This document shows positions 1-64,000 of a stretch of 64,000 nucleotides of DNA, piece by piece. Under the pieces are notes generated by a model. The model was given only the letters and a program-made list of their open reading frames with translations. It did not search any database and was not told the DNA's origin. The position numbers and the translations under genes are program-made. The DNA comes from a bacterium. GTDB taxonomy: Bacteria; UBP6; UBA1177. The DNA lies in assembly GCA_017405875.1 (NCBI GenBank), contig JAFQZM010000005.1:1-64000 (forward strand). Reading direction: 5' to 3'. How positions within the stretch are numbered: the first letter of the stretch is position 1; each line of letters starts with the position of its first letter.

Positions 1-275
1 AACGGTGTTTTGATTGTGTTTTCGTTGTAGCGCAGATCAAGACACTCGACTTTTTCAGGTGAGTCTGAATCGGAATCAGCATCCGATGTTTCATCAGAAT
101 TATCAACAATTTCAGTTTCTCGAGTGTCGGAGTCATCATCCATAATTTCTGAATCCTGCGTGTCTGTGTCAACATCAGGAATAGAATCGGAATCATTTGA
201 AGAGTTGGATGTGGAGCAGGAAAGAAAGAAAAAGAACCCTACAAACACCAAAAACAATCTCAACTGGGTTTGCAT
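1..275 (-). CDS. Partial lipoprotein with Asp/Ser-rich linker
   Basis: This is the N-terminal part of a gene that runs off the left edge; about 91 residues are visible. The ATG at 275 follows a GGAGGT site by six bases. The product has a hydrophobic signal segment and a lipobox ending FLSC, so it is probably lipidated and exported. The next roughly 50 residues are rich in Asp, Ser, Thr and Glu, like a flexible spacer. The linker start (SNSSNDSD) matches that of the mini-lipoprotein at 14519-14677 and resembles the acidic linker of the DUF1566 lipoprotein at 5241-7817. The C-terminal domain, and so the function, is outside the window. Confidence 0.75.
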   Translation of the reverse strand, partial: MQTQLRLFLVFVGFFFFLSCSTSNSSNDSDSIPDVDTDTQDSEIMDDDSDTRETEIVDNSDETSDADSDSDSPEKVECLDLRYNENTIKTP

Positions 276-313
276 GTGCACCTCCATGAACATAATTTAA
301 AATCTCGCATGGT

Positions 314-341
314 ATTTTATTTTTTATGCAAGAGGAGTCAA
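314..341 (-). promoter_or_regulatory. Sigma-70-like promoter for the partial lipoprotein
   Basis: Read on the minus strand, TTGACT (336-341) is separated by 16 bases from TAAAAT (314-319), about 40 bases upstream of the lipoprotein start at 275. The rest of 276-426 is AT-rich and no gene is seen. Confidence 0.5.
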
Positions 342-426
342 GATGAAAGATTGACAAAATTATCCAAAATTTTCAACGCATTAAGTTTATAGAACTTGCT
401 AATTTAGCAGACTATTTTTAAAGATT

Positions 427-2676
427 TCAGGATAAACAGAGTTTTCTGTTTTTAAAATCGATTTTTATTTTTCCGCCGTTTTTCGATTTTCCGAAAAGGA
501 TCTCGTCAAGAAGAAGATTTTCGAGCTCTTTGTCCACTACTCTCGCAGTCTCTCTTGCACCGAAAACTGTTGAAAAACCGAGTTCAGCCAAGTGTGCGAC
601 AGCGGATTCGGTGATTGAAAGCTCAATATTTTTGGAAACGAGTCTTTTTGCAAGCGCACAGACGTTCTTTTTAACTATTTTCTTAACGATTTCAGGCGTC
701 ATGCGTGAGAAGTAAACAATGTGGTCAAGCCTGTTCAGAAACTCAGGCGAAAACGTATTTTTTACAGCTTCTTTGAAAGCGGAAGTGTTTTCCGAATGGG
801 ATTCAAAGCCTACCTGTTTTTTTGCGGCGTCTTTGCTTCCGGCATTGGAAGTCATTATAATTATTACGTTTTTAAAGTTAGCCTTACGTCCTGCGTTGTC
901 TGTCAGAGTCGCATAATCCATGATCTGAAGAAGTGAATTGTAAATGTCTGCATGGGCTTTTTCGATTTCATCAAGAAGAAGAACCGAAGTCGGCTGCTTT
1001 CTTATCGCTTCGGTGAGAAGTCCGCCCTCTTCATATCCGACATATCCGGGAGGCGCGCCGAAAAGTTTGGAAACTGTGTGTTTTTCCTGATATTCGCTCA
1101 TGTCGAAGCGGATAAGCGGCATCTCCATTTTGTCGGCTAAAACGCGGGCAAGCTCAGTTTTGCCTACTCCGGTCGAACCAACAAAAAGGAACGACGCGAC
1201 CGGTTTTTCGGGATTTTTGAAACCTGCATAGCTTTTCTTTATTGCTCTCACAATTTCGGAAATCGCCTCATTCTGACCGAAAATCTCAGTTGAAAGAGCC
1301 GTCTCGAGCCCTTTGAGCTGCTTCATTCCGTCAGAATTTACAGCTGTTTCCTTCTTTCCAGTGAGAAATGCGGTGACTTTTTCAATATGCTCCGGCTTTA
1401 CAACTTTTATTTTCTTAGTCTGCATGTTGCAAGCCGCTCCAGCCTCATCGATCAGATCTATCGCCTTGTCCGGCAGAAAACGGTCGGTAATGTAAAGCGA
1501 AGAAAGTTCTATCGCCGCGTGAAGAGCTTCGTCACTGTATTTAACCTTGTGAAAAGATTCATATTTTTCAGCAAGACTCTTTAAAATCAGGAAAGTTTCT
1601 TCTTTTGAAGGCTCGGGAACGTTTACCTTCTGGAATCTTCTCGAAAGAGCCGAATCCTTCTCAAAAAACTTTCTGTATTCTGCTGTGGTAGTCGCACCGA
1701 TAAATTTTATCGATCCTTCTTCAAGAACCGGTTTCAGGATATCAGCCGCATCGATCGACGAATTTCCGGCACTGCCTGCCCCGACAAGATTGTGGATTTC
1801 ATCAATAAAAACAATGACTTTCTCTTCCTGTTTCAAAGCCGAGACGAGTTTGTTCATCGTCCGCTCCAAATCGCCCATAAAGCGGCATTCACTGATAAGG
1901 CGCGAAATGTTGAGCGAAAGAATGCGGTAACCTGAAAGCTGTTTCGGCACTTCATTTCCGGCAATTCTCTGTGCGAGGCCTTCGGTTATTGCCGTCTTGC
2001 CGACTCCGGGATCTCCGACATGGACCGGATTGCATTTTTTGCGCCTGAGAAGGATCTGGATCGTCCGCCCGATGATGTCATCACGACCGATTATCGGATC
2101 AAGTTCTCCCGAACGGGCTTTTTCGGTAAGATCGACCGTGAAAAGTTCAAGCGCGGAAGGCGATTTTTCAGCATCTTCAGGAGTTGTTTCAACATTTTCA
2201 GGCACTTCCGGCTTTTCAGTTTCGGAAAATCCGCCGTGTGCGATCGCGCTCAGAAGGTCGTACCTTTTGATATTGTTCGCCTTGAGGAGATTTGAGGAAT
2301 ACGATTTCTCACCCAAGTCGTAGATCGCGACGATCAGATCGGAGACTTCGACGCGCGTCCGCTGCGAGCCGAAAACGTTGTTTGCCGCATCAAGAAGGCA
2401 CATATTCAGATATTCCGAGGGAACGACACGCCCGTTTTTCGGGCTTTTGGGAACATATTTTTCGAGATACTCCCTGACATTCTGCCGCATTTCAGAAACA
2501 TCGACATCGAAATGTTCGAGAAGTCCGACCACTTTCCTGTTAAAAAGCAGCTGAAACAGGAGATGTTCGGGAGTCACAAACTCGTCTTTGTTGTCGGTTG
2601 CGTCTTCGATCGCCATGCTGAAAATTTTTGCAACTTCAAACGAAAACGGCAGCGACATATTATCTTTTTCCGCCAT
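427..2676 (-). CDS. clpA: ATP-dependent Clp protease ATP-binding subunit ClpA
   Basis: This is the AAA+ unfoldase that feeds substrates to ClpP in the cytoplasm. The 749-residue product has an N-terminal Clp repeat domain (about 10-150). It then has a first AAA module with Walker A GDPGVGKT and Walker B VIFIDEIH, and a second with GSTGVGKT and LLLDEIEKAH. There is no long ClpB-type middle coiled coil, and the length is right for ClpA. The ATG at 2676 has a GGAG site inside the end of clpS, only two bases downstream of the clpS stop, so the two are probably translationally coupled. clpP is not in the window. Confidence 0.95.
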   Translation of the reverse strand: MAEKDNMSLPFSFEVAKIFSMAIEDATDNKDEFVTPEHLLFQLLFNRKVVGLLEHFDVDVSEMRQNVREYLEKYVPKSPKNGRVVPSEYLNMCLLDAANNVFGSQRTRVEVSDLIVAIYDLGEKSYSSNLLKANNIKRYDLLSAIAHGGFSETEKPEVPENVETTPEDAEKSPSALELFTVDLTEKARSGELDPIIGRDDIIGRTIQILLRRKKCNPVHVGDPGVGKTAITEGLAQRIAGNEVPKQLSGYRILSLNISRLISECRFMGDLERTMNKLVSALKQEEKVIVFIDEIHNLVGAGSAGNSSIDAADILKPVLEEGSIKFIGATTTAEYRKFFEKDSALSRRFQKVNVPEPSKEETFLILKSLAEKYESFHKVKYSDEALHAAIELSSLYITDRFLPDKAIDLIDEAGAACNMQTKKIKVVKPEHIEKVTAFLTGKKETAVNSDGMKQLKGLETALSTEIFGQNEAISEIVRAIKKSYAGFKNPEKPVASFLFVGSTGVGKTELARVLADKMEMPLIRFDMSEYQEKHTVSKLFGAPPGYVGYEEGGLLTEAIRKQPTSVLLLDEIEKAHADIYNSLLQIMDYATLTDNAGRKANFKNVIIIMTSNAGSKDAAKKQVGFESHSENTSAFKEAVKNTFSPEFLNRLDHIVYFSRMTPEIVKKIVKKNVCALAKRLVSKNIELSITESAVAHLAELGFSTVFGARETARVVDKELENLLLDEILFGKSKNGGKIKIDFKNRKLCLS

Positions 2677-2678
2677 AG

Positions 2679-2993
2679 TTACTCCTTTTCAACAATACAT
2701 TTAAGCGGGAAACCTTTCTTTTTAGCCGCTTCATCGACCTGCGAGATCTTGGAAACGGCGATGTCATAAACATAAACTCCGGCAACTCCCCGCCCCTGCT
2801 TGTGGACTGCGAGCATGATTTTACGGGCCTCGGCCTCACTTTTTCCGAAAATGTCGATAAGAACATCGACCACAAATTCCATTGTCGTGTAGTTGTCGTT
2901 CAGCATCACGACTTTGTAAAGTTCCGGCTCTTTCACCATAATTTTTGATCCGGTAAGAATTTTTGACGATTTTTTAGTTGAAAGATCAGACAT
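2679..2993 (-). CDS. clpS: ATP-dependent Clp protease adaptor ClpS
   Basis: ClpS delivers N-degron substrates (those starting with Leu, Phe, Trp or Tyr) to ClpA. The 104-residue protein has a disordered N-terminal tail followed by the family core: YKVVMLNDNYTTMEFVVDVL, then HKQGRGVAGVY and a C-terminal helix. The ATG at 2993 is preferred over the in-frame GTG nine bases upstream because it lies five bases after a GGGTG site and matches normal ClpS length. It sits directly upstream of clpA and downstream of the START-like gene, in an apparent four-gene operon that starts with the M18 aminopeptidase. Confidence 0.93.
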   Translation of the reverse strand: MSDLSTKKSSKILTGSKIMVKEPELYKVVMLNDNYTTMEFVVDVLIDIFGKSEAEARKIMLAVHKQGRGVAGVYVYDIAVSKISQVDEAAKKKGFPLKCIVEKE

Positions 2994-3035
2994 TACGATC
3001 ACCCAAAAGTGCGTATTGTTGGAAAATTCCTTTGG

Positions 3036-3683
3036 TTACTTTTTCGACGCGGCGCGGCGTTTCATGATTTCTTTGTGAAGCGTCCACAAAGTGTCAGGAA
3101 CAGCCTGCCTTGAAGCGATATTCTTGACGAACACAGGAAGCGAACCGCCCGGATCGTTGTAAATGTAGTAATCGACTTTGATCTTGTCGGGCTCGACCTG
3201 TGTGAATTTGTAGAACCCTTTATTCTCCTTGACGCGGACGAACTTGTCTGTCACAGGATACTTCGGATCGTCGAAAGGAACCCACGTTATCGAGACCGAG
3301 CCGTCTTTGTTGTCGACTCTGCACGATTTGACATAGTAGTCGCGGTCGGTCGCCACCGGAGCCGATATCCTGTTATACGACCAATCGCACCTGTCGTTCT
3401 TTTTGAGGACGTCGGAATAACTGATATACTTGAAGATCTCGGGATGTTTCAGCCTGTCGAACATGATATCGACAGCTTCCTGGATAGTGCCCTGGTATGT
3501 CACCGTAGCCCTAACTTCCTTGATATCCGAACCTTCATGTTCGCGTTCGTAGAGTTTAAGTCCGTTGTCCTCACTGACGAATTCCCATTTTGCCTCTTTT
3601 TTTTCGCTTTTTTTAGCAGAATCATCGGCAGCAAAAACGGGAAAAATCAAGAAAATAAAAGAAAGAATGAAGACTATACGCAT
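3036..3683 (-). CDS. START-domain-like exported protein
   Basis: The 215-residue product has a signal peptide (about 1-18, ending at an AxA-like FAAD) and then one START-like fold. The segment WEFVSEDNGLKLYEREHEGS, the later DRDYYVKSC and the region rich in alternating aromatics are typical of bacterial START-like proteins, which bind hydrophobic ligands in a deep pocket. It is probably periplasmic. The start lies nine bases after the aminopeptidase stop, so it is probably co-transcribed. The ligand cannot be deduced, and the link with the clpSA genes downstream may be only positional. Confidence 0.75.
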   Translation of the reverse strand: MRIVFILSFIFLIFPVFAADDSAKKSEKKEAKWEFVSEDNGLKLYEREHEGSDIKEVRATVTYQGTIQEAVDIMFDRLKHPEIFKYISYSDVLKKNDRCDWSYNRISAPVATDRDYYVKSCRVDNKDGSVSITWVPFDDPKYPVTDKFVRVKENKGFYKFTQVEPDKIKVDYYIYNDPGGSLPVFVKNIASRQAVPDTLWTLHKEIMKRRAASKK

Positions 3684-3692
3684 TTTGATCCG

Positions 3693-5114
3693 TTAAAGAT
3701 ATTTGTAGAATGCCTTGTAAGAAAGGTATGTGTTGTAAAGGTCCGCCTTCGAAGCGACTTCGAACGGGCTGTGCATCGAAAGGATCGGTGTGCCGACATC
3801 AAGGACCTGCATACCGTATTCAGCGATGAACATAGCGATCGTGCCGCCGCCGCCGAGATCGACTCTTCCGAGTTCAGCAGTCTGCCAGCGTGCGTCGTCT
3901 TTGTTGAATGCTGCTCTGCATTTTGCAACGAATTCAGCATGAGCTTCGTTGGAGTTTCCTTTGCCGCCTGCACCCGTGAACTTCGTAAGGCAGACGCCCC
4001 AGCCTACTTTGCCCGCATTCATCGATTCGAATGCACCTGCCCATTCAGGTTCGATACCCGCATTGACGTCGGATGAAAGGAATCTGCTGTTTGCAAGAGA
4101 TTCGATGAGGGTGTTGTAGTCGCCTTTTCCGTAAAGGTTTATAAGTTTGTTGACAGCTCTTTCAAGAATGTTGGAGTTTGCACCGGCATTGCCTTTCGAG
4201 CCGATTTCTTCTTTGTCGAAGAACATCGCAAACTTGTTTTCCTTCGTTTTACCTGCATCGAAAATTGCCTGCAGCGCACTGTAAGCACAGATTCTGTCGT
4301 CCTGACCGTGAGCACCGACGAAACTTCTGTCGAAGCCGACATCTCTCGCCTTTCCTGCCGGAACGAGCTGGAGTTCAGCCGAAACGAAATCTTCCTCTTT
4401 GAAACCGTATTTTTTGTAGAGGAAATCAAGGATCGCGAGTTTTACGCTGTCTTTGTCATATTTGAAGGAATAAGGAATCGAACCGATGAGAATGTTCATG
4501 TTCTCGCCTTCGATAACCTTTCTTGCGCCCTTTTCCATCTGCTCCTGAGCAAGGTGCGGAAGAAGATCGTTAATTGTGAAAACAGGATCGTTTTCGTCTT
4601 CGCCGACAACGACGTTAACTGTTTTGCCTGCTTCGGTGATTACAACGCCGTGAAGTGCGAGAGCTCTCGTAACCCACTGATATTTTTTGATTCCGCCGTA
4701 GTAGTGCGTTTTGAAGTAAGCCATATCCTCTTTCTCGTAAAGCGGATAGCCTTTGAGGTCGAGTCTCGGCGTGTCGATGTGTGAACCGACCATGAGCCAG
4801 CCTTTGTCGAAATCGGTGTGATTGATTTCAGCGAGAACACATGCAACGTTGTCGAAGTTGATGAAAATCTTCTTGTCGTTCTTTGTTGCGTTTTCGATGT
4901 TTTTGTAGCCTTTCGCCTTTGCAAGTTCGAAGATCGTGCTGACAGCTTCGCGCTCGGTCTTGGCATCCGTGAGGAATTTTTTGTAACCTTCAGCGAAGTT
5001 CATAATTTCTTTCATTTTAGCTTCGTTGATGCCGTCCCAGCCTGATTTTTTGGAATAAGTCAGGGTCTTCGGATCGAATTTTTCGGCTTTCTTTGCCGCC
5101 TTCTTTTCAGCCAT
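3693..5114 (-). CDS. M18 family aminopeptidase
   Basis: This is a cytosolic zinc aminopeptidase of the M18 (aminopeptidase I / aspartyl aminopeptidase) family, 473 residues. Visible motifs are the metal-binding GSHIDTPRLDLK, the DKEEIGS segment with the catalytic Glu pair, the SSDVNAG segment, and the C-terminal MHSPFEVASKADL with its metal-binding His. A Lys/Ala-rich N-terminal tail precedes the catalytic domain. The ATG at 5114 has a GGAG site. It is the first gene of a tight series running into a START-like gene and clpS-clpA. That would pair N-degron proteolysis with final peptide trimming, but this coupling is an inference. Confidence 0.9.
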   Translation of the reverse strand: MAEKKAAKKAEKFDPKTLTYSKKSGWDGINEAKMKEIMNFAEGYKKFLTDAKTEREAVSTIFELAKAKGYKNIENATKNDKKIFINFDNVACVLAEINHTDFDKGWLMVGSHIDTPRLDLKGYPLYEKEDMAYFKTHYYGGIKKYQWVTRALALHGVVITEAGKTVNVVVGEDENDPVFTINDLLPHLAQEQMEKGARKVIEGENMNILIGSIPYSFKYDKDSVKLAILDFLYKKYGFKEEDFVSAELQLVPAGKARDVGFDRSFVGAHGQDDRICAYSALQAIFDAGKTKENKFAMFFDKEEIGSKGNAGANSNILERAVNKLINLYGKGDYNTLIESLANSRFLSSDVNAGIEPEWAGAFESMNAGKVGWGVCLTKFTGAGGKGNSNEAHAEFVAKCRAAFNKDDARWQTAELGRVDLGGGGTIAMFIAEYGMQVLDVGTPILSMHSPFEVASKADLYNTYLSYKAFYKYL

Positions 5115-5157
5115 TTCACACTCCTAAAAAAACGGTTAGTAAAAAACAAAACGGCGT

Positions 5158-5185
5158 ATTATAGCCAGCTAAAAAAAAATAGTAA
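5158..5185 (-). promoter_or_regulatory. Promoter of the aminopeptidase-clpSA operon
   Basis: On the minus strand, TTACTA (5180-5185) and a consensus TATAAT (5158-5163) are separated by 16 bases, about 45 bases before the aminopeptidase start. The -35 box is weak. Confidence 0.5.
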
Positions 5186-5240
5186 TTTTTTTAACTATTA
5201 AATTTTTGGGGAAATCTATTTTGCTGAAAGTCATTTCTGT

Positions 5241-7817
5241 TTACTGTCTAACACACTTGTAAATTAATGCCGGAGTTGCAGTTTTTGTACTAAAAACCAC
5301 CTCATATCCACCCCAACTCAGGCTCATTTTCCACATATAAACAGGATTATAAGCAACGCTACTGGAAGATCCAAGATCAGAAACTGATATATCAGGAAAA
5401 TCAGAATAAGGAACAGATGTTTTATCATGGTTTAAAAAAGTGGCGATTTCATTCTTGTTGGGCAGTCTCCAGTCAGAAAAACCAGCATAATCAGAATCTT
5501 CGCATGCCTTTAAAGCTTCCTGCCAAGTCACATTATAATCGTTATCCTTCTGCCACATCAATCCTGTTGTCGAATCAATAACAACTATCTGTCCATTAAC
5601 TGCTTTTTCTATAAAATTTCCTTTGGGCATTTCGTTTCCATGGACACACATTACGTGCAAAGATGAAGTTGATGACGAAGCATTCATTATCCTTCCGTAA
5701 TACGGATTGAATCTCCATGCCTTGTCATATCCTTGTCCCTTTGTTTCTGAACTCCACAAAACACCCGAGGGATTTGTCGGCATATTCGGAAAAATCGTTG
5801 TGTCTATTGCCAAATCGTATTTGCTGTTGTCAACAAGCGTGAGGAATTCCAACGGCGTAGGAATACGCCATCCGCTGTTATAGCCTGAGTATTCAAGGTT
5901 GTCACAGTATTCCTTGGCTTTTTCCCAAGTGTATATTTCTTCACTGACCGTTTGCTGCCATTCAAGACCTGTATTGTTGTCAACAACGATGTTTTGATCC
6001 GAAACGGTTTTTACAGTAAAACTCTTCGGCTTGCAGAATCCTAATGCCGCATACTGTGCATCCTGACCGTAAAAATTAGATCCTGGTAACGGGCAGGCTA
6101 TCTCATTTTGTGTTGTGTCATAACACTTCGTCTCTCCTGTGCAGATCCTTCCCAACGGAATTTTGTCAATGCAACCTGCTTCCGTTCCCCACCAATAATA
6201 TCCGTCGAGACACTCACATGAATAAAGCATTTCATAATCCTGCAGACACTTACCTGTCGAATTGGAAACAGTTTCACACGGATTAGGATTACACAAATCC
6301 GCAGGTTCGACCACACAACGGACATAGTTGGAGACAATATTTTTGTTGGTTGCGTTTATCTTGCCATCACCGAAATGAACATCCCAGGCCCAATTAACAC
6401 TGCTACGATCAGTAGAAGAAGACCAAAAATAACCATCTGTCGGCATATCAGAGATGTCTGAGTAAGGAACTTCCGATCTTTCATAAGTCAACAGGGATGC
6501 TAATTCATGCTTGTTAGGCAATCGCCAATTTTTATACCCACCGTATTTTAAATCTTCACAATATTTTAACGCTTTCTCCCAATACATCTTTGGAGCATAA
6601 TCTTTCTGCCATGTCAACCCCGTCGTGGAATCGGTAATCAAAACATCTCCGTTGTCTGCAACTACTTCATTAAAAACTCCTTTTGGGATTTTATCCCCAT
6701 AGACACAAATCACATTATATTTTTCTGATTTCAATTCATAATTTATAAATCCAATATAAACGCTTAGAACAAAAGCTTTATCTGTTGAGATCTGAGCTTT
6801 AGAGCTCCACAAACGCGCTGTTTCATTCGTAGGCATATTCGGGAAAATTGCTGTATCTATCGCCAATGCAGTTTTGTCGGTGTCAAGGATAGTCAAAAGT
6901 TCTTGCGGCACAGGCAAACGCCAGCCGTTTTTCCCGGCATAGGTTAATCCTGCACAGTAACTTTTTGCCTCCTGCCAAGTATAAGTTTCTGTCGAAATCT
7001 TCTGCTGCCACTCAAGTCCCGTATTATTGTCTACAACGACTTTGTCACCAGCAACCCTCTGAACAGAAAAACTTTGCGGCGTACATAAATCAGCATACTG
7101 CGCATCCTGACCATAAAATCTGTCGCTGGATTCAGGACAATTTATTCGTTCGGAATTGCTGTAACAAAATGTCTGATTCGTGCAAATGTTACCAATTGAT
7201 AAAGAATTGCTCGAAGCACCTTTACACTGAGTTCCAGTCCAATCATAACCGGATTTGCAAGTACAAGAATATGCTGTTCCATCTGTCTGAACACATTCAC
7301 CTGTCGAATTAGCAAGGGTTACACACGGATTCGGGTCACACGGTTTTATACATATATTTTCCTCTTCCAACCAATAATATCCCTCAACACATCCGCAGGA
7401 ATAAAATGTTTCTGAAACCGCTTTGCACTTTCCATTTGAATGTTCAAGCTCTTTACACGGATTAGAATCACACGGATCTGGAAGCTCGTTATCATTGTCC
7501 AAATTATCGAAAGTATCATGATCGTCACTCCCATCATTGTCTGTTTCATCTGAATCAAATTTATCTTCATCGTCTGCATATTTATCATTTTCATCATCTA
7601 AAACTTCGTTTTCTGCATCTTCATCTTTTTTAAAATCGGGATCTTCGATGCAGACATTATACTCAGTATCGCAGACAAGCCCTTCGTTACAGGTTCCGTC
7701 CGAATAACATTCGCCGTAAAGTTCGCCGCGCTTTATCTCCTCTTTTAAGCATCCTTTTCCGCATGAAATCATAAAAAATGTGCAGAAAAGCGCAAAAACA
7801 ACAAATAATTTCTTCAT
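5241..7817 (-). CDS. DUF1566 (Lcl) repeat lipoprotein with EGF-like modules
   Basis: The 858-residue product is a modular surface lipoprotein. The ATG at 7817 (GAGGG site) is chosen over an upstream in-frame start because the signal peptide follows it directly. The order is: lipobox (FMISC), a Cys-rich segment, an Asp/Glu/Asn-rich spacer (about 65-115), two EGF-like modules (CDSNPC..., CDPNPC...), two DUF1566 units, a third EGF-like module, then two more DUF1566 units. Each DUF1566 unit shows the family signature: TGLxWQ, a TWxxAxxYC helix, GWRLPxxxEL and LWSS-type motifs. The family is predicted to bind ligands or adhere. The architecture suggests an internal duplication of an EGF-DUF1566 block. 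Monocistronic. Confidence 0.85.
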   Translation of the reverse strand: MKKLFVVFALFCTFFMISCGKGCLKEEIKRGELYGECYSDGTCNEGLVCDTEYNVCIEDPDFKKDEDAENEVLDDENDKYADDEDKFDSDETDNDGSDDHDTFDNLDNDNELPDPCDSNPCKELEHSNGKCKAVSETFYSCGCVEGYYWLEEENICIKPCDPNPCVTLANSTGECVQTDGTAYSCTCKSGYDWTGTQCKGASSNSLSIGNICTNQTFCYSNSERINCPESSDRFYGQDAQYADLCTPQSFSVQRVAGDKVVVDNNTGLEWQQKISTETYTWQEAKSYCAGLTYAGKNGWRLPVPQELLTILDTDKTALAIDTAIFPNMPTNETARLWSSKAQISTDKAFVLSVYIGFINYELKSEKYNVICVYGDKIPKGVFNEVVADNGDVLITDSTTGLTWQKDYAPKMYWEKALKYCEDLKYGGYKNWRLPNKHELASLLTYERSEVPYSDISDMPTDGYFWSSSTDRSSVNWAWDVHFGDGKINATNKNIVSNYVRCVVEPADLCNPNPCETVSNSTGKCLQDYEMLYSCECLDGYYWWGTEAGCIDKIPLGRICTGETKCYDTTQNEIACPLPGSNFYGQDAQYAALGFCKPKSFTVKTVSDQNIVVDNNTGLEWQQTVSEEIYTWEKAKEYCDNLEYSGYNSGWRIPTPLEFLTLVDNSKYDLAIDTTIFPNMPTNPSGVLWSSETKGQGYDKAWRFNPYYGRIMNASSSTSSLHVMCVHGNEMPKGNFIEKAVNGQIVVIDSTTGLMWQKDNDYNVTWQEALKACEDSDYAGFSDWRLPNKNEIATFLNHDKTSVPYSDFPDISVSDLGSSSSVAYNPVYMWKMSLSWGGYEVVFSTKTATPALIYKCVRQ

Positions 7818-7902
7818 TTTACCCTCAAAAAACATCCCGACTTTTCATTTGTACCGAAATTTTCAATTTTAAAGACATTTCAAACGTAACAAAAAACAGA
7901 GG

Positions 7903-7931
7903 ATTATACTCGATTTTAAGGAAAATGCGAG
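7903..7931 (-). promoter_or_regulatory. TATAAT promoter with an abutting 23-nt palindrome
   Basis: A consensus TATAAT (7903-7908, minus) directly adjoins a near-palindrome at 7909-7931 (arms CTCGnATTTT). The palindrome takes the place of a normal -35 box. The same arrangement recurs at 17819-17847 and 37521-37549, so it is probably the binding site of an activator or repressor. It lies about 86 bases upstream of the DUF1566 lipoprotein start. Confidence 0.5.
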
Positions 7932-7953
7932 ATTAAGTCAGAGATTTAAAAGA

Positions 7954-9168
7954 CTATTTGAACGATTTCAGAACGTTGATTACGTAGTCGATATCAGCTG
8001 CGGTGTGGTCCGCGTTGATCTGGAAACGGATCTCTTCGTCGCCCTTCGGAACTACCGGATAGTTCATAGCCGTTGCGAGAACGCCGTTCTTCGTGAGCCA
8101 TGCAACGATGTCTGCCGTCTTTTTGGTGTCTCTGACCATGAGCGGAGTTACCGGATGCGGTCCGGGGATCGTTTCGAAGCCGTTGTCAATGAGACCTTTC
8201 TCGAATCTTGCCGTGATGCTTGCAAGGTGAGCGAGGCGTTTTACGCCTTCTTCGCTCTCAAGGATGTCGAGAACTTTAAGGACTGCATAAGCTTCGCCTA
8301 CCGTGATCGGGTTCGAGTAAATGTACATCGGAGCTGACTGTCTCAAAAATTCAGTGACCGATTTCGAAGCGACAACGTAGCCGCCGTTTACGCCGTAAGC
8401 CTTGCCGAGCGTGCCGATAAGGATGTCGACTTTCGCGCCTGTAACTTCTTCGGTTCCTCTACCCGTCTTGCCGTAAGCGCCTACACCGTGGGAATCGTCA
8501 GCAGCGGTCGTTACACCTTCTTCGAATTTGTCGTCGTATTTTTTGCAGATGGCGGTGAATTTGTCGAACGGGCAGAAATCGCCTCTCATCGAGAAAACGC
8601 CGTCTGTAACAACGATGCATCTCTTTCCTTTGCCGACAGCTTCCTGAAGTTTTGCTTCAAGATCTTCCATATTGTTATGCTTGTAGATGAGTTTGAGTGC
8701 CGGGCGGGCAAGTTTCATCGCGTTGATGATGCAGTTGTGGTTGAGCTCGTCGCTGATGATGACCGTTTCATTGGTGATAAGCGGGAAAAGAACGCCCATC
8801 GAAGTGACGTAAGCGCTCGAGAAGATCATCGCCGATTCTCTGCCGTGGAACTTTGCAAGTCTTTTTTCAAGGTCAACGTGAGCCTTGTGCGTTCCCGAAA
8901 TGAAGCGGACAGCACCGGGGCCGACACCGAAAGCCTTCGTTCCTTCTTCCTCAGCCTTGATAACTTCGTCTCTCATCGAAAGACCAAGGTAACTGTTTGA
9001 ATTCATTTTGATAAAGGTCTGTTTGTAGCCTTCGACGACATAACGCGGGCCGTTTGCGCCTTCGGGCGGAAGGATCTTCGTGATGACCATTTCATCGCCT
9101 TTAGCCGTTCCTTTAGCCTTGAGGTCGTTGACGTAATTGTTAAGAGCGTTTTCCAGTTTCGTAGTCAT
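7954..9168 (-). CDS. Alpha-oxoamine synthase / Kbl-like PLP enzyme
   Basis: This is a fold-type I PLP-dependent enzyme of 404 residues in the alpha-oxoamine synthase group (Kbl, BioF, serine palmitoyltransferase, ALA synthase). These enzymes condense an amino acid with an acyl-CoA. Visible features are the N-terminal NSNSYLGLS, the GSGxR-like PGAVRFISGTHKAH, ELNHNCII, the PLP-binding DDSHGVGAYG, and the Schiff-base Lys in GTLGKAYG. The ATG at 9168 follows an AAGGAG site. It stands alone with its own promoter and no tdh, bio or sphingolipid gene beside it, so the substrate is open. 2-amino-3-ketobutyrate CoA ligase activity is one possibility. Confidence 0.8.
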   Translation of the reverse strand: MTTKLENALNNYVNDLKAKGTAKGDEMVITKILPPEGANGPRYVVEGYKQTFIKMNSNSYLGLSMRDEVIKAEEEGTKAFGVGPGAVRFISGTHKAHVDLEKRLAKFHGRESAMIFSSAYVTSMGVLFPLITNETVIISDELNHNCIINAMKLARPALKLIYKHNNMEDLEAKLQEAVGKGKRCIVVTDGVFSMRGDFCPFDKFTAICKKYDDKFEEGVTTAADDSHGVGAYGKTGRGTEEVTGAKVDILIGTLGKAYGVNGGYVVASKSVTEFLRQSAPMYIYSNPITVGEAYAVLKVLDILESEEGVKRLAHLASITARFEKGLIDNGFETIPGPHPVTPLMVRDTKKTADIVAWLTKNGVLATAMNYPVVPKGDEEIRFQINADHTAADIDYVINVLKSFK

Positions 9169-9220
9169 AGTAAACTCCTTAAATCAATTTATAAAAAAAA
9201 CCGTAAAAAACAACGCGGCG

Positions 9221-9248
9221 AGTATAGTCGCTTGCTTTCATTTGTGAA
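9221..9248 (-). promoter_or_regulatory. Promoter of the Kbl-like gene
   Basis: Minus strand: TTCACA (9243-9248), a 16-base spacer and TATACT (9221-9226), about 50 bases upstream of the start at 9168. Confidence 0.5.
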
Positions 9249-9256
9249 GATTTTCC

Positions 9257-12200
9257 TTATAAGTTTTTTATCATCCCTCCCGTCACCGATTCAGCGCATT
9301 TGATGAGGTCTCTGACTTCGCCCTGAAACACGACGTTTCCACCTTCTGAGCCGCTGCCGTGGCCTAAATCGATGACGTAGTCGGCGCTTGCGATTATCTG
9401 GCTTCTGTGTTCGGCGATGATGACTGTGTTGCCGGAATCATTGAGGGTTTTGAACATTTCAAGAAGTTTTTCGACGTCGCAGAAATGCAGTCCGCTGCTC
9501 GGTTCGTCGAAGATGAATATTCCGTTTCTGCTCTTTTCGGCGTTGAATACTGCGAAGCTGACGGCAAAATTGAGCCGCATGAGCTCTCCGCTTGAAAGGG
9601 TAGAAACCTGCTGGTTCAGTTTCAGATAGTGCAGTCCGCATTTTTTAAGTATATCGAGCACTTTGAAAATAGCCGAATCATCGCTGAAAAATTCAGCTGC
9701 GGCGCCTATTTCCATGTCCAAAATTTCGGCGATATTCTTCTCTTTGTATTTGAACAAAAGGATGTTTTCGGCAAAGCCTGTTCCGTTGCAGTCGGCGCAG
9801 AAATTCTCGACATTCCCGAGAAAATCCATCGAAACTGAGTTTTTTCCTGTTCCTTTGCAGGTTTTGCAGATGTCGTTTTTCGTGATCTTGAAACTCTTTC
9901 CGAATTTTTTCTTTATTTTGTCCAAGCACCCTGAAAACGAGGCGATGTTCGATGTTCCGCCGGTGACGTTTTCAAGCCCGAATCTATCAAAAAATACCGG
10001 ATGATCGTGAATATTTTTAGAGAGATAGTTTATCAAAGTCGTCTTTCCGCTGCCGGAAACGCCTGAAATAACTGTCGTTTTGCCGAGCGGGATCGAAACT
10101 GTGATGTTTTTGAGGTTGTTTTCAGAAATGTTTGAAAGGGTTATGAAATCAGAGAAGTTATTTTCTTTCAAAACGGGCTTGAAGTTAAGTGCTTTTGCGG
10201 TGTAGCAGTCTGATTTTATTAAAGAATCATAGTCTCCTTCAAAAACTATCTTTCCGCCGGAACTTCCGCTTCCAGGCCCCATTTCGATTATGTGATCGGC
10301 ATTTTTTATGATCTCGGGAACATGTTCGACTGCGACGACCGTGCTTCCGTTTGCCGCCGTTTCCTTAAGTAATTTCGCCATGTTTTCGCATTCGAACGGG
10401 TGAAGTCCGCGGCTCGGCTCGTCAACGACGTATATCAGATTCTGCAGGTCGTCGGCTGAACTTTTTATAAGTCTGAGACGCGCCCTTTCACCGGTAGAAA
10501 GGGTCGAAGCGGCACGCGCAAGTGTCAGGTGCCCTAAACCTAAGAGTATGATTTTATTGATTTTTCCAGAAATTTCGGCTTTTACTTTGAGAAAAATTTC
10601 ACGTTCGCGCTCATCCTGAGTAACAAAGGAATCTAGGAATTTTTTTATCTCAGTAACCGGTTTTTGAGAGAATTCGTCTATCGTGATCCCTGCGAATTTT
10701 ACAGCCAGAAGCTCTTTTTTGAGCCTTTTTCCCTGACATTCCGGGCAAACAGTTTCCCCCATAAGAGAAAAAAGTTCTTCTTCATTTTTGTTGCCAGAAG
10801 ACCTGTAATATTCATCGGTTATGAGGTTTGCAAAACCGATCCACTTCCCTTTGAAAGAGTGCGTTCCGGTGACGTTTCCACGTTTGTATTCCCAGTTTAT
10901 GTCGAAAATTTCTTCTCCCGCGCCGAACATCGCGATATCGAATTCGTGCGGCGAAAGTTCCTTCACAGGCTTTGAAAAATCGATCCCGAATTTTTCTCCC
11001 GCGGCATATAAAGTATGGATGAACTGCCCGTCTTTGTCGCCGTAAAAACGCCCCTGCTTCGTTGCCGCAAGCGCGCCGTCGGCAAATGAAAGTTCAGGAT
11101 TTATGCAAAGTTTTTTTATGTCGCAGCCTAAAATAAAGCCCGTTCCCGAGCATTTTTCACACGCACCTTTTTCGGAATTGAAGGAAAAATCGCCCGCCGT
11201 GAAAGAGCACTGTTCGCCGTTTTCAAACTTTCCCGCTCTCGAAAAAAGCATCCGCACGAATTCATATATCCCGCTCACCGTTCCGACAGTCGAGCGCACT
11301 CCGGCATAAGAAAATTTTGCCGAAACGCCTACTCCTGCTCTAAGTCCTTCGCATTTTGCGGCACTGCTCTGATTTTTGCCTAAAAGAAAAGTTTTGACGT
11401 ACGGCGAAACTCCCGACATCACCGCCTTGATGCTTTCGACAAAGAGAGTGTCAAAGGCAAGGCTCGTTTTTCCGCTTCCGGAAATTCCGCTTATCACGTT
11501 AAATTTATTGGGTTTTATGTGTAGGTCGATATTTTTCAGATTGTGCGTTTCAACATTTTTGAGAACGATCTCTTCTGCAAGTTCAGCCTCGTAATTTCCC
11601 TCTTTCGCAGGCGTTTTTTCAAGCGTAAAACGCTCATCGCCGAAGCTGATGACGTTGTCGGCAAGTCTCAGAAAAACGGGATTGTTTTCCGCCGCAACGA
11701 CCGTAACGCCCGATCTTGTCACTTCCTTCAGAATAGCGACGAACCTTTCGATATCTTCGGGGTGAAGCCCGGCTGTCGGTTCTTCGAATATCAGAACTGA
11801 ATTTTCCTTTGTCTTTGAAAGCCAGAGCGCGAGTTTTATCCGCTGCGCTTCCCCGCCCGAAAGCGTTGATGAGGGCTGGCCTAAAAGCAGGTAGCCGATC
11901 CCCAGGCGCTCCATTATGTCGAGAGTTTTAGCCACTTGCTTATTTTCCTTAAAGAAAACAAGAGCCTGCGAAATTGAAAGATTGAGGACATCATAAACCG
12001 AAAGACCGTTCAGCTTAACTTCCAGAACTTCGTCGATGAAGCGCTTTCCGTTGCACTTGTCGCACAGAGTCTGCACGCTTCCCATGAACTTCATGCCGGT
12101 CTCGATCACGCCGCCGCCCTCACATTTTGGGCATCTGCCAGACTCACCGTTGAATGAAAAATGTGATTTTGAAAAACCGCGTTTTTTGGCTTCATCAGTA

Positions 12201-13813
12201 GATGCGAAAAGGTCTCTGATCTTATCGAAAATGCCGGTGTAAGTCGCTGGATTTGATCTGGAAGTGCGCCCTATCGGGCTCCTCTCTATTTTTTCATAAC
12301 TTATTGATTTAACTTCTAATTCTTTAATGTAGCGCTCAATAAAATTCCGCTTTTCAAAAGAAGTTTTCCCGCTTATCGCATTAAGTTTGCCTTCAACAAT
12401 TTTTCCTCCGGAACGCACTTCCGCCGCATTACTACGGTATTTTTTGAGAGCAAGAGCAGTCGGAGTTTTAAGGCTTTCTGCATTTTTCAAAAAATCTTCA
12501 ACACTTCCCGAAAACAAAATCTCTCCGCCGTTCACGCCGCCGCCGGGCCCAGTTTCGACTATGTTGTCAGCCATCATAATGGCATCCAGATCGTGTTCGA
12601 CCGCGATAACCGTGTTTCCGTTGTCTCTGATTTTTATTAGCAGATTCAAGACGTTGGCAAGTTCGCTGCGGCTTAAGCCTATGCTCGGCTCATCAAAAAC
12701 GAAAGTCGTTCCCTTGAGAAAACTAGATGCCGCTCCGGCGATCCTTATGCGCTGGATCTCGCTTGATTTCAAATCTCCCGAAGGCATTGAAAGCGTGAGC
12801 GAGCCAAGCCCTATGTTTATGAGTTCAAGAAGCAACCTGTTGATTTCACTTATTATTTTATTTTCAGCTTCATTTGCTTCGCTTTTTGCGTTTTCAAGAA
12901 AACAGGCAAGATCAGCGAGAGTCATTTCGCAGAGTTCGGCAATATTTTTTCCTGCAAAAATGACCGAAAGTGCCTTTTCATTTAAGCGCGAACCGTGACA
13001 CTTGCTGCACGGAACAGAGCGGACGAAACGGAGAATATTGGGATTTCTGTCTCTTTTCAGAATTTCAGCCATCACGTTGATTATCCCTTTGTAGTAGCCC
13101 TCTTCACGCGGTTTTGCCGTGATACCCGTCCATTTCATGCGGCTTTCAAGGGTGTGCTTGCCGAAAGGAACTTTGATCTTTTCGCTTCCGAAAAAGATGA
13201 CCTTCATCTGCTCGTCTGTCAGGTCACAAAGCGGCGTATCGACCGAAAAACCGTGGGCGCGGCACACTTCGTCGAGAACGTCTAGCGTCACCTGCGAATA
13301 GATTATGTAGCCGTTGGGAGCCGTTATTTTCAAAGCGCGCTCTCTGATCGACTTGGTCTTGTCTGCGATTATGAGTTCGTAATCGAGAAAATCCTCGACT
13401 CCGTAACCTTTGCACGCCTCACATGCTCCCAAAGCCGAATTGAACGAAAAAACTGAGCGCGAAACACCGGCATGACGCGCAAAAAGAACACGCAAAAGGT
13501 CATAAATTCCCGAAAAAGTGCCGACAGTCGACATGGAATTAGCAACATCGGCCCGCTGATCGACGGCGACACATGCGTCAAGCCCGCTTATCCGCTCGAC
13601 ATCAGGCTTTTTCGTGACACCGAAAAATTTCCTGTGCCAAGCCGGAAACGAAGAAAGATAGAGCCGCTGTGACTCCTTGAAAAGCGTATTGTAGACAAGC
13701 GACGACTTGCCGCTGCCCGAAACGCCGGTAACAACCGTGAATTTTCCCTTTTCAAACTCGACACTGACGTTTTTAAGGTTGTTTTCAGTGCAGTTTTGAA
13801 TTTTTATGTTCAT
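9257..13813 (-). CDS. Tandem (double) UvrA-like ABC ATPase, 1518 aa
   Basis: The protein holds four UvrA-type ABC modules, that is, two UvrA-like proteins fused. Module 1 has Walker A at 30-37 (GVSGSGKS), CxxC pairs near 131 and 269, an eroded signature and Walker B near 371. In module 2 (about 465-750) the P-loop is shortened to SGKTS (near 481), while LSGGEAQR (651) and Walker B (near 674) are intact. Module 3 has Walker A near 775-783, LSTGE and Walker B near 1127. Module 4 has Walker A near 1250-1257 and LSSGE. Zinc-type CxxC motifs occur in each half. Each half is about 760 residues, shorter than the usual 940, and no clear UvrB-binding insertion is seen. This resembles UvrA2 paralogues linked to DNA repair or DNA-binding-drug tolerance. 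The ATG at 13813 follows GGAGG. Canonical uvrA, uvrB and uvrC are not here. Confidence 0.88.
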   Translation of the reverse strand: MNIKIQNCTENNLKNVSVEFEKGKFTVVTGVSGSGKSSLVYNTLFKESQRLYLSSFPAWHRKFFGVTKKPDVERISGLDACVAVDQRADVANSMSTVGTFSGIYDLLRVLFARHAGVSRSVFSFNSALGACEACKGYGVEDFLDYELIIADKTKSIRERALKITAPNGYIIYSQVTLDVLDEVCRAHGFSVDTPLCDLTDEQMKVIFFGSEKIKVPFGKHTLESRMKWTGITAKPREEGYYKGIINVMAEILKRDRNPNILRFVRSVPCSKCHGSRLNEKALSVIFAGKNIAELCEMTLADLACFLENAKSEANEAENKIISEINRLLLELINIGLGSLTLSMPSGDLKSSEIQRIRIAGAASSFLKGTTFVFDEPSIGLSRSELANVLNLLIKIRDNGNTVIAVEHDLDAIMMADNIVETGPGGGVNGGEILFSGSVEDFLKNAESLKTPTALALKKYRSNAAEVRSGGKIVEGKLNAISGKTSFEKRNFIERYIKELEVKSISYEKIERSPIGRTSRSNPATYTGIFDKIRDLFASTDEAKKRGFSKSHFSFNGESGRCPKCEGGGVIETGMKFMGSVQTLCDKCNGKRFIDEVLEVKLNGLSVYDVLNLSISQALVFFKENKQVAKTLDIMERLGIGYLLLGQPSSTLSGGEAQRIKLALWLSKTKENSVLIFEEPTAGLHPEDIERFVAILKEVTRSGVTVVAAENNPVFLRLADNVISFGDERFTLEKTPAKEGNYEAELAEEIVLKNVETHNLKNIDLHIKPNKFNVISGISGSGKTSLAFDTLFVESIKAVMSGVSPYVKTFLLGKNQSSAAKCEGLRAGVGVSAKFSYAGVRSTVGTVSGIYEFVRMLFSRAGKFENGEQCSFTAGDFSFNSEKGACEKCSGTGFILGCDIKKLCINPELSFADGALAATKQGRFYGDKDGQFIHTLYAAGEKFGIDFSKPVKELSPHEFDIAMFGAGEEIFDINWEYKRGNVTGTHSFKGKWIGFANLITDEYYRSSGNKNEEELFSLMGETVCPECQGKRLKKELLAVKFAGITIDEFSQKPVTEIKKFLDSFVTQDEREREIFLKVKAEISGKINKIILLGLGHLTLARAASTLSTGERARLRLIKSSADDLQNLIYVVDEPSRGLHPFECENMAKLLKETAANGSTVVAVEHVPEIIKNADHIIEMGPGSGSSGGKIVFEGDYDSLIKSDCYTAKALNFKPVLKENNFSDFITLSNISENNLKNITVSIPLGKTTVISGVSGSGKTTLINYLSKNIHDHPVFFDRFGLENVTGGTSNIASFSGCLDKIKKKFGKSFKITKNDICKTCKGTGKNSVSMDFLGNVENFCADCNGTGFAENILLFKYKEKNIAEILDMEIGAAAEFFSDDSAIFKVLDILKKCGLHYLKLNQQVSTLSSGELMRLNFAVSFAVFNAEKSRNGIFIFDEPSSGLHFCDVEKLLEMFKTLNDSGNTVIIAEHRSQIIASADYVIDLGHGSGSEGGNVVFQGEVRDLIKCAESVTGGMIKNL

Positions 13814-13835
13814 TGGACCTCCAAACTTTTATTTT

Positions 13836-13881
13836 CCCTCTAAGTTAGAGGGAGTGGCGCTTTAGCGACGAGGGCGTGTGT
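13836..13881. repeat. REP-like short palindromic element
   Basis: Between the double uvrA gene and the beta-barrel gene there are two small inverted repeats: CCCTCT/AGAGGG (13836-13852) and GTGGCGCTTTAGCGAC. They are followed by a 15-mer (GACGAGGGCGTGTGT, 13867-13881) that recurs at 39891-39905. No T-run follows, so it looks like a dispersed intergenic repeat rather than a terminator. Confidence 0.45.
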
Positions 13882-13885
13882 TGCT

Positions 13886-14467
13886 TTAAAATCTATAGCC
13901 TAAAGCGACAAGCAAGTTAGGATAATAGTCGCTGAAATAGTTCTCTGCGCCCAATCTTAACACCAAATTATTTTTAAAAATCAAATCAATTCCGAAACCA
14001 TATATAAAATTTTTCTGAAAAAAATAAGAGGCATCTTCGTGCACAGGCATGTCAAATATTAAATTTATACCTCCCGTAAACCAAAAGGCACAAATTTTTA
14101 AAAACTTGTTATCAACGGAAATCGGCACCATCGGACGCAATTTCAACGGAACACCCAATGCAATGGTCTCTTCTTTAGGAGCAATCTTAGCAAGCCTGAG
14201 TTCTGCATTAAAACCGATGTGAAACATCTCAACAACACGAACATTAAAATCTAAGCCGGCATTAAGTGTCAGACCAACAGGATAACCAATCAAAAATCCA
14301 ATATTAGGTTGAAGATGCCACCACTTTTCATCTGAATTTTCATTTCTAACACTATAAATACTATCTACTTTCTGATCTTCTTCTTTTTCCTCGGCATACA
14401 ACCCGAACCATGAAGAAAAAATAAAGCAAAGAAGACTAATCGTTAATATATTTCGATAGTTTTTCAT
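13886..14467 (-). CDS. Putative outer-membrane beta-barrel protein
   Basis: The gene encodes 193 residues of unknown family. The ATG at 14467 is preferred because it follows a GGAG site and begins with a signal peptide (about 1-28). An acidic stretch (EEKEEDQ) comes next, then a region of alternating hydrophobic and polar residues with Gly/aromatic turns. The C-terminus ends ALGYRF, with the terminal Phe typical of outer-membrane barrels. It lies downstream of the mini-lipoprotein and the PIN/antitoxin pair in the same direction. Its function is not recognisable. Confidence 0.55.
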   Translation of the reverse strand: MKNYRNILTISLLCFIFSSWFGLYAEEKEEDQKVDSIYSVRNENSDEKWWHLQPNIGFLIGYPVGLTLNAGLDFNVRVVEMFHIGFNAELRLAKIAPKEETIALGVPLKLRPMVPISVDNKFLKICAFWFTGGINLIFDMPVHEDASYFFQKNFIYGFGIDLIFKNNLVLRLGAENYFSDYYPNLLVALGYRF

Positions 14468-14518
14468 GACGGACTCCAATAATTTAGTTATTCCTCCAAC
14501 GGACATATATTTTCTTCT

Positions 14519-14677
14519 TTACAATAACATTCCATGTCCCGAATCAATGTTTTCCGCATCACTGCCGTCTGCATCATCATCCGGAATTATATCGGAATCG
14601 TTTGAAGAGTTGGAGGAGGAGCAGGAAACAAAGAGAGCAAACGCTAAAAAGATAAATATTGCTGAATGTTTTTTCAT
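14519..14677 (-). CDS. Mini-lipoprotein (52 aa), possibly truncated
   Basis: A short frame begins at an ATG (14677) that overlaps the PIN toxin stop codon (ATGA). It encodes a signal segment, a lipobox (FVSC), an SSSNSSNDSD linker like that of the lipoprotein at 1-275, and a few more acidic residues before the stop after GHGMLL. It may be a real small lipoprotein. The linker similarity and abrupt end suggest the surviving head of a larger lipoprotein gene whose body was lost. Confidence 0.5.
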   Translation of the reverse strand: MKKHSAIFIFLAFALFVSCSSSNSSNDSDIIPDDDADGSDAENIDSGHGMLL

Positions 14678-15078
14678 TGAATAAGGAATCGGTCGAAAAA
14701 TTCCGCAACTGTTACGATTTCCACATCTTCAAAGTGCTTCAACGCAAGCAAATCGTTATCACCGCTGACAATATAAAGGCATTTCGCCTCTACTGCGCAT
14801 TCCAAAAACTTGTTGTCGTCACAGTCGCGGCAGATATCAATTTTTCGGGACGGGTAAACAACGGAGCATTTTGAAAGGAAATCGTTTATGGAAAACAATT
14901 CCTTTTTCCCTGAATATTTGTCAGTGATTCTTTTAATAAGTTCGTTATATTCTTTAACGATTTCTTTTGAAACAAAGACATCGAACGCACCTGTAATTGC
15001 GTGCCGAAGAAGCTCCTGAGGTTTACCGCCGAAGAACAACGCCGAAACAACGACATTCGTATCTATTACGATTTTCAT
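14674..15078 (-). CDS. PIN-domain toxin (VapC-like)
   Basis: The 134-residue protein is a PIN-family ribonuclease of the kind used as a toxin in toxin-antitoxin pairs. It begins IVIDTNVVVSAL with the first catalytic Asp, has a central acidic residue in ISKEIVKEYNEL-like sequence, and ends with CDDNKFLECA and VSGDNDLL, which carry the remaining acidic residues. The ATG at 15078 overlaps the stop codon of the upstream small gene by four bases (ATGA), the usual antitoxin-toxin arrangement. The partner is not a classical VapB but shares its N-terminus with the antitoxins of two YafQ-like pairs nearby. Confidence 0.8.
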   Translation of the reverse strand: MKIVIDTNVVVSALFFGGKPQELLRHAITGAFDVFVSKEIVKEYNELIKRITDKYSGKKELFSINDFLSKCSVVYPSRKIDICRDCDDNKFLECAVEAKCLYIVSGDNDLLALKHFEDVEIVTVAEFFDRFLIQ

Positions 15079-15317
15079 TCGGCAAATCTCTGATTATTTG
15101 CCGATCTGACCTCTTTCAGAGCGTATAAAATATCCTGCTCGCCGAGTCCTGTCTCTTTCGCCCATGCCTGAGCTTTTGCGCATTCATCATCAAAACGCTC
15201 TGCCGCCGTTTTCTGCTTTTCATAGCGGTACATAACATAACTGATGTAGTTTGAAATCTCGTTAAGACACTCTTCCGGAGCAGCTTTTATCTGTTCCAAC
15301 AACGCTTCGTAACTCAT
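15075..15317 (-). CDS. Putative antitoxin paired with PIN toxin
   Basis: This 80-residue protein starts MSYEALLEQIKAAPEECLNE. The ATG at 15317 follows a GGAGG site by seven bases. The N-terminal 33 residues are almost identical to those of the putative antitoxins at 19020-19256 and, less closely, 18278-18529. The C-terminal half is different and presumably contacts the PIN toxin encoded just downstream. The family is not recognised with certainty. The antitoxin role rests on size, the four-base overlap and the pattern in its paralogues. Confidence 0.6.
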   Translation of the reverse strand: MSYEALLEQIKAAPEECLNEISNYISYVMYRYEKQKTAAERFDDECAKAQAWAKETGLGEQDILYALKEVRSANNQRFAE

Positions 15318-15419
15318 AATTTGCCTCCAATTCAAGTCAAACCGTGAAATTATAGTGAAAAACAGACTAAAAACAAGTGGTTATATCGATTGAAATTTGA
15401 GAAAGATTCGATTTTAGAT
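15253..15419. repeat. Repeat A copy 1 (antitoxin head plus promoter)
   Basis: About 167 bases covering the first codons of the antitoxin, its ribosome site, promoter and far-upstream region are nearly identical to 19192-19359. The stretch from ATTATAGTG to ATTTTAGAT matches without change, so the repeat crosses the coding/non-coding boundary. Confidence 0.9.
15349..15376 (-). promoter_or_regulatory. Promoter of the antitoxin-PIN pair
   Basis: Minus strand: TTGTTT (15371-15376), a 16-base spacer and consensus TATAAT (15349-15354). The same promoter stands before the other two putative antitoxin genes (18559-18586 and 19289-19316). Confidence 0.6.
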
Positions 15420-15492
15420 AAACAGTATCGAACAGCCGTCAGCACTTGTTGCAGAATCTGCAATAGTTCGATTTTTGTCAAGTTCCACTTCA

Positions 15493-16500
15493 TCAAACCT
15501 TATCTTTGCATGTCACGATCTTATAGATTTTCAACATCAGTTTTTCATATAACACTGAAAATCTATCTTTTCCGAAAATATAGACCGTCAAGCCTGCAAA
15601 AACAGCACCGCCGATGAAGGTGAAATAAAGGTTTTTATAAAATTCAAAGCGGTGGAACAGAAGCGATTTCAACAAAAAGAACTGCATTATATAAGGAATC
15701 ATTGAATTTTTTCCGATTTCAGAAGCAAAAAATCTTTTCTGCGGAGTCAGAACAATACGGGAAACAATGCACAGAAAACCCCATGCAAGATTTATAAATC
15801 TATAGAGCATCCCTTCTTCCCAAGCCATTTTGAGAGCTTTGTAGCTGTAGGAATTCAGATACAGGCCGTAGTGCAGCTTTACTTCTGACACGTAAATGAG
15901 AGCTCCGGTCAGAACAAGAACCGATAAAACCGCATAAACCGGAAAGAATCTGCCGCTTTTTATTTTTTCAACGAATCCTCTTTCCTTGAAAATGTTTCCA
16001 AGCACGAAAAACGGAAACAGCACAAACGTTCTTGAAATCGAAAGCGGATAGCCTATCGAGCTGACCATGCCGGCGACAAGCGCAAAAACCACGCTGAGCA
16101 CAAAAAGAAATCTTACTTTGCAAAGCACCTGAAAAGATATTCTCCAAAACACGAGACTTAGCAGATACCACAGAATCCAGTAAGGAGCCAGATCCAAAGT
16201 TTTGCCGGAAAATTCATGGAAAAGAATCCAGTGATAGACTTCGAAAACCAACTGGAAAAAGAAGAGCGGAACTATTTGATTTAAAAGCACTTTTTCAAAG
16301 ATTTTCCCGTCGCCTTTCCGCGCGAAATAGCCTGAAACAAAAACAAATCCCGGCATGTGGAACAGGTAGATGAACTGCCACGCAACTCTTGTCGGTTCAC
16401 TGGCGTAGATGCTCTGAAAATTTTCAATGAAATGAGCGTAGACAACCAGAAAAATCAAGAGACATTTCAGATTGTCGAACAAGCTGTTCCGCTTTTCCAT
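15493..16500 (-). CDS. Membrane acyltransferase (acyltransferase 3 family)
   Basis: About 335 residues make up a polytopic membrane protein of the acyltransferase-3 / fucose 4-O-acetylase-like family, which O-acylates cell-surface sugars. It starts FDNLKCLLIFLVVYAHFIE, with the conserved His of this family, followed by FHMPGFVFVSGYF and some ten hydrophobic helices. The ATG at 16500 is used here. A TTG twelve bases upstream with a GGAG site further away is possible. It sits as a single gene inside the toxin-antitoxin cassette array, with repeat-like sequence at its 3' end. Confidence 0.75.
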   Translation of the reverse strand: MEKRNSLFDNLKCLLIFLVVYAHFIENFQSIYASEPTRVAWQFIYLFHMPGFVFVSGYFARKGDGKIFEKVLLNQIVPLFFFQLVFEVYHWILFHEFSGKTLDLAPYWILWYLLSLVFWRISFQVLCKVRFLFVLSVVFALVAGMVSSIGYPLSISRTFVLFPFFVLGNIFKERGFVEKIKSGRFFPVYAVLSVLVLTGALIYVSEVKLHYGLYLNSYSYKALKMAWEEGMLYRFINLAWGFLCIVSRIVLTPQKRFFASEIGKNSMIPYIMQFFLLKSLLFHRFEFYKNLYFTFIGGAVFAGLTVYIFGKDRFSVLYEKLMLKIYKIVTCKDKV

Positions 16501-16556
16501 CGGGTTTTCCAAAAAGATTTCTCCGAGAATATTTATTTTGATACAATGTCAGGTTT

Positions 16557-17036
16557 TTAGAACTCGAATGTCACTTCGTAATTATGTTCTTTGTAGGAAA
16601 CTTTTATTCCTTTGATCGCAGCTATCTCTTCTTCTGATTTTCCTTCGTAAACCATCGGCATGACGTGGCAGCATCCGGCACACGCAGCAGTCTCATTAGT
16701 GTTTGTGTCATGTTCCCTGATCGTTACGTCAAGAACGTTTTCTTTCACACCGCCTGCTTCATAGCCGAATTCCCAGTCGTCACCGCACGGGAAATTGCCG
16801 TACCACTCGAAATTGAGAACTTTGCCCTCTTTTTTAGTAACTTCAAGATAATCGTGACAAAGCGGATTTGCCTGAGTTTCCGGATAGATTTTGTCTTTTA
16901 TTACAACCGCAGGTGTTTCTGCCGGATCTTCGTAAACGCACGCACCGAGATCGACCGGATCAAAATCTGCACCGTTACCGCAGCCTGAAATCATAAAAAC
17001 AACTGGAATTGACAGCAAAAGAAAAAACTTTTTCAT
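16557..17036 (-). CDS. Hypothetical lipoprotein
   Basis: The 159-residue protein has a signal peptide and a lipobox ending ISGC (near residue 20). The ATG at 17036 follows a GGAGG site and replaces an upstream start that would add unrelated residues. The mature part has several Cys residues, including an ACAGCCH segment that could bind metal or form disulfides. No family is recognised. It lies between the acyltransferase and the DUF2442/DUF4160 pair, all in one direction. Confidence 0.6.
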   Translation of the reverse strand: MKKFFLLLSIPVVFMISGCGNGADFDPVDLGACVYEDPAETPAVVIKDKIYPETQANPLCHDYLEVTKKEGKVLNFEWYGNFPCGDDWEFGYEAGGVKENVLDVTIREHDTNTNETAACAGCCHVMPMVYEGKSEEEIAAIKGIKVSYKEHNYEVTFEF

Positions 17037-17217
17037 GGTTTCCTCCATTAAGTTAAAAAACAAACCAGACATATATTTAGTACCACAAAATCCGATTTTT
17101 ATTGAGAAAATTTTACCCCCCCCGAAAAATTTGATAACTATTTGATTTTATTAAGAAATTTTTGCACAAATTTTTAAGAGTTTTGCCTTAGAAACGGCGG
17201 ATTTCAGTGATAACTGT

Positions 17218-17511
17218 TTAAATTGAATTTTCAGAATAAGGATAACTGTCACGGTAAACAGTTTCCGGCGCAATGTCTATTTCGCCGTTATTCCATGTTA
17301 TGATTCCGTGAAAAAGCGTGGGATTATTAAAGATTTTTTCGTCGGAAAGCGGTGCGAAAGCCGACCCTTGCAGTTTTGTGGTGTCAAACAACCTTTTCTC
17401 ACCGGTCGAAAATGTTGCGATCAGCATTCCGCCGGGCAAAGTCTTAACATCCGTGATTTTAATATCTTCCTCGAAATTTCCAGCGTAGCAGATTCCGTTT
17501 AAAACATACAT
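17218..17511 (-). CDS. DUF2442 family protein
   Basis: The 97-residue protein has the DUF2442 pattern: an ITDVKTLPGGMLIATFSTGE-like strand region, then LFDTTKL and a C-terminal ITWNNGEIDIAPETVY. Genes of this family commonly sit after a DUF4160 gene, as here (eight-base gap), in pairs suspected to act as toxin-antitoxin-like modules. No activity is established. The pair forms one cassette of the array at 14.5-19.5 kb. Confidence 0.8.
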   Translation of the reverse strand: MYVLNGICYAGNFEEDIKITDVKTLPGGMLIATFSTGEKRLFDTTKLQGSAFAPLSDEKIFNNPTLFHGIITWNNGEIDIAPETVYRDSYPYSENSI

Positions 17512-17519
17512 TTGAACCT

Positions 17520-17786
17520 CTAATTCATCGGAGGGATTTTATCAAAATGCTCGCCTTTTACAGCAAGATTCCACGCTTTATAGGCTTCTTCCTCGTGGAA
17601 CGCAAGCCATCCGGTAACGATTTTCAACTGTTTCTGCGGCATCGAACCCGCCAAAAGTTCACCGTCAATCGCCACAACAGCTTCATATTCGCCGTAATAC
17701 ACATGAACATGCGGCTTATTGTGCTGTCCGGTATCATAAAACTGCAAATATATTATCATTCCACCAAAACGGCTTAATTCAGGCAT
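17520..17786 (-). CDS. DUF4160 family protein
   Basis: The 88-residue product starts MPELSRF at 17786, after a GGAGA site. The segment FYDTGQHNKPHVHVYYGEYE, with its HNxPHxHV core, is the hallmark of DUF4160. It precedes the DUF2442 gene. Its promoter has the unusual palindrome-plus-TATAAT form found at only two other sites in the window. Confidence 0.85.
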   Translation of the reverse strand: MPELSRFGGMIIYLQFYDTGQHNKPHVHVYYGEYEAVVAIDGELLAGSMPQKQLKIVTGWLAFHEEEAYKAWNLAVKGEHFDKIPPMN

Positions 17787-17818
17787 TGCAATTCTCCATA
17801 ACAAAACAAAAACGCTGT

Positions 17819-17847
17819 ATTATACTCAATTTTTGGAAAAAATCGAG
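17819..17847 (-). promoter_or_regulatory. TATAAT promoter with an abutting 23-nt palindrome
   Basis: TATAAT (17819-17824, minus) adjoins a near-palindrome at 17825-17847 (CTCGATTTTTT / AAAAATTGAG on the minus strand), as at 7903-7931 and 37521-37549. It drives the DUF4160-DUF2442 pair. Confidence 0.5.
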
Positions 17848-17874
17848 ATTCTTATTTACGTTGCTGCAATTTTT

Positions 17875-18029
17875 AGACAAACAGCAGCGAACAACCGTAG
17901 GATTTGTTGCAAATTTTCTACGGTCATTCGATATTTTTGTGTACATACACACTTTTGTCGACTGGAAAACCGACATTTTTATGATTTTTGATCAAGAACC
18001 TATTTTCTGAACAAGTCGGAATGAGTTCC
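17875..18029. repeat. Repeat B copy 1
   Basis: These 155 bases match 18617-18771 closely, in the same orientation and at the same length. The block covers the intergenic spacer and the last codons of the YafQ-like toxin (SDLFRK). It contains a stem ACCGTAG/CTACGGT (17894-17900 with 17918-17924) and a GTCG/CGAC stem. Confidence 0.9.
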
Positions 18030-18278
18030 AGTCCGCGATAAAAACAGAATCAAATCATTATTGTTGATACGGTAAATCAGCAGCCAGTCAGGTTGAATGT
18101 GACATTCTCTGAAACCTTTGTAAATTCCAGAAAGTTCGTGATCGCGGTTTTTGGGCGGAAGTGTTTCTCCTGCGGCAAGTTTTTTGATGACATCGGTGAT
18201 TGCCTGCATATTGTAGCCGCGTTTCTGACAGAGTTTCAAATCCTGACGGAATTTATTGGTCGGTCTTATTGCATACAT
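18000..18278 (-). CDS. YafQ-like RelE-superfamily toxin
   Basis: The 92-residue mRNA-interferase-type toxin is of the YafQ/RelE superfamily, which cleaves mRNA on the ribosome. The C-terminal half carries the family core: NRDHELSG, then FRECHIQPDWLLIYR and a terminal GTHSDLF with conserved His and Phe. It starts at 18278, overlapping the antitoxin stop by one base (TAATG). A near-copy of the same toxin type lies at 18742-19023. Confidence 0.85.
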   Translation of the reverse strand: MYAIRPTNKFRQDLKLCQKRGYNMQAITDVIKKLAAGETLPPKNRDHELSGIYKGFRECHIQPDWLLIYRINNNDLILFLSRTGTHSDLFRK

Positions 18279-18529
18279 TAGGCCAGAAGCTCCTTCATCA
18301 TCTGGTCAACATCGGTATAGGTTTTTCCGAGAGAAGGATTCTTTTCCATTTCCTCTACTTCGCGGATCGCCTCTTTTGTTTCCTCGTTAAATTCTTCATT
18401 CTGATGTTCATAGCGGTAAACAACATAGCTTATTATATGCGAAATTTCATCCAAACAAGCCTCAGGAGCGGCTTTTATCTGCGCCGAAACAGCCTCGTAA
18501 GTTGTTTTTTGTTTCCCGTTAAGATCCAT
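18278..18529 (-). CDS. Putative antitoxin of YafQ-like toxin 1
   Basis: This 83-residue protein starts at the ATG at 18529 with a GGAGG site. Residues after the start (YEAVSAQIKAAPEACLDEIS) are homologous to the N-termini of the other two putative antitoxins in the array. The acidic C-terminal half (GKTYTDVDQMMKELLA) is distinct and resembles the toxin-binding tail of RelB/DinJ-type partners. It is translationally coupled to the toxin downstream. Confidence 0.65.
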   Translation of the reverse strand: MDLNGKQKTTYEAVSAQIKAAPEACLDEISHIISYVVYRYEHQNEEFNEETKEAIREVEEMEKNPSLGKTYTDVDQMMKELLA

Positions 18530-18558
18530 TTTATATCCTCCAATCAAAAAACCCGAGA

Positions 18559-18586
18559 ATTATAGCAGAAAAACACTTAAAAACAA
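18559..18586 (-). promoter_or_regulatory. Promoter of YafQ-like pair 1
   Basis: Minus strand: TTGTTT (18581-18586), a 16-base spacer and TATAAT (18559-18564). It is identical in form to the promoters of the other two pairs. Confidence 0.6.
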
Positions 18587-18616
18587 GTGGTTGTGAATTT
18601 AGAAATTTATGGATTC

Positions 18617-18771
18617 AGACAAACAGCATTGAACAGCCGTCGGATCTGTTGCAAATTTTCTACGGCCATTCGATATTTTTGTGTATATACACACTTTTGT
18701 CGACTGGAAAACCGACATTTTTATGATTTTTTATCAAGAACCTATTTTCTGAACAAGTCGGAATGAGTTCC
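18617..18771. repeat. Repeat B copy 2
   Basis: Second copy of the 155-base block at 17875-18029. The stem here is GCCGTCG/CTACGGC (18636-18642 with 18660-18666). Compared with copy 1, the outer pair changes from A-T to G-C on both sides, which is a compensatory change. It runs into the 3' end of the second YafQ-like gene. Confidence 0.9.
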
Positions 18772-19023
18772 CGTATCAACAAGCGTAAGAGTCAAAATTG
18801 ATTCCTGCTTCAAATAGATCAGCAACCAATCCGGCTGAATATGACATTCTCTGAACAACTTCATATTCCCGGTAAGCTGATGGTCACGGAAACGCTCTTC
18901 AAGCGGAATATCCTCTTTCAATTTATTGACTACATCTTCCAAAAGAGTGACATCAAGCCCTCTTTTGACTGCAAGTTTATAGCTTTTTTTGAACTGAGAA
19001 GTGACTTTTACCGTATAACTCAT
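18742..19023 (-). CDS. YafQ-like RelE-superfamily toxin
   Basis: The 93-residue toxin is of the same family as 18000-18278, with RDHQLTG, FRECHIQPDWLLIY and the terminal GTHSDLFRK. The two toxins differ in the N-terminal half but share the catalytic C-terminus, and the last codons lie in repeat B. The start at 19023 overlaps the antitoxin stop by four bases (ATGA). Confidence 0.85.
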   Translation of the reverse strand: MSYTVKVTSQFKKSYKLAVKRGLDVTLLEDVVNKLKEDIPLEERFRDHQLTGNMKLFRECHIQPDWLLIYLKQESILTLTLVDTGTHSDLFRK

Positions 19024-19256
19024 GCGTTCAAATCCTCAAAAAGCTCTTTTGTGGATTTAAAACCTTTTACCGATGAATCGCCGCTTATCTGCAGGGCTTC
19101 GAGCATTGCGGATGCAAGCTGCCTAGTCGGTTTTTCTTCACTTTTCTCATTTTGTTTTTCATGTCTGTAAACAACGAAATCTATAAAATCAGAAATCTCG
19201 TCAAGACACTCTTCCGGAGCAGCTTTTATCTGTTCCAACAACGCTTCGTAACTCAT
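19020..19256 (-). CDS. Putative antitoxin of YafQ-like toxin 2
   Basis: The 78-residue protein has the same first 20 residues as the PIN-associated antitoxin, apart from one residue (MSYEALLEQIKAAPEECLDE). The ATG at 19256 follows a GGAGG site. The C-terminal half (VKGFKSTKELFEDLNA) is of the type that binds RelE-family toxins. The N-terminal coding part belongs to repeat A, while the C-terminal part is private to this pair. Confidence 0.65.
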   Translation of the reverse strand: MSYEALLEQIKAAPEECLDEISDFIDFVVYRHEKQNEKSEEKPTRQLASAMLEALQISGDSSVKGFKSTKELFEDLNA

Positions 19257-19359
19257 AATTTGCCTCCTCCTCAAATCAAAATCACAAAATTATAGTGAAA
19301 AACAGACTAAAAACAAGTGGTTATATCGATTGAAATTTGAGAAAGATTCGATTTTAGAT
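19192..19359. repeat. Repeat A copy 2
   Basis: Near-identical to 15253-15419. It includes the antitoxin head, ribosome site and promoter. The 120 bases beyond it (to 19482) contain only a decayed form of the spacer element and no gene. Confidence 0.9.
19289..19316 (-). promoter_or_regulatory. Promoter of YafQ-like pair 2
   Basis: Minus strand: TTGTTT (19311-19316), a 16-base spacer and TATAAT (19289-19294), inside repeat A. Confidence 0.6.
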
Positions 19360-19482
19360 GAAAAGCATCTGACGCCGTCGTATCTGTTTTCTTCTTTATG
19401 TGGTTTCTGCGTTGCAAGTTTCTATTCGAAATTTTGGCGACTTTACGCGAAAAAATCAGTTGTTTTTAAGAAAAGACAAACG

Positions 19483-20011
19483 TTATTTCCTGACTGTGTC
19501 AATATACTGTATTCCGGCTGAATTCAGCATTTTGCAGATCGCATTGACTTTATTTTCATGGAATCTCGTTACAGTTCCTTCCCGAAGGATTGCGGCATTC
19601 AGCCCTCTTTTGACCGCACCGAGAGCCGTGGCAGCGACACATCCGCATTCGTCAAGGCCGCAGAGATGAAGCGTCTCATAGCCTCCCGCACACACAAATT
19701 CTTTAAATTTCCTGCTGCTGAAGGCATCACTAAAGTACTTGTCAAAGCAGTGATCCGACACAATATTCAGACCGTTGTAAAGCTCCGCGCCATCACTTCC
19801 TGCAATCGAATAGCCGAACAAAAGACGGTTTGTGAAAAAAATTCTGTATGGTGTGGCGTATATAAATCACATCACGGTTTTCATTATGATATTGACGGAT
19901 CAATTCGTTCACTGAAGCGACCACTTTTTCGGTATTGTAGGAAAACCGTTTTTTCCTTTTTTCCCAAAGATAATCGTTCTGCATGTCGATTACGAGCAGA
20001 GCCGTTTTCAT
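19483..20011 (-). pseudogene. Frameshifted isochorismatase-family hydrolase
   Basis: Two frames together make one cysteine hydrolase of the isochorismatase/nicotinamidase fold. The first (20011 to about 19840) begins ALLVIDMQNDYL with the catalytic Asp, from an ATG after GGAGG. The second continues as TNRLLFGYSIAGSDG and ends with the Cys-bearing GLDECGCVAATA. The frame changes in a run of seven T (A7 at about 19836-19842 on the plus strand). Six T would restore a single reading frame of about 175 residues. It may be a pseudogene, a phase-variable gene or a sequencing error. It lies 60 bases downstream of the malEF fusion. Confidence 0.75.
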
Positions 20012-20074
20012 ATCTTCGCCTCCGGATTCAGATTTTCAATTTCCCTCGCCACATTGGAGAGGGCAAGAGTAAGG

Positions 20075-22267
20075 TCACTCCTTCCCTATCTTCTCAGTCG
20101 CTTTGGAGTAAAGAAGAAGGACTATGAAAATCAAGGTCGAATATGCAGCCGCGTAGCCGTAGCGTTCCTGACGCTGGAAAGCCCACTTGTAGGCTTCGCT
20201 TATGAGAATTTCGGTCGCGCCGTCAGGTTCGCCGCCAGAAACCAAGTAGATGATGTTGAACATGTTGAATGTCCAGACGCTGCCCAAGATTACCGCCGGA
20301 AGAAGCGCCGGTTTCAAAAGCGGCAAAATGACGTGTCTGAAGCGCTGAAATCCGTTGGCTCCGTCAACGCTTGCCGCATCTTCAAGTTCACGCGGGATCG
20401 CCTGAAGAGCTCCTAAAGCGGTGACCATCATGAACGGAAATCCGAGCCATGTGTTTGTCGTGACATTTGCCGCGAACGAAGTCCAGAAGCCGCTGAACCA
20501 GCTTACCGGTTCAAGCCCGACAGCCTGCAGAATGCCGTTTATCGCGCCGAACTGTCTGTTGAACATTCCCTTCCAGATGAGTGCCGTGATGTAGTTGGGA
20601 ACTGCCCACGGGATTATGAGAAGCATTCTGTAGACACCTTTGAGTTTGAGCCACGGCTCTCTCAGCATTAAAGCGAGTGCAAGACCGATCGAAACGTGCA
20701 GGAAAACGTTCACAGCCGTCCACAAAATCGTGACTGCGAGGGTGAAATAGAAGGAAAGCGGATCGGTTATCGGGAAATCCTGCGAAAGAAGGATCGATAT
20801 GAAGTTGGTGAAGCCGACAAATTCGTATTCACCGCTTTTGTGTGCGAAAAATGCGACTGCAGTTCCGACAGCAAACGGCACGAAAACAAGAACGAGCATA
20901 GAAAACATCGCCGGGAAAAGATAGATGTAAGGTGTCGGCGACGAAACTAACTTCTCGAAAAATTTATATTTTTTTATCTGCATGACTGTGAAAACAAGCC
21001 CTGCAAGAGCCGCAACAATGAGGATTATAACGAAAAATACAGGACTCTGCGCCGCCGGACGCGGTTTTGCAAAGATCCGGAACTGCTGCTGCGCCCCTTC
21101 GAGAGCGTTTTCGGGTGTGTCGGCACCTCTTAAAACCTTGCGAAGTGCGCCTGCAAGAGGTTCCCAGACCATTCTCATTCCGGGATTGTTGCTCATGGGA
21201 ACCGCGACTTCAGCCTGCTTTTTGAAAACATTGAGAAGCGGATCGTTCGCAACTTCTTCATCTTCATAGACTGAAACCGTTGCGACCGACTGTCTGCCGG
21301 TTACGGCTCTGACTTTTGCAGCATCGCGCGAAACGAGAAATCTTCCGAATGCAGCCGCACCCTCTTTATCGGTCGTTTCGTGGTTTGAAATGAGGTATGC
21401 CTCGACTGTAAGGAAAGGCTTCATAACCTCTCCGGTGGAGGTTACTTTCGGAAGAACCGCCGCCGAAAAAGGAACGTTTTTGTCGATTTCTCCCAGGAAC
21501 CATGGGCCGTTGATTACGAAAGCGGAATTTCCTTCGTTGAACATCTGAGTGACAAGCGCGGCAGTAGCTTCCTGCGGAGTGACTTTTGAGCCGTTGACTA
21601 AATCATCAATAAATTCAAGCGCTTTAACGTTTCCTTTATCGTCAAGGCATGCAAGTCCGTCTTCTCTTTCCGAGCCGTTTTCAAAGCAGAATTTGCCGCC
21701 GAAACCGTAGATAAAACCTGCCGCGAAATATGCCGAAGTCGCCTCAAATGCAAGTCCGTATTTTCCGTTTTTCGCATCGGTGAGCTTTTTCGCCATATCC
21801 AAAAGTTCGTCAGTCGTTTCAGGCACTTTTTCAACCATATCGGTCCGGTAGAAAAGAACTGCGCTTTTGAAGGAAAGCGGAAATCCCCAGTATTTTCCGT
21901 TGTATTTTAAAGCATCGACCGTTGAGGGAATTATGTCGTTTTTTACTTCATCGCTTAAGAATCCGGAAACATCCGAAATTATTCCGCTTTCAGCCCAGTC
22001 ACCTACTCTTTCGTGAGCAAAGATGAAAGCGTCAGGGCCGTTTCCGCGGGGAATAGCGCTCGTCAGCTTGTTGGCAAAGGCATCATACGGAACATTAAGC
22101 AGGTCCACTTTGTATTCAGACTGCAGCTCGTTGAATTCGCTGCGCAGTTTTTCAAGAGCCGTCTGCTCGTCGCCGCGGTATGAATGCCAGATGGTTACAG
22201 TTTTTCTCTCGGCAAAAAGAGAAAAAACAAGAAGTAAAACCGATAAAAAGAGAGTTAGTTTTTTCAT
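20075..22267 (-). CDS. Fused MalE-MalF type sugar ABC transporter protein
   Basis: This 730-residue protein joins a periplasmic sugar-binding protein to its permease. Residues 1-18 form a signal peptide. About 20-400 are a MalE/family 1 solute-binding domain (TIWHSYRG, GPDAFIFAHE, FLTVEAYLIS). After a first membrane segment (about 412-432) comes a MalF-like permease with several helices. It carries the EAA loop that docks the ATPase (EDAASVDGANGFQRFRHVILP). The start overlaps the end of the DUF6141 gene (ATGA). No malG or malK gene follows in the window, although such fusions normally need them. The substrate is probably a maltodextrin-like sugar, by family only. Confidence 0.88.
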   Translation of the reverse strand: MKKLTLFLSVLLLVFSLFAERKTVTIWHSYRGDEQTALEKLRSEFNELQSEYKVDLLNVPYDAFANKLTSAIPRGNGPDAFIFAHERVGDWAESGIISDVSGFLSDEVKNDIIPSTVDALKYNGKYWGFPLSFKSAVLFYRTDMVEKVPETTDELLDMAKKLTDAKNGKYGLAFEATSAYFAAGFIYGFGGKFCFENGSEREDGLACLDDKGNVKALEFIDDLVNGSKVTPQEATAALVTQMFNEGNSAFVINGPWFLGEIDKNVPFSAAVLPKVTSTGEVMKPFLTVEAYLISNHETTDKEGAAAFGRFLVSRDAAKVRAVTGRQSVATVSVYEDEEVANDPLLNVFKKQAEVAVPMSNNPGMRMVWEPLAGALRKVLRGADTPENALEGAQQQFRIFAKPRPAAQSPVFFVIILIVAALAGLVFTVMQIKKYKFFEKLVSSPTPYIYLFPAMFSMLVLVFVPFAVGTAVAFFAHKSGEYEFVGFTNFISILLSQDFPITDPLSFYFTLAVTILWTAVNVFLHVSIGLALALMLREPWLKLKGVYRMLLIIPWAVPNYITALIWKGMFNRQFGAINGILQAVGLEPVSWFSGFWTSFAANVTTNTWLGFPFMMVTALGALQAIPRELEDAASVDGANGFQRFRHVILPLLKPALLPAVILGSVWTFNMFNIIYLVSGGEPDGATEILISEAYKWAFQRQERYGYAAAYSTLIFIVLLLYSKATEKIGKE

Positions 22268-22767
22268 TTTTTATTACTTTGAAGTGATTTTAAAATTTCC
22301 ATTATTTCCTGAGGCTTACGCGTTCCGATAAGAAGTTTTTTACCGTTTTTGAACACTATCTGAAGCCCCTGATTCCCGGAAATATTCAAAGCTCTGTTAT
22401 TGAATGTTCCTTTCAAGCCCCAGCCGCCGTATTCGCGCACAGGACGGTATTTTCTGACATAGTAAGCCTCCATTTCGCTGAAAGCATACGATCTGAAAGA
22501 GATGTGCAGCGGAAACATGCGGACATAGATGCATTTTTCAGTTATTTCGGTTTCAAGTTTTATGATGCAGAGAAGAATGATAACCGGAATTATGCAGGCG
22601 ACATAGCTGAGAATCGAATAGAGCATAAGCTGCTGAGGAATCCCGTTCCTCAGCATTTTTACGACATCGATAACAAGCGGAACCGACACGGCTAAAATGA
22701 CGATCAGCCACAGCCACCACTGGGTAAGCCGCTGTTTTTCGTAAAAAAGGATCTTTTCTTCTTCCAT
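22264..22767 (-). CDS. DUF6141-like membrane protein
   Basis: The 167-residue protein starts at the ATG at 22767, six bases after GGAGG. It has an N-terminal YEKQRLTQWWLWL segment leading into a transmembrane helix, a second helix (about 50-72), and a C-terminal soluble part rich in beta strands. That part contains GGWGLKGTFNNRALNISGNQ and IVFKNGKKLLIGTRKP and resembles a PH-like domain of the DUF6141 kind. The function is unknown. It lies between queH and malEF in a tight operon. Confidence 0.65.
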   Translation of the reverse strand: MEEEKILFYEKQRLTQWWLWLIVILAVSVPLVIDVVKMLRNGIPQQLMLYSILSYVACIIPVIILLCIIKLETEITEKCIYVRMFPLHISFRSYAFSEMEAYYVRKYRPVREYGGWGLKGTFNNRALNISGNQGLQIVFKNGKKLLIGTRKPQEIMEILKSLQSNKK

Positions 22768-22777
22768 TGTTTCCTCC

Positions 22778-23320
22778 TCAACGTTTCTTGCTGTAATCGC
22801 ATCCGCAGTATTTCTGCCGGTATAAGCCGTACTCTTTCGAAAGTTCGATCGAACGTTTGTAATCCCATCTTTCCAAAAACCACCTGATACCGAATTTGGC
22901 GGAAAGCAGTTTTCCGATTTCGTCAAGCCACTCGAAATTTTTGTAAGGACTTATCGCTAAAGTCGTGCTCACCGCATCGCAGCTGAGTTCAGCCGCCTTT
23001 TTGAAACTTTCGAGAAGGCGCAGATAGTAGCAGATACGGCATCTGAAGCCGCCTTCTCCGCTTAAGGAAACCGGTTCGATGAGCGAATTCCACGAATCGT
23101 AATCGTATTTTCCGCGCAGGACTTTGACCGCGTTTCCGTAGCGCGTATCGATATAACGAACCAGCTCCGACCAGCGCTTTTCCTCTTCTTCCGCAGGAGA
23201 AATGTTGGGATTGTAGTAAAAAACGGAAATTTCAGAATCGGGATTGTCGTTTAATATTTTTTCAAGAGTCGCGCTCGTGCATGGCGCACAGCAGGCATGA
23301 AGAAGGATTTTCTCGCTCAT
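22778..23320 (-). CDS. queH: Epoxyqueuosine reductase QueH
   Basis: QueH carries out the last step of queuosine synthesis, reducing epoxyqueuosine in tRNA with an iron-sulfur cluster. It is the non-homologous alternative to QueG. The 180-residue product shows the family Cys set: CCAPC near the N-terminus, CRICYYLRL in the middle and YCGCDYSKKR at the C-terminus. The length fits the family (formerly DUF208). It starts five bases after the mlaC stop. Confidence 0.9.
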   Translation of the reverse strand: MSEKILLHACCAPCTSATLEKILNDNPDSEISVFYYNPNISPAEEEEKRWSELVRYIDTRYGNAVKVLRGKYDYDSWNSLIEPVSLSGEGGFRCRICYYLRLLESFKKAAELSCDAVSTTLAISPYKNFEWLDEIGKLLSAKFGIRWFLERWDYKRSIELSKEYGLYRQKYCGCDYSKKR

Positions 23321-23325
23321 TCCGG

Positions 23326-24036
23326 TTACTTGGCAGCAGGTTTAGTCTCTTTCTTTTCCTGTTTTTCCGATTTTGAAGACTTTATTTTTTTGTCGATATT
23401 GGCGATAAGTTCGTCAACACTTTTTTCTTTAAGATTTTTTTCAAACTGCTCTCTATAGTTTCTCGCAAGGCTTACCGTATCAAGTTCGACATCAAAAACC
23501 TTATATTTTCCGTCAATTTTCCTGATGTGGTAGACAAGTTCGTAACCGACTGTTTTTCCTTTAAAAATTCCCTGGACTTCAGAAGTTATGTAAATACTTT
23601 CGGGAACCCCTTTGAGATATTTTTTCTCGGTTCCCTTTTCCAGATATTTTTTTTCGTAACTTTTGTTGTAGAAGAGTTTATCCAAATAAACGTCGGTGAA
23701 CAACTCTTTGATTTTGTTGAACAATTCTTCTTTTTTACTGTCAGGAGTCTCAAGCCATTTTTTGCCGATTATATATTCCGAAATGAAGCGGTAGTCGATG
23801 ATTTCTTCAACGATTTCTTTTATTTCCTTATCTTTTGCGGCGTATTTCGGAGTTCCTTTCTTCGGGTTTGTATTCGCCAGTTTTTCAAAAGCCTGCTCTT
23901 TGGTTTCAAGCAGTTTCATTGCAACTGCAACATCAAGCCCGGAACTATCCGCCGCGGGTTTCTCAGCCGCCGGAGCCGTCTGCGCGAAAACGCCGAAACA
24001 CCATAAAACAGCGATTATCATTAAACTTTTCTTCAT
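23326..24036 (-). CDS. mlaC: MlaC-like phospholipid-binding protein
   Basis: MlaC shuttles phospholipids across the periplasm between the outer membrane and the MlaFEDB complex. The 236-residue product has a signal peptide (about 1-19) and the Tol_Tol_Ttg2 fold: an N-terminal helical part, IIDYRFISEYIIGKKW, ELFTDVYLDKLF, and a strand-rich YELVYHIRKIDGKYKVFDVE core. The C-terminal tail is Lys/Glu-rich. The gene abuts tolC and precedes queH. The permease mlaE is encoded elsewhere (32755-33801), so the system is split. Confidence 0.85.
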   Translation of the reverse strand: MKKSLMIIAVLWCFGVFAQTAPAAEKPAADSSGLDVAVAMKLLETKEQAFEKLANTNPKKGTPKYAAKDKEIKEIVEEIIDYRFISEYIIGKKWLETPDSKKEELFNKIKELFTDVYLDKLFYNKSYEKKYLEKGTEKKYLKGVPESIYITSEVQGIFKGKTVGYELVYHIRKIDGKYKVFDVELDTVSLARNYREQFEKNLKEKSVDELIANIDKKIKSSKSEKQEKKETKPAAK

Positions 24037-25542
24037 TTAATTTGCTCCTGTAAATTCATTTATATCTTCAATTTTCATATTGTAATCGTAAATCGCCTTG
24101 ATGTATTCCTGCTCGTTTTCAAAAAACGCTTTTACTGCGTCGATCAGGTCTTTCGTATTAGTCGTCATACCGGATTCATAGTTGGCATATTCAGTCGTCA
24201 GCATTCCCTTCGAAGTTTTGCGTATCGCTTTGAGGTGAGAAATGTGCGAATCGAGAGCCTTTAAATCATTATATTTTTTCTGTATCTGCAAAGAAACGTT
24301 CTGCTCTGCAAAAAACGCCTTCGCCTTCATGTAATTCCATTCGGCTTTGGCTTTCTGGATCTTTCTCACCTGCTCCATTATGTTCAGGTTGAAACTGAGT
24401 CCTATCCCGATTTCACCGTCGTAGCCGTTGTAAGGGCTGTTTGCCTCGGGGTAATATTTTTCATCGACAGAACTAGTGTATCTGAACGAATAGGAACCGA
24501 TCATTCCGAAATTCGGCAGAGTGCGTCTTATCTCAAGTTTGTAGAGATTTTCGTAAATGGTAAGCCCTTTCTGCATATATGCTGAATAAGGGCTGTTCTG
24601 CTTCATGAAATCGACAAGTTCAGGCATTTCTTTGGAATAATCCTGCTTTGTCATCTCCTTGTCGGCAAAAGCCCAGTTTTCGCCGAGAACTTCGGTAATA
24701 AGAGATTTCAAAGTGTCGATCTGAAAAATCAGTCTGTCGTAGAGATACTGGATTTTCTCTTTTTCTATGAGCAGCTTGTTGAGATCTTTCTGCGTAACGC
24801 CCTCTTTTTCTTCGTAAAGCATGTCTCTGAGCTTCTCTTCGACCTTGTCGATCTCCTTCATCGCCGGTTCCATGATATCGAGGTAGCTTTGCGCCATCAC
24901 CCATGACCAGTAGATCGTCGCAGCCTCTTTTTTCAACTTGAGGTCTCCGATTTTCGATTCCGCTTTTCTGAGTTCGATCTGCGCCCATGCCGCATGCTTT
25001 GCCGCAGTGACTTTTCCGAAAGTGTAGATAGGAAGGACGAATTCGATCTTCGCTCTCACTGCGATACCCCATTCCGTAATATCGTTGTAGTATTTGTGCC
25101 AGGTTCTCTCTTTAAATTCGGGAATACCGTCACCGTCGGCATCGGGAAGTATCTCTGACTGTTCGTAAACATACTTCGGGTGAGGACCGATTCCTGTTTC
25201 GAGTTTCAGTCGCGGAAACATCTGCGCGATTACATAATCGTAATCGGCATCCGCCATTTGCAATCTATATTTTGAAGCGTCTCCTAGACCGGTTTTCGCT
25301 ATGAATTTCTCGATAAATTCATCTTTCGTATAAACGGCAGGATTTGCATTGTTTACAATTTTATCAGTATTTTCAAGCTGTTTTTCTTTAATTTCAACCG
25401 GTTTTTCCGGTTCTGCGCCGGAAACACTTTCCTCTTCAGCCGCCTCTGCCGAAAGGAAAAAGAATGAGATAATTATAAAAAAAGAAAGGAGCGCCCTTTT
25501 GAAAGACGCTCCCGAAAATGTAGAATCACAAAAATCGCTCAT
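24037..25542 (-). CDS. TolC-family outer-membrane channel
   Basis: The 501-residue protein is of the outer-membrane efflux/TolC family, which forms a trimeric channel with a periplasmic helical barrel. It has an N-terminal signal segment (about 14-34) and two copies of long amphipathic coiled-coil helices. Strand-forming regions such as GMIGSYSFRYTSS and IGIGLSFNLN are also visible. It starts at 25542, eight bases downstream of tsf, with no strong ribosome site of its own. Being directly upstream of mlaC hints at an envelope-lipid role rather than drug efflux, but this is an inference. Confidence 0.87.
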   Translation of the reverse strand: MSDFCDSTFSGASFKRALLSFFIIISFFFLSAEAAEEESVSGAEPEKPVEIKEKQLENTDKIVNNANPAVYTKDEFIEKFIAKTGLGDASKYRLQMADADYDYVIAQMFPRLKLETGIGPHPKYVYEQSEILPDADGDGIPEFKERTWHKYYNDITEWGIAVRAKIEFVLPIYTFGKVTAAKHAAWAQIELRKAESKIGDLKLKKEAATIYWSWVMAQSYLDIMEPAMKEIDKVEEKLRDMLYEEKEGVTQKDLNKLLIEKEKIQYLYDRLIFQIDTLKSLITEVLGENWAFADKEMTKQDYSKEMPELVDFMKQNSPYSAYMQKGLTIYENLYKLEIRRTLPNFGMIGSYSFRYTSSVDEKYYPEANSPYNGYDGEIGIGLSFNLNIMEQVRKIQKAKAEWNYMKAKAFFAEQNVSLQIQKKYNDLKALDSHISHLKAIRKTSKGMLTTEYANYESGMTTNTKDLIDAVKAFFENEQEYIKAIYDYNMKIEDINEFTGAN

Positions 25543-25550
25543 GAAAAAAA

Positions 25551-26471
25551 TTATTTCATCTGAGCTGCAACTTCTTCCGCGAAATTTTCTACTTTCTTTT
25601 CAATGCCTTCGCCGAGTTCAAAACGGTTGAAGCGGACAACTTTAAGTTCGCAGCCGACTTTCTTGCCTGTTTCTTTGACGTAATCTTTAATTTTAAGGTC
25701 GTTGTTCATAACGAAAACCTGCTCGAGAAGAGTATTTTCCGATATGAATTTCTGGATTTTTCCTTCAACAATCTTTTCTGCAACTGCCTGCGGTTTTCCC
25801 ATTTCGAGAACCTGTGCAAGGAAAGCGTGCTTTTCGGAAGCAAGTTTATCCTGCGGGAAAGAATCAACGTCAACGCAGTCAGGACGCATTGAAGCGATCT
25901 GCATAGCGATTCCGTCAGCCATTTCAACAACTTCCGGTTTCTTTGCACATTCAGCGCAGCATGCTTCGATTTCAAGCATAACGCCGATTTTTCCGCCCAT
26001 GTGAACATAGGAGTGGATAAGCGATTTTTCGCCTGCTTCGTATTTGACGAATCTTCTCGGTTTGATGTTCTCGCCGATAACTGCAACAGCTTCTTTCGTC
26101 ATGGTCTCAACTTCTGCATTATAGAAGTTTTCTTCCATCGAAACGACCTGATTTTCTTCTTTTGCATTCTTTACGAAGTAGTCAAGCATTCTCTGTGAAA
26201 GTTCTTTGAAACCGTCGCTTTTTGCAGCGAAGTCTGTTTCGCAGTTGAGTTCGAGCATAAGACCCTTGTTTCCTTCGATAGAAACGAGAACAGCGCCTTC
26301 TGCTGCTACTCTGCCCGCCTTTTTAGCTGCTTTCGCGATACCTTTATCCTTAAGAATCTGCATAGCCGCATCGAGGTCGCCGTTAGCTTCCATGAGGGCT
26401 TTTTTGCAGTCCATCATTCCTACGCCGCTTTTTTCTCTGAGTTCTTTAACCAATCCTGCAGTAATTTCCAT
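25551..26471 (-). CDS. tsf: Elongation factor Ts
   Basis: EF-Ts is the nucleotide-exchange factor that recycles EF-Tu. The 306-residue protein has the N-terminal UBA-like domain with LREKSGVGMMDCKKAL, the ELNCETDFAAKSDGF signature of the core, and a full-length dimerisation region. The ATG at 26471 follows GGAGG and lies nine bases after rpsB. Confidence 0.97.
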   Translation of the reverse strand: MEITAGLVKELREKSGVGMMDCKKALMEANGDLDAAMQILKDKGIAKAAKKAGRVAAEGAVLVSIEGNKGLMLELNCETDFAAKSDGFKELSQRMLDYFVKNAKEENQVVSMEENFYNAEVETMTKEAVAVIGENIKPRRFVKYEAGEKSLIHSYVHMGGKIGVMLEIEACCAECAKKPEVVEMADGIAMQIASMRPDCVDVDSFPQDKLASEKHAFLAQVLEMGKPQAVAEKIVEGKIQKFISENTLLEQVFVMNNDLKIKDYVKETGKKVGCELKVVRFNRFELGEGIEKKVENFAEEVAAQMK

Positions 26472-26480
26472 AGTTTCCTC

Positions 26481-27314
26481 CTATTCTTTTTCTGCTGCTT
26501 CTTCAACTGCTTCACTATCTTCAGCTTCAGCAGTCTGGATTCTTTTAACGCGGACTTTTCTACCGGCAACGCTTCTTGTTTCGCCTCTTGCCGGTCTTTC
26601 TTTCTTGTCTTTCTGCTCAGTAGCGATCTTCTGTCTGTAGATGTCAAGACCTTCCATGTAAGCATCAACGATGTCGGATGTTACGAGGGAGATGCAGCGC
26701 ATACCGTCGTCGTTTGCCGGAATGAGGTAATCGATCCCGTCAGGATTTCCGTTCGTATCGATGATGGAGATTATCGGAATACCGAGTTTCTGAGCTTCGT
26801 GAACTGCAAGATGCTCTTTCATCGGGTCAACGATGAAGATTGCGCCCGGCATTTTTTCCATTTTCATAACGCCTGCAAGGTTCTTTTCGAGTTTGTCTTT
26901 TCTTTTCTCGATGTCTGCAAGCTCTTTTTTCTTGTACATTCTTCTCTTTTCGGTGGTAAGGATCTCTTCGAATTTCTGGAACTTCTTAACCGACTGGTTG
27001 ATAGTTACGAAATTGGTGAGCATTCCGCCGAGCCAACGGTAGTTGACATAAGGAACACCGGCTCTCTCAGCTTCTTCCTTGATGACTTCCTGAGCCTGTC
27101 TTTTCGTTCCGACAAGGAAAATAACTTCGCCCGCCATACCGAGTTCTTTTACGAACTTCTTAGCGTCTTCGATGAGTTCCATCGTCTTCTGAAGGTTGAT
27201 GATGTGGATGTTGTTGCGCTCCGTGAAAATGTAGGGAGCCATTTTGGGATTCCATTTCTGCTTCTGGTGTCCGAAGTGAGCACCGGCTTTAAGCATTTCT
27301 CTTAATTCAGGCAT
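26481..27314 (-). CDS. rpsB: 30S ribosomal protein S2
   Basis: S2 is a late-assembling protein of the small subunit. The ATG at 27314 is used. An in-frame TTG further upstream overlaps the GGAGG site and cannot be the start. Family motifs include LKAGAHFGHQKQKWNPKM, RWLGGMLTNF, and VDPMKEHLAVHEAQKLGIP with NPDGIDYLIPANDD. The C-terminus carries a charged extension of about 40 residues beyond the usual S2 end. It heads the rpsB-tsf operon behind a structured leader. Confidence 0.96.
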   Translation of the reverse strand: MPELREMLKAGAHFGHQKQKWNPKMAPYIFTERNNIHIINLQKTMELIEDAKKFVKELGMAGEVIFLVGTKRQAQEVIKEEAERAGVPYVNYRWLGGMLTNFVTINQSVKKFQKFEEILTTEKRRMYKKKELADIEKRKDKLEKNLAGVMKMEKMPGAIFIVDPMKEHLAVHEAQKLGIPIISIIDTNGNPDGIDYLIPANDDGMRCISLVTSDIVDAYMEGLDIYRQKIATEQKDKKERPARGETRSVAGRKVRVKRIQTAEAEDSEAVEEAAEKE

Positions 27315-27348
27315 TTTTTCCTCCAAGAATTACCTGTTGTTAATCTTC

Positions 27349-27405
27349 CCTCCGCATCCCGCTCACTCTCAAACAAGAGACAGGCACGGGATTACCGCAC
27401 GGAGG
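27349..27405 (-). ncRNA. Candidate rpsB leader RNA structure
   Basis: The roughly 110-base leader of rpsB can fold into three nested stems. They are CCTCCG with CGGAGG (27400-27405 and 27349-27354), ATCCCG with CGGGAT (27387-27392 and 27356-27361), and TCTC with GAGA around a six-base loop (27367-27380). A 5' leader structure bound by S2 is a known control mode for rpsB operons. The assignment here is from folding by eye. Confidence 0.55.
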
Positions 27406-27424
27406 TGCTTCAAAAAAACGCGCG

Positions 27425-27452
27425 ATTCTACACTTAAATATTTAAAAGTCAA
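27425..27452 (-). promoter_or_regulatory. Promoter of the rpsB-tsf operon
   Basis: Minus strand: TTGACT (27447-27452), a 16-base spacer and TAGAAT (27425-27430). This is the only good promoter seen before a tight series of genes running to the malEF fusion. Confidence 0.6.
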
Positions 27453-27490
27453 TATAAATCGTGATTTCAGCTCTGAATTATGCGGATTTT

Positions 27491-28648
27491 TTAATCGACA
27501 ACGACTTTGGGAATTCTGCTTGAAAGTCTTGCTACGACTTCGTAGTTGATGGTTCCTGCAAGTCCTGCAAGCTGTTCGGCGCGGATGATCTGGTCACCCT
27601 GCTCGCCTATCAGAACGACTTCGTCTTCAGCTTTGACATCAGGAATGTCGGTGACATCGATCGTGGTAAGGTTCATCGCGATCCTGCCCAGTATCGGAGC
27701 ACGCTTTCCGTGAACCAGAACATAACCCTGATTTGAAAGTTTCCTGTCGTAGCCGTCGCTATAACCTATGGGTATTATTGCGATTTTTGAATCACGTGTC
27801 ATCTGATGCGAGCAGCCGTAGCCGATATAATCACCGGCTTTTACAGTTTTAACCTGCCCTATCACCGTTTTCCATGACAAAACCGGAGTGAGGATATGTT
27901 CCGGGCCGTGACCGTGCTCGATTATGTAGCTCAAATACGTTTCTTTCGACGGCCAGAGTCCGTACTGCGCGATGCCGAGACGGATCATGTTGAAGTGGGT
28001 ATTGCTGTATATCGCCGCGGCTGCGCTTGATGCAAAGTGCATGTCAAAGCCCGAAAATCCGGCCTCGCGGATGTAGGAAATCTCTCTTTTGAAGCGGTCG
28101 ATCTGAAATCTCGCGTAGGAGTGGTCTGTCGTATCCTCGATGTTGGCAAAGTGGCTGTAGACCGCTCTGAGTTTCACGTTTCTGCACTTTTTGAGCTCTT
28201 CAAGGAAGTTTATAAGCACCTGTCCTGAGATTCCCTGCCTGTTCGTTCCAGTCTCGAGTTTAAGGTGAATATTGACGGTTTTTCCCAATGATTCAGCGAC
28301 TTTTTCATAATTTTGCAGATATTCGGTGTCGCAACAGAGAACTTCAATGTCGTTTTCGATTGCCGCAGCCGCCATTCTTTTGATAGTCGGTCCGACAACG
28401 ACGATCCGCTGCCTAAAACCGTGCTTTCTCAAAATCAGAGCCTCGTCAATGCTGTGGACGCAGAAAACCCTGACTCCGCATTCGTCGGCGAAGTGTGCGA
28501 TCTCAACCATTCCGTGACCGTATGCATTTGCCTTGATGACGACGGCAAGTTCCGTTCCCGGAGTGAGTCTTTCCCTGAAAAACTCAATGTTTTTTCTGTA
28601 AGCCGAACGGGAAATCTCGATCCAGCTTGAATAAAGTGCTTCGCTCAT
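27491..28648 (-). CDS. alr: Alanine racemase
   Basis: Alr makes D-alanine for peptidoglycan. The 385-residue PLP enzyme has the PLP-lysine motif AVVIKANAYGHG, the SHFANIEDT segment, MIRLGIAQYGLWP, and the catalytic-Tyr region IPIGYSDGYDR with GRIAMNLTTIDVT. The start at 28648 follows a purine-rich GGGGGAG site. Upstream in-frame codons run back through the eno terminator and are not coding. Confidence 0.95.
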   Translation of the reverse strand: MSEALYSSWIEISRSAYRKNIEFFRERLTPGTELAVVIKANAYGHGMVEIAHFADECGVRVFCVHSIDEALILRKHGFRQRIVVVGPTIKRMAAAAIENDIEVLCCDTEYLQNYEKVAESLGKTVNIHLKLETGTNRQGISGQVLINFLEELKKCRNVKLRAVYSHFANIEDTTDHSYARFQIDRFKREISYIREAGFSGFDMHFASSAAAAIYSNTHFNMIRLGIAQYGLWPSKETYLSYIIEHGHGPEHILTPVLSWKTVIGQVKTVKAGDYIGYGCSHQMTRDSKIAIIPIGYSDGYDRKLSNQGYVLVHGKRAPILGRIAMNLTTIDVTDIPDVKAEDEVVLIGEQGDQIIRAEQLAGLAGTINYEVVARLSSRIPKVVVD

Positions 28649-28660
28649 GGCTCCCCCGCA

Positions 28661-28690
28661 TAAAAAAATCCGGAGCCTTTCAGCCCCGGA
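28661..28690 (-). terminator. Rho-independent terminator of eno
   Basis: On the minus strand, a GC-rich stem (TCCGGGGC ... GCTCCGGA, loop TGAAAG) is followed by seven T. It lies 18 bases after the eno stop and just before the alr ribosome site. Confidence 0.8.
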
Positions 28691-28707
28691 CCAAAAAAAC
28701 AAATCAG

Positions 28708-30073
<1,366 letters not shown>

Positions 30074-30150
30074 GTATTTAAGGGAATTTTTTTCGAAATT
30101 TTAAGTTATTTTGCATCAGGCACAAAAACACTGTTGCTTGTAAAACATGT

Positions 30151-30178
30151 TTGACTTTTTTTCGCCTGCTAATAAAAT
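30151..30178 (+). promoter_or_regulatory. Promoter of the TEPT-repeat protein gene
   Basis: TTGACT (30151-30156), a 16-base spacer and TAAAAT (30173-30178), 45 bases upstream of the ATG at 30223. Confidence 0.6.
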
Positions 30179-30222
30179 ATTCCGTTTTTTTGCGTTTTAT
30201 TAACTTTTGAAAGAGGCAAATT

Positions 30223-31047
30223 ATGAAAAAGTTCGTTTTTGCAACAATTATGGTTCTTGCATGCATGATCTCGTTTGATCTGCTTGCGGAGTGCACCGGT
30301 CTTTCTTTCGATCCGGCGTTTGATTATTATTCAACCTCTGACGGTTATGCTCCGAATAAGCTTCTCACGCTTGATCTGACAGGACTTTCCAATGAATATG
30401 TCGGAATGCTTATTCTGGAATTCTACAATGATGCTGATCCTGAAAAATGGACTGATAGTGCGGCAGTCGGAACTTACGATTTGGGTGGAACAAATGCAAG
30501 CTTTGCTACCTGCCTCCAGTGCGTAGAGTTTCTGGTTTATGAAAACGATGAAGCTGCAAACTATCCTTTCGTAGCCGAATACTTCCAGCAGAACGGAACA
30601 CTTAAAATCACAAGAACTAATTTTGCAGATGAAGCTTATCCTTATTATGAGGGCATTCTTTCTGTTAAACTTGCAGAAGCGACAATTGACGAAAACACTT
30701 TCGCAACAACATTTGTTGATGGCGGCGACTGCTATGAAGTAGAAAGCGGTGTATGGTCGAATTTCCCTGAAGGTTCAGAACCAACGACTGATCCGACGAC
30801 AGAGCCGACAACTGAGCCGACGACTGAACCGACGACTGAACCGACGACTGAACCGACAACTGAACCGACGACTGAGCCGACAGCTGAACCGACGACTGAG
30901 CCGACGACTGAACCGACAACTGAGCCGACAGCTGAACCGACAACTGAACCAGCAGATACCGATGATGCACCGACAGACGGCAATTCAAATCCTGCTGACG
31001 AAGATGACGAGGACGATGCCAGCGGTTGTGCACTTGTAACAATCTAA
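30223..31047 (+). CDS. Secreted Thr/Glu/Pro-repeat protein
   Basis: The 274-residue product has a signal peptide (about 1-22, ending LLAE). A beta-rich domain of about 160 residues with unknown function follows. Next comes a stalk made of about fifteen PTTE units (occasionally PTAE), then an Asp-rich tail ending ASGCALVTI. The stalk looks like a wall- or surface-spanning spacer and the Cys near the end could be an attachment point, but no known sorting signal is complete. An AGAGG site precedes the ATG. It is one of the few plus-strand genes in the left half. Confidence 0.7.
   Translation: MKKFVFATIMVLACMISFDLLAECTGLSFDPAFDYYSTSDGYAPNKLLTLDLTGLSNEYVGMLILEFYNDADPEKWTDSAAVGTYDLGGTNASFATCLQCVEFLVYENDEAANYPFVAEYFQQNGTLKITRTNFADEAYPYYEGILSVKLAEATIDENTFATTFVDGGDCYEVESGVWSNFPEGSEPTTDPTTEPTTEPTTEPTTEPTTEPTTEPTTEPTAEPTTEPTTEPTTEPTAEPTTEPADTDDAPTDGNSNPADEDDEDDASGCALVTI
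30781..30953 (+). repeat. 12-bp tandem repeat coding PTTE units
   Basis: An in-frame tandem array of a 12-base unit (consensus CCGACGACTGAA, with ACA/ACG and GAG/GAA variants). Copy changes would alter the stalk length without a frameshift. Confidence 0.9.
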
Positions 31048-31069
31048 AATCAGAATTAAATCCAAAAAC

Positions 31070-32596
31070 TTATATCCTCTGACCTTCGTTGAACATCGAG
31101 CGGTTGTAATACTGGATCGCTTCGGCGATGTGGGCGCATTCGATCCGTTCTTTTCCGTCGATATCGGCTACAGTCCGCGCAACTTTGAGGATACGCGAGT
31201 ATCCGCGTGTCGAAATACCGAGTTTTTCCATCGCGTTTTTGAGAAGAAGTTCTGCTGCTTCATCCAGGCGGCAGAATCTGTCGATTTCGGAAGCCTGCAT
31301 CTTGGAATTAGTGAAAAACGGCGAATCTTTGAAGCGTTCGCGCTGAATTTCCCTCGCCTTTTCGACTCTCGCCCTGATCTGAGCGCTCGTCTCGCCGGTT
31401 TCGCGGCTTCTAAGATCATCGAAAGAGACTGAATTTACAACGATAGAAATGTCTATTCTGTCAAGCAGCGGGCCTGAAATCTTCTGCTGATAGCGCTGAA
31501 CCGCCTGAGTTGAGCAGACGCAGGGCTTCTTTTTGTCAAAAAGATAACCGCACGGGCACGGATTCATCGAGGCGACAAGCATGAAATTGGCGGGATAGCG
31601 GATCGTATTTGTCGCCCGCGATATCGAAACGTCACCGTCTTCCATCGGCTGACGCAGAACTTCTAGAGCGTTGCGGCTGAATTCTGGAAGTTCGTCTAAA
31701 AACAGAACTCCGTTGTGTGCAAGGCTCACTTCTCCAGGTTTCGGCGGATTGCCGCCTCCGACAAGGGCGATGTGCGAGCACGACGAGTGCGGCGAGCGGA
31801 AAGGACGCTCGTTTATGAGTCCGTTTCCCGTCATAAGGTTTGAAACGCTGAAAATCTTCGTCGTTTCGATGCTTTCTTCGCGCTCAAGCTCGGGAAGAAT
31901 CGTCGGGATGCGCCGCGCAAGCATAGTTTTTCCGCTTCCCGGAGAACCGACCATAAGAATATTGTGACCGCCGGCAGCTGCGATTTCAATCGCCCGTTTC
32001 GCCTGCTCGTGCCCCCGCACTTCGGCGAAATCAACGATATATTTTTTCCCTTCTGTCTTCGTTTCGGAATGAAAAAACTCTTTCGGTCCTTCTTTCAAAA
32101 GATAGAAAATATCATCCAGATTTTTCACTGTGACGACGTTTATTTCGGTTATCGCAGATGCTTCTCCACCGTTTTCAAAAGGCACGATTATCCCTTTTAG
32201 ACCGCATTCTTTCGCGGTTATCGCAAGACTCAGAACACCAGTGACGGGCTTTATTTCGCCGTTCAAAGCAAGCTCTCCGACTATCATGTAGCCGTCGATT
32301 TTGTCGGTTTCCATGCTGTAGATCGAGGCAATTATCGCAGTTGCAATCGGCAGATCGAAGCCTGCGCCTTCTTTTCTGATTCCGGCAGGAGCTAAATTTA
32401 TAGTTATCCTGTTCTGCGGAAACAAGTGTCCGCTGTTTATTATCGCCGTTCTCACGCGCTCTTTCGACTCTTTCACCGCATTGTCAGGAAGTCCGACGAT
32501 CGAAAATGCAGGCATTCCCCTTGAAATATCGACTTCAACATCAATAACATTGCCGTCAATTCCCGAAACCGAACCGCTTTTTAATATCGTAAACAT
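31070..32596 (-). CDS. comM: ComM/YifB-family Mg-chelatase-like ATPase
   Basis: ComM is an AAA+ helicase that promotes branch migration during natural transformation in some bacteria. The 508-residue product has the N-terminal lon-like ChlI fold (GLPDNAVKESKERVR, NLAPAGIRKEGAGFDLP). It then has Walker A VGSPGSGKTM, Walker B VLFLDELPEF, and the Cys-rich NPCPCGYLFDKKKPCVCS. A YifB C-terminal domain follows. The ATG at 32596 has an AAGGTG site. The gene is monocistronic here. Confidence 0.93.
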   Translation of the reverse strand: MFTILKSGSVSGIDGNVIDVEVDISRGMPAFSIVGLPDNAVKESKERVRTAIINSGHLFPQNRITINLAPAGIRKEGAGFDLPIATAIIASIYSMETDKIDGYMIVGELALNGEIKPVTGVLSLAITAKECGLKGIIVPFENGGEASAITEINVVTVKNLDDIFYLLKEGPKEFFHSETKTEGKKYIVDFAEVRGHEQAKRAIEIAAAGGHNILMVGSPGSGKTMLARRIPTILPELEREESIETTKIFSVSNLMTGNGLINERPFRSPHSSCSHIALVGGGNPPKPGEVSLAHNGVLFLDELPEFSRNALEVLRQPMEDGDVSISRATNTIRYPANFMLVASMNPCPCGYLFDKKKPCVCSTQAVQRYQQKISGPLLDRIDISIVVNSVSFDDLRSRETGETSAQIRARVEKAREIQRERFKDSPFFTNSKMQASEIDRFCRLDEAAELLLKNAMEKLGISTRGYSRILKVARTVADIDGKERIECAHIAEAIQYYNRSMFNEGQRI

Positions 32597-32754
32597 AAAT
32601 TTCACCTTAAATCAAACAACAAAATCAATTTTATCAATACGCAATTTTGCAAATATGTCAAATTTTAAATAAAAAATATCATCCAAATATTTTCAAACCT
32701 ACTTTACTTAAAATATCTGTCTGATAATTTTATTTTTGAAAAATCTGATTCCGA

Positions 32755-33801
32755 CTATGTATAAAGGAATAATGAGAATATCGCGTCGATTGCAACGACC
32801 ATGAATATCGAAACGACGACAGATTCAGTCGTGGCACGTCCTACCGCATCAGCTCCGCCGCGGACGTTAAGCCCTTTGAAACTGCCGACAGCGAGGATGA
32901 CCCATGCGAACGAGATGCTTTTTATCGTACCCCAGAAAATGTCTGACATTTGTATCGATTCGATAACGTCCACCCAGAACGATCCCGCCGGAATGCTATA
33001 TGCCGTAGCTATGATGAAACCGCCGACGATTCCGGCAATGTCAGCAATAAGCGTAAGAACAGGCATAACTGTCGTAAAAGCCCAGAATTTGGGAACGAGC
33101 AGGAATTTCAACGGTTTGACGCCCATCGTTTTGAGCGCGTCAACTTCTTCCATAACGACCATCGTTCCTATTTCAGCCGCGATCGAGCTTCCCGTTCTTC
33201 CCGCAATGATTATCGCCGTGATAAGCGGTCCGAGCTCTTTAGTCATAACCATCGTGCTCATCATCGCGATCATGCTCTGACCGCCCATTTTGGCAAGTTG
33301 TATTGCCGCCTGAAGAGCAATCGTAAAACCGATGAGGAATGCGAGCAAAAATACTATCGGAACAGCTAAATAACCGATATAATAAGCATTTTTCGTCGTA
33401 TCGTTTTTCAGAATGAATTTTCTGTTGAATATCGATTCCAGCGAATAGAAAATCATGTCGACCATAATAACAAAGAAATAAAAAACAACATCCCAGAGTT
33501 TCAGAAGTCTTCCGCCGAGCCTGTCAAGACGCGGCTCGGCTGCTTTTTCAGCCTCTTCCTTCCATGCTTCACCATCTTCTTTCGGATAAAAAATGTCGTT
33601 TTTAAGCTCTTCCGGAACAATCAGCTGGTCCGGATGTTCCTCAGAAAGCTGCCTGATGAGCGCTTTAGTTATCGAATTGAGCTGAATATCGCGGTCGACT
33701 TCGAAAGTAGCACCGTTTGCAAACTGCTTTGAAATCCCGGCGTATGCGCTTTTGCTGTTTTCGATAGTTAAGTTATCGGGAATATTGAGTTTTTCAGCCA
33801 T
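32755..33801 (-). CDS. mlaE: MlaE-family ABC transporter permease
   Basis: This is the inner-membrane permease of an Mla-type lipid transporter, 348 residues. The core (about 115-345) has five to six hydrophobic helices and the family signatures ELGPLITAIIIAGRTGSSIAAEIGTM and EVDALKTMG. The first roughly 100 residues form a soluble domain that looks like a shortened STAS (MlaB-like) unit, as in many fused MlaE proteins. It starts one base after the prenyl synthase stop. The ATPase (MlaF) and MCE protein (MlaD) are not here, and mlaC is 9 kb away. Confidence 0.9.
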   Translation of the reverse strand: MAEKLNIPDNLTIENSKSAYAGISKQFANGATFEVDRDIQLNSITKALIRQLSEEHPDQLIVPEELKNDIFYPKEDGEAWKEEAEKAAEPRLDRLGGRLLKLWDVVFYFFVIMVDMIFYSLESIFNRKFILKNDTTKNAYYIGYLAVPIVFLLAFLIGFTIALQAAIQLAKMGGQSMIAMMSTMVMTKELGPLITAIIIAGRTGSSIAAEIGTMVVMEEVDALKTMGVKPLKFLLVPKFWAFTTVMPVLTLIADIAGIVGGFIIATAYSIPAGSFWVDVIESIQMSDIFWGTIKSISFAWVILAVGSFKGLNVRGGADAVGRATTESVVVSIFMVVAIDAIFSLFLYT

Positions 33802-33802
33802 T

Positions 33803-34690
33803 TTACTTTGCCATGTCTCTTACGTAATCTGCAAAACCCAGCAGGATCTTCATCCATTCGCTTTCAGCAAAGGCCGAAGCAAGCGCCGCTTTCGCCTTTT
33901 CAGTCCTTTCGGCAACAGCCTTGCGTGCACCGTCAAGCCCCATCAGATTGGGATAGGTCATTTTATTGAGTGCGGCATCGCTTCCGACAGGTTTTCCAAG
34001 CTTTTCAGTCGTCGAAGTTATATCCAAAATATCGTCTGAGATCTGGAAAGCGATTCCGACCTCGGCTGCAAACTCTTCAAGCGCCTTAACCTCTTTTTCA
34101 GAAGCGTCAAGCCATGCCGCGGCACCTGCTGTAGCGGCAATGAAAAGCTCAGAAGTCTTGTAGTAGTTTATAAAATCGAGTTTTTCGGCAGTCCGCTCGT
34201 TTTCGGGGATCGTACAGTCATAGACCTGCCCGAGCGTCATTCCTCTGCCGCCTACAGCCTTTGCAAAGTAGCGCCCCGCCCTTTTGACGTTGCCTTCGCC
34301 GAATTCAAAGAGAAGTGAAAACGCATCGGTATTAAGGGCATCACCTGCCAGAATCGCGATATCTTCGCGGAAAGCCTTGTGGCAGCTCGGTTTGCCGCGG
34401 CGCAGATCGTCGTTATCCAAAGCGGGCAAATCATCGTGAATAAGCGAAAAAGTGTGGACAAATTCAAGCGCGCAGGCATAAGGCATGATGAGTTCCTTCG
34501 GTTTTCCCATCATATTGCAGACCGAAATCGAAAGAAACGGGCGCAGCCTTTTTCCGCCGGCACTAAGGCTATACTCCATAGCTTCGTGCAGAACTCCGGG
34601 AATATGAAGAGAATCAAGATAAAATTTCAAATGTTTTTCGATATTTGCCTTTTCGGCATTGATCGCTTCCAAAAAAGTGAGCTCAGACAT
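33803..34690 (-). CDS. ispA: Polyprenyl (farnesyl/geranylgeranyl) diphosphate synthase
   Basis: The enzyme condenses isopentenyl diphosphate with allylic primers in the cytoplasm. The 295-residue protein carries the first Asp-rich motif (DDLPALDND) and the second (DDILD), plus the GGKRLRPFLSI and GDALNTDAF segments. Length and motif type match short-chain IspA-like enzymes. The exact product length is not read from sequence. The ATG at 34690 follows GGAGG. Confidence 0.9.
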   Translation of the reverse strand: MSELTFLEAINAEKANIEKHLKFYLDSLHIPGVLHEAMEYSLSAGGKRLRPFLSISVCNMMGKPKELIMPYACALEFVHTFSLIHDDLPALDNDDLRRGKPSCHKAFREDIAILAGDALNTDAFSLLFEFGEGNVKRAGRYFAKAVGGRGMTLGQVYDCTIPENERTAEKLDFINYYKTSELFIAATAGAAAWLDASEKEVKALEEFAAEVGIAFQISDDILDITSTTEKLGKPVGSDAALNKMTYPNLMGLDGARKAVAERTEKAKAALASAFAESEWMKILLGFADYVRDMAK

Positions 34691-34742
34691 TTTTCAGCCT
34701 CCGCAAAAACCAGAACCGCCGTAAAATAGCAGTTTTGAAAAA

Positions 34743-35609
34743 CTATTCCAGTATATTTTTTATTTCTTCAATTATTTTGACGAAACGCGGCCCCGGAAGA
34801 CTCCAGAAATCTTCGGTTTTTACAAAAACTTTGCCGTTTTTGACTGCGTTTATGTCGATTTCCGACCAGCTTTTTTTCAAAAATCCGAGTTTTTCGGGAG
34901 TAAGATTTGAAGCGGTGATAACGTCAATAACAATGTCGGGATTGAGCGCGATTATTCCTTCAAGCTGGATCTTAGGATAAGGCATATCGCCCTGATATAC
35001 ATTTTCCGCACCACTTAACATAATGATTTCATTAAGAAATCCGTCTTTTCCGACGATATATGCATCTTTTACCAAGCTGCTTTCGTAGTCGCGCCCTACG
35101 AGGATCATCACTTTTTTTTCGGAATTTCTGGCTGTGTTTTCTTTGAGGTAAGGAACAAATTTTTCTTTAAATTTTGCCGCATTCTCTTCGATAGCGCACG
35201 ATTTTCCGAAAACATCTATCGAATCGATGAAACCGCGCACTGTAGACTGCTCGACAACAACGGTTTTCATTCCGAGCGACTGAAGTTTTCCGGCAAGCTC
35301 GCCGTAAGCGCTAAGCACGAAAACAGTGTCCGGTTTGAGCGCCGCTACCGCCTCGACATTGATATCGAAAGCCTTCCCTATTTTCGGTTTTGCCTTTGCC
35401 GCTTCGGGATAAAGACAGTTTTCGGTGACTCCGACGAGATTTTCACCAAGTCCCAGGTCGAAAAGCGTCTCAGTTATGCTCGGAGCGGTGCTGACTATCC
35501 TCTGGCATGGAAGATTCTTGTTTTCGACTTCCGTTTTAGTGTTTTTCGTGCATGACAAAGCCAAAAAAACAATAAACAATAACACAATGATATTACTAAG
35601 TTTTTTCAT
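34743..35609 (-). CDS. BtuF-like ABC transporter substrate-binding lipoprotein
   Basis: The 288-residue protein has a lipobox ending ALSC and the fold of helical-backbone metal/cobalamin receptors (BtuF/FhuD class). Visible pieces are RIVSTAPSITETLFDLG, LVGVTENCLYPE, EAVAALKPDTVFV and a C-terminal LPGPRFVKIIEEI. The substrate may be cobalamin or a metal chelate. No permease or ATPase gene is adjacent. Its start overlaps the stop of the ThiE/TenI-like gene by four bases, so it is co-transcribed with thiamine genes. Confidence 0.8.
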   Translation of the reverse strand: MKKLSNIIVLLFIVFLALSCTKNTKTEVENKNLPCQRIVSTAPSITETLFDLGLGENLVGVTENCLYPEAAKAKPKIGKAFDINVEAVAALKPDTVFVLSAYGELAGKLQSLGMKTVVVEQSTVRGFIDSIDVFGKSCAIEENAAKFKEKFVPYLKENTARNSEKKVMILVGRDYESSLVKDAYIVGKDGFLNEIIMLSGAENVYQGDMPYPKIQLEGIIALNPDIVIDVITASNLTPEKLGFLKKSWSEIDINAVKNGKVFVKTEDFWSLPGPRFVKIIEEIKNILE

Positions 35610-36217
35610 TTTTCCTCAATCAATTTTTTCATAAAATCCTTAACACTTTCACACTTCATGAATCCGCTCATGACGCATGCGCCGCCTGCTCCGTTTTCAA
35701 AGACAAGCCCGATGTTTCCGCAATTTATACCGCCTATCGCGTAAACCGGTATTTTCACTGCATTACACACATTTTTCAAAGCTCTCACACCGCGCGCCTC
35801 CAGCCCTTTCTTGCAGTCAGTCGCAAAAACATGACCGAAAGTGATATATGCCGCTCCAAGCCTTTCCGCTTCAAGAGCATCATCGACAGAATGGCACGAA
35901 ACTCCTATTTTCTTAAAAGCACGCTTTTTCTCTTCATCAAGTTTTCTGAAAGCATCAAGCGAAAGATGAATATTGGGAACGCCGAGTCCGATCGCAACAC
36001 CGGCAAACGAATGAAGCACAGCCTCAACATTGTGTTTACGGCATATCACGACGAATTTTTCAGCCAGACTTCCGTATTCCTCCGCGCTAAGATCCTTTTC
36101 GCGCAGAATTATCGCCTTGACTCCGCAAGACGCGACATCATCTATCCTTTTTAAGAATTCGCCTTCGCAAAGCGACCTGTTTGTGATGCAGATGATATTA
36201 GAGGTAGATATAGTCAT
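35606..36217 (-). CDS. ThiE/TenI family protein, TenI-like
   Basis: The 203-residue TIM-barrel protein belongs to the thiamine phosphate synthase/TenI family. The segment FGHVFATDCKKGLEARGV, with its His, resembles thiazole tautomerase TenI more than ThiE, and YAIGGI closes the phosphate site. TenI aromatises the thiazole carboxylate made by ThiG. It overlaps the 3' end of thiH by 20 bases. Both neighbours (thiH here, thiG beyond the fic gene) serve the thiazole branch, which supports a TenI role. ThiE cannot be excluded. Confidence 0.75.
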   Translation of the reverse strand: MTISTSNIICITNRSLCEGEFLKRIDDVASCGVKAIILREKDLSAEEYGSLAEKFVVICRKHNVEAVLHSFAGVAIGLGVPNIHLSLDAFRKLDEEKKRAFKKIGVSCHSVDDALEAERLGAAYITFGHVFATDCKKGLEARGVRALKNVCNAVKIPVYAIGGINCGNIGLVFENGAGGACVMSGFMKCESVKDFMKKLIEEK

Positions 36218-37451
36218 TGAGCACCGGCTGCATTCCTTCTTCCGACATGTCTTCGTACATTTTTTTGAAGCTGCGGCTGTCGTTGATCTCGAACTGCTCG
36301 TCTCCTTCTGCTGTTTCGGCGCTTTTTCCGGTGTATTTGCTTTCGTGGTCGCCTATCCCGGTCGAAACTCCGGCAGAAATTTTGGTCGCGGCGATCTTGA
36401 CGATGCCGTTTCTGAATGTTTTGCTTTCACGCGACGATACCGTGATACCGGCAAACGGCAGGAAAAGCCTGTATGCGCAGAGTATCTGGCAAAGCTGACG
36501 CTCGTGAACGTCGAGAGGATTTATCTTTTCGTTGTTGATGATCGGTCTAAGGCGCGGGCACGAAAGCGAAATTTCTGCCTGCGGATACTTTCTCTGGATG
36601 AAATATGCGTGAAGTGCCGTCGCCAGCGCGTCACGCCTGAAATCTGAAAGTCCGAGCAGAGCTGCGAACGCGACTCCCCTCATGCCGCCCATGAGCGCCC
36701 TTTCCTGCGAATCAAAGCGGTACGGCCAGACTCTCTTGTGACCTCTGAGATGGAGTTTTTCAAAGCGCACTTTGTCGTAAGTCTCCTGAAAAACGGTGAC
36801 GTAATCGACTCCGCATTCGTGGAGATACTTGTATTCATCGACGTTCAGCGGATAAACTTCGACGCCGACCATCCTGAAATATTTACGCGCCAGTTTGCAC
36901 GCCTCCCCGATGTATTCGAGGCTGCTCATCGACCTGCTTTCGCCTGTCAGAATGAGCACTTCCTCCATGCCGCTCTCGGCGATTATCTTCATTTCGTGCT
37001 CTATCTGATCCATGTCGAGTCTTACGCGGCGGATGTCGTTGTAGCAGTTGAATCCGCAGTAAACGCAGTAATTTTCGCAGTAATTTGCGATATATAGCGG
37101 CGTGAAGAGATAGACCGTGTTCCCGAAGTGATTCTGCGTCTCAAGGCGTGAAAGTTCCGCCATTTTTTCCAGAAAAGCGTCTGCCGCCGGAGAAAGAAGC
37201 GCCTTCAGATCTTCGACCGTGCGGTTCGTGTGGTCAAGCGCCCGCTGCACATCAGCCGCCTTGTATGAATCGGGATCGTAGGAATCAACTTCGGCAAGAA
37301 CTTTTGAAGCAATGTCGGAATTTATCTGTTCCATCCCCGGCAGATACGCCATGATGTCGGCTCGCGACGCCGGATTTGTCTCAAGTTCGTGCTTTTTGGC
37401 AAGAGCCTCTTTTGAAAGTTTCGCCGAATCTACAAAATAGTTGTTGTCCAT
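36198..37451 (-). CDS. thiH: 2-iminoacetate synthase ThiH
   Basis: ThiH is a radical SAM enzyme that splits tyrosine to give dehydroglycine (2-iminoacetate) for the thiazole ring. The 417-residue product has the CxxxCxxC cluster in NYCVYCGFNC, the LTGESRSMSSLEYIGE segment, and the ThiH/BATS C-terminal domain. The ATG at 37451 lies 14 bases after a GGAGG, a long spacing, but no nearer start codon exists. Its promoter has the palindrome-plus-TATAAC form. Confidence 0.93.
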   Translation of the reverse strand: MDNNYFVDSAKLSKEALAKKHELETNPASRADIMAYLPGMEQINSDIASKVLAEVDSYDPDSYKAADVQRALDHTNRTVEDLKALLSPAADAFLEKMAELSRLETQNHFGNTVYLFTPLYIANYCENYCVYCGFNCYNDIRRVRLDMDQIEHEMKIIAESGMEEVLILTGESRSMSSLEYIGEACKLARKYFRMVGVEVYPLNVDEYKYLHECGVDYVTVFQETYDKVRFEKLHLRGHKRVWPYRFDSQERALMGGMRGVAFAALLGLSDFRRDALATALHAYFIQRKYPQAEISLSCPRLRPIINNEKINPLDVHERQLCQILCAYRLFLPFAGITVSSRESKTFRNGIVKIAATKISAGVSTGIGDHESKYTGKSAETAEGDEQFEINDSRSFKKMYEDMSEEGMQPVLNDYIYL

Positions 37452-37520
37452 TTCTTTATTTAAATCCTCCTTTTTCAGCAAATCACGGCAAAAACAGCCG
37501 TAAAAAGCAAAAACCGGTGT

Positions 37521-37549
37521 GTTATACTCGATTTTTGGAAAAATGCGAG
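37521..37549 (-). promoter_or_regulatory. TATAAC promoter of thiH with an abutting 23-nt palindrome
   Basis: TATAAC (37521-37526, minus) directly adjoins a near-palindrome at 37527-37549 (CTCGCATTTTT / AAAAATCGAG on the minus strand), the third copy of this arrangement. No TPP-riboswitch sequence is seen between it and thiH. Confidence 0.5.
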
Positions 37550-37613
37550 AGGGAATTTTTTACTTTTTGTTTAATCCACCTTTTGTCGGAGCGCGGGAGA
37601 CCAACTCGTCCCA

Positions 37614-37642
37614 CGTCATCTTGAACGAATGTGAAAGATCTC
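37614..37642. repeat. 29-bp inverted repeat, left copy
   Basis: A perfect reverse complement of 39866-39894. It ends within the stop codon of the fic gene. Just to its left, a 16-mer (TTTGTCGGAGCGCGGG, 37582-37597) recurs at 40833-40848. Confidence 0.9.
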
Positions 37643-38702
37643 AAAATGAATCAGCTTTCGCATACAGAGTTTTTCTGCCTGACCCTATCCGCAACAGAAT
37701 TCCTTCGTCAACAAGTTTCTTCAAGGCCGATTCAACTGATGAACTGCCAAGACGCGGGCATCCTGCCAAAACTTCCTGCTTTGAAAACTTTCCGATTTTC
37801 TCCAATGCATAAGCCTTAACGATATCATAAGAGGTGCTTCTTGTTCCTGAATCATTGACGATTTTGACACGGTTTTCAAATTCCCTGTAGCATGCGAGGA
37901 TCACTCCGAGCATATATTTTATAAACGGTTTCGGGTCGTTATGCCCTTCATGCCATCCCTGATCAGCTTTCTGAAGAGCGTCATAGTACGATTCTTTCGT
38001 TTCGGCTATCACTTTTTCTATACTGATATACTGTCCTACAAGATAACCGCTCCGATATAGCAGGAGCAGAGTTAAAAGCCTGCTCATTCTGCCGTTGCCG
38101 TCGTTGAAAGGATGAATACACAGAAAATCCAGTATAAAACACGGAATAAGAATAAGTTCATCAACCGATTCCTTGTTGAGAGCCGCCTGATAACTCCCGC
38201 ATATCATATTTATCGCATCCGGTGTTTCGTAGGGTTCAAGCGGTTTGAACAAAACCACCTTTTCGCCGTTTGCAAGCACCATGTCTATCTCGTTAGGCGT
38301 AGTCTTGAACTGCCCGCCGTAAGAATGATTCGTATATTTTAACAGATCTCTGTGCATTTGAAGGATGTAACTGCTCCGAACCGGGATCATATCATAATTT
38401 TCATGCACGAGATTGAGCACGTTGCGATAACCGAGAATCTCCTCCTCGTCTCTGTTTTTCGGCGTTGTCTTGTCTGCCACAAGCTGTTTCAACCGGCTGT
38501 TAGTGGTCATAATGCCTTCGATTCTGTTGGAAGACTCAGTGCTTTGAATTTTTGCGATCTCTGTCAAGCGGTTCAATTCAACAGGTTTCTGGCGGAGAAA
38601 CAGTTCCTGCTTTCCCTTATATTCATGTATTTTGGAAATATAGGAAAGGATCTCATTATCCCAAGTTCTACTTGCCAGATTCGTGTAATCAAAAGATCTC
38701 AT
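37641..38702 (-). CDS. Fic-family protein with winged-helix C-terminus
   Basis: Fic proteins usually transfer AMP from ATP to a target protein. The 353-residue product has the catalytic motif HPFNDGNGRMSR and an N-terminal inhibitory helix motif of S/TxxxEG type (SNRIEG), so it should be self-inhibited. A C-terminal winged-helix-like domain (about 285-350; KFSKQEVLAGCPRLGSSSVE) may bind DNA. The ATG at 38702 is chosen because it follows GGGG, matches the usual N-terminus (MRSFDY), and leaves the upstream palindromes non-coding. An in-frame TTG at 38816 would add 38 unlikely residues. It separates thiH from thiG and looks inserted. Confidence 0.88.
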   Translation of the reverse strand: MRSFDYTNLASRTWDNEILSYISKIHEYKGKQELFLRQKPVELNRLTEIAKIQSTESSNRIEGIMTTNSRLKQLVADKTTPKNRDEEEILGYRNVLNLVHENYDMIPVRSSYILQMHRDLLKYTNHSYGGQFKTTPNEIDMVLANGEKVVLFKPLEPYETPDAINMICGSYQAALNKESVDELILIPCFILDFLCIHPFNDGNGRMSRLLTLLLLYRSGYLVGQYISIEKVIAETKESYYDALQKADQGWHEGHNDPKPFIKYMLGVILACYREFENRVKIVNDSGTRSTSYDIVKAYALEKIGKFSKQEVLAGCPRLGSSSVESALKKLVDEGILLRIGSGRKTLYAKADSF

Positions 38703-38715
38703 TCCGATACCCCAT

Positions 38716-38859
38716 GCTCCCAATTTATAAAGTTTTCTCCCAAAAACAACGCTGTTTTGGGATAAAAGCAGCGTTCTTTTATCATATCTCATGGCAAAAT
38801 CAATTTTTTCTCCCAAATTTAACGATGTTTTGGGAGAAAATCGTGTTTGTTGGGAGAAA
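38716..38859. promoter_or_regulatory. Array of TTGGGAG half-sites upstream of fic
   Basis: Six copies of TTGGGA(G) in both orientations occur within about 145 bases. Two pairs form palindromes: 38733-38767 (TTTTCTCCCAAAA with TGTTTTGGGATAAAA) and 38806-38840 (TTTTCTCCCAAA with TTTTGGGAGAAAA). There is an extra half-site at 38850 and another at 38717. This looks like an operator for self-regulation by the Fic protein's winged-helix domain. Confidence 0.6.
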
Positions 38860-38947
38860 TCGGATATAGTGTTTTATTTGAAAATATCTTGAAAAATCAA
38901 GCCTTTATTTTGTGGAACTCTGGGAGCGCAGACAACCCGATAAACTT

Positions 38948-39721
38948 CTAATCGTGCAAAAATCCGATAAGAGTGTCAGACGGTGCGCCGCCGCGCGAAA
39001 GGACTCGTCCGAGCCCTGAAAGATAAGCCTTTCTGCCGGCTTCTATCGCCTGTCTGAATGCGTCAGCCATTTTCGGAAGGTCTCCGGCTGTAGCTAAAGC
39101 GGTGTTCGACATTATCGCCGAGGCACCCATTTCCATCGCTTCGCAAGCCTGCGACGGACGGCCTATTCCGGCATCGACGATTATCGGAAGGTCGATTTCG
39201 TCAATCAGGATCTGTATGAAATCGCGCGTTGACAAGCCTTTGTTCGAGCCTATCGGAGAAGCGAGCGGCATGACTGAAGCTGCACCGGCATTGACAAGAT
39301 CCCTCGCCGTGTTGAGGTCTGGATACATGTAAGGCATTACGACGAAACCCTCTTTTGCAAGGATCTCAGTCGCCTTCACCGTTTCCGCGTTATCCGGAAG
39401 GAGATATTTCGTATCGCGCATGATCTCGATCTTTACGAAATCACCGCAGCCGAGCTCCCGTGCAAGTCTCGCGATCCTGACGGCCTCTTCGGCATTCCTC
39501 GCTCCCGAGGTGTTGGGAAGCAATGTGACGCCTTTCGGAATATAGTCTAAAATGCTTTCGTGCTCCTTGGAATTGGCGCGGCGCACCGCCAGAGTAATGA
39601 TCTCGGCACCGGCATACTTCACCGCCGCTTCGATAAGTTTCATCGAATATTTTCCCGAACCGAGAATGAAACGGGACGAAAATTCGTGCCCCGCGATAAC
39701 GAGCTTGTCACTTTTATCCAT
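38948..39721 (-). CDS. thiG: Thiazole synthase ThiG
   Basis: ThiG builds the thiazole phosphate carboxylate of thiamine from deoxyxylulose phosphate, dehydroglycine and ThiS thiocarboxylate. The 257-residue TIM barrel has [12 protein letters not shown], the Schiff-base Lys in [37 protein letters not shown] and [11 protein letters not shown]. The ATG at 39721 follows GGAGG. ThiS and ThiF are not present nearby. It was probably once next to thiH, from which the fic gene now separates it. Confidence 0.95.
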
Positions 39722-39837
39722 AATCGCCTCCAATGATCGAATCTCTGCATTCGCAGCGTGGCTTTATCACTCTTTTTTTCGTATTTATCAATAAATTAGT
39801 GCGATAATTTTTTCAGACGGAGCGCGTCTGTATCACC

Positions 39838-39894
39838 GTCATTCGGAGCGTAGCGAAGAATCTCCGAGATCTTTCACATTCGTTCAAGATGACG
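39838..39894. repeat. Palindromic dispersed element (CGTCAT...ATGACG), carries 29-bp inverted repeat
   Basis: A 57-base element with complementary ends CGTCAT/ATGACG. Its right half (39866-39894) is the exact reverse complement of 37614-37642. Elements of this look are common as dispersed intergenic repeats in many genomes. A separate perfect hairpin (CAGACG/CGTCTG, 39815-39831) precedes it. The rest of 39722-39938 holds no gene. Confidence 0.7.
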
Positions 39895-39914
39895 AGGGCG
39901 TGTGTGGTTTTATA

Positions 39915-39932
39915 TTCCCCAATAAATTCAGG
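39915..39932. repeat. 18-bp direct repeat, left of DUF1016 remnant
   Basis: TTCCCCAATAAATTCAGG here recurs at 40812-40829 with one mismatch, in the same orientation, so the pair brackets the broken DUF1016 gene. Confidence 0.7.
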
Positions 39933-39938
39933 TGGGTT

Positions 39939-40793
39939 TCATTTCGGTTGATTTAATTCCTGCAATTTACGGCGCAAAACATCCTTGTCTGGCAATTCCA
40001 ACTAATATTGTGCTATCATCATCGGTGAAAGTGTGCGGCTCATAGCGTATTCAACCACTTCATCATTTTTGGATGCGCAGAGCAACAGTCCGACACTTGG
40101 ATTCTCATCAGGTTTCTTAACCTGCCTATCCAATCCCTCTAAATAAAAATCCATCTTGGAAACATATTCCGGTTTGAATTTTCCTTCTTTCAGTTCTATT
40201 GCCACAAGACAGTGAAGACTGCGATGAAAAAATAGCAGGTCAATATGATAGTCATCACCTCCTACCTGTATCGGATATTCCTCGCCAACAAAGGTAAAAT
40301 CTTTACCAAGTTCAATAATAAAGTTGCGCATTCCCTTTACCAGCGCCTTTCGAAAGTCGTTTTCCTGAAATGTTTCCGGCAGATTAAGAAATTCTACGAC
40401 ATAGGAATCGAGAAACGGGTTTTGTTGCGAATGCAGCACTTCCGGCAGCAGATTGCCCTTGGAAAGCATGTAACGCTCGTAATAACTACTGTCCATCTGC
40501 CGTTCAAGTTGACGAGAACTATAACGTTCTTTAACGGCAAGTTGCATATAAAATTCGCGTTCTTCATCGCTTTTACTTCCTGACATTATAAGCAGATGAT
40601 TTGTCCAACTCAATTGTGTCAGCAGTGCTGACACTTTTTCATTTCCGGCATAAATTTCATAAAACTGTTTCATACGGTAGAGTCCTCTGCGATTAAAACC
40701 TTTTATGCCCGGAAAAGATTGTTGAATATATTTAGAAAGGGAATCAATGTAGGCATCACCATAAGATGTCTCTTTTGATTTCCAAGATCGCAA
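39939..40793 (-). pseudogene. DUF1016 (YhcG-type) PD-(D/E)xK nuclease remnant
   Basis: The frame encodes most of a DUF1016 protein: GFNRRGLYRMKQFYEIYAG, TNHLLIMSG, a helical middle, and the nuclease core IDLLFFH ... AIELKEGKF with the catalytic Asp and ExK. It is broken at both ends. There is no ATG and the usual first 50-60 residues are missing. A TAG (40002-40004) interrupts the normal end, after which the family tail continues in frame (LELPDKDVLRRKLQELNQPK) to a TGA at 39939. The residue replaced by TAG is normally Gln in this position, so a CAG to TAG change is likely. It is flanked by 18-base direct repeats. Confidence 0.8.
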
Positions 40794-40811
40794 TTTTGCA
40801 TCTTGTTCCCC

Positions 40812-40829
40812 TTCCCCGATAAATTCAGG
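40812..40829. repeat. 18-bp direct repeat, right of DUF1016 remnant
   Basis: Partner of 39915-39932. It is followed by the 16-mer shared with 37582-37597 and a GCGGGC/GCCCGC hairpin (40844-40860). The sequence from there to 40937 holds no gene. Confidence 0.7.
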
Positions 40830-40937
40830 CTGTTTGTCGGAGCGCGGGCGGCTCGCCCGCAGGGTTTTTGAGGTTTAGATTTCGCAGGATTTAAGGTTAG
40901 ATAAAAGGCGGGAAATGGGCGCAAAGGTTTCGTGCAA

Positions 40938-41939
40938 TTAGAATTGGTTGCGAGTTTCATCCTCTGGCGGCACAGGAATATATACCATTTCTAGTGGAAT
41001 TATTTTTTTGTATTTATCACTCAATTTATCGTAGTAGCGGAGAATCAACTCAACAAGTTCGGCTCCATTTATGCCCTTGATAATCGGAACACTTTCTAGA
41101 TACTTCTTTGCGTTCGGTGTGTAATCAGACAATGTAACAAACAATCCATAATCGCCTTCGCGCATTGCGCCTTTTAGAGATTGAATTGTTGATTCTTGAA
41201 CCTTGCCATCTCCGCTCTTTACTTGCACTAGAATACGAGGCGGGAATTCATCCTTGTAGGCTATAATATCAATACCTCTATCTCCCCCATGTTGAGAAAC
41301 TTTAGCATTGTATCCCATAGCTTCGAGAAGATCTTTTATAAATGGTTCAAGATCATACCCCTTCAGTTTGCGACTCAATTCTTTTAAAATAAAATCCTTG
41401 GTACTTTCTTTAATATCTTCTGCAGTTGTTCCTACGCTTTCATCTTCAGAATCGTCATCAACGCTATGTCTAAAACCATTGTCTAGTGCTGACAAATATT
41501 CATCTGCATAATTTTTTACCATAAAAAAAGACATTATCGAACCAATTTCATATAAAGCTCCCTGCGAAAAAGATGTGCGAGGAATATGCTTTAACCATTT
41601 CACCTTTCTTCTATGCACATATTTCACATCAGAATTTTCAAAATAGTAGTCACTTTCAATAATGCCAATATTAATCATGCGGTCTGTTTTAGACGGAAAA
41701 ACTACACAATCTCCGATTTTGACATCATACAGAAATCTAAAAAGCTTTCCGGCAGCCGAAGGCACCGATCCTTTCTTGGTATCAGGATAGGTTTCAATAA
41801 AATGAGCCTTAAAAGCCTCTCGAGTACCCTCAATTTTTGTAAGATCTCCAAATTTTTTCGATCCAACAGCTATAATATTTTTTGAAAGAAACAAATTGTC
41901 GTCATACGTATGAACTCCCCAAACCCTTCTTTCTTCCAT
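40938..41939 (-). CDS. Mrr-like restriction endonuclease
   Basis: The 333-residue protein ends with an Mrr-type PD-(D/E)xK nuclease domain (about 195-310). It shows LLEAMGYNAKVSQHGGDRGID, then ILVQVKSG with the catalytic Asp and QxK, and KGAMREGDYGLFVTLSDYT. Such domains cut modified or foreign DNA. The N-terminal part (about 1-150, starting WGVHTYDDNLFLSKN) is a separate, probably sequence-reading domain. The ATG at 41939 follows GGAG. It lies 38 bases downstream of the type IIG gene, so the two may form one restriction operon. Confidence 0.82.
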   Translation of the reverse strand: MEERRVWGVHTYDDNLFLSKNIIAVGSKKFGDLTKIEGTREAFKAHFIETYPDTKKGSVPSAAGKLFRFLYDVKIGDCVVFPSKTDRMINIGIIESDYYFENSDVKYVHRRKVKWLKHIPRTSFSQGALYEIGSIMSFFMVKNYADEYLSALDNGFRHSVDDDSEDESVGTTAEDIKESTKDFILKELSRKLKGYDLEPFIKDLLEAMGYNAKVSQHGGDRGIDIIAYKDEFPPRILVQVKSGDGKVQESTIQSLKGAMREGDYGLFVTLSDYTPNAKKYLESVPIIKGINGAELVELILRYYDKLSDKYKKIIPLEMVYIPVPPEDETRNQF

Positions 41940-41977
41940 AATAATTTCTCCTTAAAAGCTGTGTTTTAGCATCACTA

Positions 41978-44389
41978 TTATTTCAAAAACCCGTATTCAT
42001 AGACTTTTTCGGCGATTTTTGCGGCGAGGACTTTCATTTTTGCACGTAAATCCGTTATCAAAGCGGTATATTTTTCATCTTCGGAACTTGCATTCATTTT
42101 GCCGTTCTTTTCGCCCTGAAAATATTTTCTGATATCGTAAAAAGCCGCGTCTGGATTGGCGTTTTTCTGCGCATGATAATATTTCCAAAGTTCGCGCCCG
42201 GCATCGAAAACCGCTTGTGCTTCCTCGGAAAAGACCATTTTTCCTGAAAATTTATCGGTTTCAATCTCAAAAAGAGAGCCTTGAACATCTTCGCCATTTT
42301 CCTTAATTTTCCCTGCAATAAAATCGCTCATAAAGTGGAATTTGAAAGCTTTTTTGCAGCCGATTTTCTGTTCTGTGAACGGAATCCAGTGATTTTCAGC
42401 ATGCTCTGATGAAATATTATTTTTTCCGTGAAACAACGTAAAAACGAGACAGTCGGACTGAAATTCAAAATCGGTTTTCCAGCCGTCATTCGGATACAAA
42501 AACTGATCATTGTGATTAAGCCAAGTGTGTTCTATACAATGGCGAACCGCAAAATAAATACAAATTTCTAAAATATTTTTTGTAGTTACTTGAGTGCCGC
42601 GCGGAACAGGCAACTGTGATTTGTCATTGACTATGTAATTAGTACTGTTGTGTTGGAAATCCGCCCCGTTTGCATACATATAACCAATATTTTTTTCATT
42701 TGTCCGGTTTCTGGTTTCAATTATCCAGTCATTGATCGAACAAAAATCTTGCATCACAGCAAATTTTCTCTTCTGTAAAAAAGAACCATTTTCATCGAAA
42801 ATATCTGCTTGTGTTTCGGAAAAAATCTCTTTTTCAGCTGTATCCCAAACAAAAAAACCTATTGGAAACCGCCCTTTTACATTATCGAAAGTCCAAGCCG
42901 GAACAGCTAACATTTTTAAAAGTTTAGCCTGAAAAACATTTCTGAATCTTTCAAAATTCGGGGCTTGAAGAATTTTTAATGTTGAAAAATTCGCCAATAT
43001 GCAGTTGGAAATTTCCGAATAAATTCGGATAAAAAATTGTGCAAACAACTCCCTTCCTGCAATTCCGATTGTTTCGAGATATTGTTTATAGGTTTTTTGT
43101 TTTACAGCGACATCTGTTCTGTTTTGCCCAGTCCCGTTTATTGTTCTTGCGTTCGCCGCTTCCGCATACGGCGGATTGATATAGATCACGAGTTTTTTTC
43201 TTTTCTCCTCGTCGTTGACGATTTTTCTCAATTCTTCCGGCAACTTATCAAAATCGTCGTTCAAAAAGTCAAACTGAAAAATGTGGTTTTCAAACATATT
43301 CCAGCCGTTGTGAACGCGGTCAACCATGACATCAACATCGGCTTTATCAAGTGTCGAAGCCCAGACATTGCGGTAATTCGTTAGACCGTTGAGCAGGTTC
43401 CCGGTTCCTGCGCAGCAATCCCAAATATAGTATTCATCCTGCCAGTTTTCGCCCAAAACAGCGGCAAGATATTCCTGCGACTTCTCAACCCAGATTTTCG
43501 GCGTAAAAAACGAGCCTTTTCTTTCTCGGATATCCTGCGGAACAAGCAGATCGCGCCTGCCAATGATGTAATCCCAGTATTCTTCTTTCGGCGGACGCTT
43601 ATAGATCGCCCAAAATTCCCGATGAGCCTTCTGGTCATCCTTGAATCCGACTTCTTTTACAGTAAAAATCCCTGATTCATCAATGGTTTTAGCCAATTCG
43701 TATTTTGTGTTTTTCAGCACGACGAAAAGATTGTCTTTAAGAGAGTTGTTGTTTTCCGAAAGCAAGTCAGCCAAAAAGAAATCTGCTGAAATTATTCCGG
43801 TTTTATTTACGGTTTCCCAATCTATCGCGATAGAATCTTTGACCTTTGCAAGCCACTTCTGAAAAACTGCCGGAAAATTGTTTTTCGTAACATTTACTTT
43901 GCCGCCGCCGCCTTTTTCCAGCTTTTTTATGAATTTTTTAAGTTCCTTGGAATCGGTGTCGTAGTAGTAAAGAGTTTTGTTTTCTTCAAGCGTTTTTTTG
44001 CAGAGTTCATAAAGCCGCTTAAATTCAGGTGTTTCATGATTTGACGGCGCGACATTCCAGTTAAAATCGTTTCTGTTGAACACTTCCTGAATGTTGTAAT
44101 ATTCAATGAAAGCAAATTTTTCACCGTCAAACGCTCCGATATAAGGCGGCGGCATATAGCCTTTGTCTTTTTGATTTCCTATTGTCAGAATCAGTTGGAC
44201 AAAACTTTTTAAGATATCGCTCTTTCCTTTTTTTGCTTCAGCCCAAAGCACGGAAGAATACTCTGGAACGCCTTGAGGCAACACCACAACAAAATCGATA
44301 TTTCCCAATACCGTGCAAGAATAATCGCCGAAAAAATCTTCGCGAACCGCGTTTTTAAGAGCTTCTTCTCGTAAATTCAGGTAATTCAT
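41978..44389 (-). CDS. Type IIG-like restriction-modification enzyme
   Basis: The 803-residue protein combines a putative N-terminal nuclease domain (VLWAEAKKGK as a possible ExK core) with an N6-adenine methyltransferase. SAM motif I is DCCAGTGNLLNG and the catalytic motif is INPPYAEA. The C-terminal third is presumably the target-recognition domain. This is the single-chain layout of Eco57I-like type IIG systems, where one protein both cuts and methylates. The ATG at 44389 follows GAGGAG. Its upstream region contains the left copy of the direct repeat flanking the ORF6N gene. Confidence 0.85.
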   Translation of the reverse strand: MNYLNLREEALKNAVREDFFGDYSCTVLGNIDFVVVLPQGVPEYSSVLWAEAKKGKSDILKSFVQLILTIGNQKDKGYMPPPYIGAFDGEKFAFIEYYNIQEVFNRNDFNWNVAPSNHETPEFKRLYELCKKTLEENKTLYYYDTDSKELKKFIKKLEKGGGGKVNVTKNNFPAVFQKWLAKVKDSIAIDWETVNKTGIISADFFLADLLSENNNSLKDNLFVVLKNTKYELAKTIDESGIFTVKEVGFKDDQKAHREFWAIYKRPPKEEYWDYIIGRRDLLVPQDIRERKGSFFTPKIWVEKSQEYLAAVLGENWQDEYYIWDCCAGTGNLLNGLTNYRNVWASTLDKADVDVMVDRVHNGWNMFENHIFQFDFLNDDFDKLPEELRKIVNDEEKRKKLVIYINPPYAEAANARTINGTGQNRTDVAVKQKTYKQYLETIGIAGRELFAQFFIRIYSEISNCILANFSTLKILQAPNFERFRNVFQAKLLKMLAVPAWTFDNVKGRFPIGFFVWDTAEKEIFSETQADIFDENGSFLQKRKFAVMQDFCSINDWIIETRNRTNEKNIGYMYANGADFQHNSTNYIVNDKSQLPVPRGTQVTTKNILEICIYFAVRHCIEHTWLNHNDQFLYPNDGWKTDFEFQSDCLVFTLFHGKNNISSEHAENHWIPFTEQKIGCKKAFKFHFMSDFIAGKIKENGEDVQGSLFEIETDKFSGKMVFSEEAQAVFDAGRELWKYYHAQKNANPDAAFYDIRKYFQGEKNGKMNASSEDEKYTALITDLRAKMKVLAAKIAEKVYEYGFLK

Positions 44390-44430
44390 TGAATCTCCTC
44401 TTTTTTGCCGCCAACCAAACTGTTCCGCAC

Positions 44431-44500
44431 TATACCCAAACCACCGCTCTTTTCAAGTAATAACTACTTAATTTTATTGAATAATTTTCTAATTTTAATC
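44431..44500. repeat. About 70-bp direct repeat, left of ORF6N gene
   Basis: It matches 45807-45874 with only a few differences. CGCTCTTTTCAAGTAATAACT and a long TTAATTTTATTGAATAA block are identical. The two copies bracket the ORF6N gene. Confidence 0.85.
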
Positions 44501-44587
44501 TATGCAGAGTTAAATAAAAACGCTTGACTTTGAGGCGTGTTTTTAAATACTACTTTATAATTTAAAGATTGACATTAGATTTTTACA

Positions 44588-44615
44588 TTGACATTGTTGC
44601 GTGAATATTTATTAT
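44588..44615 (+). promoter_or_regulatory. Promoter of the ORF6N gene
   Basis: Consensus TTGACA (44588-44593), a 16-base spacer and TATTAT (44610-44615), 32 bases before the ATG at 44648. A second TTGACA starts at 44569. Confidence 0.6.
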
Positions 44616-44647
44616 CTGTTTGCAAACAGTTTATTTGGTAAAACGAT

Positions 44648-45730
44648 ATGGAAAATGATATTGTGATTCACAACGAAACAGACTTGCAGTCAAAGATTTA
44701 CACCATTCGAGGCATGAAGGTGATGCTCGACTCTGATCTGGCTGAAATTTATGGTTATTCAGTCAAGGCTTTCAATCAGCAAGTCAAGAATAACATTGAG
44801 AAATTTGACGAAGATTTTCGCTTTCAGCTGACAAAAGATGAGTATCATTCAATCCTAAGGTGCAAAAATTGCACCTTAGAAAATCAGGATGAGATTCTAA
44901 GGTCAAAAATTTTGACCTTAGAAAACAAAGAATCTGAAGTTATTGAAGAAGGTCAAAACTTGAAGTCAAAATTTTTGACTTCAAGTTGGGGAGGTGTGAG
45001 AAAACTTCCATACGCTTTCACAGAACAAGGAATTTACATGCTGATGACCGTTCTCAAAGGTGATTTGGCTACCCGACAAAGCAAAATATTGATCCGACTT
45101 TTCAAAGGAATGAAGGATTTTATCGTCGATAGCGGAAATCTTATCGGACAGAGTGAAGGTGCAAAACTCGCAATTCAGACTTCGCAAAACACGAAAGATA
45201 TTGCTATAATAAAGGAAACTATGGTTACAAAAGCCGAATTAACCGATTTTATGAAACTTTTCGACACGGGAATCAGAAACGAAGAAATACTGATTCTTGA
45301 CGGTGAGCCGTTCAAAGCTGATTTTGCGTATCAGAAAATCTATGAAACTGCAGAGCATAGCATCATTGTAATCGACGATTATTTGGGATTGAAAACTCTG
45401 CGCCATCTCGCAAGTGCGAAAAGCGGGGTTCAAATCACGATAATCAGTGACAACAAAGGAAAGAATCCATTGAAACTCACCGAATACAACGATTTTTTGA
45501 AGGAATATCCTGAAGTAAAAATCAAATTTATCGCTTCTCTTGGCAGAATCCACGACAGATATATCGCAATTGATTTCGGAACAAAAAACGAAAAACTCTA
45601 TCACTGCGGCGCATCCAGCAAAGACGCAGGGCGCAGAATCACAACAATCTTAGAAATCAAAGGAATCGCCGATTACAGGACAACACTTGAATCACTGCTT
45701 TCAAACAGAGAACTGAAACTGAATTTGTGA
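44648..45730 (+). CDS. ORF6N-domain protein with PLD-like C-terminus
   Basis: The 360-residue protein begins with an ORF6N DNA-binding domain (about 10-140: TIRGMKVMLDSDLAEIYGY, VKAFNQQVKNN, LPYAFTEQGIYML), known from phage and accessory regions. An insertion between its two halves repeats the pattern LRSKxLTLE, and each repeat is encoded by a DNA palindrome. The C-terminal domain (about 205-350) resembles a single phospholipase-D-like unit with IHDRYIAID (HxRxxxxD in place of HxKxxxxD) and GASSKDAG. It may bind or cut DNA. It has no strong ribosome site. It is flanked by direct repeats and is likely a mobile single-gene cassette. Confidence 0.8.
   Translation: MENDIVIHNETDLQSKIYTIRGMKVMLDSDLAEIYGYSVKAFNQQVKNNIEKFDEDFRFQLTKDEYHSILRCKNCTLENQDEILRSKILTLENKESEVIEEGQNLKSKFLTSSWGGVRKLPYAFTEQGIYMLMTVLKGDLATRQSKILIRLFKGMKDFIVDSGNLIGQSEGAKLAIQTSQNTKDIAIIKETMVTKAELTDFMKLFDTGIRNEEILILDGEPFKADFAYQKIYETAEHSIIVIDDYLGLKTLRHLASAKSGVQITIISDNKGKNPLKLTEYNDFLKEYPEVKIKFIASLGRIHDRYIAIDFGTKNEKLYHCGASSKDAGRRITTILEIKGIADYRTTLESLLSNRELKLNL
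44853..44988. repeat. Three consecutive coding palindromes in the ORF6N gene
   Basis: Palindrome 1 is 44855-44879 (arms CTAAGGTGCAA, 3-base loop). Palindrome 2 is 44895-44923 (arms TTCTAAGGTCAAAA, 1-base centre). Palindrome 3 is 44957-44987 (arms ending CTTGAAGTCAAAA, 1-base centre). The centres are 42 and 63 bases apart, both multiples of three. Arm sequences differ between palindromes but remain complementary within each. Confidence 0.9.
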
Positions 45731-45806
45731 TTTTCCTGAAAAATGCAAGTTAAAAAATGCGGCATTATCACCGTAAATCCTTGTTTTTTCCGACATTTCC
45801 TCCACC

Positions 45807-45874
45807 ATACCCCAAACCCCCGCTCTTTTCAAGTAATAACTGTTTAATTTTATTGAATAATTTTCTAATTTTTA
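45807..45874. repeat. About 70-bp direct repeat, right of ORF6N gene
   Basis: Partner of 44431-44500 in the same orientation. The rest of 45731-45944 is AT-rich and shows no gene. Confidence 0.85.
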
Positions 45875-45944
45875 TCCAAGAAGAATCAAAGAAAACGATG
45901 CGTTTTTGCGATTGGTTTTAGCGCGGAATTTAATTCGGAATATC

Positions 45945-46367
45945 TTAAAGTATAGAGAGCTGTTCCAAAGCTTTATCGATACTAATTGCCGGAACTTTTG
46001 ATTTAGTGAAATCTCTAATGTTTTCTGTGACGATATAATCCAATGCAGCATTTTCGGCGCATTTCATCTGCAAACCGTCTTCGAGGTCGAAGAAAGCCGG
46101 ATCATTCAGCACTTCCAAGAAATCATCCTGTTCTTCCGCAATCACTTGGAAGTTGGAAACAATCAGAAGTAAGAACTCTCTTCTGTCTTCAACAGAATAA
46201 AATTTTCTCGTTATGTAAAAAATATCTGTTAGAGAATGAGCAGAAACAAAACCGTTCAAATTACCAAGCAGGCACTCTTTTACAAGCAGGAATGCTTTCT
46301 CGTGGAATGAATTCGAGGGAATCAGATAGTCAAGAAGAATATTCGTGTCAAAGAAAAAATTTTTCAT
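45945..46367 (-). CDS. PIN-domain toxin (VapC-like)
   Basis: The 140-residue PIN ribonuclease begins NFFFDTNILLDYLIP with the first catalytic Asp. It has SAHSLTDIFYI, then DLEDGLQMKCA with the central acidic pair and YIVTENIRDF near the end. It overlaps the Phd-like antitoxin gene by four bases (ATGA). It differs in sequence from the PIN toxin at 14674-15078. Confidence 0.82.
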   Translation of the reverse strand: MKNFFFDTNILLDYLIPSNSFHEKAFLLVKECLLGNLNGFVSAHSLTDIFYITRKFYSVEDRREFLLLIVSNFQVIAEEQDDFLEVLNDPAFFDLEDGLQMKCAENAALDYIVTENIRDFTKSKVPAISIDKALEQLSIL

Positions 46368-46726
46368 GCTCCATACTTCTCATCAAGATATTCGAGGAAT
46401 TCTTTTTTTGCATCGAAATCTGCGGGAACTTGCAAACTTCCTTTAAATTTCTCAAACAACGCCATCGCTTCTTCTTTTGACATGTGCTCCATGGCACGAA
46501 GTTCTTCAAGAGTTTTCGTGACTGTGCGCCCCTGTTTCGTCTCTTCCACCGAGCGTTCAAGTTTCGCAATATAAGCTGATCTGCTGAGCTCGTTGTATTC
46601 AGCTTCAGAAAGCAGAACAACATTCTGATTCTTCGGGCGCGAGATCAAAATGACTTCACCGCCGAAAGCCTTGGCACAGACATCTTTAAAATTCGTTTTC
46701 ACATCGACTGCCCTTAACGCGATCAT
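46364..46726 (-). CDS. Phd/YefM-like antitoxin
   Basis: The 120-residue protein starts at the ATG at 46726 after a GGAGG site. An upstream in-frame start adds residues with no ribosome site. The N-terminal part (VDVKTNFKDVCAKAFGGEVILISRPKNQNVVLLSEAEYNEL in pattern) is the Phd/YefM DNA-binding fold. The C-terminal half, with EELRAMEHMSKEEAMALFEKF, should bind the PIN toxin and is longer than in typical Phd proteins. Confidence 0.82.
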   Translation of the reverse strand: MIALRAVDVKTNFKDVCAKAFGGEVILISRPKNQNVVLLSEAEYNELSRSAYIAKLERSVEETKQGRTVTKTLEELRAMEHMSKEEAMALFEKFKGSLQVPADFDAKKEFLEYLDEKYGA

Positions 46727-46904
46727 TTTAGCCTCCAAAAAGATACGTTTTTCAGCATCTATTTTAGCATCTAAAAAAGTATTTGTCAATGCAGCCTCCG
46801 TCAAACAATCGATCAAGCAACAAAAATATTCTAAAAATTAATTTTCAAAAGTCAAATTATTTTCAAATTTCTGATTCAAATACAACATTTTAATTTGATA
46901 TTTA

Positions 46905-46985
46905 TTTGAAAATATTTATTATTGGATTACAACAAGTTTATTTAGAGAAACGAGATGGAAAATGAAATTGGAAATTACAATTTGT
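46905..46985 (+). pseudogene. 5' remnant of an ORF6N gene
   Basis: The gene-poor stretch 46727-47118 contains this block. It resembles the -10 region, leader and first codons of the ORF6N gene at 44648. TTTATTATTGG, AGTTTATTT and ATGGAAAATGAAATTG align with TTTATTATCTG, AGTTTATTT and ATGGAAAATGATATTG. The frame stops after about ten codons (MENEIGNYNL). The remaining 46727-46904 sequence is AT-rich with nothing recognised. Confidence 0.6.
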
Positions 46986-47033
46986 GACATCCAATCCTGA
47001 TAAAATGGGATTTCAATAAAAAACCTCATTTTC

Positions 47034-47092
47034 TTGCCGGTATCGGCAAAAAAGTTGCTTTTTGAGCTTTTTTGATAAAAATCTTGCCGATA
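47034..47092. promoter_or_regulatory. TTGCCGATA half-sites upstream of second fic gene
   Basis: A perfect palindrome TTGCCG-GTAT-CGGCAA (47034-47049) and an additional half-site TTGCCGATA (47084-47092) lie 27-85 bases before the fic start. They look like an operator for the N-terminal helix-turn-helix of the encoded protein. Confidence 0.55.
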
Positions 47093-47118
47093 GAGGCTCA
47101 TTTTTCAAAGAGGTGCCT

Positions 47119-48003
47119 ATGGAATATATTTCAGTTGCGGAATTTGCCGAAAAATTCGGAATCAGTGAGCGGACAGCGCGAAACTACTGTGCGACAGGAA
47201 AAATAGAAGGAGCTTTTCTTACCGGAAAAACGTGGAATATCCCTGCCGATGCAGCTTTACCTAAACGCGCAAAAACAATAAAGGTTTCTCCGCTTCTTGC
47301 CGTGCTCAGAGATCAGAAAGAGTCGAAACTCAAAGGTGGCATTTATCACCGCACGCAGATAGATTTCACCTATAATTCGAATCACATCGAGGGAAGCCGT
47401 CTCACGAAGGAACAGACGCGCTTTATTTATGAGACCGACACTCTCGGTTTTGCCTCAGCTAACACGCGAATTGACGATATTATGGAAACCGTCAATCATT
47501 TCAGGTGCATAGATTATGTTATCGACCACGCCACAGACAAAATCACCGAGTCGCACATAAAACAGCTTCATCTCATTCTTAAAAACAATACTTCAGACAG
47601 TCAGAAGTCGTGGTTTGCAGTCGGCGACTACAAGCGGATCGCGAACGAGGTAGGTTTGGAAGAGACGGTCGCGCCGGATGATGTGGCACGCCACATCAAA
47701 GCACTGCTTGCCGGTTACTATGCGAAAAAGAGCCCCGATTTTAACGATATTCTCGATTTTCATGTCCGTTTTGAAAGGATCCACCCTTTTCAGGACGGAA
47801 ACGGGCGTGTCGGCAGACTGCTCATTTTCTGGCAGTGCCTTCAGGCTGGGATCGTGCCGTTTGTCATCACGGAAGAACTGCGTCTTTACTATTACCGCGG
47901 TCTTCAGAACTGGGGAAAAACTAATGCGTATTTGCGCGACACCTGCCTTTCAGCACAGGATAACTATAAGATTTTGTTAGATTATTTTAAGATCAAGTAC
48001 TGA
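47119..48003 (+). CDS. Fic-family protein with N-terminal helix-turn-helix
   Basis: The 294-residue product starts at the ATG at 47119 after GAGGTG. An upstream in-frame start runs through the operator region. Residues about 1-55 form a helix-turn-helix (EYISVAEFAEKFGISERTAR). The Fic domain has the inhibitory motif SNHIEGS and the catalytic HPFQDGNGRVGRL. This gives a self-inhibited AMP-transferase-type enzyme with its own DNA-binding part, differently arranged from the Fic protein at 37641-38702. Confidence 0.88.
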   Translation: MEYISVAEFAEKFGISERTARNYCATGKIEGAFLTGKTWNIPADAALPKRAKTIKVSPLLAVLRDQKESKLKGGIYHRTQIDFTYNSNHIEGSRLTKEQTRFIYETDTLGFASANTRIDDIMETVNHFRCIDYVIDHATDKITESHIKQLHLILKNNTSDSQKSWFAVGDYKRIANEVGLEETVAPDDVARHIKALLAGYYAKKSPDFNDILDFHVRFERIHPFQDGNGRVGRLLIFWQCLQAGIVPFVITEELRLYYYRGLQNWGKTNAYLRDTCLSAQDNYKILLDYFKIKY

Positions 48004-48018
48004 TTTGGAATCACCGGT

Positions 48019-48771
48019 TTAAGCCTTGATCCCCATAAATTTCGCGGCGTTGTTGTAGAAAACGTCTTCAAGCTGGGAGTCGTTGAGACCGCACGAAAGG
48101 ACGCGCTGGATCTCGACTGTCGGATGGTGGAACGGTGAGTCGATTCCGAACATCACGCGTTCGCTGCCGACTGTTTCGTAGGCGTTTTTGATCTGGCAGC
48201 CCATCGGCATTCCTGAACATTCAAGCATGAGGTTGTCAAACTTTTTCGCCATCGTGATGCTGCCGTCGATATAGACTCCGTGACCGTGCCCCATGTGGAT
48301 CATTACGACCTGAACCTGCGGATGGCGCTCAGCCAGAAGACCGATCTGCCACGGAAGCGAGAACGGCGGATGACCGCAGTGGATAAATACCGGTTTATCG
48401 TATTTTTTCGCGATTTCCATTATAGGATCGACCATAGGCGAATCGGCAGTAAAAGCGTCGAAAAGAGGCTGCATCTTGACTCCTGCGAACTTTTCGTCGC
48501 GCAGATAGTGCTCAAGCATGTCGTAAGCCTCTTGACCGAAATTCGCGTTTACCCAGCAGAGCGGGATTATCTTGTCGGGCATCTTTTTAAAAGCATCATT
48601 GAGCTCTTCATTCAGCGTGCATGCCGCCGGGCAAAGAATAGTTTTTTCGATGTTGTAGTCCGACATCTGCTTTTCCAGCATGTCGGCATCGAAATTGACA
48701 TTGAACGGGCTTCCGAAAAAGCCGATGTGAGAGTGCGCGTCGATTTTTTTGAATTTTGCGAAATCGTTCAT
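48019..48771 (-). CDS. Amidohydrolase-family metal-dependent hydrolase
   Basis: The 250-residue TIM-barrel hydrolase is of the amidohydrolase-2 group. Metal ligands are visible: the DAHSHIG HxH pair near the N-terminus, His in FIHCGHP, His in VVMIHMGHG, and the late Asp in FGIDSPF. The substrate is unknown, as members act as decarboxylases or lactone/amide hydrolases. The start at 48771 follows GGAGG and it lies directly downstream of tyrS. Confidence 0.85.
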   Translation of the reverse strand: MNDFAKFKKIDAHSHIGFFGSPFNVNFDADMLEKQMSDYNIEKTILCPAACTLNEELNDAFKKMPDKIIPLCWVNANFGQEAYDMLEHYLRDEKFAGVKMQPLFDAFTADSPMVDPIMEIAKKYDKPVFIHCGHPPFSLPWQIGLLAERHPQVQVVMIHMGHGHGVYIDGSITMAKKFDNLMLECSGMPMGCQIKNAYETVGSERVMFGIDSPFHHPTVEIQRVLSCGLNDSQLEDVFYNNAAKFMGIKA

Positions 48772-48786
48772 TTTTCCTCCTTACCA

Positions 48787-50064
48787 CTACCCTTTCTTAA
48801 TCAGGTGATAGTTCTTCTTTCCGCAGCGGATGACAAGCAGTGATCCGTGAAGAAGGTCTGTAGTTTTGAGCAACATGTCAGCGTTGTCAGCCTTTTCGTT
48901 GTTTACGTAGCAGCCGCCCTGCGCGATCATTGCCCTCGCCTTGCCTTTTGATGGCTGCATTTTGGTGAGAACGAGAAGATCGGTGAGGTTTACACCAGCT
49001 ACGAGCTCGCTTTCCGGAACGACTGTTGACGGAACGTCCTTGAAAATGCTGAGAAGGTCTTTTTCGCTGAGTCCGTGGAGATCTCCGCCGAAAAGTGCCG
49101 CGCTTGCCGCCTGTGCACTTCTGAGCCCTTCTTCGCCGTGCATGATTCTTGTCGCTTCGGTCGCCAGAAGGATCTGAGCTTTTCTCAAATGCGGCTCTTT
49201 TTTGTGCTCTTCGACAACTTTTTCGATCTCGTCAACATCAAGAAATGTGAATATTTTCAGCATCTTTTCGACATCTTCGTCGGTTACGTTGATCCAGTAC
49301 TGGTAGTATTGGTAAGGCGAAGTCTTTTCAGCGTCGAGCCATACCGCATTTCCTGCACTCTTGCCGAATTTTTCGCCGGTGGATGTCGTCATGAGCGGGA
49401 AAGTCATGCCGAAAGCCTTGCCTGCGTCGTCGGGATTCATCCTTCTGATGAGCTCAAGCCCAGCCGTGATGTTGCCCCACTGGTCGTTGCCGCCGAACTC
49501 GACCGTGCAGTTTTTCTCCTTGAAAAGATGAAGGAAATCGTGAGCCTGCAGGGTCATGTAGCTGAACTCGGTGAAGGAAATTCCGTTTTCCGAAGCGATC
49601 CTCGTTTTGACAGAATCTTTTGTCAGCATGTAGTTGATCGTGAAGAATTTACCGACTTCGCGCAGCCAGTCGAGGATAGACATGTTTGCCGTCCAGTCGT
49701 AGTTGTTTACGATTTCCGCCGGATTTTCGCTGTCAAATTTAAGGACTTTCCCCATCTGCTTTTTTATCGCTTCGACGTTTTCCCTAACCTTTTCAATGGT
49801 TTGCAGGTTTCTTTCGGTCGATCTTCCGCTCGGATCTCCGATCATTCCGGTTGCACCGCCGACAAGAGCCAGAACATTGTTTCCGTATCTCTGGAAATGC
49901 GCCAGCCCCATGATCGGAACGAGGTTTCCGATGTGAAGGCTGTTTGCCGTCGGATCGAAACCGCAATAGACCGTGACCTTGTTATTTTTCAAGTGTTCAA
50001 TGATACCTTCGTCAGTTACCTGCGCGATAAAACCGCGTCTTTTAAGTTCGTCGAAAACAGACAT
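48787..50064 (-). CDS. tyrS: Tyrosyl-tRNA synthetase
   Basis: TyrS charges tRNA-Tyr. The 425-residue class I synthetase has the HIGH-type motif in FDPTANSLHIGN, the KMSKS-type loop KFGKSAGNAVWL, and a C-terminal S4 RNA-binding domain (KGKARAMIAQGGCYVNN). The ATG at 50064 is used. The in-frame start upstream overlaps the GGAGG site. Confidence 0.96.
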   Translation of the reverse strand: MSVFDELKRRGFIAQVTDEGIIEHLKNNKVTVYCGFDPTANSLHIGNLVPIMGLAHFQRYGNNVLALVGGATGMIGDPSGRSTERNLQTIEKVRENVEAIKKQMGKVLKFDSENPAEIVNNYDWTANMSILDWLREVGKFFTINYMLTKDSVKTRIASENGISFTEFSYMTLQAHDFLHLFKEKNCTVEFGGNDQWGNITAGLELIRRMNPDDAGKAFGMTFPLMTTSTGEKFGKSAGNAVWLDAEKTSPYQYYQYWINVTDEDVEKMLKIFTFLDVDEIEKVVEEHKKEPHLRKAQILLATEATRIMHGEEGLRSAQAASAALFGGDLHGLSEKDLLSIFKDVPSTVVPESELVAGVNLTDLLVLTKMQPSKGKARAMIAQGGCYVNNEKADNADMLLKTTDLLHGSLLVIRCGKKNYHLIKKG

Positions 50065-50150
50065 TTTTTCCTCCAAAAATCAAAAAAACGGGGAATATTA
50101 CTTATGAATATCAAAAAAGCAAAAACGATAGGCTTAAAATCGGGAAAAAT

Positions 50151-52388
50151 TTACTTTTTTTCCAGGAATTTCGGTCTGAAAATGATGCAGATCGAAGGAA
50201 GAAGAACAATGGAACCGACAAGGCAGACCGCGATACTGAGAACGATGAGAGTGCCGAAATAACGTATCGGAAGGAACGAGCTGAAAAGAAGGATGACAAA
50301 TCCGACCATAACGCTCACCGCGTTGAAAATGATTCCGCGCCCTGTTGTCTGCAGCGTGTGGCGGACTGCCTCAGTCGTGTCGCCGTGCTTCTGCATTTCG
50401 ATTTTGTAGCGCCACAGAAAGTGGATCGTGTAGTCAACGCCGACTCCGATTACAATCGACGAAATAAGCGCCGTCGCGATATCGAGCGTGACTCCTGTAA
50501 ATCCCATGACTCCGAACATTAAGACAAGCGAAACTCCGAGCGGAATGCCCGCGATAAGCCCTGCAACTATCGATTTAAAGAGGATCATTACAAGGATCGA
50601 AACCGAAATGAAGGAAAGGAGAAGCGAAATGATCTGACCGTCGATAACGCTGTCGATGAGGTCTTTGAACATGACGCCCGAGCCCGTGATTTCCGAAAAA
50701 ATCGGCTCGTTTTCAATCAGTTTCTGCGTATCGATGACGACTTTTTTTATCGTTTCGCTGCTTTCACTGTTGAGCTGCACGATTATCTGCGCCTGCGTAA
50801 AATCGGCGTTCACAAGTTTCGTAAGTTCGTCGGGATCTCCCATTTCATTGTATTTCGTGAGGAAAAAATCGACCGCGTTTTTAGTTTCCGGAATTTCGCC
50901 GAAACCCTTTTCGCCTGGCTGGTAAGCCCCTTTCGTAACGAGTTTTATAAGTTTTGCTATCGAAAGAGTGTTTCCGACATTGGGATTCTGCCCTATCGTC
51001 CGCTCCGTTTCGTCGATTTTTCTAAGCACTGCCGGATCTTTTATGTCGGCTTTGACATTGACGCTGATTATCTGCGAACCGCCGAAATTGTCGTTGATAA
51101 GCTGCGAAGCCACCTGCGCCGGATGCCCTTTCGGATAGTAGCTTGCGAGGTTCGAATCAACTATGATTTTAGGGATTCCGAACGCCATGACAGCAGTCAT
51201 AACAATGCTTGCAACAAGAAGGGCTTTCGGATGTTTCGAGACGAAATCCGCAATATTTATAAGGAGTTTTTCTGTTGCAGGACGCTTTTCCTTATTTATC
51301 ACGGGAGCCGGGACCTTCATCATCGAAAGAACCGCCGGAATAAAGAAAATGCTTGCCGCAAGGGCGAACGTGATTCCCGTCGAAGAAAGGATTCCGAGCT
51401 GCGCCGCCGGAACTACCGTGTGAGTCATAAGGCAGAGCATTCCGGCAATCGTCGTAACGCCGGTGAGAAGAACCGGAACCGACATATCGGCATAAACCTC
51501 TTTTGCAAGTTCTTCCGCACTTTTTTTGCCCTGCGATTCCATGTTGTGAAGCTGATAACGGCTGATTATGTGGATTCCGTAACCGTTTGCGATCGCAATG
51601 AGAATAACCGGAAGAATTATCGTGACTGTGGTCATTTTCCAGCCCAGAAGCGGAACCAGGCCCATCGAAACGACTATCGACATTATTACGACTGAAAACG
51701 GCAGGATCACACCGCGAAGCTGCTTGAAACTTATGAAAAGAATGCCGAGCATAATGAGAAGTCCGAGCGGCATGAAAACCATCATGTCTTTCGGAACGTC
51801 TTCGGAAATGTGCTCTTTTATTACCGGAAGACCGCCCAGAGTGACTTTTCCGGGTCCTTCGATCTTTGCAACAGTTTCTCTAATATTTTTAGTGATTTCA
51901 AGACCTTTACCGTTGTTTTTCATTCTGACGAGAACCGTCGCCGCGGTAAAATCATCGTTTATCAGAGTGCGCATGACCATGTCGTTTCCTTTGAGCATAG
52001 TGCGGAGTTCTTCACGCTGCGCCAGCTCTTCGGGAGTTCCCTCTTTCGGTTTTTCGTCGGCAAAAGGATCATCGTCGACCATCGGGATCGAGTTCACTTT
52101 TTCAATGTCGGCAACTTCTTTGAGCGCCGCAGCAATCGCGTTTATCTGCGCCAGAACAGCAGGACGCAGGACATCCTTATCCTCGACGACGACGAAAACT
52201 ATCTCCATCCCGCCGAACTTCTCTTCAAGCTCCTTGAGATGGATTTTCAAATGGTCGGGAAGCATGTTTTCGACATCGGGATCGACTTCGCTGTCCTTGA
52301 GCGGAACAGCCATGATCAAAGTTACGACAATAAAAATTGCGATTATTAGACCGCGGAATTTTATAAGCCCGTCAGCAAAATTTTTCAT
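50151..52388 (-). CDS. MMPL/RND-superfamily transporter
   Basis: The 745-residue inner-membrane protein has the RND/MMPL layout. A first helix (about 13-30) is followed by a large periplasmic loop (about 32-200), a block of five to six helices (about 200-370), a second large loop, and a second helix block (about 580-740). Two conserved membrane motifs are seen: LLIMLGILFISFKQLRG and GVGVDYTIHFLWRYK. Such proteins export lipids, hopanoids or hydrophobic compounds. It is shorter than AcrB-type pumps and has no adaptor gene beside it. Confidence 0.88.
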   Translation of the reverse strand: MKNFADGLIKFRGLIIAIFIVVTLIMAVPLKDSEVDPDVENMLPDHLKIHLKELEEKFGGMEIVFVVVEDKDVLRPAVLAQINAIAAALKEVADIEKVNSIPMVDDDPFADEKPKEGTPEELAQREELRTMLKGNDMVMRTLINDDFTAATVLVRMKNNGKGLEITKNIRETVAKIEGPGKVTLGGLPVIKEHISEDVPKDMMVFMPLGLLIMLGILFISFKQLRGVILPFSVVIMSIVVSMGLVPLLGWKMTTVTIILPVILIAIANGYGIHIISRYQLHNMESQGKKSAEELAKEVYADMSVPVLLTGVTTIAGMLCLMTHTVVPAAQLGILSSTGITFALAASIFFIPAVLSMMKVPAPVINKEKRPATEKLLINIADFVSKHPKALLVASIVMTAVMAFGIPKIIVDSNLASYYPKGHPAQVASQLINDNFGGSQIISVNVKADIKDPAVLRKIDETERTIGQNPNVGNTLSIAKLIKLVTKGAYQPGEKGFGEIPETKNAVDFFLTKYNEMGDPDELTKLVNADFTQAQIIVQLNSESSETIKKVVIDTQKLIENEPIFSEITGSGVMFKDLIDSVIDGQIISLLLSFISVSILVMILFKSIVAGLIAGIPLGVSLVLMFGVMGFTGVTLDIATALISSIVIGVGVDYTIHFLWRYKIEMQKHGDTTEAVRHTLQTTGRGIIFNAVSVMVGFVILLFSSFLPIRYFGTLIVLSIAVCLVGSIVLLPSICIIFRPKFLEKK

Positions 52389-52465
52389 AAAAACCTCTGT
52401 TCAAAGTAACAAACAACATTTTCGGACTGCTTTTACCGAAGCTCGGTTACAAATTCAAGTAAATC

Positions 52466-52493
52466 TTGCATAAGTAAAGAAGTTTAATATTAT
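52466..52493 (+). promoter_or_regulatory. Promoter of the large TPR gene
   Basis: TTGCAT (52466-52471), a 16-base spacer and TATTAT (52488-52493), 37 bases before the ATG at 52530. Confidence 0.5.
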
Positions 52494-52529
52494 TCCGCGG
52501 CGAAGATAAAAATTTATGCGGAGGGTTTC

Positions 52530-55500
52530 ATGGAAAAAATCGTAATTGCAAACGATTCGACTCTTGAAAACGTGAGGTTGAATTTCAGGCACATCCTGCC
52601 GAAAAGCGAAGAAATCGAGGAAAAACGCGGAAGTTTCAAGCCTCTCGAAACTTTATCGGGGAAAGTGCCGGAAAATTTCTTTCCAGCGGCTCTAACTTCG
52701 ATGTCTGCGGCAGAAGCTCTGAAGACACTCACCGGAAACGACGAACTCGAACTTTTTTTCACGCTGCTCCTTTCAAATCCTTCCGAATACGGGCTTTTTG
52801 AAAAACTCAAAAGCGCATCTTCTTCGATAAGCAAAGAAAACTATTTGAATTTACTGATATTTTTACTGATAAAAACAGGTTTTGCGAATGATGAGCTTAT
52901 TGATGAAATAAAGAAACATCTCACAGAATCTGATCCGGTAACCGACCTAATCCTCTCTTTTTACGACAAAGCTCCGCACGAAATAACCGATACAAGCTCG
53001 ATGGAATCGCTCTGCGCCTCGTTTTTTGAAGCGGTCAAAGCCGAAAAAGCCGGAGATTACGGCAAAGCGTTCACTCTCATGCTCAAAGTTTTCGAAGAAT
53101 CCGACCTTCACCCCTTCATTTTCGAGATCCTGAAGTTCTACATCATGCAGTACAGCGGAATTTCGCCCGAAGATATCGCCGCATTCACCAAAAAAGTGAC
53201 CGAAAGTTCACTTGCAGTTTCGTTCACGACGGTAAAATTCGTCGAATTCTGCTATTACTATAAAAATAATATAGAAGACAAACTCGAAGAAACAGTCTCG
53301 GTACTTGCCGAAAACACCGATTCAGTCTTCATTTTAAACATCATCGCTCCGATTCTCTACAAATACAGAAAATGGCATCTCGTCGGAAAATTCTACAAAC
53401 TCTCTTCCAAAAAAGCGCTCGGTGCAGAAAAAACGATGTATCTCGAACTGCTCGCCGACATCTATGAAAACAAACTGGAACTCCCCGATTTTGCTGCCGA
53501 AATATACAGAAACATCGCCGAAGAAGATCCTGTGAACTGTACGTTCTCACTTTCGAAAGCAGCCGCAATATACGAAGAAAACGGTTCCTGGGAAAAACTG
53601 GCTTCGCTCTATTCGATGGTTGCCGAGAGGGAAAACAACACCGCAAATCAGGCTTTATTCTTTTATAAAACGGGCGAAATATTCAAAACCAGACTGAACG
53701 ATCACGACAAAGCCGTCGAATACTTTGAAAAAAGCATCGCCGCACGCTATTCGTCCGAAGCTGCAAGAGCACTGGCCGAACTCTCATTTGCGGCAAAAAA
53801 CTATGACCGCTATATCGAACTTCTCGAGTACGAACTTAAAAGCGCTTTTGAAGACTCAGAGCAGATAAAAATACTCGAAAAGCTCTCCGACTGCTGCATA
53901 AACAACACCGGCGACCTTGTAAAAGCTGAAGGTTATTTAACACAAATACTTGATATTGCTCCTAAAAATCTTACTGCAGTCAAAAAACTCGGAAAGATAT
54001 ACTACAGAACGAAAAACTGGGAAAAACTCACCGAAATCAACTTCAAAGAGATTGATATTTCAAAGGATCTTGCCGAAATTGCAAACCTTTACTACAAAAA
54101 CGGCGTTATTTTTTACGAAAACATCAAAGATCTGACACGCGCTACCGAGTGTTTCAGAGAGCTTCTTGAAATCGAACCGGAACATCTGCCAGCTCTTTTC
54201 TACCTTGAAAAGATATTTGCAAAGACAAAAGATGCCGCGGGATCAAATCTTGTGGTTTCTCAGATTGCAGATATGACAAGATCGGAAAAATCAAAAATAT
54301 CACTTTCGTACCTTACCAAGCTTGCAATGATTCTCAGAGAAACAGGAAAAACAAAAAAAGCAAACGAAATATTTTCAGAAATACTTAAACTCTATCCCGA
54401 AAACATAACCGCAAAGGAAAATTTAAGGATGTCCGAGGGAAAGGCCGACTTTGCCAACATTGAAACAAAACTGGTAGATTATAATGATTACGATTTCGGA
54501 TTGTTCATAGAATATATAAAACAAAGCAATTCCTCTTTTATGACAGAGGAGATCCTTAAGCGTGAAAATTCGTCATTCTGGAAAGAACTTTACTTTTTAT
54601 ACAAAAAAGGAACTTTCGAAAAATCAGAAACGCCTTACAGCGACAAAGAGAAATTTGTTCTTTCACTCCTTGAAAAAGATTTTTCAATCGACATTTTAAC
54701 TAAAAATTCAGCTAAGAAAACAGCTTTGATGTTCTTAGTCGGCGAATATATAAAAGCAGGATTTTTTGAAGGAATTTCGATTATATTGGACTACTACCTG
54801 AAATTCGAACCGAAAAACAAACGGAAAATCTGGTCATTATTCTTTAAAGGTTGCGAAAATCCGACACTTCAGGATGACCTTGAAGAGCTGCTGACGACAG
54901 CCGAAGACAACCGGACTTACGACATTGTGAAAGAGATTCTGGAGCATATTTACATCAAAAACAAAGATTTCGACACGCTCCTTTTCCTCAGAAACGTCAC
55001 ATTCCAGAGAATTGAAGACAACAGAGAAAAATGCCGTTTTATCGATGAAACGATCTCTCTTGCCGGAGAAAGCATCGCTCCGTACAAACTTATGGATTTA
55101 TACAGAAACCGTATCAATTTTACAGATTATGAAAATCTGGATGATTTCTTGAAAATTTATGAACCTGCCCTTTCGGAAATCGGAGCAAATTCGATTCTGA
55201 TTCCAATATATGAAAAAAAATGGGATAAAGAAAAAGAAACTGTTTCGGGCGAAAAACTCCTTAATATTTATATAACTAAAAAGGATTGGAAAAACGCCGG
55301 AAAAATCGCCGAAGAGCTTTTCAAAAATGATAAAACGACCGCTTCTCTCGAACGCTATATCTCGATTTTAAAAGAATCGGGCGATAACGAAGCGGCTCTT
55401 CAAATCATAAAAACGGAACTTTCGTCATCTACTGATGAAGCGCAGAAAACCAAACTTAAGGGAATGCTTTTCGAAATACTCACCGAAACCGGTAATATGG

Positions 55501-56495
55501 AAGAAGCTGCTGAATTTTTTGCAGATTCTCCGCAGGAAAGAGCTAAAACCGAAGAAAAGATCCGCGAATACATAGCTGAAGAAAATTTCGAGGCTGCGGA
55601 AAAGGCAACAAATGTTTTCATCACTGAAAACTTGAAAAAACAGGTGCTCTTATCTCTTTCGGCAAAAGGTAAAAACGACACGGAAAAAGAAAACGAGCTT
55701 CTGAAATCTACAGTTTTTGAAGCTGTAAAAAACAAAGATCCCTACCCTATGCACCGCCTTACCGAACTCAATCAGGATAAAAAACACTTTACTCTTTTCC
55801 TTAAAAAAGCACTCGATTTTATCGGCGAAGGCGAGGGAATTTCAACAGAGCCGTTCCCAAATTTCTTCGCCCTTGAAAAAGAAAAACTTTTTGAATTTGT
55901 CGGCTTCAACGAAAAGGACGACTTTTTAAGAGAGTTTGTCCAGATAATTTCAACGATACCGAACAAAACAAAAATAACGGCAAAACCGCTTCACACCAAC
56001 AAGCACCGCATTTTGACACAACTTATTGAATATATTAAACTTTTATGCAACTTTGACGAGCTTGAAGGCTTGTGGGATGAGGAGACTCAGACTCCGGTAA
56101 AAGCTGTTCTTTCGCAGGTTCCATACATTATTTTCGGTCCGGATTCGCTAAAAACCGACTTTGAAAAACTCAAATTCCTGACGCTCCGAGAATCTTTCCT
56201 TCTCTCCTGCGGGCTTGACAACACTTCACCCGAAACAGCGGAAAAAATCTTAACGACGCTTCAGGGAGCCGTAAAAGAGAAAATAAAATTTGCAAGAAGT
56301 ATCCGTCCGAAATTACAGAACAGAGCGCTTGAACTCGTGAGATTCCTCGAAAACACTGATGAATCCGAAATAAAATCGTATCTTGAAAAATTAGGCGAAG
56401 CCTCGCTCTGGCACGCATTCTACCTCGATCCGGAGATTGAAGAAACAAAGGACAACCCGAAAACAGAAGAATTCATAAACCGCTATTTCCTGTGA
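52530..56495 (+). CDS. Large tetratricopeptide-repeat protein
   Basis: The 1321-residue protein has no signal peptide and is almost wholly helical. Degenerate TPR-like helix pairs run from about 190 to 1050, for example NHDKAVEYFEKSIAARYSSEA-like, TRATECFRELLEIEPEH and KKANEIFSEILKLYPEN. The C-terminal 250 residues lack clear repeats. It is probably a cytoplasmic scaffold. The ATG follows GGAGGG. No family name can be given. Similar giant TPR proteins occur in deltaproteobacteria-like genomes. It precedes rlmB-rnc on the same strand. Confidence 0.8.
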   Translation: MEKIVIANDSTLENVRLNFRHILPKSEEIEEKRGSFKPLETLSGKVPENFFPAALTSMSAAEALKTLTGNDELELFFTLLLSNPSEYGLFEKLKSASSSISKENYLNLLIFLLIKTGFANDELIDEIKKHLTESDPVTDLILSFYDKAPHEITDTSSMESLCASFFEAVKAEKAGDYGKAFTLMLKVFEESDLHPFIFEILKFYIMQYSGISPEDIAAFTKKVTESSLAVSFTTVKFVEFCYYYKNNIEDKLEETVSVLAENTDSVFILNIIAPILYKYRKWHLVGKFYKLSSKKALGAEKTMYLELLADIYENKLELPDFAAEIYRNIAEEDPVNCTFSLSKAAAIYEENGSWEKLASLYSMVAERENNTANQALFFYKTGEIFKTRLNDHDKAVEYFEKSIAARYSSEAARALAELSFAAKNYDRYIELLEYELKSAFEDSEQIKILEKLSDCCINNTGDLVKAEGYLTQILDIAPKNLTAVKKLGKIYYRTKNWEKLTEINFKEIDISKDLAEIANLYYKNGVIFYENIKDLTRATECFRELLEIEPEHLPALFYLEKIFAKTKDAAGSNLVVSQIADMTRSEKSKISLSYLTKLAMILRETGKTKKANEIFSEILKLYPENITAKENLRMSEGKADFANIETKLVDYNDYDFGLFIEYIKQSNSSFMTEEILKRENSSFWKELYFLYKKGTFEKSETPYSDKEKFVLSLLEKDFSIDILTKNSAKKTALMFLVGEYIKAGFFEGISIILDYYLKFEPKNKRKIWSLFFKGCENPTLQDDLEELLTTAEDNRTYDIVKEILEHIYIKNKDFDTLLFLRNVTFQRIEDNREKCRFIDETISLAGESIAPYKLMDLYRNRINFTDYENLDDFLKIYEPALSEIGANSILIPIYEKKWDKEKETVSGEKLLNIYITKKDWKNAGKIAEELFKNDKTTASLERYISILKESGDNEAALQIIKTELSSSTDEAQKTKLKGMLFEILTETGNMEEAAEFFADSPQERAKTEEKIREYIAEENFEAAEKATNVFITENLKKQVLLSLSAKGKNDTEKENELLKSTVFEAVKNKDPYPMHRLTELNQDKKHFTLFLKKALDFIGEGEGISTEPFPNFFALEKEKLFEFVGFNEKDDFLREFVQIISTIPNKTKITAKPLHTNKHRILTQLIEYIKLLCNFDELEGLWDEETQTPVKAVLSQVPYIIFGPDSLKTDFEKLKFLTLRESFLLSCGLDNTSPETAEKILTTLQGAVKEKIKFARSIRPKLQNRALELVRFLENTDESEIKSYLEKLGEASLWHAFYLDPEIEETKDNPKTEEFINRYFL

Positions 56496-56579
56496 TATTA
56501 TTTATTACTTCTATTTTTTTGACTATCATGATTCTACCGATAGAATCGCCCGGAAAATGTTTTTTTAGGAAGGTTTTTT

Positions 56580-57326
56580 ATGGCAAAATCGTCTATTGAA
56601 TATGTCTACGGCATAAATTCGTGCTTTGAAGTTATCCGCGGCGGCAAAAGAAAAATTTACCAGGCTTATCTGAATGAAAAGTCTTCAAACAATCCGCGCA
56701 TCAAAAAACTTGCTGAATTTATTGAGAAAAAAGAAATAAAACTTGAATGGGTTTCCCGTGAGCGGCTCAATCAGCTTTCGGGCTCGACCGACAATCAGGG
56801 TGCAGTCATCCGCGCTTCGGTTTACAAATACGCAGAACTTGAAGAAATCATCGGCAAAAAGAAAATCCTTCTTTTCGACAACGTCGAAGATCCGCATAAT
56901 GTCGGCGCAATTTTAAGAAGTGCAGAAATTTTCGGTTTTGATTCGATCCTCATGCCGGTTCGCGGCGTTCCCGAAATTTATCCTTCAGTCATCAAAGTGA
57001 GTGCCGGCGCAAGCGAACATCTCAACATCGTAAGAGAATCAAGTTCAAACGTATATGTCAAAAATCTTCAGGAAAAACACGGATATACTGTAATTGCTCT
57101 TGACGGCGCGGGCAAAAGTTCGTTTGAAGACGTCAAGGCTGTAAACCCTGAAAAAATACTTCTCGTTATCGGCGGCGAAGACAAATCTGTCGGTCAGTAC
57201 ATTTTGAACTGCGCCGATTTCGTCGTTTCGATAAGGCAGTTCGGCAAAATAAATTCACTCAACGCTTCCGTTGCCGCAAGTATCGCGATGTACGCTTTAG
57301 GAGGAGACAATGTCACTGCTCGATAA
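56580..57326 (+). CDS. rlmB: 23S rRNA (guanosine-2'-O-)methyltransferase RlmB-like
   Basis: This SpoU/TrmH-family RNA 2'-O-ribose methyltransferase has 248 residues. The N-terminal substrate-binding domain (about 1-90) begins YVYGINSCFEVIRGGKRKI. The knotted SPOUT domain shows NVEDPHNVGAILRSAEIFG, VIGGEDKSVG and the cofactor-binding NSLNASVAASIAMY. The ATG follows AGGAAGG. Its 3' end overlaps rnc by 17 bases. Confidence 0.88.
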   Translation: MAKSSIEYVYGINSCFEVIRGGKRKIYQAYLNEKSSNNPRIKKLAEFIEKKEIKLEWVSRERLNQLSGSTDNQGAVIRASVYKYAELEEIIGKKKILLFDNVEDPHNVGAILRSAEIFGFDSILMPVRGVPEIYPSVIKVSAGASEHLNIVRESSSNVYVKNLQEKHGYTVIALDGAGKSSFEDVKAVNPEKILLVIGGEDKSVGQYILNCADFVVSIRQFGKINSLNASVAASIAMYALGGDNVTAR

Positions 57327-58020
57327 AACCAAAGTCGAAGAGCTTGAAAAGAAGCTCAACTATAAATTTGCAGACCTCGATCTGCTTGAGACTGCTTTCA
57401 CACACCCGAGTGCCGAAACCGCAGAAAAAGGAAAAAACTACCAGAGACTTGAATTTTTAGGTGACGAAGTCGTAGGTCTTGCCGTTTCGCGCCTGCTCTA
57501 CCTCACTTTTCCCGATGCAGAGGAAGGAAAACTCTCGAAAGCGCGCAGCAACCTGATTGACGAGCAGGGGCTGGCCTACAACGCAAAAGGGCTTGAGCTC
57601 GGAGAACTTATGATTCTCGGCAAAGGCGAAGAAAAAATGTACGGCAGAGAAAAGGATTCGATCCTTTCCGATGTCTTTGAATCGCTTATGGCGGTAATTT
57701 TTCTTGAAGCGGGCTGGATGACGGTGCTGCGCATAATAACAGGAATTTTCACGCCGCTGATCGACGCTTCTCCCGATATAATCGACCTTTTGGACCACAT
57801 CAACCGCGACTACAAATCGCGCCTTCAGGAAATCGCGCAGGAACTTTCTCTTCCCGTTCCGACCTACACGGTAATCGACAGAATGGGGCCAGAACATGAT
57901 CTCGTTTTCGTTATCGAATGTTCTTCAATGGGTTTTACATCAAGAGGTTTCGGAAGAAACAAAAAGGCTGCAGAACAGGATGCCGCGATGAAAATCCTTA
58001 AAGAAATGCGTGTCTTATAA
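57310..58020 (+). CDS. rnc: Ribonuclease III
   Basis: RNase III cuts double-stranded RNA in rRNA and mRNA processing. The 236-residue protein has the catalytic domain with YQRLEFLGDEVVGL and the late catalytic DVFESLMAVIFLE. A C-terminal double-stranded-RNA-binding domain (about 160-235) includes the RNKKAAEQDAAMKIL helix. The ATG lies five bases after a GGAGG inside the end of rlmB, indicating coupling. Confidence 0.96.
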   Translation: MSLLDKTKVEELEKKLNYKFADLDLLETAFTHPSAETAEKGKNYQRLEFLGDEVVGLAVSRLLYLTFPDAEEGKLSKARSNLIDEQGLAYNAKGLELGELMILGKGEEKMYGREKDSILSDVFESLMAVIFLEAGWMTVLRIITGIFTPLIDASPDIIDLLDHINRDYKSRLQEIAQELSLPVPTYTVIDRMGPEHDLVFVIECSSMGFTSRGFGRNKKAAEQDAAMKILKEMRVL

Positions 58021-58029
58021 TCTTAAAAA

Positions 58030-60731
<2,702 letters not shown>

Positions 60732-60785
60732 AAGAATTCCTCCTCAAAAAACAGCGGCGCATTATATTTAAAAGAGAGTTTAGGG

Positions 60786-60814
60786 CAAAAAAAACGGGGA
60801 GCCGAAGCTCCCCG
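60786..60814 (-). terminator. Rho-independent terminator of gdhA
   Basis: On the minus strand, a perfect eight-pair stem CGGGGAGC-TTCG-GCTCCCCG (60795-60814) is followed by eight T. The UUCG-type tetraloop makes it very stable. It starts 25 bases after the gdhA stop. Confidence 0.93.
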
Positions 60815-60838
60815 CAAAAAACCGAAAAACAGGTTCGA

Positions 60839-62188
60839 TTAGAAGAGTCCCTGTTCCATCATAGCGGTTGCAACTTTCTCGAATCCGGCAATGTTTGCAC
60901 CTGCAACGAGGTCGTAGCCAAGGCCGTATTTTTCAGCTGCTGCTGCTGAGTTGTCGTGGATGTTCTTCATCATCTGTTTAAGTTTTTCGTCAACTTCTTC
61001 AGCGGTCCAAACAAGTCTTTCGCTGTTCTGAGACATTTCGAGTGCGGAAACGCCTACGCCGCCTGCGTTAACTGCTTTCGACGGAGCAACGATGATGTGT
61101 TTCTGAGCGCGAAGGAAATTGAGTGCATCGTTCGTGGTCGGCATATTTGCGACTTCGATGTAGTATTTTGCGCCACATGCAGCGATTTTTTCAGCCTGCG
61201 GCATTTTGACGTCATTCTGCATAGCTGACGGCATAACGACATCACATTTTACGCCCCAAGGTTTCTCGCCTGCTACGAATTTGCATCCGAATTTGTCAGC
61301 GTACGGTTTAACGTGCATCGGGTCTTTAGCTCTCATTTCAAGAAGGAAATCAACCTTCTCAGGAGTTGCTACGCCGTCTTCGTCAAGGATGTATCCGTCA
61401 GGACCCGAAAGGGTGATGACTTTTGCACCAAGCTGCATAGCTTTCTTGCAGATACCCCATGTAACGTTGCCGAAACCAGCTGCTGCGATCGTTTTTCCTT
61501 TGATCGTGTCGCCTTCGTGTTTGAGAACGTTCTCAAGGTAGTAAACTGCGCCGTAACCGGTAGCTTCAGGACGAATGAGCGATCCGCCGTAGGTAAGGCC
61601 TTTACCGGTAAGAACGCCGTTTTCCCAAACGCCTTTAAGTCTTCTGTACTGACCGTAAAGGTAACCGATTTCTCTTCCGCCTACACCCATGTCACCAGCG
61701 GGAACGTCGATGTCCGGGCTGATGTAACGGTAAAGAGCAGTCATGAAGCTCTGGCAGAAACGCATAACTTCTGCATCAGATTTGCCTGCAGGATCGAAGT
61801 CCGAGCCGCCTTTTGCGCCGCCGATAGGAAGACCGGTAAGCGAGTTTTTGAAGGTCTGCTCGAAGCCGAGGAACTTAATGATTCCTTCGTAAACGTTCTT
61901 CTGGAAACGAAGTCCGCCTTTGTACGGTCCGATTGCGCCGTTGAACTGGCATCTCCAACCACGGTTGGTGTGGGTGTTGCCCTGATCGTCAGTCCATACA
62001 ACTCTGAACGTGAACATTCTTTCCGGCTCAGTCATGCGGTTAAGAAGGTCAGCCTTCTCATACTCAGGATGAGCGTCAACAACAGGTGAAAGAGAAGAAA
62101 GGACTTCTTCTACAGTCTGAACGAATTCGGGTTCGTTAGCGTGTTTCGCTTTTACGTTTTCGATAACGCTTTCTACATACTTGTTCAT
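60839..62188 (-). CDS. gdhA: Glutamate dehydrogenase (hexameric type)
   Basis: GdhA interconverts glutamate and 2-oxoglutarate plus ammonium. The 449-residue protein is of the small hexameric class. It shows GGLRFQKNVYEGIIKFLGFE, the catalytic-Lys motif LPIGGAKGGSDFDP, PAGDMGVGGREIGYLYG, and the nucleotide-binding AAAGFGNVTWGICKKA. NADP preference is likely from family but not proven. The ATG at 62188 follows GGAGG. An upstream in-frame start would place coding sequence over the ribosome site. Confidence 0.96.
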   Translation of the reverse strand: MNKYVESVIENVKAKHANEPEFVQTVEEVLSSLSPVVDAHPEYEKADLLNRMTEPERMFTFRVVWTDDQGNTHTNRGWRCQFNGAIGPYKGGLRFQKNVYEGIIKFLGFEQTFKNSLTGLPIGGAKGGSDFDPAGKSDAEVMRFCQSFMTALYRYISPDIDVPAGDMGVGGREIGYLYGQYRRLKGVWENGVLTGKGLTYGGSLIRPEATGYGAVYYLENVLKHEGDTIKGKTIAAAGFGNVTWGICKKAMQLGAKVITLSGPDGYILDEDGVATPEKVDFLLEMRAKDPMHVKPYADKFGCKFVAGEKPWGVKCDVVMPSAMQNDVKMPQAEKIAACGAKYYIEVANMPTTNDALNFLRAQKHIIVAPSKAVNAGGVGVSALEMSQNSERLVWTAEEVDEKLKQMMKNIHDNSAAAAEKYGLGYDLVAGANIAGFEKVATAMMEQGLF

Positions 62189-62247
62189 ATAAACCTCCAT
62201 AAAAAAAAGGATTAAAAAAACAAACCCCAATGAACATAAATCGGCGT

Positions 62248-62276
62248 CTTATAAGTAATAAAAATTACTTAGTCAA
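62248..62276 (-). promoter_or_regulatory. gdhA promoter with palindromic spacer
   Basis: Minus strand: TTGACT (62271-62276), a 17-base spacer and TATAAG (62248-62253). The perfect palindrome AAGTAAT-AAAA-ATTACTT (62253-62270) fills the spacer almost exactly, as expected of a repressor operator. Confidence 0.6.
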
Positions 62277-62310
62277 ATAAAAACCAAAAAATTTTTTTAT
62301 TCCTTAAAAT

Positions 62311-62339
62311 TTGCACATTCCCCTTTTCCGTGCTAATTT
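62311..62339 (+). promoter_or_regulatory. Possible promoter of the MATE gene
   Basis: TTGCAC (62311-62316), a 17-base spacer and TAATTT (62334-62339), 27 bases before the ATG at 62367. Weak -10. Confidence 0.35.
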
Positions 62340-62366
62340 CCGCGGCTTTTTGTTTTTGGTGGTTTT

Positions 62367-63695
62367 ATGAAGAAAAATATCACTGAAGGTTCGATCCCGA
62401 AAATCCTGCTTGACATGGCTCTGGGTATGCTCATCGGCCACATCGCGATGACAGCCTTCAACCTGACCGACACATATTTTGTTTCCAAGCTGGGAACGCT
62501 TGAACTTGCTGCAATGAGCTATACTTTTCCCGTCGTCATGCTCGTCAACCACTTTCTTTTCGGCATCGGACTCGGCACAAGCGCCGTCATTTCGCGTGCC
62601 ATCGGGCAGAAAAACTTTCCTGAAGTCAAGCGTATTTCGACCGACAGTCTTTTCCTTATAATCTGTCTCGGAACTTTTTTCGGAATTGCCGGACTTCTCA
62701 CGATAAGGCCGATTTTCAGCGCGCTCGGAGCAAAAGGCGAAACGCTTGAACTTGTCCTCAGGTATATGAGAATCTGCTGTTACGGAATGCCGGTCGGCGC
62801 CGTTCCCGCCGTAATAGACAACGAGATCAGAGCTACGGGCGACACAAAAACACCGGGACTAATCATGGTTACAGTCGTAGTGATAAACGTCATTCTTGAC
62901 CCGCTTTTCATTTTCGGTGTCGGTTTCTTCCCGAGAATGGGAATCGAAGGCGCAGCTTTAGCCACAATGATTGCAAAAATCGTTAGTGCGATCCTTGTAG
63001 TAAGTTTCATGCAGTTCAGGATGAAAATGTTCGATTTTTCGAAACTTAAACTTTCTGTAACTTTAGGCTCTTGGAAAAAAGTCCTCTGGCTCGGAATCCC
63101 GACATCGCTTTCGCTCATGCTCATGCCGATTTCAAACGCTATAGTCACAAGAATTACGGCTGGTTACGGCGATGAAGCAGTCGCATCTTTAGGCGCCGGA
63201 ATAAAAATCGATTCGCTCCTTCTCGTCGGTGTTTTCTCGCTTTCGAGCGTTCTCCTTCCCTTCACCGGTCAGAATTACGGCGCGGCAAGGATCGACAGAA
63301 TCAGGAAAGCGCTCAAAATTTCCGAACTTTTCTCGCTATGCTGGGGCTCTTTCATGATGCTGATATTCATTCTTTTCCGCAGAAATATCGCCTCGATGTT
63401 CACCGAAGACCCGGTCGTTCTCAAATATATAATGGAATATATGCTCATAATCGGACTTTCCTTCCCTGCAATCGGCGCTTCGATCATGTGCGTCAACGTC
63501 ATAAACGGACTTCACAAACCGATCCGCTCGACAATGCTCAATTTCATGAGAACGATAGTCATGCTCATTCCCGCAGTCTGGCTGGGAGGCAAAATTGCGG
63601 ATGTCACCGGCATCTTCGCCGCGATCTCGACAACGAGCATAGTTGCGTTTTTCATCTATCACGCAACCGTGAAAATCACAATGGAAAAAATATGA
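62367..63695 (+). CDS. MATE-family efflux transporter
   Basis: The 442-residue inner-membrane protein has the twelve hydrophobic helices and pseudo-twofold repeat of MATE exporters, which expel drugs or metabolites using Na+ or H+. Characteristic pieces are DTYFVSKLGTLELAAMSYTFP, GTSAVISRAIGQ, YMRICCYGMP and, in the second half, GAGIKIDSLLLVGVFSLSSVLLPFTGQNYG-like sequence. It is divergently transcribed from gdhA. Confidence 0.92.
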   Translation: MKKNITEGSIPKILLDMALGMLIGHIAMTAFNLTDTYFVSKLGTLELAAMSYTFPVVMLVNHFLFGIGLGTSAVISRAIGQKNFPEVKRISTDSLFLIICLGTFFGIAGLLTIRPIFSALGAKGETLELVLRYMRICCYGMPVGAVPAVIDNEIRATGDTKTPGLIMVTVVVINVILDPLFIFGVGFFPRMGIEGAALATMIAKIVSAILVVSFMQFRMKMFDFSKLKLSVTLGSWKKVLWLGIPTSLSLMLMPISNAIVTRITAGYGDEAVASLGAGIKIDSLLLVGVFSLSSVLLPFTGQNYGAARIDRIRKALKISELFSLCWGSFMMLIFILFRRNIASMFTEDPVVLKYIMEYMLIIGLSFPAIGASIMCVNVINGLHKPIRSTMLNFMRTIVMLIPAVWLGGKIADVTGIFAAISTTSIVAFFIYHATVKITMEKI

Positions 63696-63726
63696 CGTAA
63701 CGACGTCACGACGCAACGCCGTTACG
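63693..63726. repeat. Degenerate 8-bp tandem repeat after the MATE gene
   Basis: From the MATE stop codon there are four 8-base units: GACGTAAC, GACGTCAC, GACGCAAC and GCCGTTAC. The ends (CGTAACG and CGTTACG) are complementary, so the block can also form a hairpin between the two convergent genes. Confidence 0.6.
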
Positions 63727-63736
63727 ATTTAAATTG

Positions 63737-64000
63737 CTATTTACCGATTGTTGCACACATAACAGCTTTGATCGTGTGCATTCTGTTTTCTGCTTCGTCG
63801 AAAACTTTGGAGTATCTGCTTCTGAAGACTTCGTCAGTGACTTCCATCTCGGAGATGCCGAACTTGTCGAAAATCTCTTTGCCGACTTTCGTGTTGAGGT
63901 CGTGGAAGCTCGGAAGGCAGTGAAGGAAAATGACGTCCGGATTGCCGGTAGCCTTTATCATCTTCATGTTTACCTGATAAGCCTTGAGCTGTTTGATTCT
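63737..64000 (-). CDS. argF: Ornithine carbamoyltransferase, C-terminal part
   Basis: The 3' end of a gene that enters from the right edge. About 87 residues are visible, starting in [21 protein letters not shown]. The segment [10 protein letters not shown] is the ornithine-binding HCLP motif of ornithine carbamoyltransferase, which makes citrulline for arginine synthesis or acts in the arginine deiminase pathway. The C-terminal [14 protein letters not shown] is also typical. Whether it is the anabolic or catabolic form cannot be told. Confidence 0.93.

Follow-up and report, generated by a model that had tools for sequence, protein, structure and literature searches.

The window analysed here, a stretch of bacterial DNA of 64 kb, carries on its forward strand (44648..45730, +) an ORF6N gene of 360 amino acids, the product of which matches the PF10543 profile (E 8e-32) with 109.8 bits against a gathering cut-off of 27.8 and is thus a member of the ORF6N family. 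From the N-terminus, the protein consists of an ORF6N DNA-binding domain, a variable segment coded by palindromes, a coiled linker, and a PLD-like domain (HDRYIAID...HCGASSKDAG, 45270..45727, +) of a type also found at the C-terminus of RhuM proteins. The profile match falls into two halves, and the insert between them holds three palindromes. Palindrome 1 (44855..44879, CTAAGGTGCAA-AAA-TTGCACCTTAG) has arms of 11 and a loop of 3 bases and codes for LRCKNCTL; palindrome 2 (44895..44923, TTCTAAGGTCAAAA-A-TTTTGACCTTAGAA), with arms of 14 and a single-base loop, codes for ILRSKILTLE; and palindrome 3 (44957..44987, AACTTGAAGTCAAAA-T-TTTTGACTTCAAGTT), with arms of 15 and again a loop of 1, codes for NLKSKFLTSS. 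It is followed by the linker TSSWGGVRKL (44980..45010, +), one among several exchangeable linker types. The initial annotation had placed three near-perfect palindromes here, with arms of 11, 14 and about 15 bases and with centres spaced by 42 and then 63 bases, which preserves the frame; they are present as described, the spacing holds, and all three are perfect. Their arms had also been said to differ from one another while each remains self-complementary, which is correct and was understated: the differences are not limited to the outer flanks, as the inner core is also altered on both sides (TGC..GCA, TCA..TGA), and the amino acids follow (C..C, S..L). Perfect palindromes with arms of at least 10 and a loop of at most 5 bases number four in the 64-kb window, three of which are the ORF6N ones. 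When codons were redrawn 200,000 times per palindrome from the codon usage of the window, under an unchanged peptide, palindromes such as these arose with P = 1e-5 for the first and P < 5e-6 for both the second and the third. Codon bias is thereby ruled out as their cause, in agreement with the earlier claim that ordinary coding drift cannot account for the matched arms. A further perfect palindrome of 14 bp, CTGTTTGCAAACAG (44616..44629), lies 18 bp upstream of the ORF6N start codon; it has no sequence relation to the coding palindromes of the window and is a possible separate operator.

An AlphaFold2 model of the window protein, built with 45 homologues, predicts two helix-turn-helix (HTH) helices, at residues 28-35 and 39-48. 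Residues of about 70-112, which the palindromes encode, are inserted at low confidence between strands 58-60 and 122-124, and the C-terminal domain is modelled with confidence. The best matches in a Foldseek search are TrmB-type regulators, in which a DNA-binding domain is combined with a PLD-like domain, and the PLD-family enzymes NucT, Nuc and Zucchini. The model thus suggests a likeness to the archaeal regulators TrmB and TrmBL2, which have the same order of a DNA-binding N-terminal and a PLD-like C-terminal domain, but the TM-scores over the whole chain are low and the likeness is one of fold. The PLD motif, HxK/R(x4)D...G-S, is present as HDRYIAID...GASSKD, with catalysis putative; the PLDc_2 match of this C-terminus is weak (E 0.019; PF13091, 15.3 bits, below the cut-off of 27). 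The initial annotation's suggestion of a hypervariable target-recognition segment is plausible in that the palindromes encode residues inserted, at low confidence, between two beta strands of the DNA-binding domain and are swapped as cassettes between near-identical genes; a role of the segment in DNA recognition is putative.

Upstream in the window lies an open frame on the reverse strand (40002..40874, -) for a DUF1016/YhcG-type PDDEXK nuclease, which is apparently truncated at its N-terminus, the PF17761 match (40473-40781) beginning at profile position 38. It contains a coding palindrome of its own (40616..40634, GTGTCAGCAGTGCTGACAC as read on the forward strand), which codes for VSALLTQ directly before LSW. 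The two genes belong to an island (40002-48003) that also includes an Mrr endonuclease, a Fic protein, a protein of 803 amino acids that lacks a Pfam match, and a small gene pair that by eye has the appearance of a PIN toxin and its antitoxin.

Genomes of the window's genus hold 3-18 ORF6N matches each, and almost all ORF6N genes that encode the peptide [RK][SC][QK]x-x-T ([RK][SC][QK][IFN]x-T) have palindromes, one to four per gene. These palindromes are odd, with arms of typically 12-17 bp and the centre at the fourth codon of this peptide. They are also found in Fibrobacter, Treponema, Bacteroidales, Lachnospiraceae, Selenomonas, other Bacteroidota and Firmicutes, and several viral contigs; in an even draw of Bacteroidota genomes, all six parsed ORF6N genes (6/6) have them at zero or one mismatch. 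The core occurs in matched versions, namely TCACAA.TTGTGA (S..V), TCGCAA.TTGCGA (S..A), TCAAAA.TTTTGA (S..L), TCGAAA.TTTCGA (S..S) and TGCAAA.TTTGCA (C..C), such that the serine codon, through a third position that is synonymous, foretells the amino acid on the opposite arm. A second ORF6N subfamily (ELVANCDRF/ELVTNCDRF) reads the same DNA palindrome in another frame: GGTCGCAAATTGCGACC, common to the RSQIAT and LVANCDR subfamilies, is read as AGG TCG CAA ATT GCG ACC in one and as GTC GCA AAT TGC GAC in the other. Protein-level selection alone would hardly produce one palindrome in two reading frames. The core pattern GGTCRMAAWTTKYGACC occurs 0-11 times per genome in 15 genomes of the genus, and its reversed control is absent from all of them; together with the genome background this rules out chance or low complexity. 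By a rough comparison among the matches listed, about half of the copies of the ORF6N-type core lie outside ORF6N genes. In the 250 bp upstream of 107 ORF6N genes palindromes are not enriched (0.38 per kb against 0.40 downstream), with few candidates for a promoter copy, such as L198 and L037, and the palindromes are therefore not a promoter operator in the classical form. Tandem ORF6N domains, in neighbouring or fused frames and each with its own palindrome, occur at five loci (L011, L013, L016, L057, L089). Many ORF6N matches are at contig ends, suggesting that assembly breaks at repeats.

The ORF6N arms diversify by matched change, including changes that alter the amino acid. When 168 distinct instances, anchored on the peptide only, were compared at k = 2-14 from the centre, 1908 positions were paired, against 1324 +/- 20 with the right halves exchanged between genes; 153/168 have at most two mismatches, the exceptions being mostly mis-anchored. 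Among 42 close gene pairs, taken as non-overlapping nearest neighbours to limit the effect of relatedness, 93 positions have changed, of which 72 changed on both sides and remained complementary, 17 changed on one side, and four changed on both sides and are unpaired. Independence of the two sides predicts 15.5 double changes; these pairs were drawn from instances with at most three mismatches, and decayed sites are thus undercounted in this comparison. The central 1-5 bases of the palindrome are free of the constraint. In homologues, then, the segment is palindromic, varies in copy number and changes in matched fashion, as the initial annotation had proposed to check, and the proposal stood up both to a search for homologues that lack complementarity and to trivial codon bias.

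Relatives of the window gene reveal how the palindromes are replaced. In the sister-genome gene L081, palindrome 1 is identical; palindrome 2 has its inner pair altered on both sides, from TCA..TGA to TCG..CGA; and in the place of palindrome 3 and its linker there is another palindrome-linker cassette (ILRSKILTLEQGKYSKY), after which near-identity resumes. The near-identical gene pairs L039/L072 and L122/L146 likewise differ only in palindrome and linker. Linker types found after ORF6N palindromes include TSSWGG, TANxSxxSR, TLN.GRGSNIKY, TLEQGKYSKY and TSK.ENRGGRQY. Since the upstream DNA-binding portions of these pairs are near-identical and their palindromes differ, specificity would sit in the swapped cassette or elsewhere.

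Palindromes of this kind, regarded at first as a matter of one ORF6N gene, are not confined to that gene or even to ORF6N. When 790 kb of the sister genome G010 were scanned without bias towards any gene group (arms of at least 10, loop of at most 5), 24 perfect palindromes came to light, of which seven are in ORF6N genes and most others in BRO-N and DUF1016 genes or in a few dispersed families. One DUF1016/YhcG nuclease gene of this genome has five palindromes with one mismatch allowed, and one BRO-N gene and, with one mismatch, one RhuM gene also carry them. As RhuM, BRO-N and DUF1016 genes thus surfaced without being sought, an ORF6N-only phenomenon is ruled out. Targeted searches bore out palindromes particular to each family, which code for TVANFATVQ, TVRNFRTVQ, VVANFATTA, TIEDFSIVQ and TIKKFFIVQ in RhuM; QLYEKIVQL, ELVTNCNQL and ELSEKIGQL in BRO-N; DHFAEVGKMV, DHFIDVNKMV and DHFREVTKMV in DinD-like antirepressors; and IGNALRSQLNW, IASAVRTQLNW and IVNACVHNLTW in DUF1016. 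In each group (ORF6N, RhuM, BRO-N, DinD-like, DUF1016) the palindrome is of a type particular to that group and its position is fixed, beside or within the N-terminal domain, with one to five copies per gene across the groups. The left and right halves are coupled in the same manner as in ORF6N, the half-swap test giving z 7.3 for RhuM (14 true instances, hand-listed) and z 8.2 for DUF1016 (18 instances, noncoding copies included); the DUF1016 set was hand-assembled from palindromes already found, and its z speaks to coupling within palindromes, not to prevalence. GC-rich genes of Burkholderia carry the same DUF1016 palindrome, as does plasmid DNA of other bacteria that bears no annotation. 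Palindromes of the ORF6N, RhuM and DUF1016 types also lie between genes, within mosaic repeats and often where genes converge; such copies occur in the window's genus, in Fibrobacter, on plasmids and, 3' of yhcG, in E. coli.

The presence of such palindromes in E. coli K-12 rules out that they are an artefact of metagenome-assembled genomes. K-12 yhcG (L401:5328-6455) has three in-frame coding palindromes, 39 bp apart, and K-12 dinD (L400:1761-2585) has one at nt 174-205. The yhcG alleles fetched from a pool of 5,426 complete E. coli genomes contain three, two or one palindromes. Palindrome 1 reads AATTCGCC..GGCGAATT in most fetched alleles of the K-12 type, K-12 itself having one unpaired base, and AATTGTGC..GCACAATT in strains of the IAI39 type, within which palindrome 2 is either CGCC..GGCG or CTCC..GGAG. 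A noncoding palindrome, GAATTCTGC..GCAGAATC or GAATTCTCC..GGAGAATC, lies 10-15 bp past the yhcG stop codon, between convergent genes; its matched strain differences indicate that matched change occurs without coding constraint. Blocks exchanged between strains span yhcG nt 240-400 and dinD nt 1-270 in the fetched alleles, and yhcG palindromes are deleted in O157:H7, O111 and strain 97-3250. Two independent transposase-associated disruptions of yhcG stop inside palindrome 3, with junctions at gene positions 385 and 406 (L411, L415, L417), and the truncated allele of positions 1-406 recurs among the E. coli genomes listed.

The two-fold symmetric constraint on the coding palindromes acts at the level of DNA, because the arms change in matched fashion, the mismatches have no RNA-wobble bias, one palindrome is used in two reading frames and the noncoding copy past yhcG changes likewise. 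In the genes that bear palindromes, this constraint dictates part of the protein sequence. Furthermore, the palindrome and its linker, or a neighbouring domain, are exchanged as blocks between close relatives. The internal binding site proposed in the initial annotation is a live candidate explanation for these properties: as the likeliest single reading, the palindromes are quite possibly, at somewhat less than an even chance as judged from sequence, two-fold symmetric binding sites for the gene's own product, that is, internal operators or docking sites inside an exchangeable wing or linker segment. Binding by the own product is the simplest reason why DNA-binding families that are unrelated should all retain, across phyla, a family-specific palindrome within the gene itself. 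The cognate protein would bind the palindrome as a dimer, and occupancy might limit transcription of the own gene as a roadblock or mark that gene. Paralogues, with as many as 18 ORF6N matches in one genome, would diversify their sites and so reduce cross-talk; and a gene with its site and recognition segment in one cassette would bring along all that it needs as it passes from phage to host and back. Promoter copies are rare and palindromes are swapped between near-identical upstream halves, so that the mechanism may be any of roadblock autoregulation, marking of the own gene and the initiation of cassette exchange.

Operators that are autoregulatory or intragenic, as in dimeric regulators, phage repressors and toxin-antitoxin systems, resemble these palindromes in being two-fold symmetric, group-specific and diversified among paralogues, and in belonging to proteins with a DNA-binding N-terminus. 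A two-fold symmetric constraint on DNA and a family-specific type of site, as expected of self-bound operators, are both found here, but copies in the own promoter are not enriched: their rarity among the 107 ORF6N genes speaks against a cognate site, and the candidate site instead lies in the stretch that encodes the DNA-binding domain or linker, where it dictates amino acids. The different palindromes that accompany near-identical upstream DNA-binding portions in L039/L072 and L122/L146 also count against it. DNA binding by DUF1016 is, moreover, putative, and the dispersed intergenic copies call for an additional explanation as relics, decoys or further targets. A more specific proposition, conceivable though on the doubtful side, is that the palindrome both encodes the wing or linker that contacts DNA and serves as the target of that same protein, so that site and recogniser co-evolve and are swapped as one cassette. 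Were this so, it would constitute a self-addressing gene strategy that several unrelated phage-type families have adopted independently and that persists in K-12 yhcG and dinD.

An unlikely alternative to a site for the own product is that the palindromes are hotspots of recombination or breakage where paralogues and alleles trade specificity cassettes and domains, symmetry being needed by the exchange machinery. Candidates for that machinery would be a site-specific recombinase, the processing of cruciforms or hairpins, and the nuclease domain (PLD or PDDEXK) of the protein itself. The cassettes swapped between ORF6N genes with near-identical flanks, the exchanged yhcG block (nt 240-400), the palindrome deletions in O157:H7, O111 and strain 97-3250, and the two disruptions ending inside palindrome 3 are all consistent with this notion, as are the PLD-like C-terminus common to ORF6N and RhuM proteins, the many ORF6N matches at contig ends, and intergenic mosaics in which similarity often begins or ends at a palindrome. 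However, the exchanged dinD block reaches nt 270, beyond the palindrome at 174-205, no nuclease domain is recognised in BRO-N and DinD-like genes, and transposable elements may favour palindromes for unrelated reasons. A common exchange machine would also have no need of a separate palindrome for each group.

It is improbable that the palindromes are mobile repeats, akin to Rickettsia palindromic elements or REP sequences, that insert selfishly in frame into permissive loops and spread. Their copy number does vary, and the intergenic ORF6N-, RhuM- and DUF1016-type copies, often between convergent genes, indicate that a repeat-like component remains. REP/BIME and other small palindromic repeats are similarly dispersed, often between convergent genes and in mosaics. 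REP elements are not known to have a counterpart to the coding, position-fixed component with matched evolution. Rickettsia elements share with the present palindromes an occurrence inside intact open reading frames as well as in intergenic copies, but they enter many kinds of gene with a unit of about 100-150 nt (PMC4316617), whereas the units here are 25-35 bp at a fixed place in five DNA-binding gene groups. They also lose repeat identity (PMC6649704), whereas here the arms remain matched rather than decaying (72/93 changed positions). The multiplying element of Rickettsia type suggested in the initial annotation is thus disfavoured by a position fixed in each family and retained there phylum-wide, by palindromes particular to each family with arms matched across phyla, and by the use of one palindrome in two frames of a single family.

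The palindromes could instead be perfected passively, by template switching during replication in which each arm may serve as template for its partner (quasi-palindrome correction), with no function involved, to which a similarly low probability is given. Such a process would account for matched and sometimes multi-base changes and for perfect noncoding copies, and it has been discussed for the coding palindromes of nematomorph mitochondria (PMC6649704). Template switching should, however, affect any gene, and the long coding palindromes in 790 kb are nearly confined to these gene groups, the exception being a dispersed family described below; group specificity, fixed place and the retention of one palindrome by bacteria as different as Burkholderia, E. 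coli and those of the rumen would be left unexplained. Least probable, and very much so, is a hairpin that works in the mRNA through RNase processing, pausing or translation control. The central 1-5 bases spared by the constraint are as expected of a hairpin loop, but the lack of a G-U bias among the mismatches of ORF6N palindromes (GT+TG 28 vs AC+CA 34) argues against it, as does the copy past the yhcG stop codon between convergent genes. An integron attC-type site was considered since one arm type reads AAC...GTT, and dropped since other arm types do not.

The nearest published phenomena are the Rickettsia elements and the nematomorph coding palindromes. The latter are likewise perfect inverted repeats kept in coding sequence with both arms coding, but they are scattered over respiratory genes, are gained and lost, and have no proposed partner (PMC6649704), whereas palindromes of the window type occupy fixed sites and are restricted to phage-type DNA-binding proteins of bacteria and viruses. 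In the open-access literature there is no description of palindromes in ORF6N, RhuM, DUF1016, KilA-N, yhcG or dinD genes; preprints and subscription papers are outside this scope, and novelty is therefore provisional. In ORF6N, RhuM, BRO-N and DUF1016/YhcG genes, several widespread groups with no assigned function, and likewise in dinD, an SOS gene, a signal at the DNA level overrides protein sequence. Each such gene seems to spell out a candidate for its own DNA target, providing these orphan families with a first concrete molecular handle. The resulting covariation of amino acids stems from DNA and not from protein contacts, and may mislead coevolution-based prediction of structure and contacts for these families. 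As K-12 has three sites in yhcG, one after it and one in dinD, and as strains vary naturally at these loci, a laboratory strain is available in which to decide the question.

Two further arrangements were observed. A RhuM-PLD gene (L251:1030 and 2210) lies between direct repeats that each open with an ORF6N-type palindrome, in the manner of a cassette. A separate dispersed palindrome, GAGACGTTTC(A/C)(T/G)GAAACGTCTC, codes for VETFxETS in unrelated proteins and is also found between genes (G010 C1:180291, 216782, 322263 and 621384; C4:42111; L032:2852). Its hosts include the linker of an M23-type peptidase, a disordered protein and a restriction-modification-like protein, and this family is closer to an element of the Rickettsia type.
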